Assembly: GCA_023382935.1 (NCBI GenBank)
Contig: JAHDXL010000010.1
Coordinates: 1 to 64,000 of the forward strand
DNA: 64,000 nucleotides
From: Phycisphaerales bacterium
Lineage (GTDB): Bacteria; Planctomycetota; Phycisphaerae; Phycisphaerales; UBA1924
Direction of reading: 5' to 3'
The first letter of the stretch is position 1. Each line of letters opens with the position of its first letter. Made by a program: the position numbers and the translations under genes. Under the pieces are notes generated by a model. The model did not search any database, was not told the DNA's origin, and saw only the letters and a list, made by a program, of their open reading frames with translations. Positions 1 to 64,000 of this stretch are shown here, one piece after another.

Positions 1-249
<249 letters not shown>

Positions 250-287
250 GCACGCTCGGGCCCGTCCCGGGCGTGCGTTGTTTTTGT
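250..287 (+). terminator. Intrinsic terminator of the 16S gene
   Basis: A GC-rich stem (GCACGCTCGGG at 250-260 with CCCGGGCGTGC at 266-276, one mismatch) is followed by a T-rich tract, GTTGTTTTTGTT. This is a textbook intrinsic terminator on the plus strand. It supports the view that the 16S transcript ends here, without a linked 23S gene. Confidence 0.85.
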
Positions 288-400
288 TGGACTTCTCCGG
301 TCGCCGAGCCTGCCGCGGACGCATGCCATTCCGGCGGGGCCTAGGGGACGCACGCGGGTTTGCAGGCCTGGTCAGGGCTGGCGGTCACGAGGCGGCCCGT

Positions 401-1780
401 TCACTCTTGCCAAGTGATCTGCACGGGGAGAGAAACGGTCGGGCCGAGGATTTCGTCGAAGCCGACCGCATGTTCGGCGGCGTCAAGGTTGGGGCGCAGT
501 TCGAGGAACAGTGCGGAGGCGTCGGCGCCGGCGTTCTGATGGCCATTCACCCCGGCTTCAGCCAGCGCGGCTTCGAGACCATCAAGGTCGCCGTTCAGGA
601 GGGAACTCCACATGCCGTTGCTCTTTGGAAGAGTGACCGTGCCGACGCGCCATGAGTGCTGCCCGCAGACGAGGAAGGCCTCCATGGCCACGGGAATGGG
701 GCGGCGGTCGGAGTAGAGGTGTAGTTCAACGTGGGTCTTGCCCGAGTCGCGCCTCCAGGCTTTGGCGAATTGCACTCGGGCATTGTCTCGGAACTCCGAG
801 GCCATGCGTTCGTCGCGTGCCAGGGTAATGATGGGCTGCGACGGATCGACGATTTCGAGTGGAGTTTCGATCGAGACTTCCCACTCGGCAAGGCGCTCGG
901 CGTTGTCGTCCCTGGAGAGCGTGACGGCCACTTTCCAGGCGGCGCGGAGTGTGTGCGTACCGACATCGGCGCTGAGCGGATAGGTGGACGTGCTGCTGCT
1001 GCTCGTTCCATGCTGAAGCGAGGTGCTGCTGTAGCCGTACCCGAAGCGCTGGGTGGGGCGTCCGTCGAGCGTGACGTCGCCGAGTTCGTTTCGAAGATAC
1101 CAGAGCGAGTGCGCGCCGGCGCGATCGAGTTCGGTGGAAAGTCGTAGTGGCACCGCCTGGCCAAAGTGAATGCGAGAGCGAGGCTCGAGTGTGAGTTTGA
1201 TGGCCTGGCGGATGTAAGTTGCGTAGTCGTCGCCGGAGACGTGGCCCGCGGCGGCGATGGAGTCGAAGAGGTCGCCCCATGCGGTGTGCCAGCGATAGTT
1301 GTCGCGCCTGGATTGCACGTCGAGCGTGGTGACGACAATCTCGTCAATCTGCGCGGGGCGCAGCAGGCCGGCGGTGAAGCGACGTTCGAGTTCAGTGAGC
1401 GCGGGCGCTGCGTTGGGGCCCTGGGCGCGCCTGGCCTTGGCGATGAGCATGGTGGTGGGCAGGTAGCGGTTGAGGCCCGAGCCGACGGCCGCGCCGGCGC
1501 CCCAGCCGACCCCGAGGAGGAGCGAGAGCGCCGCCAGCGTGATGCCGGCCCAGGCGAGGCGCGGGCGGGGCTGGCGGACACCACGTGTGACCGAGTCGGG
1601 CTGGTCAAGGGAGTTGCCGCACTCGGGGCAGGTTTGTGAGGCGGGGTAGACGCCGACGAGATCAAACCGGCAGGCGGCGCAGACGGTGTGATCGTTCATG
1701 AGCCGACCGCGGCGGCCGAGGCGCCACAGGAACAGGCCAGCGAGGAATGGGAGAGAGAAGAGGAGGATGGCGACGAGCAT
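401..1780 (-). CDS. Zinc-ribbon membrane protein of unknown function
   Basis: 459 aa. The N-terminus has a hydrophobic segment (about residues 1-20). A four-cysteine zinc ribbon follows: CAACRFDLVG near residues 34-43, then CPECG about 15 residues on. A second membrane segment lies near residues 75-100. The remaining ~350 residues are a soluble domain I do not recognise. The short ribbon next to a membrane segment is seen in many uncharacterised planctomycete proteins. The ATG at 1780 begins directly with the membrane segment. It stands alone, downstream of the feo operon on the same strand but separated by a hairpin array. Coding is well supported; the role is unknown. Confidence 0.75.
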   Translation of the reverse strand: MLVAILLFSLPFLAGLFLWRLGRRGRLMNDHTVCAACRFDLVGVYPASQTCPECGNSLDQPDSVTRGVRQPRPRLAWAGITLAALSLLLGVGWGAGAAVGSGLNRYLPTTMLIAKARRAQGPNAAPALTELERRFTAGLLRPAQIDEIVVTTLDVQSRRDNYRWHTAWGDLFDSIAAAGHVSGDDYATYIRQAIKLTLEPRSRIHFGQAVPLRLSTELDRAGAHSLWYLRNELGDVTLDGRPTQRFGYGYSSTSLQHGTSSSSTSTYPLSADVGTHTLRAAWKVAVTLSRDDNAERLAEWEVSIETPLEIVDPSQPIITLARDERMASEFRDNARVQFAKAWRRDSGKTHVELHLYSDRRPIPVAMEAFLVCGQHSWRVGTVTLPKSNGMWSSLLNGDLDGLEAALAEAGVNGHQNAGADASALFLELRPNLDAAEHAVGFDEILGPTVSLPVQITWQE

Positions 1781-1831
1781 GGCGATTCAGCGTAGCAGGT
1801 GGTGCAGGGAGGTTGCAGATCCAGCGTGCAC

Positions 1832-1901
1832 GCACGGGACGCCCGTGCCACCGCAGCGGAGGGCCCCCGGGCTTGCGCCCGGGGCTCCGATGAGGCATCG
1901 G
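1832..1901. repeat. Cluster of three tandem hairpins
   Basis: Three perfect stem-loops sit back to back. GCACGGG at 1832 pairs with CCCGTGC to 1848. CCCCGGGC at 1865 pairs with GCCCGGGG to 1884. CCGATG at 1887 pairs with CATCGG to 1901. The words GTGCCACCG and GTGCCACCGATCC flank the array. It lies after the last feo gene and before the next minus-strand gene, so it may end feo transcription, but there is no T tract. The repeated wording suggests a dispersed intergenic repeat. Confidence 0.55.
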
Positions 1902-1941
1902 TGCCACCGATCCTCCTGCTTGTTCGGAAAACCAGGGAGGC

Positions 1942-2103
1942 CTATTCGCGCGGCTTGTCGCGTTCGACGGTGAGGGTGACGCTGGTTTCCTTCTTGCGGC
2001 TGAGGGAGCGGCGCAGGGCGAGGAGGATGCGCCAGAGGCCGAAGCCGATCGCCAGGGCGGCGATGCCGGTGACGGCCCAGAACTGCCAGTCGTGCGTGGG
2101 CAT
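1942..2103 (-). CDS. Small single-pass membrane peptide of the feo operon
   Basis: 53 aa. The ATG is at 2103, only 3 nt after the feoB stop, so it is almost certainly translated from the feo message. Residues ~7-29 (WQFWAVTGIAALAIGFGLWR) form one membrane segment, followed by a basic stretch RRSLSRKK and a short polar tail. Small accessory proteins next to feoB are common (FeoC, or Cys-rich FeoB-associated peptides). This one has no cysteine and no winged-helix features, so it is neither. A role as a FeoB-associated membrane peptide is inferred from position only. Confidence 0.6.
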   Translation of the reverse strand: MPTHDWQFWAVTGIAALAIGFGLWRILLALRRSLSRKKETSVTLTVERDKPRE

Positions 2104-2106
2104 GGT

Positions 2107-4050
2107 TCAGGCTCCAATCGCCACGAGGATTTGGTAGGCACCCATGGCGGCCAGATAGGCGAGGGTGGACATCCAGCCGAGTTGCAGGAGGGCCCACTTG
2201 AGCCCGCCGGCCTCGCGGGCGGTGACGGCGAGCGTGGGCAGGCATTGCATGGCAAGGATATAGAAGACGAGCAGGGAGACGAGGGTGGGGCGGTTGAAGA
2301 CGAGCGAGCCGTCGTCGCGCCTGGCGGCTTGCATGCGGTCGATGACGCCGTCCTCGCTGCCGGTGAGGACGACGGACATGGTGGAGACGAAGACTTCGCG
2401 CGCGGCGAAACTGCTCATCACGCCGATGGTCAGTTGCCAGTCGTAGCCGAGCGGGGCGAAGAGTGGTTGCACGGTGCGCCCGATGCGGCCCATGAAACTG
2501 CCGCGTGCGGCGGCGCGGGCGTCGATCTGATCGGCCCGGGCCAGAATGGCTTTGGCGTCTTCGGAGGCCTGGGTGGCGGCTTCGGCGCGCAGGGCTTCGG
2601 CTTCGGCGGCGGGAGGCACGTGAGGATACGAACTCAGCCACCACAGCGCGATCATCATGACGAGGATGGTCGTGCCGGCTTTGCGGAGGAAAGCCAGCGA
2701 ACGGACGGTGGCGGCTCGAACAGCAGTGCGCACGCTGGGGACGCGCCAGGAAGGCAGTTCGATGGCCAGCACGCTGGAGGGGCCCTTGAGCAGGGTCTTG
2801 CGAAACAGGAGGGCGCTGAACAGTCCGGCGGCAGCGCCGATGATGTAGGCGCTGATGAAGGCGGTGGCCTGTCGTGCTGGCTGATCAACGAAGAGGAAGG
2901 AAACGAGCAGCGCGTAGACGGGCAGGCGGGCGCTGCAACTCATGAAGGGTGCCACCAGGATGGCGGCCACGCGCTCGCGTACGTCGCGGATGGTGCGGCA
3001 GGCGACGATGGCGGGGATGGCGCAGGCGTGGGCCGAGAGCAGCGGGACGAAGGCGCTGCCCGGCAGCCCGAAGGGGCGCAGCAGGCGGTCGGCCAGCAGC
3101 GCGCCGCGAGCGAGATACCCGCTTTCTTCCAGGATGGAGATGAGCAGAAAGAGCATGGCGATTTGGGGCAGAAAGACGACGGTGGCGCCAACGCCGGCGA
3201 TGATGCCGTCGGCCAGCAGGTCGGAGAGGGCGCCGGCAGGCAGGAGCGAGCGGGTCGCATCGGAGAGAAGAGCGAACATCTGCTCGATCCAGTTCATGGG
3301 ATAGGCGGCGAGGCTGAAGACGCTCCAGAAGAGCAGCCACATGACGAGCACAAAGACGATCATGCCGAGGATGGGGTGAAGCAGAAGCCCGTCGGCGCGA
3401 TCGGCGCGGGCGCTGGCGCGGCGAGGCGAGAGCATCGTGCCCAGCGCGGCGCTGGTGCGCACGATCCAGTCGTCGTCGAGGGCGCGCGGCGCGGGGTGGA
3501 TGTCGGCGGCGCGGCGGGCGGCTTCAAAGATGGCTTGCCCGGCGTCGGCGTCGCCCTGGTTCCAGTAGATCACCTCGACGCCGAGCGCGTGCCCGACGTG
3601 TGATGGCTGGCCTGCGATCTGCTCGCGGCGGCCCGCGGTGCCGAGCAGGACCACCGTGGGCGTGCCGAGTGTGAGAAGTTCGCGCAGGAGGCGAAGTCCG
3701 CGCGAGAGGCTGGCGACGTCGATGACCAGGCAAACCGCGTCCGGGGGGGTCCAGTCGTCGCCGGCCGGTGAGAGCGCGCGGCGACAGGCGGCGGCTTCTT
3801 CAGAGCCGTCGTGGAGTGCATACAGCCCCGGCAGGTCGATCAGTTCGACGGTGTGGTCGAGGCGCGTGGTGCCGACGCGGGCTTCCTGGGTGGTTCCGGG
3901 AAAGTTGGAGGTGGTGTGGTGGGCACCGCACAGGCGGTTGAAGAGGGTGGTCTTTCCGACGTTGGGCGGGCCGAAGAGCGCGAGACGGAACGGGCGCGGG
4001 GCGGCGGGAAAGGCGTATGGTGATGCGGGGTGTTCAGAGGACCGGGTCAT
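2107..4050 (-). CDS. feoB: Ferrous iron transporter FeoB
   Basis: 647 aa from the ATG at 4050; a longer reading upstream only adds feoA antisense-like sequence. FeoB moves Fe(II) across the inner membrane using an N-terminal G domain. The P loop GPPNVGKTT is at residues 27-35, and the G3 motif DLPG follows. The membrane core carries the two family signatures: VFLPQIAMLFLLISILEESG with the Gate-type HACAIPAI, and MSCSARLPVYALL. The usual G4 motif (NxxD) is not visible where it belongs: the strand after TPTVVLL reads GTAGRRE. The start overlaps the feoA stop by 17 nt, so the two are translationally coupled. A Fur box lies upstream of feoA. Confidence 0.95.
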   Translation of the reverse strand: MTRSSEHPASPYAFPAAPRPFRLALFGPPNVGKTTLFNRLCGAHHTTSNFPGTTQEARVGTTRLDHTVELIDLPGLYALHDGSEEAAACRRALSPAGDDWTPPDAVCLVIDVASLSRGLRLLRELLTLGTPTVVLLGTAGRREQIAGQPSHVGHALGVEVIYWNQGDADAGQAIFEAARRAADIHPAPRALDDDWIVRTSAALGTMLSPRRASARADRADGLLLHPILGMIVFVLVMWLLFWSVFSLAAYPMNWIEQMFALLSDATRSLLPAGALSDLLADGIIAGVGATVVFLPQIAMLFLLISILEESGYLARGALLADRLLRPFGLPGSAFVPLLSAHACAIPAIVACRTIRDVRERVAAILVAPFMSCSARLPVYALLVSFLFVDQPARQATAFISAYIIGAAAGLFSALLFRKTLLKGPSSVLAIELPSWRVPSVRTAVRAATVRSLAFLRKAGTTILVMMIALWWLSSYPHVPPAAEAEALRAEAATQASEDAKAILARADQIDARAAARGSFMGRIGRTVQPLFAPLGYDWQLTIGVMSSFAAREVFVSTMSVVLTGSEDGVIDRMQAARRDDGSLVFNRPTLVSLLVFYILAMQCLPTLAVTAREAGGLKWALLQLGWMSTLAYLAAMGAYQILVAIGA

Positions 4051-4366
4051 CGATGCCCGCCCGTTCGCAGGTGCACTCGACGAGGATGCGCCGTGCCATG
4101 TCACGCCCGATGCCGATACGGCACGAGCCGCCGCAGGCCAGTCCGAGTCCGAGGACGCAGGGGCTTCCCGCCCGGCAGACGCGGACTTCAGCGCCCGGCT
4201 CGATGCCCAGGGCCTTGAGGTAGGCCAGTTCAGACTCACCCCCAAGGGTCCGGATGACCCTAGCGGTTTCGCCTTCGGCCAAGTCGCTGACGCGCAGCCC
4301 CAACTGGCCCGAATCGGGCAGGGGTTCCTTGCGCCTGAGCATGGGGAGCGAGAATCGCACGGGCAT
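4034..4366 (-). CDS. feoA: Ferrous iron transport protein FeoA
   Basis: 110 aa, the small SH3-like FeoA partner that regulates or stabilises FeoB. The family pattern is visible: SDLAEGETARVIRTLGG, then YLKALGIEPGAEVRV, and the terminal hydrophobic turn. The ATG at 4366 gives a protein of slightly more than usual FeoA length (75-90 aa). The C-terminus carries extra cysteines (CGGSC, ECTCE) that are not needed for the SH3 fold. It is the first gene of the feoA-feoB-peptide operon, and a Fur box centred 43 nt upstream of the start indicates iron repression. Confidence 0.9.
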   Translation of the reverse strand: MPVRFSLPMLRRKEPLPDSGQLGLRVSDLAEGETARVIRTLGGESELAYLKALGIEPGAEVRVCRAGSPCVLGLGLACGGSCRIGIGRDMARRILVECTCERAGIDDPVL

Positions 4367-4401
4367 CTCCGTAATTCGATCGGTGCTTGAGCAGAGTTTA
4401 T

Positions 4402-4416
4402 TGAGATTGATTCTCA
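4402..4416 (-). promoter_or_regulatory. Fur box upstream of feoA
   Basis: TGAGATTGATTCTCA matches the 7-1-7 Fur consensus TGATAATNATTATCA at 12 of 14 specified positions and is a palindrome over its outer five bases on each side. It is 36 nt from the feoA start, where a repressor would cover the promoter. Iron-dependent repression by Fur is therefore predicted. No fur gene is present in the window. Confidence 0.8.
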
Positions 4417-4559
4417 GGATCAAACCGGAAGTGAAAAAGGACACCCGGAGGTTCAGAGCGTGGAGCGGGGTGGATTGGGTAATCGGACTTTGAGTGCCCG
4501 AAATGGGGGCCGAAACGCGGCGAGGTCGCAGCGGAATGAACTGAATCAAGGAGGTTGCG

Positions 4560-4790
4560 ATGGACCACAAGGAAGGGCGCGGGGCGGTGATGCACGTCGG
4601 GTCATCGGCCGGGCAGGTGATCTGCGCGTCGGCGGCGGCCACGCTGCTGTGGTACTGCTTTGACGATCGGCTGGCCGAACTGATGGGGCGGGGGCAACTG
4701 GGCACGCTGCCTTGGACGCTGGTGTTCCCGCTGCTGCTGGCGGCCGGGGCGATGCTGTCGATTGCCGGGACGAGTTGGCAGGAGAAGTGA
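4560..4790 (+). CDS. Small two-pass membrane protein, unknown function
   Basis: 76 aa. A strong ribosome site, AAGGAGG at 4548-4554, sits just before the ATG. Two hydrophobic stretches (residues ~18-34 and ~50-70) suggest a membrane hairpin. I do not recognise a family. It is divergent from feoA, with the Fur box between them about 145 nt from this start, so shared iron control is possible but not shown. Confidence 0.6.
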   Translation: MDHKEGRGAVMHVGSSAGQVICASAAATLLWYCFDDRLAELMGRGQLGTLPWTLVFPLLLAAGAMLSIAGTSWQEK

Positions 4791-4917
4791 ACAGGCTGGT
4801 GGGGTTTCCGAATCGCGTGTGGCTTGACTGGTCGAAACTCAGAGCGCTTGTGTACTTGCATTTGGCGGCGCGCGATGAGCGCGTCGGCGTGCGCGGCCAG
4901 GAATGGAGAGCCATGCG

Positions 4918-5561
4918 ATGACGAAGTCACGAGCGGGTTGGGCCTGGGCAGCGATGGCGGGCTTGGCGGGTGCCGGTGCGGCGCAGGATTTCGAGATCTA
5001 CCTGGTCGCGCCGGCATGTGCTCCCTGGGGGTCGAGTCGACTTACGAGGTCGAGGCGTGGGGGCGGGTGACGGGCGACGAGTGGATGTACGGCGTCAGTG
5101 CGATCGCGCAATTCGGGATCGACGTGATCCAGACGGGCTACGCCGGCATGGTCAGTTCGGTGAGCACCGCCTACCACTGGGGTGGAGGAATCGTGCTGGA
5201 CAACGGGGGCACGCCCATCGGGCCTGACCTCGTTGGCGTGCGTGGCGGACAACTGGCCAACCTGTTCGGTTTTCTCAATCCGGATATTGATCTGAGCAAC
5301 CCGATCCTGTTGTTCACGTTTGAAGTGACGCTCAATGGGGAGGAGGGCGTCAGCACGTACACGCCGACGAATCCCGCGCCCCAGGGCGGGCTGAGTTTCT
5401 ACCCCGACAGCACGCAGGGACAGTCCATTGTTGCGCCGAACGACGCGGGCACGACGTTGACGCTCTTTGGAGCGACCACGAGTGTCTTGCCGGCGCCGGG
5501 GGCGGCGGTGTTGCTGGGGGTGAGTCTCGTTTTCGGGCGGCGTCGGCGTGGGCGGGCATGA
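4918..5561 (+). pseudogene. PEP-CTERM-like secreted protein, frameshifted
   Basis: An ATG at 4918 opens a good signal peptide (MTKSRAGWAWAAMAGLAGAG, then AAQDFEIYLVAP) in one frame. The rest of the protein, from about 5030, continues in another frame (LGVESTYEVEAWGRVTGDEW) to 5561. One missing base near 5010-5030 would join them. The mature part contains a beta-rich segment (LLFTFEVTLNGEE) and ends in the anchor LPAPGAAVLLGVSLVFGRRR, that is Pro-Ala-Pro, a membrane helix and arginines, as in planctomycete PEP-CTERM proteins. It may be a true pseudogene or an assembly error. The broken copies at 52.8-54.3 kb look related. Confidence 0.65.
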
Positions 5562-5593
5562 CCGGCCGAAGAGAAGCGGACCGATGTGGGGCG

Positions 5594-6313
5594 TCAGACT
5601 CGGGGGAGGTTTTCGACGCGAAGCGATGACGGGTCGATGGCGTGTCCGAGGGCGTCGAGAGTTTGCGCGCTTTCGATGCGGAATGCACCAATGCGGGTGC
5701 GGCGCAGGGCGCTGAGCGTGCCGCCGGTGTGCAGGGCTTGGCCGATGTCGCGGGAGAGGCTGCGGATGTAAGTGCCCTTGCCGCAGGTGACGCGGATTTC
5801 GAGCGTGGGGAAGTCGTAGCGGAGGAGATCGATCGCGTCGATGCGGACGGGGCGGGCTTTGAGTCCGGGGTCTTGGCCGCGGCGTGCCAGGTCGTAGGCG
5901 CGCTGCCCGGCGACCCACATAGCCGAGTGGGCGGGGGGGATCTGATCGACTAGGCCGACGAAGCCGGCCAGCGTGCGCTCGATGTCGGTGCGGTCGGGGA
6001 TGCGTGCGATGTCAACCGGCTGCGGCTCTGACTCGAGGTCATCGGTCGGCGAGACGTTTGCGAGGTCGATGGTGGCCAGGTACTCCTTGTCGTCGGCCAT
6101 CACCTGCTCGCATAGGCGTGTGGCCTTGCCGACGAGGATGACCAGCAGGCCTGTGGCGAGCGGGTCGAGGGTGCCGCCGTGTCCGACCTTGATGCGCCTG
6201 GGCGCGCCGCCGGCGCGGAGTTTGCCGCGGATTTTGGCGCAGACGGCCATGGAGGTCAGGCGCAGGGGCTTGTCGATGAGCAGGACGCCGGCGATGGGGG
6301 GCGGTTCGGTCAA
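5594..6313 (-). CDS. truB: tRNA pseudouridine-55 synthase TruB
   Basis: 239 aa. It isomerises U55 in the T loop of tRNAs to pseudouridine. The family core is clear: LLIDKPLRLTS at the N-terminus, VGHGGTLDPLATGLL with the catalytic aspartate at residue 50, and CGKGTYIRSLSRDIG later. It lacks the C-terminal PUA domain of longer TruB enzymes. The start is a TTG at 6313, whose bases overlap the stop of the upstream glycosyltransferase gene; no ATG fits the conserved N-terminus. The two are probably cotranscribed. Confidence 0.93.
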   Translation of the reverse strand: MTEPPPIAGVLLIDKPLRLTSMAVCAKIRGKLRAGGAPRRIKVGHGGTLDPLATGLLVILVGKATRLCEQVMADDKEYLATIDLANVSPTDDLESEPQPVDIARIPDRTDIERTLAGFVGLVDQIPPAHSAMWVAGQRAYDLARRGQDPGLKARPVRIDAIDLLRYDFPTLEIRVTCGKGTYIRSLSRDIGQALHTGGTLSALRRTRIGAFRIESAQTLDALGHAIDPSSLRVENLPRV

Positions 6314-8088
6314 CGGGCGCGCTCCACGAGGTCAAGGGTGACGAAGCGGCCATTGGCGTAGTTGTAGCCGGCGAAGGTATCAATGCGGCGCAGGTCGAGT
6401 TCGCCGGCGCTGCGGCGGCGCGGCACGATGAGCACGCCGTCGGGGTGCGAGGCCAGCCAGGAGTGGATGTCATCCTCGGTGATCCGTTCGACGCGGCCTT
6501 TGGTGAGGAAGATGACGCTGTCCTCGCAGTGCCCGGCGCAGGCGATCGGGCGATCGGGCGGAACGGCGGCGGCGGCGCGGGCGTAGGCGAACACGACGCT
6601 GGAGCGAGGCAGGATGAAGCCGAGGGTGCCGACGACAAACAACACGGCGGCAGCGATGCTCCAGGCGCAAGCGTGCAGGAGCAGTCCTTCCGAGGCTTCT
6701 TCGCGGGCTTTGCGCAGGAAGAGGAAGGAACCGACGGCGACAACGGCGGCGACGCCGATGGCCAGCCAGCCGCCCCCGAGCAGCGAGAGTCCGATGGGCG
6801 CGACGCAGCAGATGGCGATGCCGATGCCGAACCAGACGTTGAGTCCGCGCGTGGCGCGCTCGCCGGTCGCGGTGTCGATGCGGGCGCGGGCGGCGTCGAC
6901 GATGGCGGCGGCGCTGAGGAGCGCCAGGGCCGGGTACATCGGCATGGTGTAGTGGGGGAGTTTGGTCATCACCAGTTCAAACACCAGCCAGGCGGGGGCG
7001 ATCCAGCACATGAGGAAGAGTTCGCGTTCGCGTCCGAGCACGCGCTGCCGCCAGCGGGTCGGGAGCGTGCGCCAGCGTTGCCTGCGCGTCGAGTCCGTTT
7101 CGGGCGGGGGGAGGCGCACGGCCAGTCTCCAGGTGCGGATGAACGCGCCAAGCAGCAGGAGCGAGCCGGGCCAGAGCAGGACGGCCGAAAGCAGGAGGTG
7201 GTAGCCAGGTGGGCCGAAGTGGCCTTCGCGCGGGGCGGCGCTGCGCCCGAGCGTTTCGCTGACGAGCGTCTTCCAGAGAGTGCCGGCGCCGATCTGATGT
7301 GCGACGAGAACCAGCCAAGGCGCGATAAAGATGAGCAACACGCCCGCGCCGAGCAGGGGCTTGGTGCGTTTGAGCCAACGCCAGTCGCGGGCCACGCCGC
7401 TGAAGCACACGACCGTCAATCCGACCACCATCGGCGTGACGGGGCCTTTCGCGAGGATGCCCAGCGCGATCGAAGTCCAGAGCCAGGCGGCAAGAAGATA
7501 GGGCGTGGCTCCGGCCGCAGTCGGGCGGGCGCGGATGGACCACAGGGAGACGACCGCGCTGGTGGTGCAGGCCAGGAGCAACTGATCGGCGCGGGCCTGA
7601 TGAGCGTCCCAGACCAGCATGGGGCAGATGGCCAGCAGGGCGGCGCCGAGCAGCCCGGTGAGGTCATCGAAGAGGCGCGAGCCGAGATACCAAGTGAGCA
7701 GCACGGCGATGGTTGAGCACAGCGCGCTGGGCAGGCGGTACATCCAGATGGCGTCGCGCGAGGGATCGCCGCCGGTGAAGATGGCGGCCGAGGCCGATTG
7801 CAGGTAGTAGATGAGCGGAGGCTTGTTGAGACGCGGGCGGTCCTGGATCTTGGGGACGGCCAGCCCGCCGTCGTGAAACCCAGAGACCTTGTGCGAGTCT
7901 GGAAGGGCGAGCGATTCGAACATCTGTCGGCTGGCCTGGGCAAAGCGTGACTCGTCGCGGTCGATCGGCGGAATGGCGCGGAGGCCTGGGAGATACACTG
8001 CCAGGCACAGGATGGTCAGCAGCGCCGCGCCGCGCCATCCGCGGACGGATCGTTCGAGCGTGCGCATGAACTGACCGTTGTCGAGCAT
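6310..8088 (-). CDS. ArnT/GT39-like membrane glycosyltransferase
   Basis: About 592 aa with roughly a dozen hydrophobic segments. The first extracytoplasmic loop has PPIDRDESRFAQASRQM, the Asp-Glu motif of the ArnT/PMT (GT-C) superfamily, which transfers sugars from polyprenyl-phosphate donors outside the membrane. A second loop motif, RPRLNKPPLIYYLQ, fits the same family. The last ~90 residues form a soluble tail with a basic RRRSAGELDLRR. ATGs at 8088 and 8067 are both possible and neither has a clear ribosome site. It is followed directly by truB and is divergent from the PAP2 gene. The acceptor (lipid A, protein or other) cannot be told. Confidence 0.85.
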   Translation of the reverse strand: MLDNGQFMRTLERSVRGWRGAALLTILCLAVYLPGLRAIPPIDRDESRFAQASRQMFESLALPDSHKVSGFHDGGLAVPKIQDRPRLNKPPLIYYLQSASAAIFTGGDPSRDAIWMYRLPSALCSTIAVLLTWYLGSRLFDDLTGLLGAALLAICPMLVWDAHQARADQLLLACTTSAVVSLWSIRARPTAAGATPYLLAAWLWTSIALGILAKGPVTPMVVGLTVVCFSGVARDWRWLKRTKPLLGAGVLLIFIAPWLVLVAHQIGAGTLWKTLVSETLGRSAAPREGHFGPPGYHLLLSAVLLWPGSLLLLGAFIRTWRLAVRLPPPETDSTRRQRWRTLPTRWRQRVLGRERELFLMCWIAPAWLVFELVMTKLPHYTMPMYPALALLSAAAIVDAARARIDTATGERATRGLNVWFGIGIAICCVAPIGLSLLGGGWLAIGVAAVVAVGSFLFLRKAREEASEGLLLHACAWSIAAAVLFVVGTLGFILPRSSVVFAYARAAAAVPPDRPIACAGHCEDSVIFLTKGRVERITEDDIHSWLASHPDGVLIVPRRRSAGELDLRRIDTFAGYNYANGRFVTLDLVERAR

Positions 8089-8115
8089 CGGGGCTTGCCG
8101 GGGTTCGAGAATCGC

Positions 8116-8883
8116 ATGAAAGACCGCAGCGACTATAACCCCCCGAAGGACCCTCGCACGGGACCGCGCCTCTGGACGTGGGGGCTGGTTCTGATCGGGC
8201 TGGGGTGCGTCGCGTACCCGTGGGATGGGGCGGTCATGCAGGCGGCCGGCGCGTTGGGCGAGCGGCTGGGCGGCGACGTGAGGCGCGAACTCGAGGCCAT
8301 TCAGCAGTACGGGCAGTTCGGGAGCATCGTCATCGTCAGCGTGGCTTTCGTGCTGCTCCAGCCGTGGCGGGCCCGGCGTCTGCTCGACCTGGGAGCGGCG
8401 GCGGGATTGACGTGGGTGGTGGCGATCGCGCTGAAGATGTTGGTGGGCAGGCCTCGGCCGAAGTTTGAAGACCCCCGCGCCATCCTTGGACCGTTCGGCG
8501 TCTACGACGTCGGACCCGAAGCGGGCGTGCGTCATGCGTGGGAAGTCTGGGCGCCGATTTCCTCGGACCTGTGGTCGATGCCGTCGAGCCACACCGCCTT
8601 TGCGGTGATGTTCAGCGTGTTCCTGGCCAGCCTGGCGCCGCGGGTGGCTCCGCTGGTGTGGGTGTTGGCGACGTTGGTCGGGGCCTGTCGCGTGCTCTTC
8701 GGGGCCCACTATTTGAGCGACGTGCTGGTGGGGGCGGGGGTGGGGTGGATCTGCGGCTGGCTGATGGTGCGACGCTCGGCGGGCGTGCTCGGAATGGACT
8801 GGGTGTGGAAGCGGGCGGTGAACCGTGAAGCGCCAGGCGCCTACGGGCGGCTGGTTGAGGCGGAGCAGGGGCGGCTGGGGTGA
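8116..8883 (+). CDS. PAP2-family membrane phosphatase
   Basis: 255 aa from the ATG at 8116. The three phosphatase motifs are present: K-x6-RP as LKMLVGRPRPKF, the PSGH equivalent MPSSHTAFA, and the S/C-R-x5-H-x3-D equivalent CRVLFGAHYLSDVLVG. Several membrane helices surround them. Members dephosphorylate lipid phosphates such as undecaprenyl-pyrophosphate or phosphatidate at the outer face of the membrane. It starts 27 nt from the divergent GT-C glycosyltransferase, so a joint role in polyprenyl-linked sugar recycling is plausible but inferred. Confidence 0.88.
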   Translation: MKDRSDYNPPKDPRTGPRLWTWGLVLIGLGCVAYPWDGAVMQAAGALGERLGGDVRRELEAIQQYGQFGSIVIVSVAFVLLQPWRARRLLDLGAAAGLTWVVAIALKMLVGRPRPKFEDPRAILGPFGVYDVGPEAGVRHAWEVWAPISSDLWSMPSSHTAFAVMFSVFLASLAPRVAPLVWVLATLVGACRVLFGAHYLSDVLVGAGVGWICGWLMVRRSAGVLGMDWVWKRAVNREAPGAYGRLVEAEQGRLG

Positions 8884-8966
8884 CGAACGCACGCGGGCCG
8901 GGCGCCCGGCCTCTGATGAAGGTTTGGGGGTGACGGCCTAGACTGGTCTCCCAGTGCCCGGACCCC

Positions 8967-9053
8967 GGACAGGTGACCGAGAGGCTGAAGGTGCAGCACT
9001 GGAAATGCTGTGTACGGGTAACCGTACCGGGGGTTCGAATCCCCCCCTGTCCG
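8967..9053 (+). tRNA. tRNA-Ser (anticodon GGA)
   Basis: An 87-nt class II tRNA. The acceptor stem is GGACAGG (8967-8973) with CCTGTCC (9046-9052) and discriminator G at 9053. The anticodon stem is CAGCA/TGCTG around loop CTGGAAA, giving anticodon GGA at 9001-9003. A long variable arm (GTACGGGTAACCGTAC region) and the T loop GGTTCGAATCC follow. CCA is not encoded. Confidence 0.97.
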
Positions 9054-9171
9054 CTTCCTTTCCGCCGTTCGGCATGATGTAACCCACGGACCCCGCCCCC
9101 GCCCCCAAGCCGGGCCTTGGGGATGCCCGCGGCACCGACGGGCCGGCTGGGGTTGCGCATCACTAGGGACC

Positions 9172-10227
9172 ATGACGTTGTTCACTTTGCTCGCGATGGC
9201 GTGGTGTGCCGCGATCGGACACACCGAGGTGGTGGTGGCGGCGGTCGATCCGGCGGACTCGGCGGGGCCGCCGAAGTACGTCGCCGTGGCGTGCGATCCG
9301 ATCGAGAACCTGCCATATGAGAGGTACAAGACTGCCGACGCCTACGGGCGCGAGATCACGTTCTATCTCTCGAAGACTCCGGCGGCCGACGCGGTGCTGC
9401 CGCTGATCGTCTGCGTGCAGGGGTCGGGCAGCCAGTCAGTGTTCATCGAGGTGCCCACGCCCGACGGCCCGCGGATCGGCTCCGGCGGGCCGGAGGCGGC
9501 GATGCTGCGCCTGGGGCGTGAGCGGGCGCGGATTCTGGTGGTGGAGAAGGTGGGGGTGGAGTTCCTGGTCCAGCCGAAGCAGCCCGGGTCGGCCGAGGAA
9601 GGCTCAGAGGAGTTCCGGCGCGAGCACACGCTGGAGCGGTGGACCGAGGCGGTGCATGCGGCGGTCGCGGCGGCCTGCGCCCTGCCGGGGGTGGACGGGT
9701 CGCGCGTGCTGGCGGTGGGACACTCCGAAGGCGGGCAGGTGGTCTGTCATCTTGCCGCGGCTGACGAGCGGATCACCCATGTAGCGACGCTGGCGGGGGG
9801 CGGACCGACTCAGTTGTTCGACCTGATCGAGTTGGCTCGCTCGGGGCTGTTCGGGCCGCCGGACGGGACGGCCGACGAGCGGGTGGCGTGGGTGCTGGAG
9901 GGGTGGAAGGGCGTGCTGGCGGCACCCGACGCGCACGACCAGTTCTGGCTCGGACATCCGCATCGACGCTGGTCGAGTTTCCTGTCGGCCTCGCCGGTTG
10001 AGGCGCTGGGTCGCTCGAAGGCGCGGGTATTCATTGCGCACGGGACGGCGGACCGGGCCAGTGCGTGCGCGGCGGCCGACGTGCTGTACGCGGAGTTGCT
10101 GGCGCGGGGGCGCGACGTGACCTACGAGCGTCTCGAAGGGGCCGATCACGGGTTCCGCACGGCGGACGATCCGGGCGGGTGGATGCGCGTGTACCAGCAG
10201 GTGCTGGAGTGGTTCCTCGAGGAGTGA
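9172..10227 (+). CDS. Secreted alpha/beta hydrolase
   Basis: 351 aa. The N-terminus (residues 1-25) resembles a signal peptide. A nucleophile elbow GHSEGGQ, the late acidic region FIAHGTADRAS and the histidine in LEGADHGFRT give the Ser-Asp-His triad of alpha/beta hydrolases of the dienelactone hydrolase / prolyl oligopeptidase type. An early strand PLIVCVQGSGSQS supplies the oxyanion region. The substrate is unknown: esters or peptides outside the cytoplasm. It stands alone between tRNA-Ser and the msr gene and has a hairpin terminator after it. Confidence 0.8.
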   Translation: MTLFTLLAMAWCAAIGHTEVVVAAVDPADSAGPPKYVAVACDPIENLPYERYKTADAYGREITFYLSKTPAADAVLPLIVCVQGSGSQSVFIEVPTPDGPRIGSGGPEAAMLRLGRERARILVVEKVGVEFLVQPKQPGSAEEGSEEFRREHTLERWTEAVHAAVAAACALPGVDGSRVLAVGHSEGGQVVCHLAAADERITHVATLAGGGPTQLFDLIELARSGLFGPPDGTADERVAWVLEGWKGVLAAPDAHDQFWLGHPHRRWSSFLSASPVEALGRSKARVFIAHGTADRASACAAADVLYAELLARGRDVTYERLEGADHGFRTADDPGGWMRVYQQVLEWFLEE

Positions 10228-10282
10228 GGTGGGGTTGGTCCTCGGGCGGGCCGCGCGAACAAAGACGCACGACGGGCTTGTG

Positions 10283-10307
10283 CCCGAGGCCCGGAAGGCG
10301 CCTCGGG
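10283..10307 (+). terminator. Hairpin after the alpha/beta hydrolase gene
   Basis: CCCGAGGC at 10283-10290 pairs perfectly with GCCTCGGG at 10300-10307. A longer alternative pairs CTCGGGC at 10241 with GCCCGAG at 10282-10288. There is no clear T tract, so termination is likely rather than certain. The rest of the 215-nt gap holds nothing else I can identify. Confidence 0.45.
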
Positions 10308-10442
10308 GGTGAAGGTCATTCTTTACGTGTGCATGCGATTGTGGGGGGGGGCACGGCCTGCGGGTGAGTTGAATCGGTCCGGCAGCGTTGGTCGAAAGCG
10401 GTGGTTGGGGTCTGTTGGGCGCGACTGATAGGATCAAGGGCC

Positions 10443-11606
10443 ATGAAGACTCTGCATGTGGTGACGTTGGCGCTGGTGTTGGGGTCGGTGGGTAGTTTCG
10501 GGCTGTTCGTTCTGCAGGGGCGTCTTGCCGAAGAGCCGGGCGGGTTGATCGCGGCGCGCCTGCCTGAGGCCCGTGAGCCGCCTCCGGGGGCGGGGGCGGG
10601 GGAGCCCGGCGTGCAGAACGAGAAGCAGGAGAATCCCGGGGAGACGATGTCCGTGAGCGAGCAGAGCAAGCGTGTGATATCGCGTTCGGCGTATGACATC
10701 ACGCCGCTGTCGAAGGAGCGCGTGGCCGAGTTGGCGTCCAAACTCGACGAAGAGACGTATCGCATCACGCAAAGGGCGGGCACCGAGCCGCCCTTCTGCG
10801 GGATGCTGCTGGACAACAAGAAGGAAGGGGTGTATTGCTGCGTGGTGTGCGGCCTGCCGCTGTTTTCCAGCGAGCACAAGTTCACCAGCGGCACGGGCTG
10901 GCCGAGTTTCTACCGCGAGTTTGACCGTCAGCACGTGTCGCGGAAGGCCGATCGCAGCCACGGCATGGTGCGGACGGAGATCAACTGCGCGCGGTGCGGG
11001 GCGCACCTGGGGCATGTGTTTGATGACGGGCCGAAGCCGACGGGAGAGCGGCACTGCCTGAACTCGGCGTCGCTGGTGTTTTACGAGAAGGGCAAGGATC
11101 TGCCGGCTGAGAGCAGGCCGATCAAGACCGAGACGGCGTACTTTGCGGGCGGGTGCTTCTGGGGGATCGAGCACTATTTCCAGAAGGGCCCGGGGGTGAT
11201 CGATGCGGTGAGCGGGTACATGCAGGGCCGCACCGAGAAGCCGACGTACAAGGAGGTGTGCACGAAGGACACCGGGCACGCCGAGACGGTCAAGGTGGTG
11301 TTTGACCCGACTCAGATTTCGTACCGGCGGCTGCTCGAAGCCTTCTTCGTGATGCACGACCCGACGCAGTGGAACCGGCAGGGCCCGGACGTGGGCAGCC
11401 AGTATCGCTCGGGGATCTGGTACACCAGTGAGGAGCAGCGGGCGGCGGCCGAGGAGTTCATTCGGCAGTTGCAGGATTCGGGCAAAGTGAAGGGTCGAAT
11501 CGTGACTCAATTGGAAAAGGCGGAGACGTTCTGGGAGGCCGAGGAGTATCACCAGGATTACATCGCCAACACGGGACGTGCGTGTCATGTGAAGAACCCG
11601 TGGTAG
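10443..11606 (+). CDS. msrBA: Membrane-anchored MsrB-MsrA fusion, methionine sulfoxide reductase
   Basis: 387 aa. An N-terminal membrane anchor or signal (residues ~1-22) and a Pro/Gly-rich linker precede MsrB (about 65-210). MsrB has zinc ligands CCVVCG and CARCGAHLGHVF and the catalytic cysteine in RHCLNSAS; it reduces Met-R-sulfoxide. MsrA follows (about 230-385) with the catalytic GGCFWG, and reduces Met-S-sulfoxide. Together they repair both epimers, probably in exported proteins given the anchor. The start is the ATG at 10443 with AAGGG just before it. The MsrB-first order is the reverse of the streptococcal MsrAB type. The next gene follows after 12 nt. Confidence 0.94.
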   Translation: MKTLHVVTLALVLGSVGSFGLFVLQGRLAEEPGGLIAARLPEAREPPPGAGAGEPGVQNEKQENPGETMSVSEQSKRVISRSAYDITPLSKERVAELASKLDEETYRITQRAGTEPPFCGMLLDNKKEGVYCCVVCGLPLFSSEHKFTSGTGWPSFYREFDRQHVSRKADRSHGMVRTEINCARCGAHLGHVFDDGPKPTGERHCLNSASLVFYEKGKDLPAESRPIKTETAYFAGGCFWGIEHYFQKGPGVIDAVSGYMQGRTEKPTYKEVCTKDTGHAETVKVVFDPTQISYRRLLEAFFVMHDPTQWNRQGPDVGSQYRSGIWYTSEEQRAAAEEFIRQLQDSGKVKGRIVTQLEKAETFWEAEEYHQDYIANTGRACHVKNPW

Positions 11607-11618
11607 AAGGAGGCCGCG

Positions 11619-12128
11619 TTGCCGGACGCACAGGTGGAAGTGAAGACCGGGCTCGGGCGGACCGGAGCAGTCCCGGGCGTATATACGTCGGCCCTTGGGT
11701 ACGAGTCGCAGCGGATTCGCGCGGCTGCGGTGTATTGCTCGGACGGGCGCATCGGCGAGCACTTCGACGATTTCCTGCACAACGGGCTGCACCTGCCGCG
11801 GTATGACCGGGTGGCGCTGCCGGGGGGGCCGGGCTGTCTGGCCGGGCACATCGAGGCGCGCCTGGAGGAAGAGGGCGTGATCGACGAGTTGAAGTTCCTC
11901 GTCGATGCGCACGAACTGGAGCGGGTGGTGCTGATCCAGCACCAGGGCTGCGCGTTTTATCAGCGTCGGCTGGGAGTCGAGCCCGAGCGGATGGAGATGC
12001 TCCAGCGGGCCGACCTGGTGCGGGCGGCCTTTCACATCCGGCGCGTGTCGGCGCACCTTCAGATCGACGGGTATCTGGCCAGCCTGTCGGGGGATGGGCT
12101 GGTGTTCGAAGTGGTGCCGCTGGAGTGA
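11619..12128 (+). CDS. Beta-carbonic-anhydrase-like protein
   Basis: 169 aa. The TTG at 11619 is chosen because a strong AAGGAGG lies at 11607-11613; no in-frame ATG fits. Cys40 in CSDGR and His108/Cys111 in HQGC match the zinc ligands of beta-carbonic anhydrases, which hydrate CO2 to bicarbonate. An Asp follows the first Cys as in the active-site dyad. The protein is shorter than classical enzymes (about 200-220 aa) and otherwise divergent, so activity is uncertain. It lies 12 nt after msrBA and is probably cotranscribed. Confidence 0.7.
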   Translation: MPDAQVEVKTGLGRTGAVPGVYTSALGYESQRIRAAAVYCSDGRIGEHFDDFLHNGLHLPRYDRVALPGGPGCLAGHIEARLEEEGVIDELKFLVDAHELERVVLIQHQGCAFYQRRLGVEPERMEMLQRADLVRAAFHIRRVSAHLQIDGYLASLSGDGLVFEVVPLE

Positions 12129-12131
12129 GGC

Positions 12132-13274
12132 TCAGGCGAACAGGTCGATGAAGCCGGGGATGATGGCGTAGCCGGAGATGGCGACGATCATGTTGAGGAT
12201 GGCCACGGCGGCGGCGTCGACGAAGTCAAAGTCGAGCAGGTGCAGGTAGAGCACGAGGTAGGCCAGGACGAAGATGGCAAAGGCGGGGATGCCCCAGCCG
12301 AGGAGCGTGCTGGCCATCAGGGCAACGCAGATGGACCCGGCGTACACGGCCGCGAGGCGCAGCAAGTTGAGGTTGAAGGGCGCGTCGAAGCCGATCCAGA
12401 AGAACATGCAGGCGTAGGTGACCAGCAACCCCAGGGCGACCTGGGGGATGAAGATCGAGGGCAGGATGACGACGATGGGCCAGCCCATGGTGGCCAGCCC
12501 GACGATCAGGGCGCCGACCAGCCCAAGGGCGAGGAAGACGGCGGGAGTGTGATAGGCCTCGTACTCGGTCTGCTTGGCCAGTTCCTCGCGCATGATCTGG
12601 GCGCGGGTGGGCATGATGTGTCCGCACTCGGGGCACTGGAGCGAAACAGCCCGGCTCATGTCGTAGCCGCAGTGAGGGCAGGCGTAGGGCTTGTGCACGG
12701 CCGAGTGGCCCTTGGGCGGCTGGCGCGAGGCCTCGATGAAGCGCGACGAGGAGATGCCGATCTTCTCGTCAAAGCCGCAGTTGGCGCACACGCCCACGCG
12801 CGGAGGGTAGCGGTGGAAGCAGACCGGGCAGGTCTTGAGTTCCTCGTCGTCGCGCGTGTCTTCGGGCTCGAGGGGGATGATGTCGTCGTCGACCTGGGGC
12901 TCTGCGGGGGCGGGGGCGGTCCCGTCGGTCACCGCGATGGCCGAGTCTTCGGCCAAGGGGACCGCATCGTCCGTCGCCTGCGGGGCGGTGCCGCGGGAAA
13001 GCGGGGGTGATTCATCGGGCGGGACCGGTTCGCCCTCCATGGCGCTGCGACGAATCTCCTCGATCAGTGCGGGCAGGAAGTCGGAATGGTCGATGCTCTG
13101 CGACAGGCCGGAGATGTCGGTCTCTTCCAGCGGGTTGGGAGCGTTGGGGCGCAGGGCGCGACGGGCGCAGGGGCGGCAGTAGTAGCGGCCGAACTGGTCA
13201 CGCACGCGGGGGCGATTGGAGCAATCTTCCCCACAGATCCGGCATACCTTGGCGGTGGACGGCGTCGTGTTCAC
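12132..13274 (-). CDS. Multi-zinc-ribbon integral membrane protein
   Basis: About 380 aa from a GTG at 13274, chosen because the first zinc ribbon (CRICGEDCSNR...YCRPC) starts 10 residues later; upstream in-frame sequence is antisense to the next gene. A long acidic, proline-rich linker follows, then CPVCFHRYPPRVGVCANCG and CPHCGYDMSRAVSLQCPECG. The C-terminal ~150 residues hold about five membrane helices. The CPHCGYDM...CPECG ribbon is like that of the gene at 401-1780. Function is unknown. The stop lies 3 nt from the convergent carbonic-anhydrase-like gene, and the start is divergent from the protease-like gene. Confidence 0.75.
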   Translation of the reverse strand: MNTTPSTAKVCRICGEDCSNRPRVRDQFGRYYCRPCARRALRPNAPNPLEETDISGLSQSIDHSDFLPALIEEIRRSAMEGEPVPPDESPPLSRGTAPQATDDAVPLAEDSAIAVTDGTAPAPAEPQVDDDIIPLEPEDTRDDEELKTCPVCFHRYPPRVGVCANCGFDEKIGISSSRFIEASRQPPKGHSAVHKPYACPHCGYDMSRAVSLQCPECGHIMPTRAQIMREELAKQTEYEAYHTPAVFLALGLVGALIVGLATMGWPIVVILPSIFIPQVALGLLVTYACMFFWIGFDAPFNLNLLRLAAVYAGSICVALMASTLLGWGIPAFAIFVLAYLVLYLHLLDFDFVDAAAVAILNMIVAISGYAIIPGFIDLFA

Positions 13275-13321
13275 CGGATCCTGCCCCTGTATGCTCTCCT
13301 CCTCATTCGGAGTTTGCGGGA

Positions 13322-14455
13322 ATGCGAAGGGTTTGTCAAGGGCTGATTGTGGTTCTGGTGTCGGGTTTTGCCCTCCTCGGCTGCGCCGAGCGGCATGTTC
13401 GGACCAATTTCGCATCCGAAATGCCCGCGTCGCTCCCGCTTCGGGGCTTCCGCGACACCCCCCTGCTCGAGGCCCGGATCGACGGGGTCGGGCCGGTGAC
13501 GGTGGTGCTGGACACCGGGTCGTCGGCATGCGTGGTTTCGCCGGAATTGGCCGAGCAGTTGCCCGGTCGAACGCGGCCGACGCGGCGCATGGTGATCAAC
13601 GCCGAGGGGCAGCGACTGGAGGCGATGGGCGAGATTCCGATCCGTCGCTTGGAACTGGGCGTGGCGGTTTTTGAGGAGGTGGACGCGATCGTGGCCGACT
13701 TGGCGTCCCTGAAACGGGCGTATGGCGAACCGATCGCGGCGATCGTGGGTTACCCACTTTTTCGGGATCTGCCGCTGACGATCGATTTCGCGGCCCGACA
13801 GGTGAGCATCGAGTCGGCTCGGGGCGGGCAGCGTGTGCGCGTGGTGGACAGTCAGTTGCCGATCGTGGCGGCTGAGGTGGAAGGACATGCGGTCGAGGTG
13901 CTGATCGACTCGGGCAGTTCGAGTGGGTGGGCGGTTCCGATCGAGAAGATCGCCTTCGAGCCCGGGTCGCGGGCGTCCAAGGCGGTGCTGATGCTCGGGG
14001 GATCAAGCGCGGTGGAGGACGGGCGGCTGGACGGGAAGGCCCGCATCGGCGTGATGGAGTTTGACCGCCCGGTGATCGAGTCGACGCGCGGGCTGGCGCG
14101 GGTGGGGGTGCGCGGGCTGGAAGGGTTGCGCGTGACGTTTGACCAGGTGAACGGGGCGGTGTGGCTGGAGCGCGTCCGGGAGTTGCCTGTGCAAATGCCG
14201 CGCGGCATTGGGGCCGAGTTTCGTGCGACCGGCTCGACGTGGGAACTGTGGAGCGTCGAGCCGGGCCTGCCGGCGCACCAGGTGGGTCTGCGCGACGGCG
14301 AGCGCGTGTTGTCGATCGACGGCCTGCGCATCGGGCAGATGGGGACGAGTGCACTGCACCAGCGGATGGAGCAGGCGGCGCGTCTGCGGCTGGAGGTGCT
14401 GCGCCCGGGCGGGGTCGAAACGGTCTGGGTGCCGATCGTGTCGCTGGAGCGGTGA
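13322..14455 (+). CDS. Retropepsin-like lipoprotein with PDZ domain
   Basis: 377 aa. The N-terminus has a lipoprotein signal ending in ALLGC. Two aspartic-protease motifs are present, DTGSS at residue 64 and DSGSS at residue 196, so a single chain carries both halves of a pepsin/retropepsin-type pair (gag-asp family). A PDZ-like domain covers about residues 290-375 (GLPAHQVGLRDGERVLSIDG). It is predicted to act in the periplasm or at the membrane. The ATG at 13322 opens the lipoprotein signal. Its TGA overlaps the glycerate kinase ATG. Confidence 0.85.
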   Translation: MRRVCQGLIVVLVSGFALLGCAERHVRTNFASEMPASLPLRGFRDTPLLEARIDGVGPVTVVLDTGSSACVVSPELAEQLPGRTRPTRRMVINAEGQRLEAMGEIPIRRLELGVAVFEEVDAIVADLASLKRAYGEPIAAIVGYPLFRDLPLTIDFAARQVSIESARGGQRVRVVDSQLPIVAAEVEGHAVEVLIDSGSSSGWAVPIEKIAFEPGSRASKAVLMLGGSSAVEDGRLDGKARIGVMEFDRPVIESTRGLARVGVRGLEGLRVTFDQVNGAVWLERVRELPVQMPRGIGAEFRATGSTWELWSVEPGLPAHQVGLRDGERVLSIDGLRIGQMGTSALHQRMEQAARLRLEVLRPGGVETVWVPIVSLER

Positions 14456-15735
14456 TGAACGCGGCGGCGTCGATGTTGCGCGATGAAGTGGCGCCGGCGG
14501 TTTTGCGGGCGTGCGATGCCGGCGCGGCGCTGGCCCGCTTTTCGAGCCGACTGCCCCAGGAGCCGCGCACGCTGTGGTTGCTGGCGTTTGGCAAGGGTTC
14601 GAGCGCGATGGCGGGGACGGCGCTGCGGCTGTGGGGTGAGCGCGTGTCGAGAGGGCTGGTGGTCGCGCGCCCGGAGCATGTGAGCCGAACCGATCGCGCC
14701 GGCGGGCGTGTCGAGGTGTTGCCGGCCGATCACCCGATTCCGACGCAGCGCAATGTCGACGCGGCCGTCGCCGTGGAGCGTTTTGTGCAGCAGGTCGGCC
14801 GAGACGAGCGGCTGGTGGTGCTGATTTCGGGCGGAGGGTCGGCGCAGTTGTCGGCCCCGCGCCGGCCGCTGGTCCTTGAGGACGTGGCAAGATTGACCGA
14901 AGCCCTGCTGCGCAGCGGCGCGACGATCAACGAGATCAACTGCGTGCGCAAGCACTGCGAGCGGATCAAGGGCGGACAGTTGGCGCGGCTGCGGGCGGGC
15001 GGGCCGACGAGCGTGTTTGTGCTCTCCGACGTGCTGGGAGACGCGCTCGACGTGATCTCTTCGGGCCCGCTGGCGCCGGACCCGACGACCTTCGCTGACG
15101 CGACGGCGGTGCTGGAGCGGCGCGGATTGGACAGGGAGCACGCGCGCGTGGCCTCGATGCTGCGCCGGGGGGCGGCCGGCGAGGAACGTGAGACGCCCAA
15201 ACCGGGCGATGCGGCATTTGCGGCAGTGGAGCATCACGTCATCGCAAGCAACGCTCTGGCGGTGGAGGCCGCGTGCGAAGCGCTGGAGAGGCGCGGGCTG
15301 CGGATCGCGGGCGTGGAGCAGCGTGTGGAGGGCGAGGCGGGTCAGGTGGGCGTGCGCCTGGGCGAGGTGGTGCGAGGCTTGCCCGCCGGGGCGGCGGTGG
15401 TGTGGGGCGGGGAGACCACGGTGCGGGTGGGCAAGAGCCCGGGTAAGGGCGGGCGAAACCAGGAACTGGCGCTGGCGGCGGCGGCGGCGATTGAAGGCGT
15501 GGAGGGCGCGGCGGTGATGTCGCTGGCCACGGATGGCGTGGACGGACCGACGGACGCGGCGGGAGGAGTGGTGGATGGAGAGAGTGGCGTGCGGGTGCGT
15601 GCGGCCGGCGTGGATCCGCGCGAAGCGCTGCGCCGACACGACAGTTACCCGGCGCTGGAGGCGTGCGGGGCGCTGCTGAGAATCGGGGCGAGCGGAACCA
15701 ACCTCAACGATGTGATGGTGGGGGTGCGGGTGTAG
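14455..15735 (+). CDS. Glycerate 2-kinase, MOFRL family
   Basis: 426 aa, the expected length of the DUF4147/MOFRL glycerate kinases that make 2-phosphoglycerate from D-glycerate and ATP. Visible blocks are LLAFGKGSSAMA, the phosphate-binding LISGGGSAQLSAP, the INEINCVRKHCERIKGGQLA helix, SDVLGD, and the C-terminal GGETTVRVG / GKGGRNQELALA and SLATDGVDGPTDAAGG blocks. The ATG at 14455 overlaps the previous stop (TGATG), so translation is coupled. A repeat with hairpins follows the stop. Confidence 0.9.
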   Translation: MNAAASMLRDEVAPAVLRACDAGAALARFSSRLPQEPRTLWLLAFGKGSSAMAGTALRLWGERVSRGLVVARPEHVSRTDRAGGRVEVLPADHPIPTQRNVDAAVAVERFVQQVGRDERLVVLISGGGSAQLSAPRRPLVLEDVARLTEALLRSGATINEINCVRKHCERIKGGQLARLRAGGPTSVFVLSDVLGDALDVISSGPLAPDPTTFADATAVLERRGLDREHARVASMLRRGAAGEERETPKPGDAAFAAVEHHVIASNALAVEAACEALERRGLRIAGVEQRVEGEAGQVGVRLGEVVRGLPAGAAVVWGGETTVRVGKSPGKGGRNQELALAAAAAIEGVEGAAVMSLATDGVDGPTDAAGGVVDGESGVRVRAAGVDPREALRRHDSYPALEACGALLRIGASGTNLNDVMVGVRV

Positions 15736-15743
15736 GCGTGTCG

Positions 15744-15820
15744 GCAACCTTGTCTTCAAGGTTGCTCCAAGGGGTGGAGCCGGTGGAACGGATCGGCAAC
15801 GTCCGAGGACGGACATTGCC
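15744..15820 (+). repeat. Two-hairpin intergenic repeat, copy 1
   Basis: The first hairpin is GCAACCTTG-TCTT-CAAGGTTGC (15744-15765, perfect 9 bp). The second is GGCAACGTCCG-AGGA-CGGACATTGCC (15795-15820, one mismatch). A related element in the opposite orientation lies at 59827-59892. It sits between convergent genes and may also work as a terminator. The 121-nt gap holds nothing else. Confidence 0.65.
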
Positions 15821-15856
15821 GGCACGTCCCTCGCGTGCGCGACGGGCTCTGATTTC

Positions 15857-16798
15857 CTATTCCTTCAATCCCTGCGTGGCGATGCCTTCGACGAGCATGC
15901 GCTGCGCGAGCAGGAAGACGAGGATGATGGGCAGGACGACGATGACGCACGCAGCCATGACGATGGTCCACGGCACGCCGCCGTGCTGGCTCTGGAACAT
16001 CTGGAGTCCGAGTGCGGCCGTGTACATGTCCTGGTGATTAAGGAAGATGAGCGGCTGGACGAACTCGTTCCAGCACCAGATAAACTGCAGCAGAGCGACG
16101 ACGGTGAGCGCGGGTTTGGAAAGCGGGAGGATGATGCGGCAGAAAATGCCGAGGTGTCCGCAGCCATCGATGCGGGCGGCCTCGTCGAGTTCTCGCGGGA
16201 TGCCGAGGAAGAACTGTCGCAGGAGGAAGATGCTGAAGGCCCCGCCGAACCACGCGGGCGCCCACAGCGGGCGGAAGGTGCCAATCCAGTCGAGTTGCTT
16301 AAAGAGCAGGTATTGCGGGGCCATGACAACGGTGAAGGGGATCATCATGGTCGCCAAGACGAGGGTGAAGAGCAGGTCGCGGCCCTTCCAGCGGATGCGG
16401 GCGAAGCCGTAGGCGGCGATGGCCGAGGAGATGGTCATGCCCGTCACGCTCAGGGCGGCCACGATGACCGAGTTGCGCAGGTAGCGTCGGAAGTCCGCAA
16501 CGGGGGTTTCCATGACCTGCGTGTAGTTGTCGGCGGCCTGCCCGGCCAGGGCCGAGTAATAGCGGGGCTCGAGGACCGACAGGGCCCGGCCCTGTTCGTC
16601 GACCAGCGCGGGCAGCGGGCTGAGGCTCGCGCTCGTCGAGCGCTCCTCGGGCATGAGCGAAGTGGCGAACATCCAGACCAGCGGCAGAAGATAGAGGAAG
16701 GCGACGGACCACAGCAGTCCGTGCAGCAGAAGGCGCGACAGTCTGCGTGCCCGGCGCGGGGCGCGTCGAAGCGCGGGTTGGCGTGGTGCGTGCGTCAT
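15857..16798 (-). CDS. Sugar ABC transporter permease, MalG type
   Basis: 313 aa with about six membrane helices. The EAA loop that contacts the ATPase reads RELDEAARIDGCGHLGIFCRIILPL. A large extracytoplasmic segment follows the first helix, as in MalG/AraQ proteins. It is the last gene of the operon at 20279-15857 and its start overlaps the malF-like stop by 4 nt. The ATP-binding partner is not in this operon. Confidence 0.9.
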   Translation of the reverse strand: MTHAPRQPALRRAPRRARRLSRLLLHGLLWSVAFLYLLPLVWMFATSLMPEERSTSASLSPLPALVDEQGRALSVLEPRYYSALAGQAADNYTQVMETPVADFRRYLRNSVIVAALSVTGMTISSAIAAYGFARIRWKGRDLLFTLVLATMMIPFTVVMAPQYLLFKQLDWIGTFRPLWAPAWFGGAFSIFLLRQFFLGIPRELDEAARIDGCGHLGIFCRIILPLSKPALTVVALLQFIWCWNEFVQPLIFLNHQDMYTAALGLQMFQSQHGGVPWTIVMAACVIVVLPIILVFLLAQRMLVEGIATQGLKE

Positions 16799-17685
16799 GC
16801 GGCCCTGTAATAGACGAAGCGGCGTGCCAGTGCGAGCAGGCCGAGCGTCAGCCCGAGCGTGACCAGCAGTTGCAGCCAGGCGAGCGCGCTGGCGTATCCC
16901 ATCTTGCCGTACTCGAAGGCGGAGCGGAACACGTACATCGAGTAGACGAGCGTCGAGTCGTTGGGCCCGCCCTTGGTCATGATGTAGGGAATGGCGAAGA
17001 CCTGGAGCGACCAGATGACGCTCATGATGACGTTGAACAGGACGGCCGGGGAGATCATCGGCAGCGTGACGTTCCGGAAGCGGGACACGGGCCCGGCGCC
17101 GTCAATCGCGGCGGCCTCGCGCAGGGAGACGGGCACGTCGCGCAGCGCGGCGCCGTAGATGACCACGGCCGAGCCGACCATCCACAGACTCATGAAGATC
17201 AGGCTTCCCATCGCCAGACCGGGCAACCCGAGCCAGTTGGGCGGGTGCTCGACGCCGACGGCCCGCAGCGTGACGTTGATGAGCCCGGTGTTGGGGTTGT
17301 AGATCCACATCCACCCCAGGGAAACGGCGACGATGGGCACAAGCGTGGGGAGGAAGACGATGGCGCGGACGAGGCCGCGCCAGCGCAGCGGCAGATCGAG
17401 CAGCAGCGCCAGGGCGAGCGACAGAACAGTGCCCAGCGTCACCGTGCCTAGGGCGTACACCAACGTGTTCCGCAGCGAGAGGAAGAAGAGTTTGTCGGAG
17501 GCGATGGCGCGGTAGTTGTCCAGCCCGATCCATACGGGCGGCTCGAGCAGCGCGTAGTCAGTGAAACTGTAATAGACGCTCATCGCGGCGGGCACGGCCA
17601 TGAAGGCGAGGAAACCGATGATCCACGGGGAGACCCAGAGGAGGCCGGCGGCCTGATCGCGCGCGGCGGCGGAGAAGCGCGACAT
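16795..17685 (-). CDS. Sugar ABC transporter permease, MalF/UgpA type
   Basis: 296 aa, six predicted helices. The EAA loop is SLREAAAIDGAGPVSRFRNVTLPM, and the LVYSMYVFRSAFEYGKMGYASA block is typical of MalF/UgpA permeases. The start is the ATG at 17685, sharing one base with the upstream solute-binding-protein stop. It forms a heterodimer with the MalG-type permease encoded next. Confidence 0.92.
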   Translation of the reverse strand: MSRFSAAARDQAAGLLWVSPWIIGFLAFMAVPAAMSVYYSFTDYALLEPPVWIGLDNYRAIASDKLFFLSLRNTLVYALGTVTLGTVLSLALALLLDLPLRWRGLVRAIVFLPTLVPIVAVSLGWMWIYNPNTGLINVTLRAVGVEHPPNWLGLPGLAMGSLIFMSLWMVGSAVVIYGAALRDVPVSLREAAAIDGAGPVSRFRNVTLPMISPAVLFNVIMSVIWSLQVFAIPYIMTKGGPNDSTLVYSMYVFRSAFEYGKMGYASALAWLQLLVTLGLTLGLLALARRFVYYRAA

Positions 17686-19058
17686 CACCCGGCCTCCCTC
17701 GCGGCGTCGCGGCGCCGGCGGATGTCGGCGGCCCGGTCGAGTTCTCGCTGAAGCCGCGCCTCGAGCGCGCTCAGCGTGCCGCGCACATCGGCCCCGTCCC
17801 ACACGGCGTCAAAGGCGCTGGTCGTCTCGTCGGCAAAGCGCTCCCACGCGCTGGTCTGCGGGAGCACGCTGACGCGCGGGCTCTTGGCGATTGCGTCGAA
17901 CACCTCGACCGCCCGGTTGGGATGCGTGCTCCGGAACTGATCGGAGACCTGGCGCAGCGGCGAAGGTTTGCAGTGCAGCGAACACAGGCGTTCCTGCACG
18001 TCCTGCCGCTGCATGAACTGGAGAAACTCATAGGCTTCGTCCGGGTGCGGACACCCGCGCGGGATCATGATGACGTCGGCCTCGAGCAGTCCGCGGGGCT
18101 GATCGGGGTCGGGCATCCCGGGGGCCAGCGGCACCGGGGCGGCGAAGAAGTCGAGGTCGGGGTTGTACTGCCTGACGAAGTTGGCGATCCACGGGCCCTG
18201 CACGATCATGGCGGTTCGCTGCGAAATGAACGGGTCGCCCGGTCCGTGCATGGAGCGCCCGAAGTCCTGGGCGAAGGCGCGCACGGCCGCAGGCCCGAGT
18301 CGAGCCGCCGAGCGCTGCACCCACTCATATGCGGCCACGCAGCCGGGCGAGGCGATGGTGCAGCGGTTCGTGGGCTTGTCGTAGATGGGCGCGTCGAAGA
18401 GCATGGGCCAGGTGTAGGGCCACCACAGGGGGAGGATGGCGCCGAAGCCCAGTTGGGTGATGCGTCCGCGTGTGTCGCGCTGCGTGAGTGCGTCGGCGAA
18501 ATCGAGCAGTTGCTCGGTGGTGCGAGGGGGAGAGTCGGGGTCGAGCCCGGCCTGGCGGAAGAGGCGTCGGTTGTAGTAGAGCCCGAGTGTGTAGCAGGTG
18601 TTGACGCCCGCCCACGGCACGCCGTCGGGCGCGAGCAGCGCGGCGATGCCCGGCGCGTAGCGGTCGAGGTCGAAGACGCCGCGGTGGGCGAACTCGGTCA
18701 GCGGCATGATGGCGCGTGCGGCCGAGTAGACCGGGATCGAGAATGTGAACAGGCCCACGAGATCGGGCGGGTCGCCGCCGCCGATGGCGACCATGGCCTT
18801 GCTGGTGATGTCCGACACGCTGAGCAGTCGGACCCACAGGCGGTCCTGCGAATGATTGAACCAGTCGACGATCTGCTGGAGGGCGGCGCCCTCGGGCCCG
18901 GTCCACTTTTCCCAGTAGGTCAGTTCGATGCGCCCGCGCGGGGCGCGGCGGGCGGCGCGCGTGCGGTCGGGCCAGAAGACGTAGCCCGCGCCGGCGGCCA
19001 GCGCGCCGAGCAGGGCGGCGCGGCGCGAAATCTCCCATGGACCGGCCCGCTCGCGCAT
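17685..19058 (-). CDS. Extracellular sugar-binding protein, Tat-type signal
   Basis: 457 aa, family 1 solute-binding protein. The N-terminus has a twin-arginine motif, ISRRAALLGALAAGAG, pointing to Tat export. The fold is recognisable from LTYWEKWTGPEGAALQQIVDWFN, the PDLVGLF strand, LYYNRRLFRQAGLDPDSPP and the C-terminal DEAYEFLQFMQRQD. It feeds the two permeases downstream. The substrate is not shown by sequence, but the sialidase-like protein as first gene suggests an oligosaccharide. Confidence 0.9.
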   Translation of the reverse strand: MRERAGPWEISRRAALLGALAAGAGYVFWPDRTRAARRAPRGRIELTYWEKWTGPEGAALQQIVDWFNHSQDRLWVRLLSVSDITSKAMVAIGGGDPPDLVGLFTFSIPVYSAARAIMPLTEFAHRGVFDLDRYAPGIAALLAPDGVPWAGVNTCYTLGLYYNRRLFRQAGLDPDSPPRTTEQLLDFADALTQRDTRGRITQLGFGAILPLWWPYTWPMLFDAPIYDKPTNRCTIASPGCVAAYEWVQRSAARLGPAAVRAFAQDFGRSMHGPGDPFISQRTAMIVQGPWIANFVRQYNPDLDFFAAPVPLAPGMPDPDQPRGLLEADVIMIPRGCPHPDEAYEFLQFMQRQDVQERLCSLHCKPSPLRQVSDQFRSTHPNRAVEVFDAIAKSPRVSVLPQTSAWERFADETTSAFDAVWDGADVRGTLSALEARLQRELDRAADIRRRRDAAREAG

Positions 19059-19064
19059 CAGCGT

Positions 19065-20279
19065 TCAGTCGCCTCCCTTGGCCAGTGCGTCGATTTCGTC
19101 GAGCGCGAAGCGCGTGCTGAGGATGAAGGGCTGCTCGCCCGGTGTCCAATGGCCGTAGGTGGTGACGACGAACGTGCCGTCAGGCAGCAGTTCAAGCCCG
19201 GGGTACGTCGTGTCCCAGCCGCGTGTGTTGTCGCCGAGGCGAAGGCGATACTGCCCCGGTGTCTGGTGGATCAGGTCGTCATACGTCCCGACCCACGCGA
19301 CCCAGTCTCCCTCGGTGAGGCTGCCGATGCCAAGTGTGTCGATGTTGGCCTCACGTGAGAAGGAACCGGCGTTCTTCGGGCGCGAGTTGTCGCGGAAGGT
19401 GCACACAATTCGGCCGTCGGGTGCGTACTTGAGCGTGTGCCGGTCGCCGGTGAGCGACGCGGGCAGTTCCGATGGCTGGCTCCACGTTGCGCCCTCGTCG
19501 TCGGAAAAGATGATCTGCGAGCGTTTGGCACCGGCGTTTTCGCGCAACAGGACCGCGAGTTGTGTTCCATCGGGCGAGCGAATCGCCCCTGGTTCGCAAA
19601 GGTGAAGGTCGGAGCGGGCGAGCACTGCTTCCGGCTTCGACCAGGTCAGTCCGCCGTCGTCAGAGAAAGTCTGGTAGAGCGTGAACACCACCGGCGTCTG
19701 CTGAGAGGTTTCGCGTGTGAAGAAGCGCCCGTCGTCGTGAAACATCGCCAGGTAACGGCCGGGAGTCTTGAGCGGCTCGACAAAGCCCATCACCACGATG
19801 CCGCCCCAGTCGCCGGCTGGCTCGAGTTCGCTCCACGTCGCGCCGTCGTCTTTGCTCACCGCCCGTCGAGCCGGATAGAGGCCCGACCACAGGATCAGAC
19901 GCTTGACGCCTTCGGCGTCAGTGACGCGGTGAATCGTCGGGACTTCCCGGCTGGTCTGCCAACTCTCCGGGGTGGGCAGGCGGTCGGACCAGGTTCGTCC
20001 GCCGTCGTCGGAACGCTTCATGACGATGGCCCCCCCGCCGTGCCCTTTGGGGTAAACCGCGATGATGGTGCGGCCATCTTCGAGCAGCACGGTTGAGACG
20101 TGCCCAAGGTACTGGCCCGGCTCGCGATCAACCACAACCTGGCGTGAGGTATCGCGGGCCAGGTCGATGATGGGGACACCGAGGTTGTTGCGCGGGTCGT
20201 CGGTCGGCATGATGCGGACCTGCGCCGATGCGGCGACGCAGAGCCAGGCAAGACACGCCAACAGGGCGGCAATGTTCAT
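19065..20279 (-). CDS. Secreted BNR-repeat sialidase-like protein
   Basis: 404 aa. A signal peptide ends at about residue 19 (ASAQ). At least four Asp-box repeats are visible: SDDGGRTW, SKDDGATW, SDDGGLTW and SDDEGATW, which mark a six-bladed sialidase-type propeller. The FRIP/RIP arginine motif of true neuraminidases is not evident, so the activity could be another glycan hydrolase or lyase. It is the first gene of the operon and lies 6 nt before the solute-binding protein, which links it to glycan uptake. Confidence 0.85.
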   Translation of the reverse strand: MNIAALLACLAWLCVAASAQVRIMPTDDPRNNLGVPIIDLARDTSRQVVVDREPGQYLGHVSTVLLEDGRTIIAVYPKGHGGGAIVMKRSDDGGRTWSDRLPTPESWQTSREVPTIHRVTDAEGVKRLILWSGLYPARRAVSKDDGATWSELEPAGDWGGIVVMGFVEPLKTPGRYLAMFHDDGRFFTRETSQQTPVVFTLYQTFSDDGGLTWSKPEAVLARSDLHLCEPGAIRSPDGTQLAVLLRENAGAKRSQIIFSDDEGATWSQPSELPASLTGDRHTLKYAPDGRIVCTFRDNSRPKNAGSFSREANIDTLGIGSLTEGDWVAWVGTYDDLIHQTPGQYRLRLGDNTRGWDTTYPGLELLPDGTFVVTTYGHWTPGEQPFILSTRFALDEIDALAKGGD

Positions 20280-20430
20280 GCCCCGATAATACCGCAGCGG
20301 GTACGGGCCGCATGGCGCCGATCGCTGATCGCGGCCTGATCAGGATTGCCTCCCACACCGGCCGGGAAGTGTTGAATGCGTTGCTTTGTCCGAGGCCTAT
20401 GTGTAGCGTGGGCCCCACGAAACCGAAGGG

Positions 20431-21204
20431 ATGGTGATGTTGTTGAGAAGGTTGGCGGTTCTGCTTTTTTTCGCCTCGGCCGGATCGATCGCCTTGGCTC
20501 AGTTGGCTGTGTTTCAGGGTTCGAGCGTGGACGAAGCCGCGTGGCGCGCCGCGGCCGGCGGCGCGGTCCCCATCGAGACCTTCGAAGGCTACGTTGGCAC
20601 ACCCGACACCACTCCCACGGGCGACCCCGTGGCCATCCTTCCCGGTCTTGGCGTGACGCTCGAAACCAACGCGGCGGGCGTGTTTCCCGGCGTGTACGCC
20701 GACGCCGCCTTCGCCCACTCCGGCGTGAATCAACTCTCGAACTTCGGCGCGGGGGCGCCGCCTTTTTCGGACTTCCACGTGCGCCCCGTTCCCGGGAAGT
20801 ACCTCCGCGCAATCGGCTTCTGGCAGTGCGATCCGCAGGGCGACCAGATTGTCGACGCCTATGCCTTCAACGGCTTCCGGCTCGGCTCCATCACGGCGCG
20901 GGCTAACGACGGCTCGGGCGGCAACTTCGCCGGCTTCGTCTCCAGTCATCCCGTTGCCTATGTGCGCTTTCGAGGCCACTTCGGCGATGGGTACAACCAC
21001 ATCGATGACCTTCAGATCGTGCTGGGCGAAATCTGCCCGGTCGATCTGGCTGTTGATAACCGGCTCGACTTCTACGACGTGCAGGCGTTCTTGAGTATGT
21101 TTGCGGCCGCGGATCCGCGCGCCGACCTGACTGAGGACGGGGTCATCAACTTCTTCGACGTGCAGGCGTATCTGCAGGCGTATTCGAGGGGTTGCCCCTG
21201 GTGA
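20431..21204 (+). CDS. Secreted protein with dockerin-like C-terminus
   Basis: 257 aa (ATG at 20431; a second ATG at 20437 is equally good, with GAAGG just before). There is a signal peptide to about residue 23 (IALAQ). The middle ~170 residues are a beta-rich domain, including YAFNGFRLGSITA and YVRFRGHFGDGYNHIDDLQI, as in secreted planctomycete proteins with an ID-x-L-x-hydrophobic end. The last ~55 residues hold two dockerin/EF-hand-like repeats, VDNRLDFYDVQAFLSMF and TEDGVINFFDVQAYLQAY. The same repeat type closes the large protein at 41234-42991. It is convergent with the sugar importer operon. Confidence 0.8.
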   Translation: MVMLLRRLAVLLFFASAGSIALAQLAVFQGSSVDEAAWRAAAGGAVPIETFEGYVGTPDTTPTGDPVAILPGLGVTLETNAAGVFPGVYADAAFAHSGVNQLSNFGAGAPPFSDFHVRPVPGKYLRAIGFWQCDPQGDQIVDAYAFNGFRLGSITARANDGSGGNFAGFVSSHPVAYVRFRGHFGDGYNHIDDLQIVLGEICPVDLAVDNRLDFYDVQAFLSMFAAADPRADLTEDGVINFFDVQAYLQAYSRGCPW

Positions 21205-21268
21205 GGTTTGCCTGTCGTCGAGTTGGCGCTGCGGGCGCGCTGCCCATGCTGTGAACGGCCTGCACGAT

Positions 21269-22264
21269 TCAGCGCAGGGTGGCGCGCTGGCGCACCTGGT
21301 CGATGGCGACGGCCGCGACGATGATGCCGCCGGTCATGACTTCCTGGATCCACTTGGGCCAGCCCATGAGCACGCCTCCGGCGCCGAGGACGCCGATGAT
21401 GAGGGCGCCGATGATGGTGCCGGAGATGGTGCCCTCGCCGCCCATGAGGCTGCCGCCGCCGATGACGACGGCAGCGATGACGGCCAGTTCGAGCCCGACG
21501 GCGGTGGTGGGGTCACCAAGACCGATGTAGGAAAACTGGAGAACGCCCGCCACACCGGCGAATAGCCCGGCGAGGGTATAGACGATGAGCCTGGTGCGCC
21601 ACACGCTGACGCCGCAGAGGCGCGCGGTCTTCTCGTTGCTTCCGATGGCGAAGATGTGCCGCCCGAGCACGGTGTAGCGGAGCATCAGGGCCGTGAGCAG
21701 TGCGAGCACCAGCACCAGCCAGACACCGGGCGGGAGTTGAATCCACCGCCAAGGCTGCTGGCGCACCGAATCGAGCATCGGGTTGATCCAGGTCTCGGGG
21801 GCCGAAATGGCGGCATTTCCGGCAAGGCCCTTGCCAAGCCCGCGGACGATCTGCAGCGTTCCGAGCGTCACGATGAAGGGAACAATGCGCAGCGACGTGA
21901 TCAGCGCACCATTGATCAGCCCGACCAGCGCGCCCGCGCCGACGCCGCCGAGCACCGCCAGCAGCGCCCACAGGGCCGAGGGGTCGTGGGGTGCTGCGCG
22001 CAGAATGCGCGCGATGACGACGACCGTCATCGCCACCACCGACCCGACGGAAAGGTCGATGCCCGCGGCGATGATGACCAGCGTGGCGCCGATGGCGGCC
22101 GCGGAAACCACCGCCGACTGCACGAGGATGTTCTCGATGTTGCGGACATCCACGAAGCGCCCCTCGGGCACCAGCAGCGCAAAGAGGGCAAAGACCAGCG
22201 CCAGCGCCCCGACGCGGGCGGCGAGCGAAACCACCTGTCGTACGCTGAATCCCCATCCGTTCAT
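21269..22264 (-). CDS. Sugar ABC transporter permease, RbsC type
   Basis: 331 aa, about ten membrane helices. The family blocks are present: VIIAAGIDLSVGSVVAM, VGLINGALIT.VPFIVTLGTLQIVRG, and GSNEKTARLCGVSV. It belongs to the CUT2 class that takes monosaccharides. It is the last gene of the seven-gene L-fucose operon, and its start overlaps the ATPase stop. Confidence 0.93.
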   Translation of the reverse strand: MNGWGFSVRQVVSLAARVGALALVFALFALLVPEGRFVDVRNIENILVQSAVVSAAAIGATLVIIAAGIDLSVGSVVAMTVVVIARILRAAPHDPSALWALLAVLGGVGAGALVGLINGALITSLRIVPFIVTLGTLQIVRGLGKGLAGNAAISAPETWINPMLDSVRQQPWRWIQLPPGVWLVLVLALLTALMLRYTVLGRHIFAIGSNEKTARLCGVSVWRTRLIVYTLAGLFAGVAGVLQFSYIGLGDPTTAVGLELAVIAAVVIGGGSLMGGEGTISGTIIGALIIGVLGAGGVLMGWPKWIQEVMTGGIIVAAVAIDQVRQRATLR

Positions 22265-23787
22265 GCAACCTCCTGTCCGGTTGCCGCCAGCATGAGCGTG
22301 TGCTCGGTCCAGTCCGACGCCGGGCGGGCCGGTCCCAGGCGCCCGCGCGTCATCACGGCGATGCGGTCGCACACGCCGAGCAGTTCCGGAAGATAACTCG
22401 AAACCAGCAGGATCGCCCGGGCCCGCGTCCCCCCGCCGGTGCCGAGTCGGCCCGAGGCCAGTTGATCGATCAGCGCGTAGATCTGGCTTTTGGAGCCCAC
22501 GTCGATGCCGCGCGTGGGTTCGTCGAGCAACAGCACGTCGGCGTCGTGATGCAGCAGGCGGGCCACCGCGATCTTCTGCTGATTGCCGCCCGACAGCGCG
22601 TTCACCGGTTGCGAAACGCTGCGGCAGCGGACTGCCAGGGCCCCGGCCCAGCGGGCGGCAGCGGCGTTCTCAAGCGAAGGACGGACCAGGCCTCCCGGTC
22701 CCAGCCCGCGCAGGCGCGACAGCGTGCAGTTGTGCGCGATTGAGCGCGTCAGCATCAACCCCTCGCTCTTGCGGTCTTCGGAAACCATGCCGACGCCGGC
22801 CCGCCACATGCCGCCCGGGCTGCGGGGACTTTTCGCCGCGCCGGCGACATTGACGCTGCCCGAGCGGACCGCGTCGAGCCGGAACACCGAGCGCAGCAGT
22901 TCGGTCCGCCCGGCCCCGATCAGACCCGCGATGCCGACCACTTCGCCGCGATGCAGCGTGAGCGTGGCCTCGATCGGAAGTGTGCGCCCCGCAAGACGAT
23001 CGATCGTCAGCACCGGGTCGCCGGGTGAGCGGGCCGAGCGCGGGTAGAGATCCTGGACCTCGCGCCCGACCATCATGCGGACGATCTGCGGGATCTGCGC
23101 GTCGCGGGTCACTCCTTCGCCGACCGACTGCCCGTCGCGCAGCACCACGAAGCGATCGGAGATCTCCATGACTTCTTCGAGGAAGTGCGAGATGTAGACG
23201 ACACCGATGCCCTGGGCGCGCAGTTCAGCGATCAACTGGAAGAGGCGACGGACATCCTCGCGCCCCAGGCTGCTGGTCGGCTCGTCGAGCACGAGGACGC
23301 GGAATCCGGTGGCCACGGCGCGGGCCAGTTCGACCAGTTGCCGCTGTGCCGGGCTGAGCGAGTCCACGCGGCGCGAGGGTTCGACGCCGGGCAGGCCGAC
23401 GCGGGACAAAGCCTCCCTCGTGCGATTGCTCGCCTCCTTGCGTTGCAGCACAGGCCCGCAGCGAGGTTCGGCGCCCAGCAGCACGTTGTCCACCACCGAG
23501 AGGTGTGGCGCCAGCGAGAGTTCCTGGTGGATCATCGCGATGCCGGCCTGGCGTGCGTCGAGCGGCCCGCGCGGGCGATAAGGCTGCCCGCCCAGCCGCA
23601 TCGAGCCCTCGTCGGGCGCATAGACGCCCGAGAGGACGTTCATCAGCGTGCTCTTGCCGGCGCCGTTCTCGCCGACCAGCGCGAGCACCTGCCCGGGTTG
23701 CAGTTGGAGATCCACTCCGCGCAGGGCGAGCGTGGCGCCGAAGCGCTTGTGCACGCCGTGCATTTCCAGCAGCGGGCCCGCGTCCAC
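22261..23787 (-). CDS. Sugar ABC transporter double ATPase, RbsA type
   Basis: 508 aa with two fused nucleotide-binding domains. The N-terminal half has Walker A GENGAGKST, signature LSPAQRQLVELARA and Walker B VLVLDEPTSSL. The C-terminal half has the degenerate Walker A GLIGAGRTELL, signature LSGGNQQKIAVAR and LLLDEPTRGIDVG. This asymmetry is normal for RbsA/MglA/XylG. The GTG at 23787 is 1 nt after the solute-binding-protein stop. Confidence 0.93.
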   Translation of the reverse strand: MDAGPLLEMHGVHKRFGATLALRGVDLQLQPGQVLALVGENGAGKSTLMNVLSGVYAPDEGSMRLGGQPYRPRGPLDARQAGIAMIHQELSLAPHLSVVDNVLLGAEPRCGPVLQRKEASNRTREALSRVGLPGVEPSRRVDSLSPAQRQLVELARAVATGFRVLVLDEPTSSLGREDVRRLFQLIAELRAQGIGVVYISHFLEEVMEISDRFVVLRDGQSVGEGVTRDAQIPQIVRMMVGREVQDLYPRSARSPGDPVLTIDRLAGRTLPIEATLTLHRGEVVGIAGLIGAGRTELLRSVFRLDAVRSGSVNVAGAAKSPRSPGGMWRAGVGMVSEDRKSEGLMLTRSIAHNCTLSRLRGLGPGGLVRPSLENAAAARWAGALAVRCRSVSQPVNALSGGNQQKIAVARLLHHDADVLLLDEPTRGIDVGSKSQIYALIDQLASGRLGTGGGTRARAILLVSSYLPELLGVCDRIAVMTRGRLGPARPASDWTEHTLMLAATGQEVA

Positions 23788-23788
23788 G

Positions 23789-24808
23789 TCAGTCCTTGAG
23801 CCCGAGCAGTTTGCGGATCTCGGGCCTGTCCAGGTCGGGCAGCGTGACCAGTGTGACGCCGGTGTCGATGTACTTGGGCACGTCCTGACCGCGCAGGTGG
23901 GCCAGCATGGTCCGCACGCCCGTGTAGCCCATGCCGTAGGGATCCTGCACGATCAGGCCCTGGATCTTGTTCCCCTTCAGCCCGTTGATGAGTTCTTCGG
24001 ACGAATCGAAGCCCATGGCCACGACGTTGACCGCCACCCCCTGCTTGGCCAGCCGGTCGAGAGCACGCATCATGCCGATGGTGGTGGGCAGATTGGCCGC
24101 GAACATGCCTTCGACCTCGAGTTTGCCATTGACCACATACCGGTTGAGCATGTTGGTGGCCACGTCGATGGCGCCTTCGGTTGTGCCGTTGGTGAACTGT
24201 GACTCGAGCAGTTGGGGGCCCTGGGCCTCGGCGACGGCCTCTTCAAAGCCGGCTTCGCGGGCCCGCGTGCTGCCCGAGCCTTCGGTGTAGCGGAGCATGA
24301 GCAGACGTTGCGGGGTGCCGGCGGTGCGATCGATGATTGCCTTTCCGGCCAGTTTGCCGCCCGCCCTGTTGTCGGTGGCGACGAAACTGACATAGGCGTC
24401 GCCATCGAGGTTGGAGTCAAAGACCACCACCGGCACACCTGCATCGACGGCGTTCTGCACCGGGCGGACCAGCGCCTCGTGCGAAGTGGGAGCAATCACG
24501 ATGCCCCGGGCCCCGGCGCTGACCATGTTCTCGAGTATGCGCCGCTGCTCGTCGTGGCGCGTCTCGGTGCTGGGTCCGTCCCAGAGCATCTCGACGCCTT
24601 CTTCCTTGCACGCGGCCTCGGCGCCGGCCTTGACCGCCAGCCAGAACTCGTGAATGGTGCCCTTGGCGATCACGCCGAGTTTCATTTTCTCGGCCGGTCT
24701 GGGCGACGTGCGTGCATCGCCGCTCGAGCCTGAAGGCTGCGTCGGTGCCTTGGAGCAGGCGCCCAGCAGGGCGCTCACAAGAACGAGGGCAAGTGTGCTG
24801 CGTCGCAA
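23789..24808 (-). CDS. Sugar-binding lipoprotein, RbsB type
   Basis: 339 aa from a TTG at 24808; AAAAGGAG lies 7-8 nt upstream and gives the best start. The lipoprotein signal ends in LVSALLGAC. The periplasmic-binding fold of the ribose/LacI class follows: MKLGVIAKGTIHEFWLAVKAG, GIVIAPTSHEALVRPVQNA, GVPVVVFDSNLDGD and FVATDNRAGGKLAG. With the RbsA and RbsC partners it makes a CUT2 importer. Because it sits inside the fucose operon, L-fucose or a related deoxysugar is the likely ligand (inference). Confidence 0.92.
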   Translation of the reverse strand: MRRSTLALVLVSALLGACSKAPTQPSGSSGDARTSPRPAEKMKLGVIAKGTIHEFWLAVKAGAEAACKEEGVEMLWDGPSTETRHDEQRRILENMVSAGARGIVIAPTSHEALVRPVQNAVDAGVPVVVFDSNLDGDAYVSFVATDNRAGGKLAGKAIIDRTAGTPQRLLMLRYTEGSGSTRAREAGFEEAVAEAQGPQLLESQFTNGTTEGAIDVATNMLNRYVVNGKLEVEGMFAANLPTTIGMMRALDRLAKQGVAVNVVAMGFDSSEELINGLKGNKIQGLIVQDPYGMGYTGVRTMLAHLRGQDVPKYIDTGVTLVTLPDLDRPEIRKLLGLKD

Positions 24809-24822
24809 GAGCGGTCTCCTTT

Positions 24823-26911
<2,089 letters not shown>

Positions 26912-26915
<4 letters not shown>

Positions 26916-27778
26916 GTCTTGACTCCATCGAGTTGATACGCCCGCACCGCGTTGCCGCCGAAGATGCCGGCGCGATCTTCGCTCGACAGCCCGCTCAGCA
27001 GCGATTGGGCGGCCTCGAACCAGCGGGCGTAATCGCCGGCGAGATTCAGCACCGGCCAGTCGCTGCCCCAGATCAGCCGGTGCGGGCCGAACGCCTGAAT
27101 GAGCACGTCCACGAAGGGTCGCAAACTCTCGACGCTCCACCCCGGCCCGGCCTCGGTGATCAGGCCGGACACCTTGCACCACGCGCACGACTCGCGGGCC
27201 AGATGCTGCATCCAGTTGGCCCACACCCAGAACGCCCCGTCCTTGCCGTTCGCGATCCTTGGCTTCGCGGCGTGGTCGATCACGCACGGTAGTTCCGGCC
27301 TCTCCTCCAGCAGCCCGGCCAAACTCTCCAGGTACGGCGGCTTGACCAGCGCGTCAAACATCAGCCCCAGTTCGGCGATCGCGTCCCACACCGGCCCGTG
27401 CGCGGGACGACGCAGCCACGCGACATCAGGAATGTCCTGCACCATCGGTCGCACGCCGACGAATCGGCGATGGGCGCACCACTCGGCCAGTTGCGTCACC
27501 GCCGCCAGCGGGCGATCAAAGTCCACCCAGCCGACGACTCCGGCGATCCACGGATGCTCGTCGGCCAGCGAGAGCAGGAAGCGGGTTTCGTCTACCGTGG
27601 GCGCCGCCTGTACCAACACGGTTGCCTGCACGCCACACGCGTCGAGCATCGTTCGCAGATCGTCCGGCTCAAAGTCGCGATAGAGCGGGCCGGTTTCCGG
27701 CCTCAGCCACCCGTAGTCGCCGCGGGCAATGCGCCAGAAGTGCTGATGTGCATCCACGATCGGCGCCGGCTTCTTCAT
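26912..27778 (-). CDS. Amidohydrolase-2 lactonase, probable L-fuconolactonase
   Basis: 288 aa. The metal-dependent TIM-barrel motifs are clear: IVDAHQHFW at the N-terminus, VIDHAAKP in the middle and LIWGSDWPV near the end. This is the usual set for sugar lactonases of the amidohydrolase 2 group that open L-fucono-1,5-lactone or L-rhamnono-lactone. Its place directly before fuconate dehydratase supports the fucose role. The ATG at 27778 overlaps the previous stop. Confidence 0.88.
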
Positions 27779-28872
27779 GGCGTGCTCCTCGGCGTGACGC
27801 CGCCCGAGCGGTCGCACTCGTAGCAGGCCTCCACCACGCTCATCGTTCTCCACGCATCCTCGATGCGTGTCACCAACGTGTCATCCTCGCCGGCGATGAA
27901 CCGCTGCAGGTTGCACATCGGCCCGCGGAAGGCGTCGGGAAACCAACTGCCCTCCAGTTCGATCTGCCGCCACTCCTCACGCCCGACGTGCACGCTCAGC
28001 GTGTCCGGCAGGCCCCTTGGGTAGTTCAGGTTGACTCCCAGCCGCGCCACGGCCGCCCCCCTGGTTCCCTCGACGCGCAGGTGCGAGGCCTGATGCTGCG
28101 GCCCGAAGTCGTGCTGGTGATTGGTCGAGATCGTGCAGCGCACCCTGGGCCCGAAATCAAGCACGATCGTCGATGCCACCGACGCCAGTTGCGGATAGCG
28201 AGGGTCGCTGGTTGTGCGCGCCATCACGCGCGACGGCTCGCCGTGGGCGGGGCCCAGCAGGTGGCGCATCAGGTCGATGTAGTGAATCGAGTGATACAGG
28301 ATCTCCATCCGCGGGATGTGTCGCAGGAACTCCCACTGCTCCCATGGCATGAAGGTGTTGACCCGCATCTCCACGTCGGTCAGTTCACCCAGCACGCCCT
28401 GCCCGATCAGGCCTGACAGTTCCATGACGGCCGGCGCGAATCGCAACTGGAAGTTCACGGCGGCCGTCAGGCGCCGCGCCCGGCACGTCCGCACAATCGC
28501 TGACGCCTGTTCGAGGTCGAGCCCCATGGGCTTTTGAATCAGCACCGCCGCCCCAACGGGCAAGGACTCGAGCGTCTCGATCACCGCGCCGGCCGGCACC
28601 GCCAGGTCATACACCACGTCCGTTCCCGGCGACGTCAGATCCTCCAGCGTCCCGGCGACCTGTCCAACCATGAACTGCGCGGCCGCCGCCTCGGCCCGCG
28701 TGCGATCAATATCAAATATCCGCACCACTCGAAACCCGCACGCGGCATACGCCGGCAGATGCGCGTTGACGACGATGCTGCCCGCCCCGATGATCGCGAT
28801 GGGCCTGGGAGCCGTTGGCAACGCCCAGCGCTGACGACCACTGATCGAACCAGACGATGTTCCGCTACCCAT
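27775..28872 (-). CDS. Gfo/Idh/MocA oxidoreductase, possible L-fucose dehydrogenase
   Basis: 365 aa. An N-terminal Rossmann domain shows IAIIGAGSIVVNAHLPAY, and the lysine motif appears as IQKPMG in place of EKP. The C-terminal domain carries the SIHYIDLMRHLLGP block. It is the first gene of the operon and no other NAD-sugar dehydrogenase of the known AKR type is present. It is therefore a candidate for oxidising L-fucose to the lactone (inference). A dehydrogenase for another sugar cannot be excluded. The ATG at 28872 is preferred; the shared 98-bp gap to the mutarotase gene should hold both promoters. Confidence 0.82.
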   Translation of the reverse strand: MGSGTSSGSISGRQRWALPTAPRPIAIIGAGSIVVNAHLPAYAACGFRVVRIFDIDRTRAEAAAAQFMVGQVAGTLEDLTSPGTDVVYDLAVPAGAVIETLESLPVGAAVLIQKPMGLDLEQASAIVRTCRARRLTAAVNFQLRFAPAVMELSGLIGQGVLGELTDVEMRVNTFMPWEQWEFLRHIPRMEILYHSIHYIDLMRHLLGPAHGEPSRVMARTTSDPRYPQLASVASTIVLDFGPRVRCTISTNHQHDFGPQHQASHLRVEGTRGAAVARLGVNLNYPRGLPDTLSVHVGREEWRQIELEGSWFPDAFRGPMCNLQRFIAGEDDTLVTRIEDAWRTMSVVEACYECDRSGGVTPRSTP

Positions 28873-28970
28873 GTCTTGGTCCCCTGCCCGTCTACCAAGG
28901 CGGCAAAGGCACTGTAGCGGACCCGGCTCCAACTTTGCAATGCTGCTCGCCCGCCACTACGCTGCGCAGG
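28873..28970. promoter_or_regulatory. Divergent promoter region of the fucose cluster
   Basis: This 98-bp gap separates the two arms of the cluster and must contain control elements for both. I see a short inverted pair, TTGGT at 28877-28881 with ACCAA at 28894-28898, and CTAC/GTAG flanking 28892-28917. I find no convincing -35/-10 boxes. The pairs are operator candidates only. Confidence 0.4.
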
Positions 28971-29333
28971 ATGAAGTCCTACGCGCAGACACTCGAACTG
29001 GTCGACGATTCCGCCCGCATCGCCGAGTACGTCAATCACCACCGGGCAGTCTGGCCCGAGGTGCTGGTCGGGTTGCGGGGCATCGGCGTTCGCACCATGC
29101 GCATTTTCCTGCACGGCAATCGCCTGTTCATGTACATGGAGACCGACGACGCCTTCGACCCCGCCCGCGACTACCAGACCTATGCAAACGATCCCCGCAC
29201 ACGGCAATGGGACGAACTGATGCGCACCTACCAGCAGCGCGTCCCGGCCGCCGATCCCGGCGACGGGCAATGGTGGTCGGAAATGACCGAAGTCTTCAGC
29301 CTGGCCGAGCAACTTGCCCGCCTCGACGCCTAG
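28971..29333 (+). CDS. L-fucose/L-rhamnose mutarotase family protein
   Basis: 120 aa, the usual length of the RhaM/FucU-like DUF718 family that interconverts sugar anomers. Typical features are the histidine in VNHHRAVWPEVL, the strand RTMRIFLHGNRLFMYME and the WWSEMTEVFSL end. The context points to L-fucose. It starts the plus-strand arm, and 8 nt separate it from the next gene. Confidence 0.88.
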   Translation: MKSYAQTLELVDDSARIAEYVNHHRAVWPEVLVGLRGIGVRTMRIFLHGNRLFMYMETDDAFDPARDYQTYANDPRTRQWDELMRTYQQRVPAADPGDGQWWSEMTEVFSLAEQLARLDA

Positions 29334-29341
29334 AGCCTCCC

Positions 29342-30436
29342 ATGCCCGACCACACCGCCGTCACCGTCTTCGCGCCCGAACAACTGCACAGGTTCTCCCT
29401 GCGCGTCTTCGAACATTTCGGCGTGCCCGGGCCCGATGCACGCCTGGCCGCCGACGTCCTGCAATACTCCGATCTGCGGGGCATCGATTCGCACGGCGTG
29501 GCGCGACTGCACACCTACTTCGACATGCTCGCGCTCGGGCGCATCAACCCGCGCCCGACTATCCGCATCGTCCGCGAGCGCGCCAGCGTCGCAACGGTGG
29601 ACGGCGACAACGGGCTGGGGCTGGTGGTCGGGCCGAAAGCCAACCAGATCGCCATCGACAAGGCGGCCCAGACCGGCTCGGGCTGGGTCAGCGTGTGCAA
29701 CACCAACCACTACGGGGCCGCAGGTTACTACGCCTGCCGCGCCATCGAGCGCGACATGATCGGCTGGTCGATGACCAATACCACCAAACTCGTCGCGCCG
29801 CTCTGGGGGGCCGAACGCATGCTCGGCACCAATCCCATCTGCATCGGCTTTCCAGGCGGAACCGAGCCGCCCATTCTCGTGGACATGGCTACCTGCGCAG
29901 CCGCCTACGGCAAGATCGAAATCGCCCGTCGCGCCGGCAAGGAGATTCCCGACGGCTGGGCCATCGACCGCGAGGGGCACGTCACCCGCGACCCCGACGG
30001 CATGGTCGAAGGCGGCGCCCTGCTCCCCCTCGGCTCTGACCGCGAGCACGGCGGGCACAAGGGCTATTGCCTTGCGATTGCCGTGGACCTGCTGTGCGCG
30101 GCCCTGTCCGGCGCCAACTGGGGCCCCTTCTGCCCGCCCTTCGCCTTGAGACAGGAGATTCCCACGCGATCGGTGGGCAAGGGCATCGGGCACTTCTTCG
30201 GGGCCTTGGACGTCGCCGGATTTATCGACCCCGACGAGTTCAAGGCCCAGTGCGACGAGTTTCGCCGCGTCATGCGATCCACCCGCCCCGCTCCGGGCAC
30301 CCGGGGGCCCATTCTGCCGGGAGATCCGGAGCGCGAGGCCCTGGCTGAACGCTCCCGCAGCGGGGTTCCCCTCGTCGCGCCCGTGGTCAATGATCTTCTG
30401 GACATCAGCAGGCGCCTGCACATTCCACTGGAGTAA
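29342..30436 (+). CDS. Ldh2-type malate/L-lactate dehydrogenase
   Basis: 364 aa. The family has an unusual non-Rossmann NAD(P) fold; visible marks are DLRGIDSHGVARL (catalytic His), VSVCNTNHYGAAGYYA, MLGTNPICIGFPG and EHGGHKGYCLAIAVDLL. These enzymes reduce 2-oxoacids or oxidise 2-hydroxyacids. One known end product of the diketo-fuconate route is L-lactate, so it may oxidise that to pyruvate (inference). Direct action on a sugar acid is the alternative. Confidence 0.88.
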   Translation: MPDHTAVTVFAPEQLHRFSLRVFEHFGVPGPDARLAADVLQYSDLRGIDSHGVARLHTYFDMLALGRINPRPTIRIVRERASVATVDGDNGLGLVVGPKANQIAIDKAAQTGSGWVSVCNTNHYGAAGYYACRAIERDMIGWSMTNTTKLVAPLWGAERMLGTNPICIGFPGGTEPPILVDMATCAAAYGKIEIARRAGKEIPDGWAIDREGHVTRDPDGMVEGGALLPLGSDREHGGHKGYCLAIAVDLLCAALSGANWGPFCPPFALRQEIPTRSVGKGIGHFFGALDVAGFIDPDEFKAQCDEFRRVMRSTRPAPGTRGPILPGDPEREALAERSRSGVPLVAPVVNDLLDISRRLHIPLE

Positions 30437-30439
30437 GTC

Positions 30440-31987
30440 ATGCTCTTCGCTTCTTCCGCGCTCGCGCTTGCGAGTGCCTTGGTGGGGCCGATGCAGCCGA
30501 CGGTTCGTCCGCTGACGGACTTGGAGCGCCAGGCCGCCCTGACGCTGCCTCATCCGCGACAGGTCGCCTGGCAGCAACTCGAGTTCACCTGCTTCGTGCA
30601 CTTCGGTATCAACACCTTCACCGGGCGCGAGTGGGGCACCGGCCATGAAGACCCCGCCATCTTCAACCCCACCGCGCTCGACTGCGACCAGTGGGTCACC
30701 GAAGCGAAAAATGCGGGCATGAAACTCATCATGCTCACCGCCAAGCACCATGACGGCTTCTGCCTCTTTCAGAGCGATTACACCGACCACGATGTCGGCT
30801 CATCGCCCTGGAAGGAAGGGCGCGGCGACGTGATGGCCGAACTGGCCTCCGCCTGCCGGCGCCACGGCATGAAACTCGGCTTCTACCTCTCACCCGCCGA
30901 TCTGCACGCCATCCACGTCAACGTCTACGGCAACCACAGCCAGCCCGCAAAGAGCACGATTCCCTCGCCGGTGCCCGGCGTCGAGCACGAAGGCCCGCAG
31001 TTCGAGTACGTGGTTGACGACTACAACCGCTACTTCCTCAATCAACTCTACGAACTGCTCACCCGCTACGGGCCCATCAACGAGGTGTGGTTCGATGGCG
31101 CCAACCCCAAGCCCGGCACCGGGCAGACGTATGACTACCGCGCCTGGTACGACCTGATTCGCAGGATCCAGCCCGAGGCCGTCATCGCGATCAAGGGGCC
31201 CGACGTGCGCTGGTGCGGCAATGAGGCCGGGCAGACGAGAGCGGAGGAATGGAGCGTCATCCCCATCGCCGGCACGCCCGACCACTGCACCTGGCCCGAC
31301 ATGACCGGCGACGACCTTGGCAGCATGGCCCGCATCGAGGCTACGCTGGCCGAAGGCGGCTGGCTGCACTGGTATCCGGCCGAAACCGACACCTCCATCC
31401 GCCACGGCTGGTTCTGGCGCGATGAAGATCAACACGTGCGCCCGCCCGACGAGATCTTCGACGTGTGGGAACGCTCCGTTGGCGGCAACACGGTGTTGCT
31501 GCTCAACGTCCCGCCTGACCGGCGCGGACTCTTTGCCGACCGCGACGTGGACGTGCTCCGGGAGGTCGGACGGCGCGCGCAGCGGACGTATGCCCGCAAC
31601 CTTGCAGAGGGCGCCGGGTTGATCGCCTCGGCCACGTCCGTCGCTGAAAGCCTGGCCAGCCTGCTCGACGCCGACCCATCAACCGCGTGGCGCGCCCCCG
31701 ACGGCGTGCGCAGCGCTTCGATCGTGCTCAACCTGAATGAATCGCGGCGATTCAACCGCGTCGTGCTTCAGGAGGACATTGCCCGGTCCGGGCAGCGTGT
31801 CGAGCGCTTCGCCATCGACGTGTGGCTGGGCAACCGCTGGTACGAGGTGGCGCAGGGCACGACGGTTGGGTATAAGCGCATCGTGCGCCTGCCCCTGACC
31901 GAGGCTGACCGTGTGCGCGTGCGCATCACGTCCTCCCGCGTCAGCGCCACGCTCGCGGAGATCGGGCTGTATCGCTCCGTGGAGTAG
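30440..31987 (+). CDS. Alpha-L-fucosidase, GH29
   Basis: 515 aa. The N-terminus is a hydrophobic signal-like stretch. The GH29 barrel shows CFVHFGINTFTGREWGTG, AKHHDGFCLFQSDYTDHDV, LGFYLSPAD and EVWFDGANP with the nucleophile Asp219. Residues ~385-515 form a discoidin/F5-8C-like module (SLLDADPSTAWRAPDG, then a jelly-roll end) that probably binds carbohydrate. It releases terminal L-fucose from glycans, feeding the importer and pathway encoded divergently. It starts 3 nt after the dehydrogenase stop. The acid/base residue is not assigned here. Confidence 0.93.
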   Translation: MLFASSALALASALVGPMQPTVRPLTDLERQAALTLPHPRQVAWQQLEFTCFVHFGINTFTGREWGTGHEDPAIFNPTALDCDQWVTEAKNAGMKLIMLTAKHHDGFCLFQSDYTDHDVGSSPWKEGRGDVMAELASACRRHGMKLGFYLSPADLHAIHVNVYGNHSQPAKSTIPSPVPGVEHEGPQFEYVVDDYNRYFLNQLYELLTRYGPINEVWFDGANPKPGTGQTYDYRAWYDLIRRIQPEAVIAIKGPDVRWCGNEAGQTRAEEWSVIPIAGTPDHCTWPDMTGDDLGSMARIEATLAEGGWLHWYPAETDTSIRHGWFWRDEDQHVRPPDEIFDVWERSVGGNTVLLLNVPPDRRGLFADRDVDVLREVGRRAQRTYARNLAEGAGLIASATSVAESLASLLDADPSTAWRAPDGVRSASIVLNLNESRRFNRVVLQEDIARSGQRVERFAIDVWLGNRWYEVAQGTTVGYKRIVRLPLTEADRVRVRITSSRVSATLAEIGLYRSVE

Positions 31988-32112
31988 GAGAAGAGACGGA
32001 GAGAGGCCAGAAGACCAAACGGAAAGAGGCCCGAGCGGAAGCGAGGCCTCCAGCGAGCAACAAGCCAGTCCCATCGCCAAGTCAACCAATCACCAATTCT
32101 CCCGAGGCCCCC

Positions 32113-32922
32113 ATGACCAGCCTGCCCATGCTCACCCTTGCGTCCCTGCTGAACTTCGCCCCTCCGGCCGTCAACCCGGACCCGCCAGTCGACCAGCCCA
32201 CGGAGCAACCCAGGGAAGAGTGGATTCCGCTCTTCAACGGCAGGAACCTCGACGGCTGGAAACTCAAGTTCACCGGATGCGAACTCGGGCAGAACTACCT
32301 CGACACCGTCCGCGTCGAAGACGGCGTCATGAAGATCACTTACGAAAACTACGACTCCTTCGGCGGGCGCTTCGGGCACATCTTCTACCAGACCCCCTTC
32401 TCCGACTATCGCCTGCGCGTCGAATACCGCTTCGTCGGGCAGCAGTGCCCCGGAGGCCCGGGTTGGGCCTTCCGGAACAGCGGCGTCATGATCCACTCGC
32501 AAGACCCCGCCTCCATGCGCAGAGACCAGGACTTCCCCGTCTCCATCGAAGTCCAGTTCCTCGGCGGCGACGGGACCAACGAACGTCACACCGCCAATCT
32601 CTGCACCCCCGGCACCCACGTGGTCTACAAGGACCAACTTCACACCCAGCACTGCACCGACTCGACCAGCAAGACCTACCACGGCGACCAGTGGGTCACC
32701 GTCGAAGTCGAAGTCCGCAACCACGAACTCATCCGGCATCTCATCGACGGCAAAGCGGTGCTCGAATACTTCATGCCCCAACTCGATCCCGGCGACGCCG
32801 ACGCGAAGAAGTTGCTGGAGACACGCGAACTCCTGCTCGATGAAGGCTACATCGCCCTGCAGGCCGAGAGCCATCCCATCGAGTTCCGCAAGGTCGAGAT
32901 CCTGCCGCTGAAGAACGAGTGA
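32113..32922 (+). CDS. DUF1080 secreted protein (3-keto-glucoside hydrolase family)
   Basis: 269 aa. There is a short signal-like N-terminus, then the DUF1080 hallmark WIPLFNGRNLDGWKLKF, a concanavalin-like beta sandwich with GWAFRNSGVMIHSQ and DFPVSIEVQFLGGDG, and a final IEFRKVEILPL strand. Family members include 3-keto-disaccharide hydrolases and they are abundant in planctomycete glycan clusters. It is the last gene of the plus-strand arm, 125 nt after the fucosidase. Confidence 0.85.
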   Translation: MTSLPMLTLASLLNFAPPAVNPDPPVDQPTEQPREEWIPLFNGRNLDGWKLKFTGCELGQNYLDTVRVEDGVMKITYENYDSFGGRFGHIFYQTPFSDYRLRVEYRFVGQQCPGGPGWAFRNSGVMIHSQDPASMRRDQDFPVSIEVQFLGGDGTNERHTANLCTPGTHVVYKDQLHTQHCTDSTSKTYHGDQWVTVEVEVRNHELIRHLIDGKAVLEYFMPQLDPGDADAKKLLETRELLLDEGYIALQAESHPIEFRKVEILPLKNE

Positions 32923-32961
32923 CGCACCAATCCTCTCCGGCGTTTCATCCCGCGCCGTTTC

Positions 32962-34416
32962 CTAGAGCAATGGCGCCGCCAGTTGGGCCGCGCCCTCGAT
33001 CAGCCGGCGGTGCACCCCGCGCCGCGCCCACATCTCCGGCTCCAGGCGGATCGAACGGTCCATGTACGAGCGCTGCAGCGCGACCAGTTGCCCGGTCACG
33101 GCCGCGTCATAGATGAACATCGTCGTCTCGAAGTTCACCTCAAAACTCCTCCGGTCGATGTTCGCCGAGCCGAACATGCACACCGACCCATCGGCCGACA
33201 TGGTCTTGGCGTGCAGCAGTCCGTCACGGAACAGCCAGATCTCGATCCCCTCGTCAAGCAGTTCCTGGTAGTACGCCCGGCTGGCGTGCTTGACCAACAG
33301 CGAGTCCACCTTCTCCGGCAGCACCAGGCTCACGCGCACCCCTCGACGCGCCGCCCCGATCAGCGCGTTCTCCATCGGCTCGCTGGGGATGAAGTACGGG
33401 GTGGTGATGATCAACTCCTTCGACGCCGCGTATACCAGCGTCAGCAGCATGTCGTGCGTGGCCCGTGGCGTCTGCCCGGGGCCCGAACTGACCACCTGGA
33501 TGGCCACGTTTCCCGGGCGATACGCCCCGATGTTCACGTCCTCGAACGCCGTGTCCCCGCCACGACCACACTCGACCCACCAGTCCTGCTGCACGATCAG
33601 TTCCAGCGCCTCGGCCGCCGGGCCCTCGACCCGCGCCATCATGTCCACCCACGGGCCCCTGCTGATCTTGAACAACGTCGGATCGGCCAGGTTCAGACTC
33701 CCGCAATATCCCAGCCGACCGTCGATCGCCAGGATCTTGCGGTGGTTGCGCAGGTCAATCCTGGCCAGCAACGACCGCAGCCTTCCCACCGGCAGCGCCC
33801 CGCGCACCTGCACGCCCGCCGCCCGCATCCTCCGATCCAGGTCGCACCCGAAGAACGGACGGCTGCCCACTGCGTCCAGCAGCACTCGACACTCCACCCC
33901 GCGCCGCGCCGCCCGGATGAGCGCCTCGCCGATCTCGACGGTCCGCCCGCCACAACTCCAGATGTAGAACAACATGAGGCAACGTCGCTTCGCAGCGTCA
34001 ATGTCATGCACCATCGCTGCGAACGCATCCCCCGCCTCGGGGTATAACTCGACTCGGTTCCCCGCCAGCGTCGGAACCCCAAGACCGTGCGAGGCATAGG
34101 CATCGAGCAATCGCGCCGGACCCTGCGAAACCCCGATCTCAGCCTCCGATTCAACCCTCAGTTCGCGCAGCCGTGCCCGCTTTTGCTCGCCCAGCGCCCG
34201 GGCGCGTCGCACCCGAAAGCCCGCCAGCCATAACTCCCCCACAAGTAGGTAAAACAGTGCCCCGACGAACGGAACCACCGCGATAAACGTAAGCCAGGCG
34301 AGGGAAACCCCCGTCGGACGACGTTTCGTCACGATCCGGAAACCCAGTCCGATGATGATGCCCCAGTGCACCACCAGCGTGAGCCAGGCGAAAAATGCCG
34401 CCCAGTCGATGTTCAC
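32962..34416 (-). CDS. cls: Cardiolipin synthase-like phospholipase D protein
   Basis: 484 aa from a GTG at 34416 with GAGGTGA just upstream. Two N-terminal membrane helices (residues ~8-60) are followed by two PLD domains with HKD motifs: HRKILAIDGRLGYCGSLNLAD and HAKTMSADGSVCMFGSANID. This is the layout of bacterial ClsA, which condenses two phosphatidylglycerols to cardiolipin. pgsA and pgpA at 44.8-45.9 kb would supply the substrate. It is convergent with the DUF1080 gene. Confidence 0.92.
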   Translation of the reverse strand: MNIDWAAFFAWLTLVVHWGIIIGLGFRIVTKRRPTGVSLAWLTFIAVVPFVGALFYLLVGELWLAGFRVRRARALGEQKRARLRELRVESEAEIGVSQGPARLLDAYASHGLGVPTLAGNRVELYPEAGDAFAAMVHDIDAAKRRCLMLFYIWSCGGRTVEIGEALIRAARRGVECRVLLDAVGSRPFFGCDLDRRMRAAGVQVRGALPVGRLRSLLARIDLRNHRKILAIDGRLGYCGSLNLADPTLFKISRGPWVDMMARVEGPAAEALELIVQQDWWVECGRGGDTAFEDVNIGAYRPGNVAIQVVSSGPGQTPRATHDMLLTLVYAASKELIITTPYFIPSEPMENALIGAARRGVRVSLVLPEKVDSLLVKHASRAYYQELLDEGIEIWLFRDGLLHAKTMSADGSVCMFGSANIDRRSFEVNFETTMFIYDAAVTGQLVALQRSYMDRSIRLEPEMWARRGVHRRLIEGAAQLAAPLL

Positions 34417-34493
34417 CCGCGTCACCTCGCCTCGAGTCGCTCGACGCGCCTGTTCGCGTTCGGGCTTGCCTTCGGGGCCCCATCCGGCCGACG

Positions 34494-35450
34494 ATGGAGC
34501 ATATGGACTCCGAGCCTGATTCCAACGCGCCCGACGCCCGCGCACGGCTCGAACGAGCCGTCCGGGTGGTTCGCTCTTCGGCACGCCGCTACCCGCGCGC
34601 CCTGCTTCAATCGGTCCTCCATCTTGGCGCATCCAATGGCGTGGCGCCCACCGGGCTCTTTGACCGCATCCGCAGCGTCGATCCGGCACTGGCATGGCTG
34701 GGTCATGCCTCCATGGTCTGTAATCTCGCCGGTGTCACCGTCGCCGTCGATCCGGTCCTCTCCCTGCGCATCGGCGCTCGCGTCGGCAAGCGCACCCTCG
34801 GGCTTGCGCGCCTTCAGCCCGCCCCGGCCTCGCCCGCGTGCATCCGCGGCGTCGATCTCGTCCTCCTCACCCACGCCCACTTCGACCATCTTGATCGCCC
34901 CACGCTCCAGGCCATGTCCGACCGAGGTACATCCGTCATCGCGCCGCCCGGCGTGGGGACGCTGGTTCCCGAGACCTTCGGACGCCTGCACACGCTCGAC
35001 GCAGGGAAGTCAATGAGCATCCGTGGGCTGCGCATCACCGCCATCCAGCCACGCCACTGGGGAGCCCGCACCTGGATCGATCGGCACCGGCGGGTCAACA
35101 GTTACGTCGTCGAGGCCGACGGCATCCGCGTCCTCTTCGCCGGTGATACCGCGTACACCGAGTCCTTCTCCCGACACGGCCCGTTCGACCTGGCCGTCTT
35201 CGGCATCGGCGCGTACAACCCGTGGGTCCACATGCATGCCACGCCCGAGCAGGTGGTGTGCATGGCCGACCACTCGCAGTCCCTCCGCCTGTTGCCCGTG
35301 CACCATTCCACCTTCGAACTCAGCGACGAGCCGGTCGATGAGCCGATGCAACGCTTGCGCCGGGCCGTCAGCCCCGGGCCCTCGCGACTGGTCGAGCCGC
35401 AACTCGGCGCCATCATCAACCTCGATGGCCGCCCCCTGGCGAAGGGCTGA
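34494..35450 (+). CDS. Metallo-beta-lactamase-fold hydrolase, NAPE-PLD/UlaG-like
   Basis: 318 aa. The metal motif THAHFDHLD, the strand LAWLGHASMVCNLAGVTVAVDPV, the second-metal region FAGDTAYTESF and the late HHSTFEL match the NAPE-PLD-like branch, which acts on phosphodiesters. The ATG at 34494 is used; 34503 is also possible. It is divergent from the cardiolipin synthase gene with a 77-nt gap, so a lipid-related role is plausible, but the substrate is unknown. Confidence 0.85.
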   Translation: MEHMDSEPDSNAPDARARLERAVRVVRSSARRYPRALLQSVLHLGASNGVAPTGLFDRIRSVDPALAWLGHASMVCNLAGVTVAVDPVLSLRIGARVGKRTLGLARLQPAPASPACIRGVDLVLLTHAHFDHLDRPTLQAMSDRGTSVIAPPGVGTLVPETFGRLHTLDAGKSMSIRGLRITAIQPRHWGARTWIDRHRRVNSYVVEADGIRVLFAGDTAYTESFSRHGPFDLAVFGIGAYNPWVHMHATPEQVVCMADHSQSLRLLPVHHSTFELSDEPVDEPMQRLRRAVSPGPSRLVEPQLGAIINLDGRPLAKG

Positions 35451-35511
35451 CTTCAGGTTCGGTTCGCTCCATCGCCCCCTATCATGCACTTCGCGCATCC
35501 GGAGTCGTGCC

Positions 35512-36783
35512 GTGTCCGACCATTCTTCCTCCTGCGACATTGCCATCATCGGCGGGGGCGTCATCGGCGTGGCCACCGCGCTTGAACTGGCCCGCCGCGG
35601 ACGCTCCGTGACCCTCCTTGAGCGCGACCGCGTCGGATACGGGTGCTCCTTCGGCAACTGCGGCTGGCTCACCCCCTCCCTCGCCCGTCCACTCGCCTCG
35701 CCGGGGCAGGCACGAAAAGCCCTCCCGTGGCTGCTCGATCCCGAAAGTCCCTTCTACATCAAGCCCCGCCTCAGTCCATCGCTGGCTTCCTGGCTTCTTG
35801 GCTTTGTTCTTGCCGGGCGCAGCCCCGAGCGCTTCAGGCGCGGCGTCGCGGCCCTGGTTGAACTGTCCAACTGGACTGTCGATGCATGGGAAGACCTGGC
35901 CTTGCGCTCGCCCATCCACTTCGGATACGCCCGCCACGGGCTGCTCGCGGTTTTCGAGTCCCAGAAGTCCCTGGACGCCGGCGTGAAACTGGCGCGCCTG
36001 TCCGAGCCCATGGGCGTGCCCTTCGAGGTCTTCACGCCCGAGCAGGTTCGCCAGCACGAGCCCATCGTCACCGGCCCGCAGGTTGGAGCGATCCACTACC
36101 CCCGTGACGCGCACTGCGAGCCGGAAAAGGCCGTCTTTGCCCTGGCCGATGAAGCACGCCGCGCAGGAGTCACGATTCTCGAAGGCGCCGAAGTTCTCTC
36201 GGCCGACCTCGACGCCGATTCGGTGCGCACGCTGCGCACCACGCGCGGACTGTTGAGGCCCAGGCAGGTCGTTCTTGCGGTGGGCGCCTGGTCCGGTTCG
36301 CTGGGGCGTGCATTCCGCCTGCGCATCCCCATGCTGGGCGCCAAGGGCTATGCGATCCTGATGCCTCACGGGCCGATCAGGCCCAGGGGCTCGATCCTGC
36401 TGGCCGAACGCAAGATCGGCATCAACCCGCACGATCACGTCCTGCGCCTGGCCGGGACACTTGAACTGGTCGGTGAAGACCTCTCGGTAAACCTGCGGCG
36501 GGTGCAAGCCATCGCCAAGGGGGCCGCGGGCATGCTCGAAATGGCCGACCCGTCGGAGCACGTTCAAGTCTGGCGCGGGCTGCGCCCCTGTACGCCGGAC
36601 GGCATGCCCATGATCGGACGGGCCGGCGGATACCAGAACCTCTGGGTTTCCACCGGGCACCAGATGACCGGGCTGAAAACCGGGCCGGGCAGCGGGCTCC
36701 TTCTGGCCCAACTCATGTGCGGCGAGAAGCCCACGTTCGATCCTGCGCCCTTCCGGGCCGAGCGTTACGCACGTCGGATTTGA
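35512..36783 (+). CDS. FAD-dependent oxidoreductase, DadA-like
   Basis: 423 aa from a GTG at 35512. The dinucleotide-binding motif DIAIIGGGVIGVATALELARRG starts the protein; RDRVGYGCSFGNCGWLTPS, AVGAWSGSLGR and the C-terminal GLRPCTPDGMPMIGR and STGHQMTGLKTGPGSG are typical of D-amino-acid dehydrogenases and glycine/sarcosine-type oxidases. It probably oxidises a D-amino acid or hydroxyproline-like substrate. It follows the metallo-hydrolase by 61 nt. Confidence 0.88.
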   Translation: MSDHSSSCDIAIIGGGVIGVATALELARRGRSVTLLERDRVGYGCSFGNCGWLTPSLARPLASPGQARKALPWLLDPESPFYIKPRLSPSLASWLLGFVLAGRSPERFRRGVAALVELSNWTVDAWEDLALRSPIHFGYARHGLLAVFESQKSLDAGVKLARLSEPMGVPFEVFTPEQVRQHEPIVTGPQVGAIHYPRDAHCEPEKAVFALADEARRAGVTILEGAEVLSADLDADSVRTLRTTRGLLRPRQVVLAVGAWSGSLGRAFRLRIPMLGAKGYAILMPHGPIRPRGSILLAERKIGINPHDHVLRLAGTLELVGEDLSVNLRRVQAIAKGAAGMLEMADPSEHVQVWRGLRPCTPDGMPMIGRAGGYQNLWVSTGHQMTGLKTGPGSGLLLAQLMCGEKPTFDPAPFRAERYARRI

Positions 36784-36886
36784 AGCCCGGGTCAAAACGT
36801 CGCGCTGTCCGGTTTTACACGGGCTCACCCCTTCCAACGTGAAGTCGGGTTGGTTCGCTCCCGGGCGGCACCCTGTCATGGGGACT

Positions 36887-39370
36887 TCAACGCGGCCCCG
36901 GCAGGCACATCAGCACCGGCGGGCGAAGCAGCCTCTCCGCGTCCAGATCCGCCTCCGTCCTCACTCTCAGCACCCGGCGCTCGCCCGGCAGCAGCGTCAC
37001 CAACTGGTCATCGCACTCTGCGTCACCCGACAGCCGCGTCGGCTCGATCACCACGTCGCGCAGCAGCGTCTCGGCGTGCAGACGCAGTTCATATCCGCCC
37101 TCCACCTTCTCCACCCGCCCGCGGCACAGGGGCGCGCCGTACGCCAGTTCCACGTCGTCACGCCAGAACCACAGGGCCCGCTCGCCGAAGCCCTCGGCCG
37201 CCACGAGTTCGCTTCGCTCATCACTGGCCCCGCCCACCATCGCAGCCACGTCGCCGACCATCGCCGCTGCCCACGCGCCCACGCGCGCCTCGACACGCCC
37301 CTCGGCCAGTTCACGCCCGTCAAACCCGATGCGCCGCACCGTCAGCACGCCCTCGAACGCCTCCGGGGTGTCATTGATCAACCCGAGCATCACGCGCCCC
37401 TCGATCGGCTGGATGGTGGCCACACGCGGGGCGAACGCGCGACGCAGCGCGTGGTAGCCTGGCTTGGGCCTGCCGCCGCTGTCAATCACTGACCACGTCA
37501 GCGCCGCCCAGCAGTCGTTGAGTTGCCAGGTCAGCAGCCCGGCGCACTTGGGCCAATGCAGGCGGTGCCAGGTCGCCGCGATCGACAACGCACGACCCTG
37601 CAATACATGCGCCAGATACAGCCACTCGTCGATGTGCTCCGGCTCGCGCCCGAAATACTTCTGCATCGCGGTGGCGTAAATGGGCCTGTTTCCGGCCAGC
37701 GCCCGCTGCCGGAAGTTCATCGCCTCCGACCCAACGCCCATCTGTTCACGCCCGATCGCCTCGGCCAGCGTCGCCCACGTCGCCGGCGCCTGCCGACCCA
37801 GTTCGCTGGTGAACAACGGCGTCACCTCGCGATACCCCTCGAACTCCCGGTCCCATGTGTGCCGGTCTCCGACGCCCACGTCCTGCGCGTCGCGCTCGAC
37901 GCCCCCCGACCACGGGGAGTTGGGCCAGTACGGGCGCGTCGGATCGAGGCGAGCGCACGCCGAAGGCAGAATCTCGGTGATGTATCTCTCGCCCCACGTC
38001 GCCTCGCCGAGGCGCTGTTTCCATCCCCACGCCTGCCTGGCCCACACGTTCTCGTTGCCCCCGCACCACAGTACCACCGACGGATGGGCGCACAGGCGCG
38101 ACACCTGTTCTTCGGCTTCGCGCCCGATCAACCCCGGTAACTCGCCCTCTTCCGGGTACATCGCGCAGGCGAGCATGAAGTCCTGCCACACCAGGATGCC
38201 CAGTTCGTCGCACGCGCGGTAGAACTCATCCTGCTCGTAGCGCCCCCCGCCCCACACGCGCAGCATGTTCATGTTCGCGCTGCGGGCTTGCTCGACGCGC
38301 CGGCGCACCCGCTCGGGCGTCGCCTCGGCCGCGAACAGCGCGTCGGGGATCCAGTTCGATCCCCTGCAGAAGATCGGACGCCCGTTGACCTCGATCGCAA
38401 ACCGCTCGCCACCCCTTCCTTGATCGAGGCGAATCGTGCGGAAACCGATGCGACCCTTCCAGTCGTCCAGCGGTGCGCCGTCCGCGGCGCTGATCCACAC
38501 ATGCAGGTCGTACAACTTCTGCCCGCCGTGCCCGCAAGGCCACCACGCTTCGACGCCCGGTGCGCGCACCCGCAGCGTCATTGTGCCTTCACCGCTCGAC
38601 TCCGCGCCGGCAAAGCCCAGGTCGCGCTCCCCGTCGCGCAGCATGGCCGACAGGCGCACCACCTCGCCGCCCGTCCGGTCGATTTCAACATCGACCTGTA
38701 CGGTCCAGGCGCCCGAGGCGTCCTGCACGCAGTGGGGGCGTACGCGGCGGAGGCGCGCGACCGACCAGGTTTCGATGGCGGCGCCCCCCAGCCCGCAGGT
38801 GGCCACCCGCGGGCCCCAGTCCCACCCAAACATGCAGGCCGGCGCGCGCACATATTGAAATGGCGCCCAGCCCGCTTCGTCGCCGTTGTGCGGGCGGGCC
38901 CCTAGCCGTTGGCGCTCCCTTTCGATGTGCGTCAGGATCGGCTCGAAGTGCAGTTCGACGCGATTGCGTCCCTTGGTCAGTTCGCCCGTCACGGCGTAGC
39001 GGTGGGTGAGATAACTCGAAGCCGCCCGCCCGACGGTGCGCCCGTTCACCCTCACCTCGGCCACGCCGTCGACACCGCCGAGCACGATCTCGCAGCGCTG
39101 TTGTGCGAAGGCGCGTTCGTCGGCCATGAACTCGGCGGCGAGGATCCAGCCGGACCGGCCGATCCACTGTACCTCTCTCTCGGCAAAGCCCTTGCCGGGG
39201 TGGGGTGCGATGCGTGCTCGCGCCAGATCGAGATGCACACACCCTGGCACCTTCGACTTGAAGAGTCCGTTGCGGACGATGGCCGGTGCGCCCTCGCCCG
39301 GGGCGACGGCGCGCACCGTCCAGTGCTCGCACTCCAGACCCTGACGCAGCAGTCCAAGGGCGCCCGTCAT
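36887..39370 (-). CDS. GH2 beta-mannosidase-like glycoside hydrolase
   Basis: 827 aa from the ATG at 39370. The domain order of GH2 mannosidases is visible: N-terminal sugar-binding domain (VPGCVHLDL, VNGRTVGRAASSYLTHRY, FGWDWGPRVATCG), an immunoglobulin-like domain, a TIM barrel and C-terminal sandwich domains. The acid/base is Glu440 in GGNEN and the nucleophile is Glu523 in FTSELG. GSNWIPDALF and VWGGGRYEQDEFYRACDELG are strong family marks. No clear signal peptide. It is divergent from the CBM9-like gene, with 18 nt between the starts. Confidence 0.92.
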   Translation of the reverse strand: MTGALGLLRQGLECEHWTVRAVAPGEGAPAIVRNGLFKSKVPGCVHLDLARARIAPHPGKGFAEREVQWIGRSGWILAAEFMADERAFAQQRCEIVLGGVDGVAEVRVNGRTVGRAASSYLTHRYAVTGELTKGRNRVELHFEPILTHIERERQRLGARPHNGDEAGWAPFQYVRAPACMFGWDWGPRVATCGLGGAAIETWSVARLRRVRPHCVQDASGAWTVQVDVEIDRTGGEVVRLSAMLRDGERDLGFAGAESSGEGTMTLRVRAPGVEAWWPCGHGGQKLYDLHVWISAADGAPLDDWKGRIGFRTIRLDQGRGGERFAIEVNGRPIFCRGSNWIPDALFAAEATPERVRRRVEQARSANMNMLRVWGGGRYEQDEFYRACDELGILVWQDFMLACAMYPEEGELPGLIGREAEEQVSRLCAHPSVVLWCGGNENVWARQAWGWKQRLGEATWGERYITEILPSACARLDPTRPYWPNSPWSGGVERDAQDVGVGDRHTWDREFEGYREVTPLFTSELGRQAPATWATLAEAIGREQMGVGSEAMNFRQRALAGNRPIYATAMQKYFGREPEHIDEWLYLAHVLQGRALSIAATWHRLHWPKCAGLLTWQLNDCWAALTWSVIDSGGRPKPGYHALRRAFAPRVATIQPIEGRVMLGLINDTPEAFEGVLTVRRIGFDGRELAEGRVEARVGAWAAAMVGDVAAMVGGASDERSELVAAEGFGERALWFWRDDVELAYGAPLCRGRVEKVEGGYELRLHAETLLRDVVIEPTRLSGDAECDDQLVTLLPGERRVLRVRTEADLDAERLLRPPVLMCLPGPR

Positions 39371-39388
39371 GGGGCTATCGTATCGCGC

Positions 39389-40132
39389 ATGAGGTTGCCC
39401 CCTGCCCATCCCCCGCGTCGCTACGAATGCCTGCGCGCGCCTTTCCCCCTTGATTACCTCGACGGAAGGCTGGACAAGCCCTTCTGGCAGGGCGCCCCGT
39501 GGACCGAGGACTTCATCGACATCGAGGGCGATCTCAAGCCGCGCCCGCCCCTGCGCACCCGGGTCAGGATGCTCTGGGACGATCAGTGCTTCTACTTCGG
39601 CGCCGAGATGGAAGAGCCGCACCTGTGGGCGACGCTGACGCAGCGCGATTCAGTGATCTTCCACGACAACGACTTCGAGATTTTCCTCAACCCCAGCCGC
39701 GACGCGAAGAACTACTACGAGTTCGAGATCAACGCGCTCAACACGGTGTGGGATCTGCTGCTGCGCGTGCCGTATCGCGAGGGCGGGCAGGCCGACAACT
39801 CGTGGTTCATACGGGGCCTGCGGACCGCGGTTCACATCGACGGCACGCTCAACGACCCTTCGGATATCGACCGCGGCTGGTCGGTCGAGGTGGCGATGCC
39901 CTTCGAGGCCTTCGACCGGCACCAGGGCGCGCCGTGCCCGCCGCGTCCGGGCGACCAGTGGCTGGTCAACTTCTCCCGGGTCCAGTGGGATCTGGAGGTG
40001 GCGGAGGGGCGGTATCGGAAGATCGCCGGCCGCCCAGAGCACAACTGGGTCTGGTCGCCGATGGGCCTGGTCGACATGCACCTGCCGCTGCGCTGGGGTA
40101 CCGTCCGATTTTGCAGTCAGCGGGCTGGATGA
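39389..40132 (+). CDS. CBM9-like carbohydrate-binding domain protein
   Basis: 247 aa, a single CBM9-like/DOMON-type sandwich. The family strands are seen in DKPFWQGAPWTEDFIDIEG, RVRMLWDDQCFYFGAEMEEPH, DNDFEIFLNP, YYEFEINALNTVWDLLL, GWSVEVAMPFEAF and WLVNFSRVQW. There is no signal peptide at the ATG, so it may act in the cytoplasm on imported sugars or use unusual export. It is tightly divergent from the beta-mannosidase gene. Confidence 0.85.
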   Translation: MRLPPAHPPRRYECLRAPFPLDYLDGRLDKPFWQGAPWTEDFIDIEGDLKPRPPLRTRVRMLWDDQCFYFGAEMEEPHLWATLTQRDSVIFHDNDFEIFLNPSRDAKNYYEFEINALNTVWDLLLRVPYREGGQADNSWFIRGLRTAVHIDGTLNDPSDIDRGWSVEVAMPFEAFDRHQGAPCPPRPGDQWLVNFSRVQWDLEVAEGRYRKIAGRPEHNWVWSPMGLVDMHLPLRWGTVRFCSQRAG

Positions 40133-40377
40133 CTGTGCGTGAGACCCGACCGGCGCTCCTGGGATGGCTTCGAGCGGCGAGGCTTCGGGCTCGAACCGGT
40201 GCGGGGCTGGGCTTTGGCCGCCGCGTCCAGCGCGAGCAGGGTGGCGATGGTTGAAACTTGCTTCAGTGTCCACACGGCTTGATCCTCCGAACGGATCGTG
40301 CCCCAGGGATGGTGCCCACGGGCGTCCGTCTCAAGTCCTCTGCGCTCGAGCAACAGATCTCTCACAAACGATGGCAT
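40117..40377 (-). CDS. Hypothetical small protein
   Basis: 86 aa reading with an ATG at 40377 and AGGA a few bases before it. Part of it looks protein-like (TLKQVSTIATLLALDAAAKA), but the tail is basic and low-complexity and overlaps the end of the CBM9-like gene by 16 nt. I recognise no family. If it is not coding, the 330-nt gap 40133-40462 holds nothing else. Confidence 0.3.
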   Translation of the reverse strand: MPSFVRDLLLERRGLETDARGHHPWGTIRSEDQAVWTLKQVSTIATLLALDAAAKAQPRTGSSPKPRRSKPSQERRSGLTHSHPAR

Positions 40378-40462
40378 TTTCCTGCCAGCGCCGGGCGGGC
40401 GACCTCACGGTCGCGCCGAGCCCTGGCCCGCTGACACGACTCGATGCCGCTACGCTTGCCCC

Positions 40463-41230
40463 ATGAAACGTCCCACCCTGCTTCCCTTCGCCGTTGCGAT
40501 GCTGCTCTTCGTCGCCGGGTGCAAGACCAGCGCCACACGCACGGGCTTGTTGTCGACCTACGACCATCTGGAGCCAGTGAACGGAGGGCACGCGTACCAG
40601 GCCGACCCGGTGGCCCTCGCCGCAGTTCGCGCCGTGTACGTGGAGCCGGTCGAACTGCGGCTGGACAGCAAGGGCAACGTGACCGACGAACAGGCGCGCC
40701 TGCTGGCCGGCGAACTTCATCGGGCGCTGATCGAGGCGATCCAGCCCCATCGCACGGTCGTGTCTTCACCCTCGCCGGAGGCGGCCCGCCTGCGCGTGGC
40801 GCTCACCCGTGTGCGCAAGGGTGTGTGGCTGCTCAATCTGCATCCCGGCGCCAAGGTCATGGGCTCCGGTCTGGGCGGCGCGGCCATCGAGGCCGAACTG
40901 GTGGACGCCTCCGGGCGGCAACTCTGGGCCCTGGTGGAAATGCGCAAAGGTAACCAGATGGAGGTGGACACCTTCGACGAACTGGACGACCCGCGCGACG
41001 CCATCGAGCACTGGAAGGATGTGGTCGCAGCGTTGTTTGCTCCGCACGAGCCCCGGCCCTCATGGCGAGGTCGAACCGCCGATCGCGCTCGACTGGTCCG
41101 GTCGGACTGGCAGCGCGCGCCGGGGCGAGAGACCGCGCCCATGTCGGCAGGTGAGATCGTCGCACCAAATGGAAAAGACCCGCGGCCTGTGCGCCCGCGG
41201 GCCTCTCCCTCTGTTCCACGCCGGCAATGA
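40463..41230 (+). CDS. DUF3313-like lipoprotein
   Basis: 255 aa. The lipoprotein signal ends in LLFVAGC. The body matches DUF3313 (TGLLSTYDHLEPVNGG, AAVRAVYVEPVELRLD, and a C-terminal EMRKGNQMEVDTFDELDDPRDAIEHW). After about residue 195 the sequence becomes basic and proline-rich, and the reading runs through a hairpin at 41179-41201. The end may therefore be displaced by a frameshift. Function is unknown; it is an envelope protein by its signal. Confidence 0.75.
   Translation: MKRPTLLPFAVAMLLFVAGCKTSATRTGLLSTYDHLEPVNGGHAYQADPVALAAVRAVYVEPVELRLDSKGNVTDEQARLLAGELHRALIEAIQPHRTVVSSPSPEAARLRVALTRVRKGVWLLNLHPGAKVMGSGLGGAAIEAELVDASGRQLWALVEMRKGNQMEVDTFDELDDPRDAIEHWKDVVAALFAPHEPRPSWRGRTADRARLVRSDWQRAPGRETAPMSAGEIVAPNGKDPRPVRPRASPSVPRRQ
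41179..41201. terminator. Hairpin between convergent genes
   Basis: CCCGCGG at 41179-41185 pairs with CCGCGGG at 41195-41201 around a 9-nt loop, followed by a pyrimidine-rich CCTCTCCCTCTGTTCC. It lies within the last codons of the lipoprotein reading and just beyond the convergent gene stop at 41234, as a shared terminator would. Confidence 0.4.
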
Positions 41231-41233
41231 CAC

Positions 41234-42991
41234 TCAGCGCGAGAAGTCGCGGAGGAACATGAGCAGGTCATAGAAGTCCAGGTGCCAGTCGCCGTTGTGG
41301 TCGCTGGTCATGCTCCGGGCCATGTAGCCGGCCAGGAACTGCTGCACGTCGGCGAAGTCAAGCGTGCCGGAACCGTCGTAGTCGGCTGGATTGAACGGAG
41401 CGACGATGTGCAGGATCTGGTTGGCGGCGACATTGCCCAGGGTGGTGAAGGTCTTGTCTGTCCACTCGATGCGGATGTAGTCAACCACGTCCACATCGCC
41501 CAGGCCGGCATGGCAGCCCAGTTCACCCTGTGAAGCATGGCTGAAGCCGCCGTCGACGATGACCAACTCCCGATGGTCGCCGGTGATCAGCCAGATGCGC
41601 GTGTGCATCCCGTGCGGAGAGAGCGAGGCCCGCGCGCGGGTATCAAACTCCATGCGCAGCCAGTTGGCGCCGGGGGGGACGGGCTGCCCGGGCGTCAGCA
41701 GGTTGTTGCGGTAGATGGCCAGCGGCTCGCCGGTTGCGAAGATGACCATGTCCTCGTCGCCGTCGTTGTCAAAGTCGGCGTTGACCAGCCCGCGCCCCTC
41801 GCCCATGTGGACGAAGCCGACGGCCAGGGCGCACTCCTCGAACACCAGGTTCCCCCGGTTGAGATAGAGGTAGGACTGCTCATTGCCCCAGATACCCTCG
41901 AATCCGTTGGTCTCGACCAGGTCGACGAGCCGGTCGTGGTCAAGATCGACCATGAGCACACCCCAACCCCATCCGCCGTCGAGCACGGGCGTGCCCGGTG
42001 CGATGTTGGTGAACGTGCCATCGGGATTCTGGATCATGAGCACGTTGCCCGGCCCGCCGAGGAAGTCGTAGAAACTGCTCGAGACGTACCAGTCCAGCAG
42101 TCCGTCGCTGTTCAGATCGCCGACGGCCGATCCCATCCCGTTGGCGGTGCTCAAGTCCTGCGCATCGGTCGTGCGATTGGTGAAAGTGCCGTTGCCGTTG
42201 TTTACGAAGTACTTGCTCGATCCCGAGTCGGCGGCCATGAGCATCTCGGGATAGTGGTCCCCGTTCATGTCCGCAAAACCGGGCACCAGACCCGACATGA
42301 GTACCCGCAGCCCGACGCCAGTGGTCACGTCGGTCAGTTCCAGCCCGCCGAATCCGTCGGGACCGTCATTGCGGTAGAGCCGGTTGCCGTACGCCGCCCG
42401 GTGGTAACACGCGACGAAAAGGTCCAAATCGCCGTCCAGATCGTAATCGCCCCACGCCGAGCCGGTGCCATCGGCCAGTCCGGGCACCAGCACGTTGCAC
42501 CCGCTGGCGGCGGCGATGTCCGTGAACGACCAGTTGCCGTTTGCGTCCGGCCCGTTGTTGCGGTACAACTTGTGGTGCCCGGCCGAGGCCTGCTGTGTAC
42601 CCGGCCCGTAACTGGTCACGAAAAGGTCGATGTATCCGTCGTTGTTGAAGTCGGCGGCCGAGGCTCCGAATCCGTGGTGTGGTGCGGGCAGTCCCCACTG
42701 GTCCGCTTCGTCGGTGAACGAGAAGTTGCCTTCCGCGTCGACGCCGTTGTTGATGAACATCGCGTCGCGCCGCTGCGGTCCACCAAGCACGAACAGGTCG
42801 ATGTACCCGTCGTTGTTGAAATCTGCGGCCACGCCGCCGGCGGCCATGAAACCGTAACGCGGGCTTCGCGTATGGGTAAACGTCGCACCCGCGGCGTCGG
42901 TGACGTTGGTGAAAGAGAGCACCTGACCCGACGCGCCGCACGCGCACCATCCCGCGCTGATGCATGCGACCAATTTGATGCCTGTCCGCAT
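41234..42991 (-). CDS. Secreted FG-GAP/UnbV protein with dockerin-like end
   Basis: 585 aa from the ATG at 42991. A signal peptide ends near ACGASGQ. At least seven FG-GAP/VCBS calcium-type repeats follow (AADFNNDGYIDLFVLGG, AADFNNDGYIDLFVTSYG, WGDYDLDGDLDLFV, FADMNGDHYPEMLMA, VGDLNSDGLLDWYV, NADFDNDGDEDMVIF), then an ASPIC/UnbV domain (~450-530). The last ~50 residues form a dockerin-like pair, YDGSGTLDFADVQQFLAGY and HNGDWHLDFYDLLMFLRDF. The role is probably structural or adhesive outside the cell. A perfect inverted repeat lies 38-58 nt upstream. Confidence 0.88.
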   Translation of the reverse strand: MRTGIKLVACISAGWCACGASGQVLSFTNVTDAAGATFTHTRSPRYGFMAAGGVAADFNNDGYIDLFVLGGPQRRDAMFINNGVDAEGNFSFTDEADQWGLPAPHHGFGASAADFNNDGYIDLFVTSYGPGTQQASAGHHKLYRNNGPDANGNWSFTDIAAASGCNVLVPGLADGTGSAWGDYDLDGDLDLFVACYHRAAYGNRLYRNDGPDGFGGLELTDVTTGVGLRVLMSGLVPGFADMNGDHYPEMLMAADSGSSKYFVNNGNGTFTNRTTDAQDLSTANGMGSAVGDLNSDGLLDWYVSSSFYDFLGGPGNVLMIQNPDGTFTNIAPGTPVLDGGWGWGVLMVDLDHDRLVDLVETNGFEGIWGNEQSYLYLNRGNLVFEECALAVGFVHMGEGRGLVNADFDNDGDEDMVIFATGEPLAIYRNNLLTPGQPVPPGANWLRMEFDTRARASLSPHGMHTRIWLITGDHRELVIVDGGFSHASQGELGCHAGLGDVDVVDYIRIEWTDKTFTTLGNVAANQILHIVAPFNPADYDGSGTLDFADVQQFLAGYMARSMTSDHNGDWHLDFYDLLMFLRDFSR

Positions 42992-43028
42992 CGTCGACCT
43001 CTCCGCGCTTGCGCGCAACAACACAACT

Positions 43029-43049
43029 CTTCATGGAGAACCCATGAAG
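43029..43049. promoter_or_regulatory. Perfect inverted repeat, operator candidate
   Basis: CTTCATGG (43029-43036) and CCATGAAG (43042-43049) form a perfect 8-bp inverted repeat with a 5-nt spacer, upstream of the FG-GAP gene on the minus strand. It has the size of a dimeric regulator site. A second hairpin, GGCGGAC/GTCCGCC, lies near 43082-43100. The 275-nt gap to 43266 otherwise shows no gene. Confidence 0.4.
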
Positions 43050-43266
43050 CTTGGCTCGCCGCCACACGGGCCGGCACTCACGGCGGACAGAACGTCCGCC
43101 TGACCCATTCCCGCGGGGAACATGCCCCGCGCTCCAGCCCGCTTATACCCGATGACGCCCCGGCAACGCAAGAGCGATCTTGCTCAACCGACACCGTGTC
43201 GGAGTCGGCGCGTGCGTGGTGGCGATCCGTTCAGCAATACGCTTGCAGATGCACCAGGCACCGCAC

Positions 43267-44718
43267 ATGACGCCCGATCAGTTCCGGGAGGTGGGCCACC
43301 GGCTTATCGACTGGATCGCCGATTATCACGCTTCGCTCGACTCGCGCAATCCGGGGCCTCAGGTCGCCCCGGGTGATCTGCTTGCCGCCCTTCCTCAGAC
43401 CGCCCCTCTTCAACCCGGGGATGTGGGCGAATGGGACCGCATCATCGCCGACCTTGATTGCCTGATCGTGCCCGCCCTGTTGCACTGGCAGTCGCCCAGG
43501 TTCTTTGGCTACTTTCCCTGCAACTGCTCCATGCCCGGCGTCCTCGGCGCGCTGGTGGCCTCTGGGCTGAACGTCAACGGCATGCTCTGGGCCACCAGTC
43601 CCGCAGCCACGGAACTTGAAATGCGCCTTCTCGACTGGATGGCCGACGCGCTCGGGCTGCCCGAGGCGTTCACTTTTCGATCGCCTGACGGTGGCGGGTG
43701 CATCCAGGGGACGGCCTCGGAGGCGGCGCTGGTGGCACTGCTCGCCGCCCGCGCCCGGGCGGTGCGGGCCGGGCACGATCCGCAGGCGTTGTGCGTGTAT
43801 GCCTCGCGTCATGCGCACAGTTCGATTGTCAAGGCGGCGATGGTCGCGGGCATCGCGCGCGGGCCCGATGACACCTCGCGCGTGCGATCAATCGCCTGCG
43901 ATGCGGCACATCGCATGGACGTTCAGGCGCTGGCCCGGGCGATGCGCGACGATCTGTCGCGCGGGCTCGTGCCTGCCTTCGTGTGCGCCACGCTGGGTAC
44001 CACCAGTTCCGAAGCCATCGACCCGCTGCCCGCGATTGGCGCGCTCGTCGAGTCCATGCCGCGTCGCCCGTGGCTGCACGTCGATGCGGCCTACACCGGC
44101 GCGGCGCTGGTGTGCCCGGAGTTCGGCTGGATCATCGAGGGCGTTGAGCGGGCCGATTCATTCTGCTTCAACCCGCACAAGTGGCTGCTCACCAACTTCG
44201 ATTGCGACCTGATGTGGACGCGCCACCGGCGCCTGCTCGCCGGGGCGCTGTCCATCACCCCCGAATACCTACGCAACCAGTCGAGCCAGAGCGGACAGGT
44301 GATCGACTATCGCGACTGGCAGATCCCGCTTGGGCGCAGTTTCCGTTCGCTGAAACTGTGGTTCGTGCTGCGCCACTACGGGCTCGAGGGGCTCCGAGCG
44401 CATATTCGCGCTCATGTGGCGCTGGCGGCCTGGTTCGAGGAGCAGGTGCGCGCCGACGCACGCTTCGAACTGGCGGCCCCGCGCGTGTCGGGTCTGGTGT
44501 GCTTCCGGCTTCGTGCCGGCGACGAGCCGACGCAGAGGCTGCTGCAGCGCGTCAACGCATCGGGCCGCGCGTTCCTCTCGCACACGAAACTCCCGGACGC
44601 CGACGGCCGCGAGCGGCTGACGCTGCGCGTCGCCCTGGGAGCACCCGCCACGCAGAAGCGGCACATGGAGGAACTGTGGAACCTGCTCGACCGGGCAGCC
44701 GACGAAGTGCTTGCGTGA
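43267..44718 (+). CDS. PLP-dependent aromatic-L-amino-acid decarboxylase family
   Basis: 483 aa, group II decarboxylase fold. The PLP lysine lies in FCFNPHKWLLTNFDC; the HVDAAYTGAAL strand supplies the Asp that holds the pyridine nitrogen. HWQSPRFFGYFPCNCSMPGVL and GGGCIQGTASEAALVALLAAR are typical of DDC/tryptophan decarboxylases. It probably makes an aromatic amine such as tryptamine, tyramine or phenethylamine. The ATG at 43267 is chosen; one at 43249 is possible. It stands alone. Confidence 0.9.
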   Translation: MTPDQFREVGHRLIDWIADYHASLDSRNPGPQVAPGDLLAALPQTAPLQPGDVGEWDRIIADLDCLIVPALLHWQSPRFFGYFPCNCSMPGVLGALVASGLNVNGMLWATSPAATELEMRLLDWMADALGLPEAFTFRSPDGGGCIQGTASEAALVALLAARARAVRAGHDPQALCVYASRHAHSSIVKAAMVAGIARGPDDTSRVRSIACDAAHRMDVQALARAMRDDLSRGLVPAFVCATLGTTSSEAIDPLPAIGALVESMPRRPWLHVDAAYTGAALVCPEFGWIIEGVERADSFCFNPHKWLLTNFDCDLMWTRHRRLLAGALSITPEYLRNQSSQSGQVIDYRDWQIPLGRSFRSLKLWFVLRHYGLEGLRAHIRAHVALAAWFEEQVRADARFELAAPRVSGLVCFRLRAGDEPTQRLLQRVNASGRAFLSHTKLPDADGRERLTLRVALGAPATQKRHMEELWNLLDRAADEVLA

Positions 44719-44749
44719 GTCGACCGTCGCTGGCGCCGGCGCTCGTTGG

Positions 44750-44768
44750 CACGGGCGGCCCGCCCGTG
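44750..44768. terminator. Hairpin between convergent genes
   Basis: CACGGGCG (44750-44757) pairs with CGCCCGTG (44761-44768) around a 3-nt loop, followed by TT. It sits in the 57-nt gap between the decarboxylase and pgpA stops. The stem resembles the first hairpin at 1832-1848 (GCACGGG/CCCGTGC). Confidence 0.5.
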
Positions 44769-44775
44769 TTGGCAA

Positions 44776-45285
44776 TCAGGTCAGCAGCACTCCCAGCACC
44801 CACACCGCTGCGCTGGCATACAGCCCGGCTGCCAGATCGTCGAGCAGCACCCCCCAGCCCGAGCGGAGGCGTTGCAGCGCGTTGGCCGGCTCCAGTTTGA
44901 TGATGTCGAAGAAACGGAACGCGAAGAAGGCCCCCGCGAGCATGAAGATCGCCAGCCATGTGTCCTGCTCGACTGCGGCAGGCAGGAACATGAGCGGGAT
45001 GCACTGTCCGGCCACTTCATCAGCCACGACTTCCGACGGGTCGGCGCCCCACCGGGCCTCGGCGTCGTCGCCGTGCAGGACGCACGTACCCGCGAAGATG
45101 ACCAGCACGAGCGCGAGCACGCCGAAGTAAACCCAGGGCCAACTCACCGGCCCGGCGCCGACGAGAATGAGCCCACAGGCGAGCACGACCGGCGCAAGCG
45201 AGCCCCACGTCCCGCTCGCGGGCCGCATGTGCCCCATTCCGAACACCGTGAGCAGATCCCAGAACATGCCCGAGCGACGGATCAT
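44776..45285 (-). CDS. pgpA: Phosphatidylglycerophosphatase A
   Basis: 169 aa with four membrane helices. PgpA motifs are present: GMGHMRPASGTWGSLAPV, the acidic VVADEVAGQCIPL and FRFFDIIKLEPANALQRL followed by GWGVLLDDLAAG. It removes phosphate from phosphatidylglycerol-phosphate, the step after PgsA, whose gene overlaps its start by 4 nt upstream. Confidence 0.92.
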   Translation of the reverse strand: MIRRSGMFWDLLTVFGMGHMRPASGTWGSLAPVVLACGLILVGAGPVSWPWVYFGVLALVLVIFAGTCVLHGDDAEARWGADPSEVVADEVAGQCIPLMFLPAAVEQDTWLAIFMLAGAFFAFRFFDIIKLEPANALQRLRSGWGVLLDDLAAGLYASAAVWVLGVLLT

Positions 45286-45950
45286 GCAGCCACACCTCCG
45301 CCGCCCGACACGCGCCAGGCCCGCATCAGGTAGGGAATGCCCGACCAGACGGTCACGATCAGCGTCATCCAGACCGTCGCGGTAACGACCCAGCGTGGGA
45401 GAGAGCCGGGTTGGGCTGAGTCCAGCGCCAGCGTAACCAGGATGATGGGAACCGCGACGGACTGGAGGATCATCTTGAACTTGCCGGAGGCGGTGGCCGA
45501 AAAATCGACCCCACGCGACTCGTAGACGCCGCGCAGGGTGGTGACCAGCAGTTCGCGGGCGAGGATGACGACGACCATCCACGGGTGAACCCCGCTGAGC
45601 ATGCCCCCCCGCGGGTCAGAAAACATCGGCCCGGCCAGGCAGATGAAACTCCCGAGGATGAGGATCTTGTCGGCGAAGGGATCGACCACCCGCCCGAACA
45701 AACTGACGACGTTCCAGCGCCGGGCAAGGTGCCCGTCGAGCGCGTCCGTGACGGCGGCGACGATGAACAGCCCGGCGGCCAGGAGAAGCGCGCCCCGGGC
45801 GCCAGTCAGCCCCTCCTGCGTCGCTGGGCCGACTAGGGCGGACAGCACCCCGAACACCGCCGCGGCCAACGCCACGCGCGCGATGGTCAGCCCATTGGGC
45901 ATCCGGCGTTGCCAGGGTGCGGGAGCGAATGGTTCGGGCATGGGCGGCAT
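45282..45950 (-). CDS. pgsA: CDP-diacylglycerol-glycerol-3-phosphate phosphatidyltransferase
   Basis: 222 aa. The CDP-alcohol phosphotransferase signature is intact: DALDGHLARRWNVVSLFGRVVDPFADK, with the D-x2-D-G-x2-A-R-x8-G-x3-D-x3-D spacing. The N-terminal MPNGLTIARVALA is typical of PgsA. It makes phosphatidylglycerol-phosphate. Starts at 45950 and 45941 are both possible; neither has a clear ribosome site. It forms an operon with pgpA. Confidence 0.93.
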   Translation of the reverse strand: MPPMPEPFAPAPWQRRMPNGLTIARVALAAAVFGVLSALVGPATQEGLTGARGALLLAAGLFIVAAVTDALDGHLARRWNVVSLFGRVVDPFADKILILGSFICLAGPMFSDPRGGMLSGVHPWMVVVILARELLVTTLRGVYESRGVDFSATASGKFKMILQSVAVPIILVTLALDSAQPGSLPRWVVTATVWMTLIVTVWSGIPYLMRAWRVSGGGGVAA

Positions 45951-46095
45951 GCTAGCCCAGAGGTCTTCCTGATCCGCGCCCGCCCGGAGTTAGTTGAAGC
46001 GAACCTGGCGCGGCACTATCCTCACGCCCCGACTTTGCGCAGTTGGTCGCTGCCGATATCGGGGACTTTGGAGGGCGCCCCCTCTCCGCGTCGGG

Positions 46096-47046
46096 ATGCT
46101 CCGCGTGAACGAAATCCTCTCTCCGATACTGCTGTATGCGGCCTGCCTGATCGGTGCGATCGGGGTGGCGCTCGCACTTCCCCGTCGCAAACCAGGAATC
46201 GCCCTGATCGGGGGGTTGGTGGCGATTGCAGGCGTCGGGCTCGGCGCTCTGGCCTTGTTCCTCTGGGCGGCCGATGCCGAGTTGCTTCCCAGCGTGTTCT
46301 TTTACGTCTTCGGGCTTTTGGCGTTGGGATCGGGGTTGCGGATGATCACGCACCCGCGCCCGGTATACTCGGCCCTGTATTTCATCCTGACGATCATCGC
46401 GTCGAGCGGGCTGTATGTCATTCTCTCTGCTGAGTTTATGGCTTTTGCCCTCATCATCATCTACGCCGGAGCGATCATCATCACCTACCTGTTCGTCATC
46501 ATGTTGGCCACCCAGGCGCCCACCGAGGATGACGAGGAATTGCTCTCAACCTACGACACCGAGGCCCGCGACCCACTGTGGAGTGCCGCGGTCGGGTTTG
46601 TGATTCTGGCGGCCTTGACGGCGGTGATGTTCCGCGGGAGCGATGCACTCCCCCCTGTTCAGGCGAGCGCCGGGTCGCATGAGTTGCTGGCCCAGATGCC
46701 GCGGAAAATCGAGCGCGAGTTGCGTCGGTCCGGGGCGATTCGGGCAGACGAGCAAGTTCTGACGGTGGACGGCGTCGCCCAGGTCGACTGGGACTCCCGG
46801 TTAGTGTCGCTCGAGGGCGGGAATTTGGCGGCCCTGCCGGAGAGTTTCGTCACGAGCAACGTCGAGGAACTGGGCTTCAACCTGCTGGCCGACCACCCCA
46901 TGACCATCGAGATCGCCGGCGTGATCCTGCTGATGGCGATGCTGGGGGCGACGGTGCTGGCGCGGCGCCAGGTGGACATCGAGGAGGCGGCCAAGGCGTT
47001 GCAGGCCCGTCGCCTCTCGCTGCGGGAGGGCGCATCGGATGCTTGA
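46096..47046 (+). CDS. nuoJ: NADH-quinone oxidoreductase subunit J
   Basis: 316 aa, far longer than the ~170-200 aa usual for NuoJ. The conserved core is RPVYSALYFILTIIASSGLYVILSAEFMAFALIIIYAGAIIITYLFVIML. Two extra helices precede it. An extra polar segment of about 100 residues (~205-285) separates the fourth core helix from the last one. The ATG at 46096 is used; a GTG nine bases on is also possible. Its stop overlaps the nuoK start by 8 nt. Confidence 0.9.
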   Translation: MLRVNEILSPILLYAACLIGAIGVALALPRRKPGIALIGGLVAIAGVGLGALALFLWAADAELLPSVFFYVFGLLALGSGLRMITHPRPVYSALYFILTIIASSGLYVILSAEFMAFALIIIYAGAIIITYLFVIMLATQAPTEDDEELLSTYDTEARDPLWSAAVGFVILAALTAVMFRGSDALPPVQASAGSHELLAQMPRKIERELRRSGAIRADEQVLTVDGVAQVDWDSRLVSLEGGNLAALPESFVTSNVEELGFNLLADHPMTIEIAGVILLMAMLGATVLARRQVDIEEAAKALQARRLSLREGASDA

Positions 47047-47383
47047 ACTGGCGCAGAGCGCGTTTCCCCAGCCCATGGCCGGCGTGACGCTGGCGCACTA
47101 CCTGGTGCTGTCGGGCGCGATGTTCACGCTGGGGCTGGTGGGGTTCATCACCCGGCGGAACCTGATCATCATGTTCCTGTGCACGGAGTTGATGTTTCAG
47201 GCGGCCGGGCTGGCGCTCATCGCATTCAGCCGCTATCACCTGAATCTCGACGGACAGACGTTCGTGATTTTCGTGTTGACCGTGGCGGCGGCGGAGGCGG
47301 CGATGGCGCTGGCCCTGGTCGTGCTGCTGTTCCGTCGTCGCGAATCGCTCAGTTCGGAAGAGTGGGCCGACCTGAAGGGCTGA
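47039..47383 (+). CDS. nuoK: NADH-quinone oxidoreductase subunit K
   Basis: 114 aa with three membrane helices. The helix-2 block GFITRRNLIIMFLCTELMFQAAGLAL carries the glutamate of the proton path, and TVAAAEAAMALALVVLLFRRR the second one. Length and pattern are normal for NuoK. It overlaps nuoJ and is 16 nt before nuoL. Confidence 0.94.
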   Translation: MLELAQSAFPQPMAGVTLAHYLVLSGAMFTLGLVGFITRRNLIIMFLCTELMFQAAGLALIAFSRYHLNLDGQTFVIFVLTVAAAEAAMALALVVLLFRRRESLSSEEWADLKG

Positions 47384-47399
47384 GAGGGGAGTTGCCACG

Positions 47400-49598
47400 G
47401 TGCTGGATACGGGCCACATGCTGCTCACTCTCGCCTCGGACGCGCCGGCCGGCGCGGCGCCCTGGTGGGTGATGCTGATTCCCGCGCTGCCGATGGTGGG
47501 CGTGGTGCTGTGCACGCTGTTCGCCATCATGGGCGTGAAGAGCAAACTGCCGGCGTTTGCGACGGTGGGCTGCCTGGGCCTGGCGTGCGTGCTGGCGTTT
47601 GCGATGCTGCTGGGTTCCGACGACGCGCCGGGCGTGGTCAAGGCCTGGCAGTGGTTTGACATCTCGTGGGGCGAGGGGCACGGGCAGACATTCAGTGCGA
47701 TCTTCGGCTTCTACATCGATCGACTGACGATTCTGTGGATGCTGTTCGTGACCGGGCTGGCGACGCTGATCGGGCTGTACGCCAGCGAGTACATGAGCCA
47801 TGACCAGGGGCAGGGTTACTGCCGGTTCTTCATGGCCTTCAACCTGTTCGTGTTCAGCATGTCGTGCCTGGTGATGGGCGCGAACATGCTGATGCTCTAC
47901 CTGGGATGGGAAGGCGTGGGCCTGTGCTCGTATCTGCTGATCGGGTACTTCTACAAGAAGCCGTCGGCGGTGGCGGCGGGCAAGAAGGCCTTTATTGTCA
48001 ACCGCATCGGCGATTTGGGGCTGGCGCTGGGCGTGTATCTCACGTTCGTGCACTTCGGTACCATCGAGTACGCCGAACTGTTCGCCAGCGACCAGTTGCA
48101 GGGCTACCTGACCGACGCGGCCCACGGGCATTTCGAGCACATCCCGGCGGCGGCGCAGATGATCCCGCTGCTGCTTATGGTCGGTGCCTTCGGAAAGAGT
48201 GCGCAATTGCCGCTGTACGTATGGCTTCCCGATGCGATGGAAGGCCCGACTCCGGTGTCGGCGCTCATCCACGCGGCCACGATGGTGACGGCCGGCGTGT
48301 ATCTCGTTGCGCGGGCGTACCCGCTGTTCCAGGTGTCGGAGTACGCGCTGCCGGCCGTGGCGTGGATCGGGGCGCTGACGGCGTTCCTGGCAGCCACGAT
48401 CGGCATGGCTCAGTTCGACATCAAGCGCATCATGGCCTACTCGACGGTGTCGCAGTTGGGCTACATGTTCGCCGGGCTGGGGGTGATGACGAGCATCGGG
48501 GCGGCGGCACACGTATTCACGCACGCGTTCTTCAAGGCCCTGCTCTTCCTCTGCTGCGGCGCGGTGATGCACGGGTTCGCCGGTCAGTTGGACCTGCGCA
48601 AACTGTCGGGCGTGGCGAAGATGAAGGGCTGGGGCATCGTGGGCATCACCATGCTCATCGGGTGCCTGAACCTCGTCGGGTTCCCGGTGATCACCAGCGG
48701 GTACTGGTCGAAGGACATGATCCTGGCCGAGGCCTTTGTGCGCCCGAGCACGGGGCTGGTGGGCTGGCTGCTGCTGATCACGGCCGGTCTGACGGCGTAT
48801 TACACCTTCCGCGTGTTCTTCCGCGTGTTCGTCGGACCGGTGGAATATCACCCCGGCGAGGAACTGCACGCGCACGACGATCACGCCGCAGGTCATGGGC
48901 ATTCCCACGATCACGGGCACGCCGGGTACGATCATTCACACTCGCCTGAGCCTGCGCACGATTCTGCGCATGACGAGGCGCACGGTCACTTCCACCCGCA
49001 CGCGCCGGGCTGGGCGATCAACACGGTGCTGGTGATTCTCGCGGCCCTGACCTTCGTGGCCATCCCGCTCGTGGCGCTGAACCACGGCGGCTGGGTGGGC
49101 GAGATGGTCCATGGCTCAACGGCCCACTACGAGGCGGCCCACGCCGGGGGCGGGTCACATGGGTCGGTGTGGCTGGTCGGGCTCGATCCGCACCAAGTGA
49201 TGTATTACATCTCGGCGGTGGTGGGGCTGGCGGGAATCGCGGTGGCCTGGGCGTTGCACTATCGCGGTCGTCGCGAGGCGGCGCACGCGCCGGCGGCCGA
49301 GGCGTTCAAGCGGGTGGCCGGTCCCCTGCAGCGCTGGGCCGAGCATAAGTGGTACGTGGACGAGTTGTACGACTTCCTGTTCCGCAACCCGCTATGGGTG
49401 CTTTCGCAGGTCTTCCGGTACATCGACATGCTGCTCGTAGACGGGCTGGTGAACACCGCCGGTTGGCTGCCCAGTGCGCTGGGTGGGCGTCTGCGTCGCG
49501 GGCAGCACGGGCTGCTGCAGGGATACGCGGGCAGCATGGCCGGCGGACTGGCGCTGTTCGTGGTGGTGGTCCTTCTTCTGGTGAGCAGGTCGGCATGA
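47400..49598 (+). CDS. nuoL: NADH-quinone oxidoreductase subunit L
   Basis: 732 aa, the distal antiporter-like proton-pumping subunit. Core blocks are MSCLVMGANMLMLYLGWEGVGLCSYLLIG, FGKSAQLPLYVWLPDAMEGPTPVSALIHAATMV and QFDIKRIMAYSTVSQLGYM. The C-terminal lateral helix region includes KWYVDELYDFLF. A loop at residues ~488-537 holds 16 histidines (for example GHGHSHDHGH). The start is the GTG at 47400 with a GAGGGGAG site upstream; an ATG at 47418 is an alternative. Confidence 0.95.
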   Translation: MLDTGHMLLTLASDAPAGAAPWWVMLIPALPMVGVVLCTLFAIMGVKSKLPAFATVGCLGLACVLAFAMLLGSDDAPGVVKAWQWFDISWGEGHGQTFSAIFGFYIDRLTILWMLFVTGLATLIGLYASEYMSHDQGQGYCRFFMAFNLFVFSMSCLVMGANMLMLYLGWEGVGLCSYLLIGYFYKKPSAVAAGKKAFIVNRIGDLGLALGVYLTFVHFGTIEYAELFASDQLQGYLTDAAHGHFEHIPAAAQMIPLLLMVGAFGKSAQLPLYVWLPDAMEGPTPVSALIHAATMVTAGVYLVARAYPLFQVSEYALPAVAWIGALTAFLAATIGMAQFDIKRIMAYSTVSQLGYMFAGLGVMTSIGAAAHVFTHAFFKALLFLCCGAVMHGFAGQLDLRKLSGVAKMKGWGIVGITMLIGCLNLVGFPVITSGYWSKDMILAEAFVRPSTGLVGWLLLITAGLTAYYTFRVFFRVFVGPVEYHPGEELHAHDDHAAGHGHSHDHGHAGYDHSHSPEPAHDSAHDEAHGHFHPHAPGWAINTVLVILAALTFVAIPLVALNHGGWVGEMVHGSTAHYEAAHAGGGSHGSVWLVGLDPHQVMYYISAVVGLAGIAVAWALHYRGRREAAHAPAAEAFKRVAGPLQRWAEHKWYVDELYDFLFRNPLWVLSQVFRYIDMLLVDGLVNTAGWLPSALGGRLRRGQHGLLQGYAGSMAGGLALFVVVVLLLVSRSA

Positions 49599-49638
49599 TG
49601 GTTCTTCCTGATACAACCGAGGCCGTGGAGCGTTGCCG

Positions 49639-51264
49639 ATGAACAGCGTGCTCATACCCGCGGCGATGCTGATTCCGGTGATCTTCGCGTTGGCGGTGGC
49701 GATCATGCCGGCCGAGAAGGCGCGGGGGACCGCGCTGCTCGGCATGCTGTTGGGCGCGGTGCCGGTGCTGGGGCTTTTGTTCCTGTTTGATTACCAGAAC
49801 GCGGCCGCGTTTCAGTTCGCCGGCTCGGTCGACTGGATTCCCGAGTTCGGCCTGCGCCTCTCGCTGGGCATTGACTCGGTGGCCCTGCTGCTGATCGCGC
49901 TGACCGCGCTGCTCGGGCCGATCTGCGTGCTGGGCTCATGGACCGCGATTGTCGAGCGCCAGCGGCTGTTCTACTCGTGGCTGCTGATCCTTCAGACGGC
50001 GATGCTCGGTGTTTTCGCCGCGCGTGACCTGGTGGTGTTCTACATCTGTTTCGAGTTCACGCTGCTGCCGATGTTCATTCTCATCGGCGTGTTCGGCTCG
50101 ACCAATCGCAAGATCGCGTCGATCAAGTTCTTCCTGTACACGTTTACCGGTTCGCTGATCGCGCTGGCGGGCCTGGTGTATGTCGCGTGGTACGCGGCCG
50201 GTCACTACGGACACTGGACGCTGGACATCGGCGATCTGGCATCCGCGGCGCGGACCATGAGCCCGACGCAGCAGGGGTGGGTGCTGGCGGGCATGCTGGC
50301 CGGCTTTGCCGTCAAGGTACCGCTATTCCCGCTGCATACGTGGTTGCCGCTCGCGCACACCGAGGCGCCGACGGCCGGCTCGGTCATCCTGGCGGGCGTG
50401 CTGCTGAAGTTGGGCACCTATGGCATTTACCGGTTCGTGCTGGGCTTTGTGCCGATGGCCGTCGCCGAGCACGCGCCGATGCTGGCGGTGCTGAGCATCA
50501 TCGGCATCGTGTACGCGGGTCTGATCTGCTGGGTGCAGACCGACGTGAAGAAGTTGATCGCGTATTCGTCGGTGAGCCACCTGGGCTTCTGCGTGCTGGG
50601 GCTGGTGGCGGTCAATGCGACCGGGCTGTCGGGCTCGATCCTCTACATGCTCAACCACGGGCTGAGCACGGGCGCACTGTTCCTCATGATCGGCTTCATG
50701 TACGAGCGCTATCACACGCGCGACATGGGGCAGTTGGGCGGGCTGGCCTCAAAGATGCCGGTGTGGTCGAGTTTCATGGTGTTCTTCGTGCTCGCATCCG
50801 TCGGGCTGCCCGGGCTCAACGGATTCGTCAGCGAGTTCCTGTGCCTGATCGGTGCATTCCAGTCGTCGTCGAGCCTGGTCGCCGCCGGGCATCCCGGGGC
50901 CACGCCCGGAGCCCTGGGCCCGTGGTATGCCTTCTTCGCCGGCACCGGCATGGTGGTCGCGGCGATGTACCTGCTCATCATGGTGGGCAGGGTGGTGTGG
51001 GGCAAACTGGTCGAGCCGCACGAGCATCATCACGACGATGACGGATCGCACTTGCCGCCCGATCTGACGGCCCGCGAAGTCACCGCTCTGATTCCGCTGG
51101 CGCTGGGGTGCCTGGTGTTCGGGCTGTGGCCCCAACCGTTGCTGGGGGCGATCGAGGCCCCGGTCAACGTGGCGATTCGGTCGTTCGAGTTTGAAGCGCC
51201 GCAGCCGACGCCGCACCCTGAGCACGCACAGGCCGACGCTCACGTCGGGGAGGTCGCCCCGTGA
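49639..51264 (+). CDS. nuoM: NADH-quinone oxidoreductase subunit M
   Basis: 541 aa, antiporter-like subunit with ~14 helices. Typical blocks are VVFYICFEFTLLPMFILIGVFG, AGFAVKVPLFPLHTWLPLAHTEAPTAGSVILAGVLLKLGTYGI and TDVKKLIAYSSVSHLGFCVLG. A short His/Asp-rich loop (PHEHHHDDDGSH, near residue 460) sits at a similar place to the larger one in NuoL. The ATG at 49639 is preferred over a TTG six bases earlier. Confidence 0.95.
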   Translation: MNSVLIPAAMLIPVIFALAVAIMPAEKARGTALLGMLLGAVPVLGLLFLFDYQNAAAFQFAGSVDWIPEFGLRLSLGIDSVALLLIALTALLGPICVLGSWTAIVERQRLFYSWLLILQTAMLGVFAARDLVVFYICFEFTLLPMFILIGVFGSTNRKIASIKFFLYTFTGSLIALAGLVYVAWYAAGHYGHWTLDIGDLASAARTMSPTQQGWVLAGMLAGFAVKVPLFPLHTWLPLAHTEAPTAGSVILAGVLLKLGTYGIYRFVLGFVPMAVAEHAPMLAVLSIIGIVYAGLICWVQTDVKKLIAYSSVSHLGFCVLGLVAVNATGLSGSILYMLNHGLSTGALFLMIGFMYERYHTRDMGQLGGLASKMPVWSSFMVFFVLASVGLPGLNGFVSEFLCLIGAFQSSSSLVAAGHPGATPGALGPWYAFFAGTGMVVAAMYLLIMVGRVVWGKLVEPHEHHHDDDGSHLPPDLTAREVTALIPLALGCLVFGLWPQPLLGAIEAPVNVAIRSFEFEAPQPTPHPEHAQADAHVGEVAP

Positions 51265-52811
51265 CCGAACGCCTTGCCTATCTGTGGCCGGAGTTGTCGC
51301 TGTTCATCGCGACGTGCGTGGTGATGGTGCTTGGGTTGAGCCCCTCGCGTGAAACGCGGCGCTTGTGTGCGTGGGTTTCGGCGATCGGGCTGCTGGTGGC
51401 GGCCGGGCTGGCGGTGAACGCGCCGGTCGATTCCGAGGCGCTGCTGCCCAACCTCATGCCCTTCGCCAAGTTGCTCATCGCGATGGTGGGGCTGGTGCTG
51501 CTGATGCTGCTGGCCGGCACGGTCGACCGCGACTACGAGGCCGAGATTGCGTCCGGGCGAACGGTGTTCCACGCGCTGCGGTCCAACCGGGCCGAGTTCT
51601 ACTCGTTCTTCCTCTTCAGCCTCACGGGGCTGATGCTCACGGCCAGCGCGGAAAGTCTGATCTGGCTGTTCCTGGCGCTCGAACTGACGAGCCTGCCGAC
51701 GTACATCATGGTGACGATCTCGACGCGCGGCACACAGAGCCAGGAGGCCGGCGTCAAGTACTTCTTCCTGGGCGCGCTCGGCGCGGCGTTCTTCCTGTAT
51801 GGGTTCGCGCTGATCTATGGCGGCACGGGCGCGACGCACTTTGCCGACATCGCCGCCGTCATTGCCGCCGACGGCATGAACCCCATCCTGACGCTGGGCA
51901 TGATCATCGGGCTGATCGGGGTGTCGTTCAAGATCGCGGCTGTGCCGATGCACTTCTACACGCCCGACGTGTATCAAGGCGCCGCGGCGCCGGTGTCGGC
52001 CATGCTCGCGTTCGTTCCCAAGGCGGCCGGCTTCATCGCGATCATCGTGCTGTGCGCTCTCATGGGCTGGCGGTACGGGCCGGGGGGCGAGAGTCTGCCC
52101 GAGGCTGTGCGCCTGCTGCTGTGGATCTCGGCGGCCCTGACGATGACGGTGGGCAACACGCTGGCGCTGCGGCAGCGCTCGGTCAAACGCATCCTAGCGT
52201 ATTCGTCGATCGCGCACTCGGGCTACATGCTCGTCGGCGTGGTGGCCGGCCCGGGCAGCGACCCGGCGCGCTTCACGACCAACGGCATCGCGGCCGTCCT
52301 GTTCTACCTGCTGTGCTACGGGTTCATGAACGTGGGCGCCTTCGCGGTGCTTGCGGCGTTGCGGCGTCCGGACGGGACCGAGGCCGACGACATCGACGAC
52401 ATCCGCGGGCTGTGTCACACGCAGCCGGTGCTGGGGTGGTCGATGGTGCTGTGCGCCCTTAGTCTGCTGGGCATGCCCCCGCTGCTCGGGTTCATCGGCA
52501 AGTTCGGACTGTTCACCAGCGCCATCAGCGCCGGTGAGATCGTGCTGGTCGTGATCCTCGGGCTCAACTCGGCCATCGCGGCGGCGTATTACCTGCGCCT
52601 GGTCGTGACGCCCTACCTCGAGCGTCCGGCCGAGCGGGACGCCATGGCGGTGCAGCGCGTGGCCATTCCGTCGCGGGCAATCGTAGCCGTGGTGTCGGCG
52701 TGCTCGGTGGTGGTGCTGGTGCTGGCGGCCCAGTTCCTCGTGACGCGGTCGGCCATTGCCGGGCGCGTGATCGAGACGAAGCCACCCGTCAGAGCCCAGA
52801 CCCAGCCGTGA
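51261..52811 (+). CDS. nuoN: NADH-quinone oxidoreductase subunit N
   Basis: 516 aa. The GTG at 51261 overlaps the nuoM stop. NuoN blocks are ESLIWLFLALELTSLPTYIMVTI, EAGVKYFFLGALGAAFFLYGFALIYG, IAAVPMHFYTPDVYQGAAAPVSAMLAFVPKAAG and RSVKRILAYSSIAHSGYMLVG. It ends the nuoJKLMN operon; a weak GCCC/GGGC stem with TTTT follows near 52823-52841. Confidence 0.95.
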   Translation: MTERLAYLWPELSLFIATCVVMVLGLSPSRETRRLCAWVSAIGLLVAAGLAVNAPVDSEALLPNLMPFAKLLIAMVGLVLLMLLAGTVDRDYEAEIASGRTVFHALRSNRAEFYSFFLFSLTGLMLTASAESLIWLFLALELTSLPTYIMVTISTRGTQSQEAGVKYFFLGALGAAFFLYGFALIYGGTGATHFADIAAVIAADGMNPILTLGMIIGLIGVSFKIAAVPMHFYTPDVYQGAAAPVSAMLAFVPKAAGFIAIIVLCALMGWRYGPGGESLPEAVRLLLWISAALTMTVGNTLALRQRSVKRILAYSSIAHSGYMLVGVVAGPGSDPARFTTNGIAAVLFYLLCYGFMNVGAFAVLAALRRPDGTEADDIDDIRGLCHTQPVLGWSMVLCALSLLGMPPLLGFIGKFGLFTSAISAGEIVLVVILGLNSAIAAAYYLRLVVTPYLERPAERDAMAVQRVAIPSRAIVAVVSACSVVVLVLAAQFLVTRSAIAGRVIETKPPVRAQTQP

Positions 52812-52827
52812 CGCTCATTCGCCCGGG

Positions 52828-53133
52828 TTGTGGGCTTTTCTCGTCTTACCGTCCTTGTATTTGCCCGGCGGAAGGATCGATTTTGCGAATCCGCTGGCGA
52901 TGGTGATGGTTGAAATCGGCACGACTGCATTCTCGCGCGGTAATCTTGAGATCCACCTTCGCCCGCCGTCCGACGTGGAGGTGCCTTACATTGATTGGTG
53001 GGACGGGACCATCGGCGACTGGATTGGACCAACCGACCCCTGCGTCGGCCTGATCACAGAGTCCATCAACGTGCGCGTCATCCCCGCGCCGGCGACGTTG
53101 GCAACGCTCAGCGTGGCTTGGCGCAGGCGATAG
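52828..53133 (+). pseudogene. C-terminal fragment of a PEP-CTERM-like protein
   Basis: About 100 codons are open but there is no signal peptide and no sensible start. From around residue 14 the sequence is protein-like (beta-rich, with EVPYIDWWDGTIGDWIG) and ends in the sorting-type anchor VRVIPAPATLATLSVAWRRR. The order of elements (beta strand, Trp/Asp-rich loop, VRVIPAPA, helix, arginines) matches the end of the gene at 53657. It is probably a 5'-deleted paralogue. Confidence 0.6.
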
Positions 53134-53150
53134 TGGATTTGGTCGGACGT

Positions 53151-53510
53151 TCAGTGGTCGAACAGCATCACCGCCACCAGCCGCCGCCGACGATTTACAC
53201 CACCAGGCAGGAAGGTTCCGCGTTGCGGGTGAATCTTCGACCCCGTCACACCCGGCGGCCCGCCGAACTCAACATGATTGAGGTCGATGCCCGTGTCAAT
53301 CATGGCGATGACTCGGCTTGGATCGTTCAGATCGGCCGGCGGCGAGCGGTACTGGTCGTACCCCACCAGCGCCCACGCGAAGTGAACCTTCGTCGTCTCA
53401 ATCCAATGCTGTCCGTACGGAACTGAGCGCTCGGCTCATACAGCGGGTCGTACGGCACGACCGGCTCGATGGTGCCAAATTGTGCGCCCCCCTCCCCCCG
53501 CGGCACCTGT
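53151..53510 (-). pseudogene. Remnant of a subtilisin-like (S8) serine protease
   Basis: On the minus strand, one frame reads IEPVVPYDPLYEPSAQF, a typical S8 entry (NDPLY...). After a shift of frame near 53410 another frame continues with YGQHWIETTKVHFAWALVG and then VIAMIDTGIDLNHVEFGG, the catalytic-aspartate motif of S8 peptidases. The His and Ser motifs are absent; the reading ends at 53151. So this is a frameshifted, truncated gene start. Confidence 0.7.
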
Positions 53511-53656
53511 AAGCAAGCCAAACGCGCATGCGACTGCCGATGGCGTCCTCGTGTTTCCTGTGCAGAAACTGAGCATGTGCTTGCCTCCATCGTGAAAGTC
53601 TGGTATTTGTGAGGCGAACACGCAGAGCATACCAACTTCCAGCGGAGATGCAAGTC

Positions 53657-54267
53657 ATGAAACGCGACAGATCCAAACTCTTGTGTTTGGGGCTCGGGCT
53701 GGGACTCTCAGACGTCGCGCTTGCCGACGCCGTGTTCCACCTGTGGTTCGAGGCGCCCTCTGAAGTCCAGGCCGCAAGCACCTTCACGCTCACTCTATGG
53801 GCGGAAGTCACGGGATCGATTCTGGCCGATTCAGACGGAGGATTCAATAGATTTGGCTTGGATGTCGTTGGGAGTGGGCTTTCAGCCGCGTTCTCAAATG
53901 TCCAGATGCCGTACTTTGCTGCGCTTGCACCTGGAACTCCCGGCACCAACGCTATGCACCAGATCGTCGGAATAAACCTACCTGAAATCGGCCCGTTCTA
54001 CACGATGAACCCAATCATTCTATTCAATGTGGACGTGACATTGAATTCTGTCGAGACTGGCGAGATTGTTATAGCGACAAGTCAGATCGGGTGGGCGGAC
54101 TTTATGCTCGCTTGGTGGGTGGATGACGTCGCAGGAACCTATGTCACCGACAGCGACCCCGGTTCATCGCTCATCGCGCACCCGCCACCGTCCGTGTCAT
54201 CCCCGCACCGGCCTGTATGCCCACGGTCATCTTTGCCGGGTTCATCTGGGCGCGCCGGCGCGGTTGA
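53657..54267 (+). pseudogene. PEP-CTERM-like secreted protein, frameshifted near its end
   Basis: The ATG at 53657 opens a signal peptide (KLLCLGLGLGLSDVALA) and ~170 residues of a beta-rich domain (FEAPSEVQAASTFTLTLWAEV, FNVDVTLNSVETGEIVIATS). At about 54170-54190 the reading frame changes; the adjacent frame gives TVRVIPAPACMPTVIFAGFI followed by WARRRG and a stop at 54267. Without the shift the protein loses its anchor. Related to the broken gene at 4918 and the fragment at 52828. Confidence 0.7.
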
Positions 54268-54276
54268 CTCGCCGGT

Positions 54277-54294
54277 GTGCGGCTCCAGCCGCAC
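54277..54294. terminator. Hairpin upstream of the nuoD stop
   Basis: GTGCGGC (54277-54283) pairs perfectly with GCCGCAC (54288-54294) around TCCA. It lies between the convergent PEP-CTERM-like pseudogene and nuoD. No T tract follows, so termination is tentative. Confidence 0.4.
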
Positions 54295-54330
54295 GGGCAT
54301 GTCGGGGAACCGGGGCCAGAACCGGAACGA

Positions 54331-55620
54331 CTACCGATCCAGTTCGGCCGCGACGATGTTGAGCGAGCCCAGCACCGCGACGATGTCGGCCAGCATGTGC
54401 CCTTCGATCAGTTTGGCCATGACCTGGTAGTTGATGAAACTGGGCGGGCGGACCTTGACGCGCCAGGCTCGGGGTGAGCCGTCGGAGACGATGTAATAGC
54501 CCAGTTCGCCGTTGGCGGTTTCGTTGGCGCCGTAAGCCTCAGCCACGGGCGGTTCCCAGCCGCGGTTGGTCATGATGAGTTCGAAGTGCTGGATGAGCCC
54601 TTCGATCGAGCCGTAGACCTCGGGCTTGGGGGGCTTGACCATCTTCGAGTCGCTGAAGACGTCGACGGGGCCCTGGGGGATGTTGTCAATCAACTGGTCG
54701 ATGATCTTGATCGCCTGGCGAATTTCCTCGACGCGCACCACGAAGCGGGCATAGACGTCGCCGGTGGTGGCCACGGGCACATTGAACTTGACGCGCTCGG
54801 CGCCCTGTCCGTCCCAGTTGTCGGCGTAACAGAGGTAAGGCTCGTCCTTACGGAGGTCGCGCCTGACGCCCGAGGCGCGGGCGATGGGGCCGCTGAGGCT
54901 CCAGGCGATGGCGTCTTCACGCGAGATGGCGCCGACGCCCTGTGTGCGGTCCATGAAGATGCGGTTGCGGAGGACGAGTTTCTCAAGATCGCGCACGGCA
55001 GTGGGCAGGTCGTCGTGGATGAAGTTCTTGACCAGGCGCTTGAAGGTCTCTTCGTCCGGCAGATCCTGCATGGCCCCGCCCACGCGGGTCCAGTCGGGGT
55101 GGAAGCGCTGTCCGGAGATGTAGTCGCAGATGTCGTAAATCTTCTCGCGCGGGTTGAAAGCGTAGAGGAAACCTGTGAACGCGCCCAGGTCAAGGGCAGC
55201 CGCGCCGACGCAGAGCAGGTGGTCCTGGATGCGGCCGAGTTCGGCCATGATGGTGCGAAGCACCTTGCAACGGGGAGTGATCTCGATGCCGAAGAGGGTC
55301 TCGACCGCGTGATGCCAGCAAATGTCGTTGGAGACCGGCGAGAGGTAGTTCATCCGCGAGCAGATCGTGACGTACTGGTTGTAGTCGAGGTGCTCGCCGA
55401 GTTTTTCGAATCCGGAGTGCAGGTAGCCGATGTGCGGGGTGCAGCGGGCGACGCGCTCGCCATCGAGTTCGAGGACGAGGCGGAGCGTGGTGTGCGTGGC
55501 CGGGTGCTGAGGCCCGAAGTTGAGCACCCAGCGATCGCCGGTGTCGACGTGGTCCTTGATATACCCGATCTTGTCGGCGTCGACCGTGAGCCCTTCTTCC
55601 GGGCGGAGCGTGTACGGCAT
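54331..55620 (-). CDS. nuoD: NADH-quinone oxidoreductase subunit D
   Basis: 429 aa, the 49-kDa-type subunit forming part of the quinone site. Family blocks are VLNFGPQHPATHTTLRLVLELDGE, HIGYLHSGFEKLGEHLDYNQ, MNYLSPVSNDICWHHAVE, RGWEPPVAEAYGANETANGELGYYIVSDG and the RPPSFINYQVM near the end. The ATG at 55620 starts the conserved protein. It is far from typical nuo order: nuoJKLMN face it on the other strand and nuoA-C, E-I are not in the window. Confidence 0.95.
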   Translation of the reverse strand: MPYTLRPEEGLTVDADKIGYIKDHVDTGDRWVLNFGPQHPATHTTLRLVLELDGERVARCTPHIGYLHSGFEKLGEHLDYNQYVTICSRMNYLSPVSNDICWHHAVETLFGIEITPRCKVLRTIMAELGRIQDHLLCVGAAALDLGAFTGFLYAFNPREKIYDICDYISGQRFHPDWTRVGGAMQDLPDEETFKRLVKNFIHDDLPTAVRDLEKLVLRNRIFMDRTQGVGAISREDAIAWSLSGPIARASGVRRDLRKDEPYLCYADNWDGQGAERVKFNVPVATTGDVYARFVVRVEEIRQAIKIIDQLIDNIPQGPVDVFSDSKMVKPPKPEVYGSIEGLIQHFELIMTNRGWEPPVAEAYGANETANGELGYYIVSDGSPRAWRVKVRPPSFINYQVMAKLIEGHMLADIVAVLGSLNIVAAELDR

Positions 55621-55654
55621 GGATACCTCCCGCAGGATGGGATGGTAGACCAGT

Positions 55655-57028
55655 TCAGCGGGCACGTTGGACGATGCCCAGCGAGCGGGCGGCCATGCCG
55701 GCGATCGAGACGTGTTCGGGCCCGATCAACCCGGTTTCGATGCGGTTGTTCAGAGGCCCGGCCAGCCCGGGGGGGACGGCCCCCGAGCCGAGCATGGATC
55801 CGATGATCGAGCCGACCGTGGCCCCGTTGCAGTCGGTGTCCCGCCCGGCCATGACCGAAAGCCCCAGCGTGCGGGGAACGTCGCCGTTTCCGATCAGAAG
55901 CGAACCGGCGACAATGACGGCGTGGGGAATGGCATGCACCGGCTCGAGGCTGCCGATCCGATCGTCAAACAAATCGAGGGCCTGTTCGTCGGACAAATCG
56001 GGCGAGCAACTGTCGAGCAGCGGGCGGACGGCCCGGGCCAGTCGACTGTCCGGCGGGATGTGCGAGAGAGCGCCGGAGACGATCCGCCGCGGGTCGGGCT
56101 CGGTGAAGGCGCGGGCGATCATGGCGGCCACAAACATCGAGCCGTAGACGCCGTTGCCCGTGTGACTGATGCGGGCGTCGTGCCAGGCCAGTTCGGCGGC
56201 CAGTGTGGGGTTGCCGGGGCAGGCGTAGGCATAGGCGTCGGCTCGGATGGCGGCCCCGACCCACTCTCGATAGGGGTTCTGTCGAGTCCGCACCCAATGC
56301 CAGTCGACGTCCTGCTCGTTCTGGGCCCAGTCAGAGTTGAGGTGGAAGTCGTATCGCTCGACAAGATTGCGGAAGGCCTGGGTCTCGGCCGTACAGACAG
56401 ACATGTACGGCAGGCTGCTCATCCACGCGCGGGCGACATGCCAGGAGGTGAACTTGAGCCCGTGCTCTTCGAGGATGCGTGTGCCCAGCAGTGTGTAGCG
56501 GATGTCGTCGTCCGTCTCCATGCAGTCGATGCGCGAGCGTGTGGAACGCGGGCAGCAGACCGGGCCGCTGAGTTCCTCCGCCGGCGAGCGCGGGGGGGCG
56601 TAGCCGCGGATCGGATACTCGCGCTGCCCCACCGCTTGCAGATAGGTGCGGATGCGCTCGCGAGTGGAAAGCCCGTTGCGGGGGTGCATGAAGACCTCGA
56701 AGGGCTTGCCGAGGGCGCATCCGGCGCAGCGCGCCAGCCACGCGCCGTGAAGACGGTTGAGCAGGTCGGCATCGGAGCCGGACCAGGGGCGACACGGAGC
56801 GGGGCATGCCAGAGCGCGGATGGCGTCGAGTTCGGTGGGCTCGGTCGTGCTCTTGTGTCGTCGCTGAGCCCAGAGATCGAGCAGGCCGCGGCAGGCGTCG
56901 GAGGAGAAGTCCGTGTCGGAGGAAGCGTACGCGCGCAGGGCGAGCAAGGCTTCGACCGGACCCCCTTCTTCGCGGGTCTGGGCGACTTCCTGTTCAAACA
57001 GTGATTCATGGTTGGTCCAGCCCGGCAT
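55655..57028 (-). CDS. ADP-ribosylglycohydrolase family protein
   Basis: 457 aa from the ATG at 57028. The DraG/ARH fold motifs are present: LHGAWLARCAGCALGKPFE, the metal motif METDDDIRYTLLG, ISHTGNGVYGSMFVAAMIA and the second metal motif GRDTDCNGATVGSIIGSMLG. Such enzymes remove ADP-ribose from proteins or small molecules. It lies 34 nt upstream of nuoD on the same strand, so cotranscription is likely, although a functional link is not evident. Confidence 0.9.
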   Translation of the reverse strand: MPGWTNHESLFEQEVAQTREEGGPVEALLALRAYASSDTDFSSDACRGLLDLWAQRRHKSTTEPTELDAIRALACPAPCRPWSGSDADLLNRLHGAWLARCAGCALGKPFEVFMHPRNGLSTRERIRTYLQAVGQREYPIRGYAPPRSPAEELSGPVCCPRSTRSRIDCMETDDDIRYTLLGTRILEEHGLKFTSWHVARAWMSSLPYMSVCTAETQAFRNLVERYDFHLNSDWAQNEQDVDWHWVRTRQNPYREWVGAAIRADAYAYACPGNPTLAAELAWHDARISHTGNGVYGSMFVAAMIARAFTEPDPRRIVSGALSHIPPDSRLARAVRPLLDSCSPDLSDEQALDLFDDRIGSLEPVHAIPHAVIVAGSLLIGNGDVPRTLGLSVMAGRDTDCNGATVGSIIGSMLGSGAVPPGLAGPLNNRIETGLIGPEHVSIAGMAARSLGIVQRAR

Positions 57029-57072
57029 GAAGGCTCCCACGGCTCGGCGGCGAATCGCGCTACCGTTGTTGT

Positions 57073-58401
57073 ATGACCTTCATGCAGGCATGGTGGGATG
57101 CGTTCTGGAGTTTGGTGCTCGAGTCGGGCATGTGGCTGGTGGTCGGGTTTGCCTTGGCCGGGGCGATGCACGCGCTGGTGCCGGCGGGGTTTCTGGAGCG
57201 GCACCTGGCCGGGCGGGGGGCCTGGCCGATTCTCAAGGCCAGTTTGCTGGGCATTCCGCTGCCTCTGTGCTCGTGCAGCGTGATCCCGGTGGCGGCGGGC
57301 CTGAGAAAGGGTGGGGCGAGCCGGGGGGCTTCGGCCGCCTTTGCGATCTCGACGCCACAGACCGGCGAAGAGTCGATCCCGCTGACGTGGGCGCTGTTCG
57401 GGCCGGTGTATGCGCTGACGCGCCCGGTCGTGGCGCTGGTGACGGCGTTTGCGGCCGGGTCGCTGATCGAGGTGTTCGGCGGACGCAAGAGAGCGACAGA
57501 GAACCAGGGGCAGGGCGCGGGCAACAGTCACCATGCCTGCCGCCGTGAAGAGGAGTCCGAATCGTCGGCCCAGTCGTGTTGCGGGGGGAAAGCGGCGGAG
57601 CCGCAGCCCGCGTGCGGCTGCGGGCACAAGACCGGGCCTGCTCATGCATGTTGCTCCGGCCATCAGCCCAGTTCGACGCTCGACTGCGGCCGTGAGGAGC
57701 CAGTCGAGTCGGACCGCGCGCGCTGCGGCGGTCATGGGGACGCCGAGTCTGCGGGATCGTGCTGTTCGACGACGAAGATCGCGCGGCGCGACTGGGGTGA
57801 GCGCATCCGGGCCGGTTTGCGGCACGGGTTTGTGACCATGCCGGTCGACCTGGCTCCGTGGCTGGCGATCGGGCTGGTGCTGGCAGCGGCGGTGACGGCG
57901 GCGGTGCCGGCGGGCTGGATCGAGAACAACATTGGCACGGGCATCGGCGCGATGCTGCTCATGCTGCTGATCGGGATTCCGCTGTATATCTGCGCCACCA
58001 GTTCGACGCCGCTGGCCTACACGCTGGTGGCCGCCGGGCTGAGCCCCGGCGCGGCGTTGGTGCTGCTGCTGGCCGGGCCTGCGACCAACACCGCGACCAT
58101 CGCCTGGGCGCTCAAAGACCTCGGCGTGAAGGCAACGGCGATTTATCTGGGCACCATTGCGGTGGTCTCGGTGGCCGCCGGGGTGGTGTTCGACGCGCTG
58201 CTCTCGCACACAGTGCGACTGGCCGAGGCGGGCGGCCTACACGAACATGGCGGCATGGGCCCGGCCTATGTCGTGGGCGCGGTGCTGTTCACCATGCTGC
58301 TCGGATGGTCGCTGGTGATGCGTGTGAACCGGAGTTTGAAGCAGAAGCCCGGCGCGGCGTCGAACGGCGCGTGTTGCGCGCACGGGCACCGACGGGGGTG
58401 A
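57073..58401 (+). CDS. SO_0444-type Cu/Zn efflux permease (PF03773)
   Basis: 442 aa with two membrane halves. The first half has IPLPLCSCSVIPVAAGLRKGGAS and FAISTPQTGEESI; the second has CATSSTPLAYTLVAAGLSPGAALVLLLAGPATNTATIAWALKDLG. These are marks of the DUF318 permease family that moves heavy metals out. The central cytoplasmic loop (~145-235) contains 11 cysteines and several histidines, and the C-terminus adds CCAHGH; both look like metal-binding regions. The DUF2237 gene follows after 4 nt. Confidence 0.88.
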   Translation: MTFMQAWWDAFWSLVLESGMWLVVGFALAGAMHALVPAGFLERHLAGRGAWPILKASLLGIPLPLCSCSVIPVAAGLRKGGASRGASAAFAISTPQTGEESIPLTWALFGPVYALTRPVVALVTAFAAGSLIEVFGGRKRATENQGQGAGNSHHACRREEESESSAQSCCGGKAAEPQPACGCGHKTGPAHACCSGHQPSSTLDCGREEPVESDRARCGGHGDAESAGSCCSTTKIARRDWGERIRAGLRHGFVTMPVDLAPWLAIGLVLAAAVTAAVPAGWIENNIGTGIGAMLLMLLIGIPLYICATSSTPLAYTLVAAGLSPGAALVLLLAGPATNTATIAWALKDLGVKATAIYLGTIAVVSVAAGVVFDALLSHTVRLAEAGGLHEHGGMGPAYVVGAVLFTMLLGWSLVMRVNRSLKQKPGAASNGACCAHGHRRG

Positions 58402-58405
58402 CACG

Positions 58406-58786
58406 ATGATCGCCACAGGCAGGCCGGTGGAGCGCAACGTGCTGGGGGGCGTGCTCGAGACGTGCTCGCTGGACCCGATGACGGGCTTCTATCGCAACGG
58501 ATGCTGCTGCACCGGGCCGGAGGATGTCGGCTCGCACACCGTTTGCGTCGTCGTGACAGCGGCTTTCCTGGCTTTCAGCCAGTCGCGCGGGAACGACCTG
58601 TCGACGCCGCGCCCCCAGTGGGGGTTCCCGGGCCTGAAGCCCGGCGATCGGTGGTGCCTGTGCGCGCCGCGATTCGCCGAAGCGCTGGAGGCGGGAATGG
58701 CGCCGCGCGTGGTGCTCAGTGCCACGCACGAGAGGGCGCTCGAGTATGTGGCGTTGGAAGACTTGCGTGCCCACGCGACAGAGTGA
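58406..58786 (+). CDS. DUF2237 family protein
   Basis: 126 aa. The family is recognisable from NVLGGVLETCSLDPMTGFYRNGCC, HTVCVVVTAAFLAFSQSRGNDLSTP, FPGLKPGDRWCLCAPRFAEAL and the final ATHERALEYVALEDL. The function of DUF2237 is not established. The CCC stretch could bind metal, consistent with the permease encoded just upstream. Confidence 0.88.
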   Translation: MIATGRPVERNVLGGVLETCSLDPMTGFYRNGCCCTGPEDVGSHTVCVVVTAAFLAFSQSRGNDLSTPRPQWGFPGLKPGDRWCLCAPRFAEALEAGMAPRVVLSATHERALEYVALEDLRAHATE

Positions 58787-58828
58787 ACCCCCGTTCGGGG
58801 CATGAGCGGATCTGATTTTCAAGCAGAA

Positions 58829-58843
58829 TGAGAACAATTCTCG
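58829..58843. promoter_or_regulatory. Fur-like inverted repeat
   Basis: TGAGAACAATTCTCG resembles the feoA Fur box (TGAGATTGATTCTCA), differing at four positions, and keeps the palindromic GAGAA/TTCTC. It lies after the metal permease and DUF2237 genes and 165 nt before the secreted protein at 59008. The target gene is unclear; a Fur- or Zur-type regulator is the likely binder. Confidence 0.5.
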
Positions 58844-59007
58844 ATGGCGCCACAGAATTTCGGATTCCTGACACGACACGCCCTTGCATGGCCGGCAACG
58901 ACGTGTTGAAATAAGCGCTCGGCTGTGCTGGCTTGGGGGAGCCGCGCGTGGCTGGAGACCAGAGGCCCGGAGTGGCTTCGGACAAGGTCACAAGAAGGAG
59001 GCTGAGC

Positions 59008-59733
59008 ATGATTGCCTGCACGAGGCGGTTGTGGCCGTGCGCGCTGGTGTTGCTGTCCGGCGCGACGGCCTTGGCGGACTGGGACTTCAACGATCCGTTC
59101 AAGATGCACTTCCCGCAGTTGCCCGATCCGAACGGGTGGGACGTGAACATGTCGATGCCGCGTGTGCTGGCCGACGACTGGATGTGCACGGACTCGGGCT
59201 GGGTGAGCGACATCCACTTCTGGTTCAGTTACCAGGGTGACGTGTTCGCGCCCATTTACGGGATTCATGTGAGCATTCACGCCGACGACCGGAGCGGGCC
59301 TTTCAGCAGGCCGGGCAACCTGCTGTGGTCGCGTGATTTCATGCCGCACGAGTTCTCGGTGCGCGAATGGGGCACCGGGCAGCAGGGCTGGTACGACCCG
59401 GCCGCGGGCATGGTGCTGCCGGGCGACCACGCCATGACGTGGCAGGCCAACATCGAGCACATCTTCGATCCATTCTGGCAAGATGCTGGCACGATCTATT
59501 GGCTCGACCTGTCGGTGATGACGGACCCGTTTACGCAGGTCGGCTGGAAGACGTCCTTCATGCACTTCGAGGATGACGCGGTGTGGGGCGACATGAGCGG
59601 GATGTTCTGGGAGGAGTTGTTTGACCCGTTTACCGGGATCTCGCTTGACTTGGCGTTCGTGATCACGCCTTCGCCGGGCGCTCTGGCGCTGCTGGCGATC
59701 GCCGGCGCCCTGACGACACGGCGTCGTCGCTGA
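59008..59733 (+). CDS. Secreted PEP-CTERM-like protein, intact
   Basis: 241 aa. AGAAGGAGG precedes the ATG at 59008. A signal peptide ends near ATALA. The mature protein (DPFKMHFPQLPDPNGWDVNM, RVLADDWMCTDSGWVSDIHFW, FSYQGDVFAPIYGIHVSIHAD) is of a type common in planctomycete secretomes and unknown in function. It ends with TPSPGALALLAIAGALTTRR, a PEP-CTERM-like sorting signal. A perfect 12-bp hairpin follows. Confidence 0.85.
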   Translation: MIACTRRLWPCALVLLSGATALADWDFNDPFKMHFPQLPDPNGWDVNMSMPRVLADDWMCTDSGWVSDIHFWFSYQGDVFAPIYGIHVSIHADDRSGPFSRPGNLLWSRDFMPHEFSVREWGTGQQGWYDPAAGMVLPGDHAMTWQANIEHIFDPFWQDAGTIYWLDLSVMTDPFTQVGWKTSFMHFEDDAVWGDMSGMFWEELFDPFTGISLDLAFVITPSPGALALLAIAGALTTRRRR

Positions 59734-59768
59734 GCGGAGGCGAACGGGGAGAGGGAGTGACCGCGAAA

Positions 59769-59806
59769 GATGCCGCCCGATGACCACAGTCGAATCGGGC
59801 GGCATC
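59769..59806. terminator. 12-bp perfect hairpin between convergent genes
   Basis: GATGCCGCCCGA (59769-59780) pairs perfectly with TCGGGCGGCATC (59795-59806) around a 14-nt loop. It lies 36 nt after the secreted-protein stop and on the far side from the pepA stop. There is no T tract, but the stem is strong enough for bidirectional termination or transcript protection. Confidence 0.6.
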
Positions 59807-59826
59807 ATCTGCTGGCGCCGAGAGTT

Positions 59827-59892
59827 CCATCTTCGGACGTTGCCGGGTGGCGCGCGGTGGATGCCGAAGAGCACCCTTGAGGCCAAGGTTGC
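59827..59892 (-). repeat. Two-hairpin intergenic repeat, copy 2
   Basis: On the minus strand it reads GCAACCTTGGCCTCAAGGGT, then after ~30 nt GGCAACGTCCGAAGATGG. Both blocks match copy 1 at 15744-15814 in the same order and similar spacing, with a few changes in the stems. It is also placed between convergent genes. Confidence 0.55.
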
Positions 59893-59942
59893 TGGCATGC
59901 CACTGAAAGAGTGGCGGCAGGCACGCGGTCTCGGAAAAGCGT

Positions 59943-61448
59943 TCAATCCTGGTCGAGCAGTTCGGCTAGCAGGCGAACGCCGAAGCCGGTGGGCCCGGCC
60001 ACGTAGGGGCCCTTGTCTGATTCGAGGGCGTGCACGCCGGCGATGTCGATGTGGCACCAGGGGAAGGGTTTGGTGCCGTTCTTGAGCGGGTAGTCGACGA
60101 AGTAGCGCAGGAAGGCGGCGCCTTGGATGGGGTGAGCCTCTCGCACCGGAGCCGAATTGACGATGTCGGCCACGGGCGACTTCATCATCTTCTGGTATTC
60201 CTCGTCGTGCGGGAGTCTCCAGATGCGGTCGCCACTGGTGTCGGCGGCGGCCTGGATGCGCTCGCGGAGGTCATCATCCTCGCACCAGAAGCCGGCGAAG
60301 GGCTTGCCCAGCGCGATAACGACGCCGCCGGTGAGCGTCGCCAGATCGACGATGAACTCGGGCTTTTCATTATCCAGCGCCCAGCACAGGGCGTCGGCGA
60401 GGACCAGGCGTCCCTCGGCGTCGGTGTTGGTCACCTCGACGGTCACACCATTGCGGAAGGTGAGCACGTCGTCGGGGCGGTAGGCCTCGTCGGAGATGGA
60501 GTTTTCGGCCGCGGCGAGCAGGGCGACCACGGGGCGATTTGGCTTGATCACGTTGGCGATGACGTGCATGGCGCCGATGACGGCGCACCCGCCGTCCTTG
60601 TCGCGCTTCATGCCCTTCATGCCGTTGTTGATCTTGAGCGACAGCCCCCCCGTGTCATAGGTCATGGTCTTGCCGATGAGAACCGCCGGCTTGGTGCCGC
60701 GGGCGACGCGGGCCGGGCGATACTCGATGCGAATGAGGCAGGGCTTGTTCTCGCTGGCCTTGCCGACGTTGATCAGTCCTTCCAAGCGTTCATCTTCCAG
60801 GCGCTTGCCCTGGATGACCGAGACGGAGAGGTTGGACTTCCCGCGCGCCAGGGCCTTGGCCTGGGCGGCCATCCACGCGGGCGTCGCAACATTGGGTGGC
60901 GATTGGCTGAGTGTGCGGGCGAGATTGACGCCCTCGGCGATCCCCAGCCCGCGCTGCATGCCGCGGGTGAAGGCGTCATCGCTGCAGCGGAGTTGGAGTT
61001 TGGCGCGGGTCGCGGCAGTGGTGGCCTTTCCGCGGAACTGATCGCAGACCCAGCCGGCAATGCCGACGGTTTCGCCGAACAGGGATCCGGCGCGGGCGGA
61101 GTTGATGCGTCTGGCCTTGAGCGGACCGACCAGGTCGATCTCGACGTTGGAGGCCTTGACGGCCGCGAGGCGGCGTGCCACCGCGGCCGCCACCGCGCGG
61201 ACCGAGTCGGCGGTGAAGGAGTCTTTCGGGCCTAGGCCAACGAGCAGGACACGCTGGATTTCGCCTTCGGGATAGGCCTCGACGATGCTGCCCAGGTCAC
61301 CCGAGCAGTCGGGACGGGCGCAGGCGAGTTTGACCGAGCCGTCGGGGTCGCGCGAGGCGGTGGCGCGATCCAGTTTCTCGCCGCTGAAGAAGCCCAGGAC
61401 GAGGGTATCGACCTGCCCGCGCGAGCCGATGCGAACGGATTCGAACAT
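59943..61448 (-). CDS. pepA: Leucyl aminopeptidase, M17 family
   Basis: 501 aa. The M17 signature NTDAEGRLVLADAL is present, with metal-binding GKTMTYDTGGLSLK, the catalytic lysine region MKGMKRDKDGG, and the later DLATLTGGVVIALG. It cleaves N-terminal residues from peptides in the cytoplasm. The ATG at 61448 is chosen because GGAG sits 6 nt upstream; another ATG four codons earlier lacks such a site. Confidence 0.93.
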   Translation of the reverse strand: MFESVRIGSRGQVDTLVLGFFSGEKLDRATASRDPDGSVKLACARPDCSGDLGSIVEAYPEGEIQRVLLVGLGPKDSFTADSVRAVAAAVARRLAAVKASNVEIDLVGPLKARRINSARAGSLFGETVGIAGWVCDQFRGKATTAATRAKLQLRCSDDAFTRGMQRGLGIAEGVNLARTLSQSPPNVATPAWMAAQAKALARGKSNLSVSVIQGKRLEDERLEGLINVGKASENKPCLIRIEYRPARVARGTKPAVLIGKTMTYDTGGLSLKINNGMKGMKRDKDGGCAVIGAMHVIANVIKPNRPVVALLAAAENSISDEAYRPDDVLTFRNGVTVEVTNTDAEGRLVLADALCWALDNEKPEFIVDLATLTGGVVIALGKPFAGFWCEDDDLRERIQAAADTSGDRIWRLPHDEEYQKMMKSPVADIVNSAPVREAHPIQGAAFLRYFVDYPLKNGTKPFPWCHIDIAGVHALESDKGPYVAGPTGFGVRLLAELLDQD

Positions 61449-61851
61449 GGGGAACTCCATCTGCAAGAGGACGTGGTCGGGGGGAGACGAGAGCATAGCC
61501 GAAGCCGGGGGATGCGGGCCGCCTGCGGGAGATTTCGGGTCGTGGCCTTCCGAGGGCCGAACGCCCATGCCCCCGCTGAGTAGGGAGAGTTGTGCCGGCG
61601 GCACGAGGCGTTTCAAGATGGGGGAGGAGCCAGCCGATCAAGCCCGTCGGCGGGTGCGGTTTTCTGGCATGATGAACCCGCCGACCCTATGGTTCGTAAC
61701 TCCGCGCAGAGCGGAGGTGGGGGGGTCTGTCCCCGAACTATGGGAATATGGGTCTACAGCCACCCCCTACGTGGGGGGTAAGAGAAGGGTGCCGCCACGG
61801 AGAGGCGAGGATTGAGGCTCGAGACTCGGCCAATGAAGCGGGAGTAAATCC
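61449..61851. other. 403-nt gap with hairpins, no gene seen
   Basis: This space separates divergent pepA and the epimerase gene, so it must hold both promoters. It shows CTCCGC-GCAGA-GCGGAG at 61700-61716 and CCCCC-TACGT-GGGGG at 61763-61777, with a GGGGGTCTGTCCCC element between them. Open frames here have no credible protein content. It may contain a structured leader for the epimerase message. Confidence 0.45.
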
Positions 61852-62853
61852 ATGAGCAAGAAACTGGCGGTAATCGGTGGCGGCGGCGGGTTCATTGGTG
61901 GCCACCTGGCGCGTCGGATGCTGCAGCGTGGGTTTCGGGTGCGTTCGGTGGACATCAAGCCGCTGGACGAGTGGTACCAGGTGCACCCGGAGGCTGAGAA
62001 CATCGTCGCCGACCTGAAGGACAAGGACAACTGCTACCGCGCCTGCGACGGAGCCCACGAGGTGTTCCAGTTGGCGGCCGACATGGGCGGGATGGGTTTC
62101 ATCGAGAACAACAAGGCGCTGTGCATGCTCAGCGTGCTGACGAACACGCACATGCTGCTGGCAGCGCGCGACTGCGGGGTGGAGAAGTTCTTCTACTCCT
62201 CGTCGGCCTGCGTGTACAACGCCGACAAGCAGAAGGACACGCACGTCACGGCGCTGAAGGAAGAAGATGCGTATCCGGCCATGCCGGAGGACGGGTACGG
62301 GTGGGAGAAGTTGTTCAGCGAGCGTATGTGCCGGCACTTCCGCGAGGACTTCGGTCTGCACACGCGGGTGGCGCGCTTCCACAACGTGTACGGTCCCTTT
62401 GGCACATGGGAGGGCGGGCGCGAGAAGGCTCCGGCGGCCATCTGCCGCAAGGTGATTCAGTGCCTGGTGACCAACGATCACAACATCGAAATCTGGGGCG
62501 ACGGCGAGCAGACGAGGTCGTTCATGTACATCGATGACTGCCTCAAGGGCATCGACGCGATCACCCACTCCGACATTCTCGAACCGATCAACTTGGGATC
62601 GAGCGAACTGGTGAGCATCAACCAGTTGGTCGACATCGTCGAGGACATCGCGGGCATCAGATTGAAGCGGCACTACAATCTCGACGCGCCCAAGGGCGTG
62701 CGCGGGCGCAACAGCGACAACACGCTGATCCGCAAGTACCTGGGCTGGGAGCCCTCGACCACGCTGCGCGAGGGCATGAAGAAGACCTACGACTGGATCT
62801 GGGGCGAGTACAAGGCCAAGTACGGGAACAAGCCGGCCGTCGCCCGAGTCTGA
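61852..62853 (+). CDS. GDP-mannose 3,5-epimerase-like NAD-dependent epimerase
   Basis: 333 aa, extended SDR family. Beyond the Rossmann motif VIGGGGGFIGGHLA it carries blocks close to plant GDP-mannose 3,5-epimerase: QLAADMGGMGFIENN, SSACVY with Cys120, DGYGWEK with Tyr149 and Lys153, RFHNVYGPFGTWEGGREKAP, GDGEQTRSFMYIDDC and GVRGRNSDN. That enzyme makes GDP-L-galactose from GDP-D-mannose. The next gene is a glycosyltransferase, so it likely supplies a nucleotide sugar for a polysaccharide. Activity on another NDP-sugar is possible. Confidence 0.88.
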   Translation: MSKKLAVIGGGGGFIGGHLARRMLQRGFRVRSVDIKPLDEWYQVHPEAENIVADLKDKDNCYRACDGAHEVFQLAADMGGMGFIENNKALCMLSVLTNTHMLLAARDCGVEKFFYSSSACVYNADKQKDTHVTALKEEDAYPAMPEDGYGWEKLFSERMCRHFREDFGLHTRVARFHNVYGPFGTWEGGREKAPAAICRKVIQCLVTNDHNIEIWGDGEQTRSFMYIDDCLKGIDAITHSDILEPINLGSSELVSINQLVDIVEDIAGIRLKRHYNLDAPKGVRGRNSDNTLIRKYLGWEPSTTLREGMKKTYDWIWGEYKAKYGNKPAVARV

Positions 62854-62936
62854 CCGGCGCGTCGGGCCTGCATGAGTGAAGCACCCAGCGGCGCGGCCGG
62901 TCCACCAGCCGCGCCGTTTCCTTTCAAGAGCCTTCC

Positions 62937-64000
62937 ATGACCGAGATTCCCAACCGTGGCACGCTTCTGATCATCTCGCAGGTCTATGTGCCTGACCCGG
63001 CCAGCGTGGGGCAGCACATGCACGACGCGGCCGAGGAAATGGTCCACCGCGGCTACAAGGTCGTGGTGTTCACGTCGGCCCGCGGATATGACGACCCGAC
63101 GCAGAAGTTCCCGCTGCGGGAGACCATCGATGGCGTTGACGTGCGGCGGATGGCGCTGTCGAGTTTCGGCAAGAAGTCGATCCCCCTGCGGGTGCTGGCG
63201 CAACTGATCTTCCTTCTCCAGTGCGCCGTGCGCGGCGTGTTCGTGGGCGACCTGCAGGGCGTGCTGGTGAGCACGTCGCCCCCGATGGCCTCGGTGGCGG
63301 CGCTGATCGTGCGCTTCGTGCGCCGCGTGCCGCTGGTCTACTGGGTGATGGACCTGAACCCCGACCAGATGGTCGAACTGGGCAAACTCACGCCAGATTC
63401 GATGCTGGTCCGGCTGTTCAACGTGTTCAACCGGTACATCCTGAAGCGGTCGAAGGCTGTGGTTGCGCTGGATCGCTTCATGGCCGAGAGGTTGAACCGG
63501 AAACTGGACGTGACGCACAAGTTGGACATCATGCCGCCGTGGCCGCATGACTCAGCGCTGGAGGTGGTGCCGCACGAGTCCAACCCGTTCCGCGCCGAAT
63601 ACGACCTCGGCTCCGGTGTGGACGGAAAGTTCGTGGTGATGTATTCGGGCAATCACGGGTTCTCGACGCCCGTGGTGACGGTGCTCGAGGCAGCGGTGCG
63701 GATGCAGGATCGTGAGCGGCTGAAGTTCTTCTTCATCGGCGGCGGCGTGGGCAAGAAGGACGTGCGCGCGACGATCGAGAAGCACCACCCCACGAACCTG
63801 ACCGACCTGCCGTATCAGCCGTTCGACCGCATCAAGTACTCGCTGTCGGCCGCGGACGTGCACCTGGTGAGCGTGGGCGACGACGTAGTGGGCGTGGTGC
63901 ACCCGTGCAAGGTGTACGGCGCGATGGCGGTGGCGCGGCCAATCCTGCTGCTCGGGCCCGATCCGTGCCACGTTTCGGACATCATCCGCGAGCACAAGAT
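62937..64000 (+). CDS. Family 4 glycosyltransferase, 3' end outside the window
   Basis: At least 354 residues, open to the window edge with no stop. The N-terminal half has LLIISQVYVPDPASVGQHMHDAAEEM, as in WcaI/GT4 enzymes. The donor-binding half has VVMYSGNHGFSTPVVTVLEAA, LKFFFIGGGVGKKDVRATIE and VVGVVHPCKVYGAMAVARPILLLGPDP. It transfers a sugar from an NDP donor, probably in exopolysaccharide synthesis with the epimerase 83 nt upstream. The ATG at 62937 opens the conserved fold. Confidence 0.88.
   Translation, partial: MTEIPNRGTLLIISQVYVPDPASVGQHMHDAAEEMVHRGYKVVVFTSARGYDDPTQKFPLRETIDGVDVRRMALSSFGKKSIPLRVLAQLIFLLQCAVRGVFVGDLQGVLVSTSPPMASVAALIVRFVRRVPLVYWVMDLNPDQMVELGKLTPDSMLVRLFNVFNRYILKRSKAVVALDRFMAERLNRKLDVTHKLDIMPPWPHDSALEVVPHESNPFRAEYDLGSGVDGKFVVMYSGNHGFSTPVVTVLEAAVRMQDRERLKFFFIGGGVGKKDVRATIEKHHPTNLTDLPYQPFDRIKYSLSAADVHLVSVGDDVVGVVHPCKVYGAMAVARPILLLGPDPCHVSDIIREHK

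Follow-up and report, generated by a model that had tools for sequence, protein, structure and literature searches.

Even closely related species share few orthologous PEP-CTERM proteins, a scarcity that has been ascribed to duplication and loss (Haft et al. 2006, PMC1569441). A cohesin/dockerin peptidase complex, the 'Planctosome', has been proposed for freshwater Planctomycetes (PMC6461901). We analysed a window of 64,000 nt, part of contig C10 of a genome designated G000, in which the gene debris described between nuoN and nuoD proved real and forms an island with sharp borders (locus W). It represents one dead copy of a two-gene surface-protein unit that is dispersed in the genome. Taken alone the island is ordinary gene decay, and it is the family of origin that changes in an uncommon way.

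The genomes compared were G002, the sister species of G000 (RHKP01, 'Cyanobacteria bacterium CYA N2_1'), G026 (JAUIES01, Phycisphaerae bacterium 8_bin.42) and G001 (RFGK01, Planctomycetota bacterium J022). RHKP01 carries a Cyanobacteria title, yet it is placed in the genus of G000, beside Phycisphaerae/Planctomycetota MAGs, and its public label is probably wrong. Homology between G000 and G002 was 86.5% up to window position 52828, absent across the island and 84.1% again from the nuoD stop codon at 54331. In G002, the same nuoN/nuoD slot holds 750 bp with transposase-like remnant pieces instead of the gene pair (Pfam DUF4096, 16.8 bits, and DDE_Tnp_1_2, 17.7 bits, both below the curated cut-offs), and nucleotide comparison with the window revealed no trace of the pair there. 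The features of the slot, including two copies of a 25-bp "hinge" that encodes VRVIPAPA where the anchor begins, are as follows.

51261-52811, + strand: nuoN, left flank (Pfam Proton_antipo_M; 94% to G002)
52822-53133, + strand: PEP-A, 3' part of a type I PEP-CTERM-type (predicted cohesin-fold) gene, 5' end lost (profile A2, alignment A2)
53069-53093, + strand: hinge copy 1, in PEP-A, 2 mismatches (hinge pattern search)
53189-53627, - strand: S8-B, N-terminal S8 protease remnant, frameshifted (match to the C4 protease, and profile)
53629-54212, + strand: core resembling locus E of G002, 87% over 585 columns, stopping at the hinge
53657-54265, + strand: PEP-B, type II PEP-CTERM-type (predicted cohesin-fold) gene, whole except for one lost base before the motif
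53688-53771, + strand: 84 bp shared unchanged with the C4 copy (locus F), within an 82% match
54178-54261, + strand: shifted-frame end of PEP-B, with motif and anchor (profile E 0.008)
54188-54212, + strand: hinge copy 2, in PEP-B, 2 mismatches (hinge pattern search)
54331-55665, - strand: nuoD, right flank (Pfam Complex1_49kDa; homology with G002 restarts at its stop codon)

The three gene fragments that a preliminary description had reported within 52812-54330 were all recovered at their places by profile matches and alignments, and the relatives hold full-length genes, not intact genes of equally short lengths, as that description had implied. The PEP-A open reading frame (52828-53133, + strand) retains the 3' half of the gene, the family profile matching 52822-53130 at positions 97-204 of 204 only. 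S8-B is made of two pieces on the - strand, 53189-53428 and 53451-53627, which correspond to the N-terminal half of the S8 protease of the C4 locus; the profile match (53202-53447) shows that only columns 34-126 of 531 remain, the gene being cut before the remaining catalytic domain and the dockerin-like end, with the catalytic triad gone except for the Asp region. In PEP-B, one frame covers profile positions 2-178 and a second frame 176-203, and in comparison with locus E of G002 a single base is absent a few codons upstream of the VRVIPAPA motif. A search within its own genome located a window paralog at C4:276-278 kb with 82% identity; window 53230-53860 (82%) and 54098-54212 (81%) match the gene pair at C4:277373-278355 of G000. 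Because of this paralog pair and of the sharp slot borders relative to G002, the resemblance of the fragments is beyond chance. The 84 identical bases shared by locus W and locus F are read as a sign of local conversion. Elsewhere in the window, a further PEP-CTERM-type gene lies at 5037-5549 (cohesin-fold family profile, E 1.3e-15), with no S8 partner.

The live unit consists of two divergent genes, one coding for an S8 protease with a dockerin-like C-terminal domain and the other for a short secreted protein with a PEP-CTERM-type anchor. The Peptidase_S8 family of Pfam was matched with 74.9 bits (L115) and 81.2 bits (L117), above the gathering cut-off of 21.8. Peptidases of family S8 use an Asp-His-Ser triad, and D79, H150 and S399 are invariant in the five aligned proteins. 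Dockerin type I domains carry two DxNxD...D calcium loops; both loops (DWNGDG..D and DLNLDT..D, read from the alignment) are present in the intact copies, with scores for L115 below the curated cut-offs (NF041540, 18.9 bits for a cut-off of 29; PF00404, 13 bits for 22.9). In the same way, the anchored proteins score below the PEP-CTERM cut-offs (TIGR02595, 14.0 bits for 16 in L010; PF07589, 13.4 bits in L113 and 11.7 bits in L115 for 20.7), and the C-terminal motif, hydrophobic stretch and basic end are all present, as VRVIPAPA...RRRR in the intact G000 and G002 copies, with PAP in place of PEP.

The fold of the anchored protein was examined with one AlphaFold2 model of one protein, the type II PEP protein of G002 locus E (L161), which is 85% identical to that of the window in alignment A3. 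The model had a pLDDT of 77, with 118 of its 234 residues at 90 or more. Rows 1-24 of a Foldseek search with this model were all cohesins (best E 4.2e-8); in a VIA search (best Z 12.6), at least 48 of 50 rows were named cohesins or cohesin complexes, the remaining ones being a cohesin-like interaction module (2o4e) and another domain (9ifr, CLIPPER, Z 10.0). The ectodomain of the PEP protein is thus predicted to have a cohesin fold. No cohesin family was listed by Pfam for L115, L113 or L117, and when the PEP protein alignment was used as a profile against the PDB, only two matches came up, both at chance level (E 0.15 and 0.17). The model of the S8 protease was too poor for use (pLDDT 34). 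By inference from these predictions, the protease would dock onto the anchored cohesin, which would hold the dockerin-tagged enzyme on the cell surface. Tight one-to-one binding is countered by the homogenised dockerin end, since the cohesins diverge.

The parent family was surveyed in G000, G001, G002 and G026 with profiles built from intact S8 and PEP proteins, a locus being counted where an S8 match lies beside a PEP match; weaker S8 matches with no partner (e.g. C2:449k, C1:568k) and lone PEP matches (e.g. C5:159k, C3:45-48k and window 5037-5549) were left out. G000 has eight S8/PEP loci, all divergent: A (C3), B (C1:363k), C (C12), D (C4:259k), E (C1:629k), F (C4:276k), G (C7) and W (the window). 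Only two of them, A and C, are open in both genes, the S8 reading frame of A continuing beyond the usual stop; the six others (B, D, E, F, G and W) are each disrupted by frameshifts, stops or deletions, in differing ways. Two of the seven assessable loci of G002 are open (A and H); B and D have the same inserted element inside S8, C and E have lost internal segments, I is disrupted as well, and locus F is interrupted at a contig end. Both pairs of G026 and the single one of G001 are open.

When DNA of the C4 copy was searched for in 61 genomes, 20 gave matches; except in G000, G001, G002 and G026, these were no longer than about 100 bp. The N-terminal half of S8 was matched in 3 of the 61 (G000, G002 and G026), a search that missed G001 though the DNA search found its copy. 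Two peptide patterns returned 28 loci in named genomes, a set from which our own records may be left out; 10 of them are in G002, G026 and G001 and 18 are weaker and in other phyla. Other PEP-CTERM-type genes were seen in passing. Three consecutive ones matching the cohesin-fold family profile are found in L139 (G000:C3:45825-48392), and G026 has a similar row at C8:195.8-198.8k. In G000, L007 2395-6093 contains a PEP-CTERM-type gene and a long gene, by appearance (by eye) an arginine decarboxylase, between locus F and its neighbour, which the S8 end directly adjoins in G002.

The hinge was then searched with up to 3 mismatches. It occurred 9 times in G000 and 5 times in G002, all 14 matches being inside copies of the S8/PEP family; G001 and G026 gave none, and neither did a reversed-pattern control. 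Copies B and I of G002 retain 21 of the 25 hinge bases, which is beyond the 3-mismatch limit. Codon use was compared between copies of different type, by asking how often the same residue is encoded by the same codon. The rate was 0.81 in the hinge (500/621), 0.37 in the ectodomain (1074/2904) and 0.30 in the anchor after the hinge (198/661); on the protease side, the S8 body gave 0.44-0.52 and the dockerin end 0.69 (1223/1762).

Loci A-E of G000 were paired with those of G002 by their flanks, and identity was compared over 300 bp before and 150 bp after the hinge. Loci B-E of G002 are each split over two contigs, the hinge and the PEP-side flank being on one contig. After the hinge, same-locus identity was 75% (A), 58% (B), 87% (C), 88% (D) and 85% (E), for an off-diagonal maximum of 71%; before the hinge it was 61, 60, 57, 60 and 56%, respectively, for a shuffled baseline (200 shuffles of one pair) with a mean of 56% and a maximum of 65%. 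Copies therefore matched their own locus in 0 of 5 cases before the hinge and in 4 of 5 after it. The highest values before the hinge were found off the diagonal, between W and G002 locus E (92%) and between G000 locus C and G002 locus D (84%). The switch is also visible in single stretches: L132 matches the window over its positions 7302 to 6718 and locus E of G000 from 6742 outwards, an overlap of exactly 25 bp, and L121 follows L131 as far as 8690 but already matches L135 from 8665 on. Against this stand locus B, where identity after the hinge is low and flank homology starts only about 285 bp past the PEP gene, and locus A, which reaches only 75%; moreover, an internal deletion in G002 locus C makes its 300 bp before the hinge partly S8 sequence. 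On the S8 side, own-locus homology stops just outside the stop codon for C and D, and within S8, 200-370 bp from its end, for A and B; judged from these alignments, the join on this side is not a fixed point and lies in or near the dockerin-coding end.

The S8 and PEP trees share four clades, I-IV, with ultrafast bootstrap values of 98 or more, and no same-locus pair groups together. G000 B, G000 E and G002 A are of type I; G000 F, W and G002 B of type II, with G002 E by its PEP gene; G000 C, G002 D and G002 H of type III; G000 A and G000 G of type IV. G000 D and G002 I are alone on long branches. The grouping of W with G002 E was supported at 100/100, and that of G000 C with G002 D within type III was weak (81/64). 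These alignments and trees show that the core, i.e. the protease body and the cohesin ectodomain, is not tied to its locus, with at least four core types at different loci in the two sisters. The homology switch at the hinge, the off-diagonal core matches and the codon conservation together indicate that paired cores have been exchanged between fixed loci. The exchange test rests on two sister genomes, both draft MAGs, and it is for this one species pair that mosaic genes were found at fixed loci.

We consider it probable that the island is a dead dispersed unit whose cores were swapped at the hinge by recombination and whose tandem pieces then decayed. Homologous recombination, either conversion or double crossover, would have acted among the copies or with DNA of a related cell, through the conserved ends. 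The window contains parts of two units, the PEP-A tail and then S8-B/PEP-B, arranged as from one hinge crossover; we infer this tandem formation in the window, and no tandem units were seen elsewhere. Deletions plus the frameshift would then have inactivated both.

The W and G002 locus E ectodomains differ with a dS of 0.285 and a dN of 0.049 over 148 codons. Among 70 ORF pairs of G000 and G002 the median dS was 0.59 (0.505 for nuoN and 0.533 for nuoD), and the three pairs below 0.285 all had a dN above dS and look like wrong frames. This suggests, from substitution rates, that the two cores split after the species did, i.e. a transfer between species. G000 C and G002 D show no such recency (dS 0.747, dN/dS 0.15), and between-species transfer thus rests on one case. 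That the genus keeps protease-plus-receptor modules at fixed sites and trades their cores among sites and species, by means of the hinge and the homogenised dockerin end, is a tentative extension, which we regard as plausible rather than probable.

Could each locus have formerly held several tandem units, of which the two species retained different ones, with no exchange at all? The window itself has parts of two tandem units, and duplication and loss are common in PEP-CTERM families (PMC1569441). However, loci A, C, D and E all switch homology within the gene, at the same 25 bp, if whole genes had been lost each core would still be with its own anchor, and the hinge and the dockerin end have homogenised codons. 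We hold this explanation to be unlikely.

W, G, I and A sit between genes converging on the unit, and H does not. Empty sites were seen for locus G in G002, G001 and G026, for locus I in G000 and for locus H in G026. At two other loci, both flanks are on one contig in the sister species and the unit is absent: the site of locus G measures 131 bp in G002 vs 1626 bp in G000, and that of locus I, which is empty in G000, 304 vs 2250 bp, homology stopping at or near the gene ends in both. No precise boundary or target duplication was seen at these two empty sites, and spread of the pair on a transposon was rejected for this reason. A mobile element, putatively of the IS3 kind, is present at loci B and D of G002, where 96-98 bases are identical between contig ends and target duplications of 3 bp were read by eye; this element disrupted the S8 genes rather than carrying them. 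At the contig ends of L129, L128, L131 and L136, the same element, inserted in two S8 genes, was collapsed by the assembler. The proposal of an insertion hotspot for surface proteins is partly borne out: what lies in the island is one dead copy from a dispersed surface-protein pair, two other loci are empty in the sister, and the debris in the same slot of G002 is a transposase-like remnant scoring below the cut-offs.

We also examined the nuo junction, where the genes had been described as broken into two convergent groups. nuoN (+) and nuoD (-) do converge on the island, but the groups are nuoJKLMN and a lone nuoD, which has an ADP-ribosylglycohydrolase gene upstream. This gene (window 55655-57040) lies between nuoD and an ArsP permease gene in G000 and G002; in G001, nuoD and an ArsP-like match are about 100 bp apart. 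nuoD was present in all 41 genomes searched. nuoN lies beside nuoD in one of 40 stretches from relatives (G002), several of which end at contig ends shortly past nuoN, and beside the STAS gene in one (G001). In the relatives examined, nuoD generally stands apart from nuoJKLMN; the island did not cause this separation, since relatives lacking the island share it. In G001, nuoN abuts the STAS gene and gyrA, and a DinB-type gene comes after nuoD; DinB, gyrA and STAS are 22-34 kb past nuoD in G000 and G002. Between G001 and G000/G002, the nuoN-nuoD junction thus marks a genuine breakpoint, which predates the G000/G002 split, and either side may be derived. A stretch of about 1 kb following STAS in G000 (L149 8461-9491, C10 ~88.4-89.4 kb) is unmatched in G002, where the gap is 240 bp.

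The island might then be the scar of a rearrangement by recombination between copies near nuoN and near nuoD. Two units have left parts in it, gene order relative to G001 breaks at nuoN-nuoD, and inverting 52.8-88.4 kb of G000 would bring nuoN to STAS as in G001. Yet the junction is common to G002, whose slot has no trace of the pair; DinB follows nuoD in G001 but is inside the turned segment in G000, so that one inversion is insufficient; and the G001 stretches downstream of nuoN and of nuoD showed no such pair. An origin of this kind looks quite improbable, and an inversion caused by the island was dropped as the leading reading, since G002 has the junction without the pair and the position of DinB in G001 needs more than one inversion. 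The earlier suggestion of a past rearrangement point holds for the junction, as a breakpoint between G001 and G000/G002, but probably not for the island, whose junction G002 shares without the pair.

That the hinge joins are chimeras of metagenome assembly has in its favour that both genomes are MAGs and that many G002 contigs end within these genes. The contig ends share 96-99 identical bases, suggesting words of about 99 bases, which far exceed the 25-bp hinge and would make a spurious join there unlikely, and the same join point occurs at several loci; such chimerism seems highly improbable. Finally, that the fragments are short working genes is hardly credible, because although the dN/dS of 0.17 for PEP-B against locus E of G002 points to selection on this ectodomain until lately, a frameshift precedes its anchor, S8 is down to about 90 of 531 profile columns, PEP-A has lost its 5' half and six of the eight G000 copies are broken in different ways.

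Recombination of paired cores at fixed sites, as preferred here, can be compared with known systems. Literature searches combining PEP-CTERM with gene conversion, with recombination, paralog and surface protein together, and with dockerin found nothing. Like PEP-CTERM/exosortase proteins (PMC1569441), the S8/PEP family has a C-terminal motif, a hydrophobic stretch and an RRRR end, fast-evolving paralogs and a scarcity of orthologs in close relatives; unlike them, it has conserved loci whose content before the motif differs, motif codons that form a DNA-level hinge exclusive to the family, and a PAP motif scoring below the curated cut-offs. The two sister species would thereby show a second route to few PEP-CTERM orthologs, in which the sites persist and the occupants are replaced from the hinge inwards. 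The modelled ectodomain is like cellulosomal and cohesin-like modules (2w1n, 2vo8, 5lxv) in its predicted fold, but unlike them in identity (7-15% in the best 10 VIA rows), in having no Pfam cohesin listed and in its partner, a protease. As with the planctosome (PMC6461901), surface peptidases of Planctomycetes would be linked through cohesin and dockerin modules; the planctosome has M12B/M14 peptidases, an adaptor and a large protein as anchor, unlike the single S8 protease beside one short anchored cohesin-fold protein found here in many copies. A protease exchanged as one unit with its anchored cohesin-fold partner is a simple candidate way for such bacteria to vary their surface enzymes. 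The family is also like the bab adhesin paralogs of Helicobacter pylori (PMC4552749), which are related surface genes at fixed loci whose occupants differ among strains, a variation ascribed to gene conversion; bab comprises single genes at three loci, and here a divergent two-gene core occupies about eight loci with the join within the anchor-coding end. The S8/PEP family thus resembles both bab gene conversion and the planctosome, and would be filed under neither.
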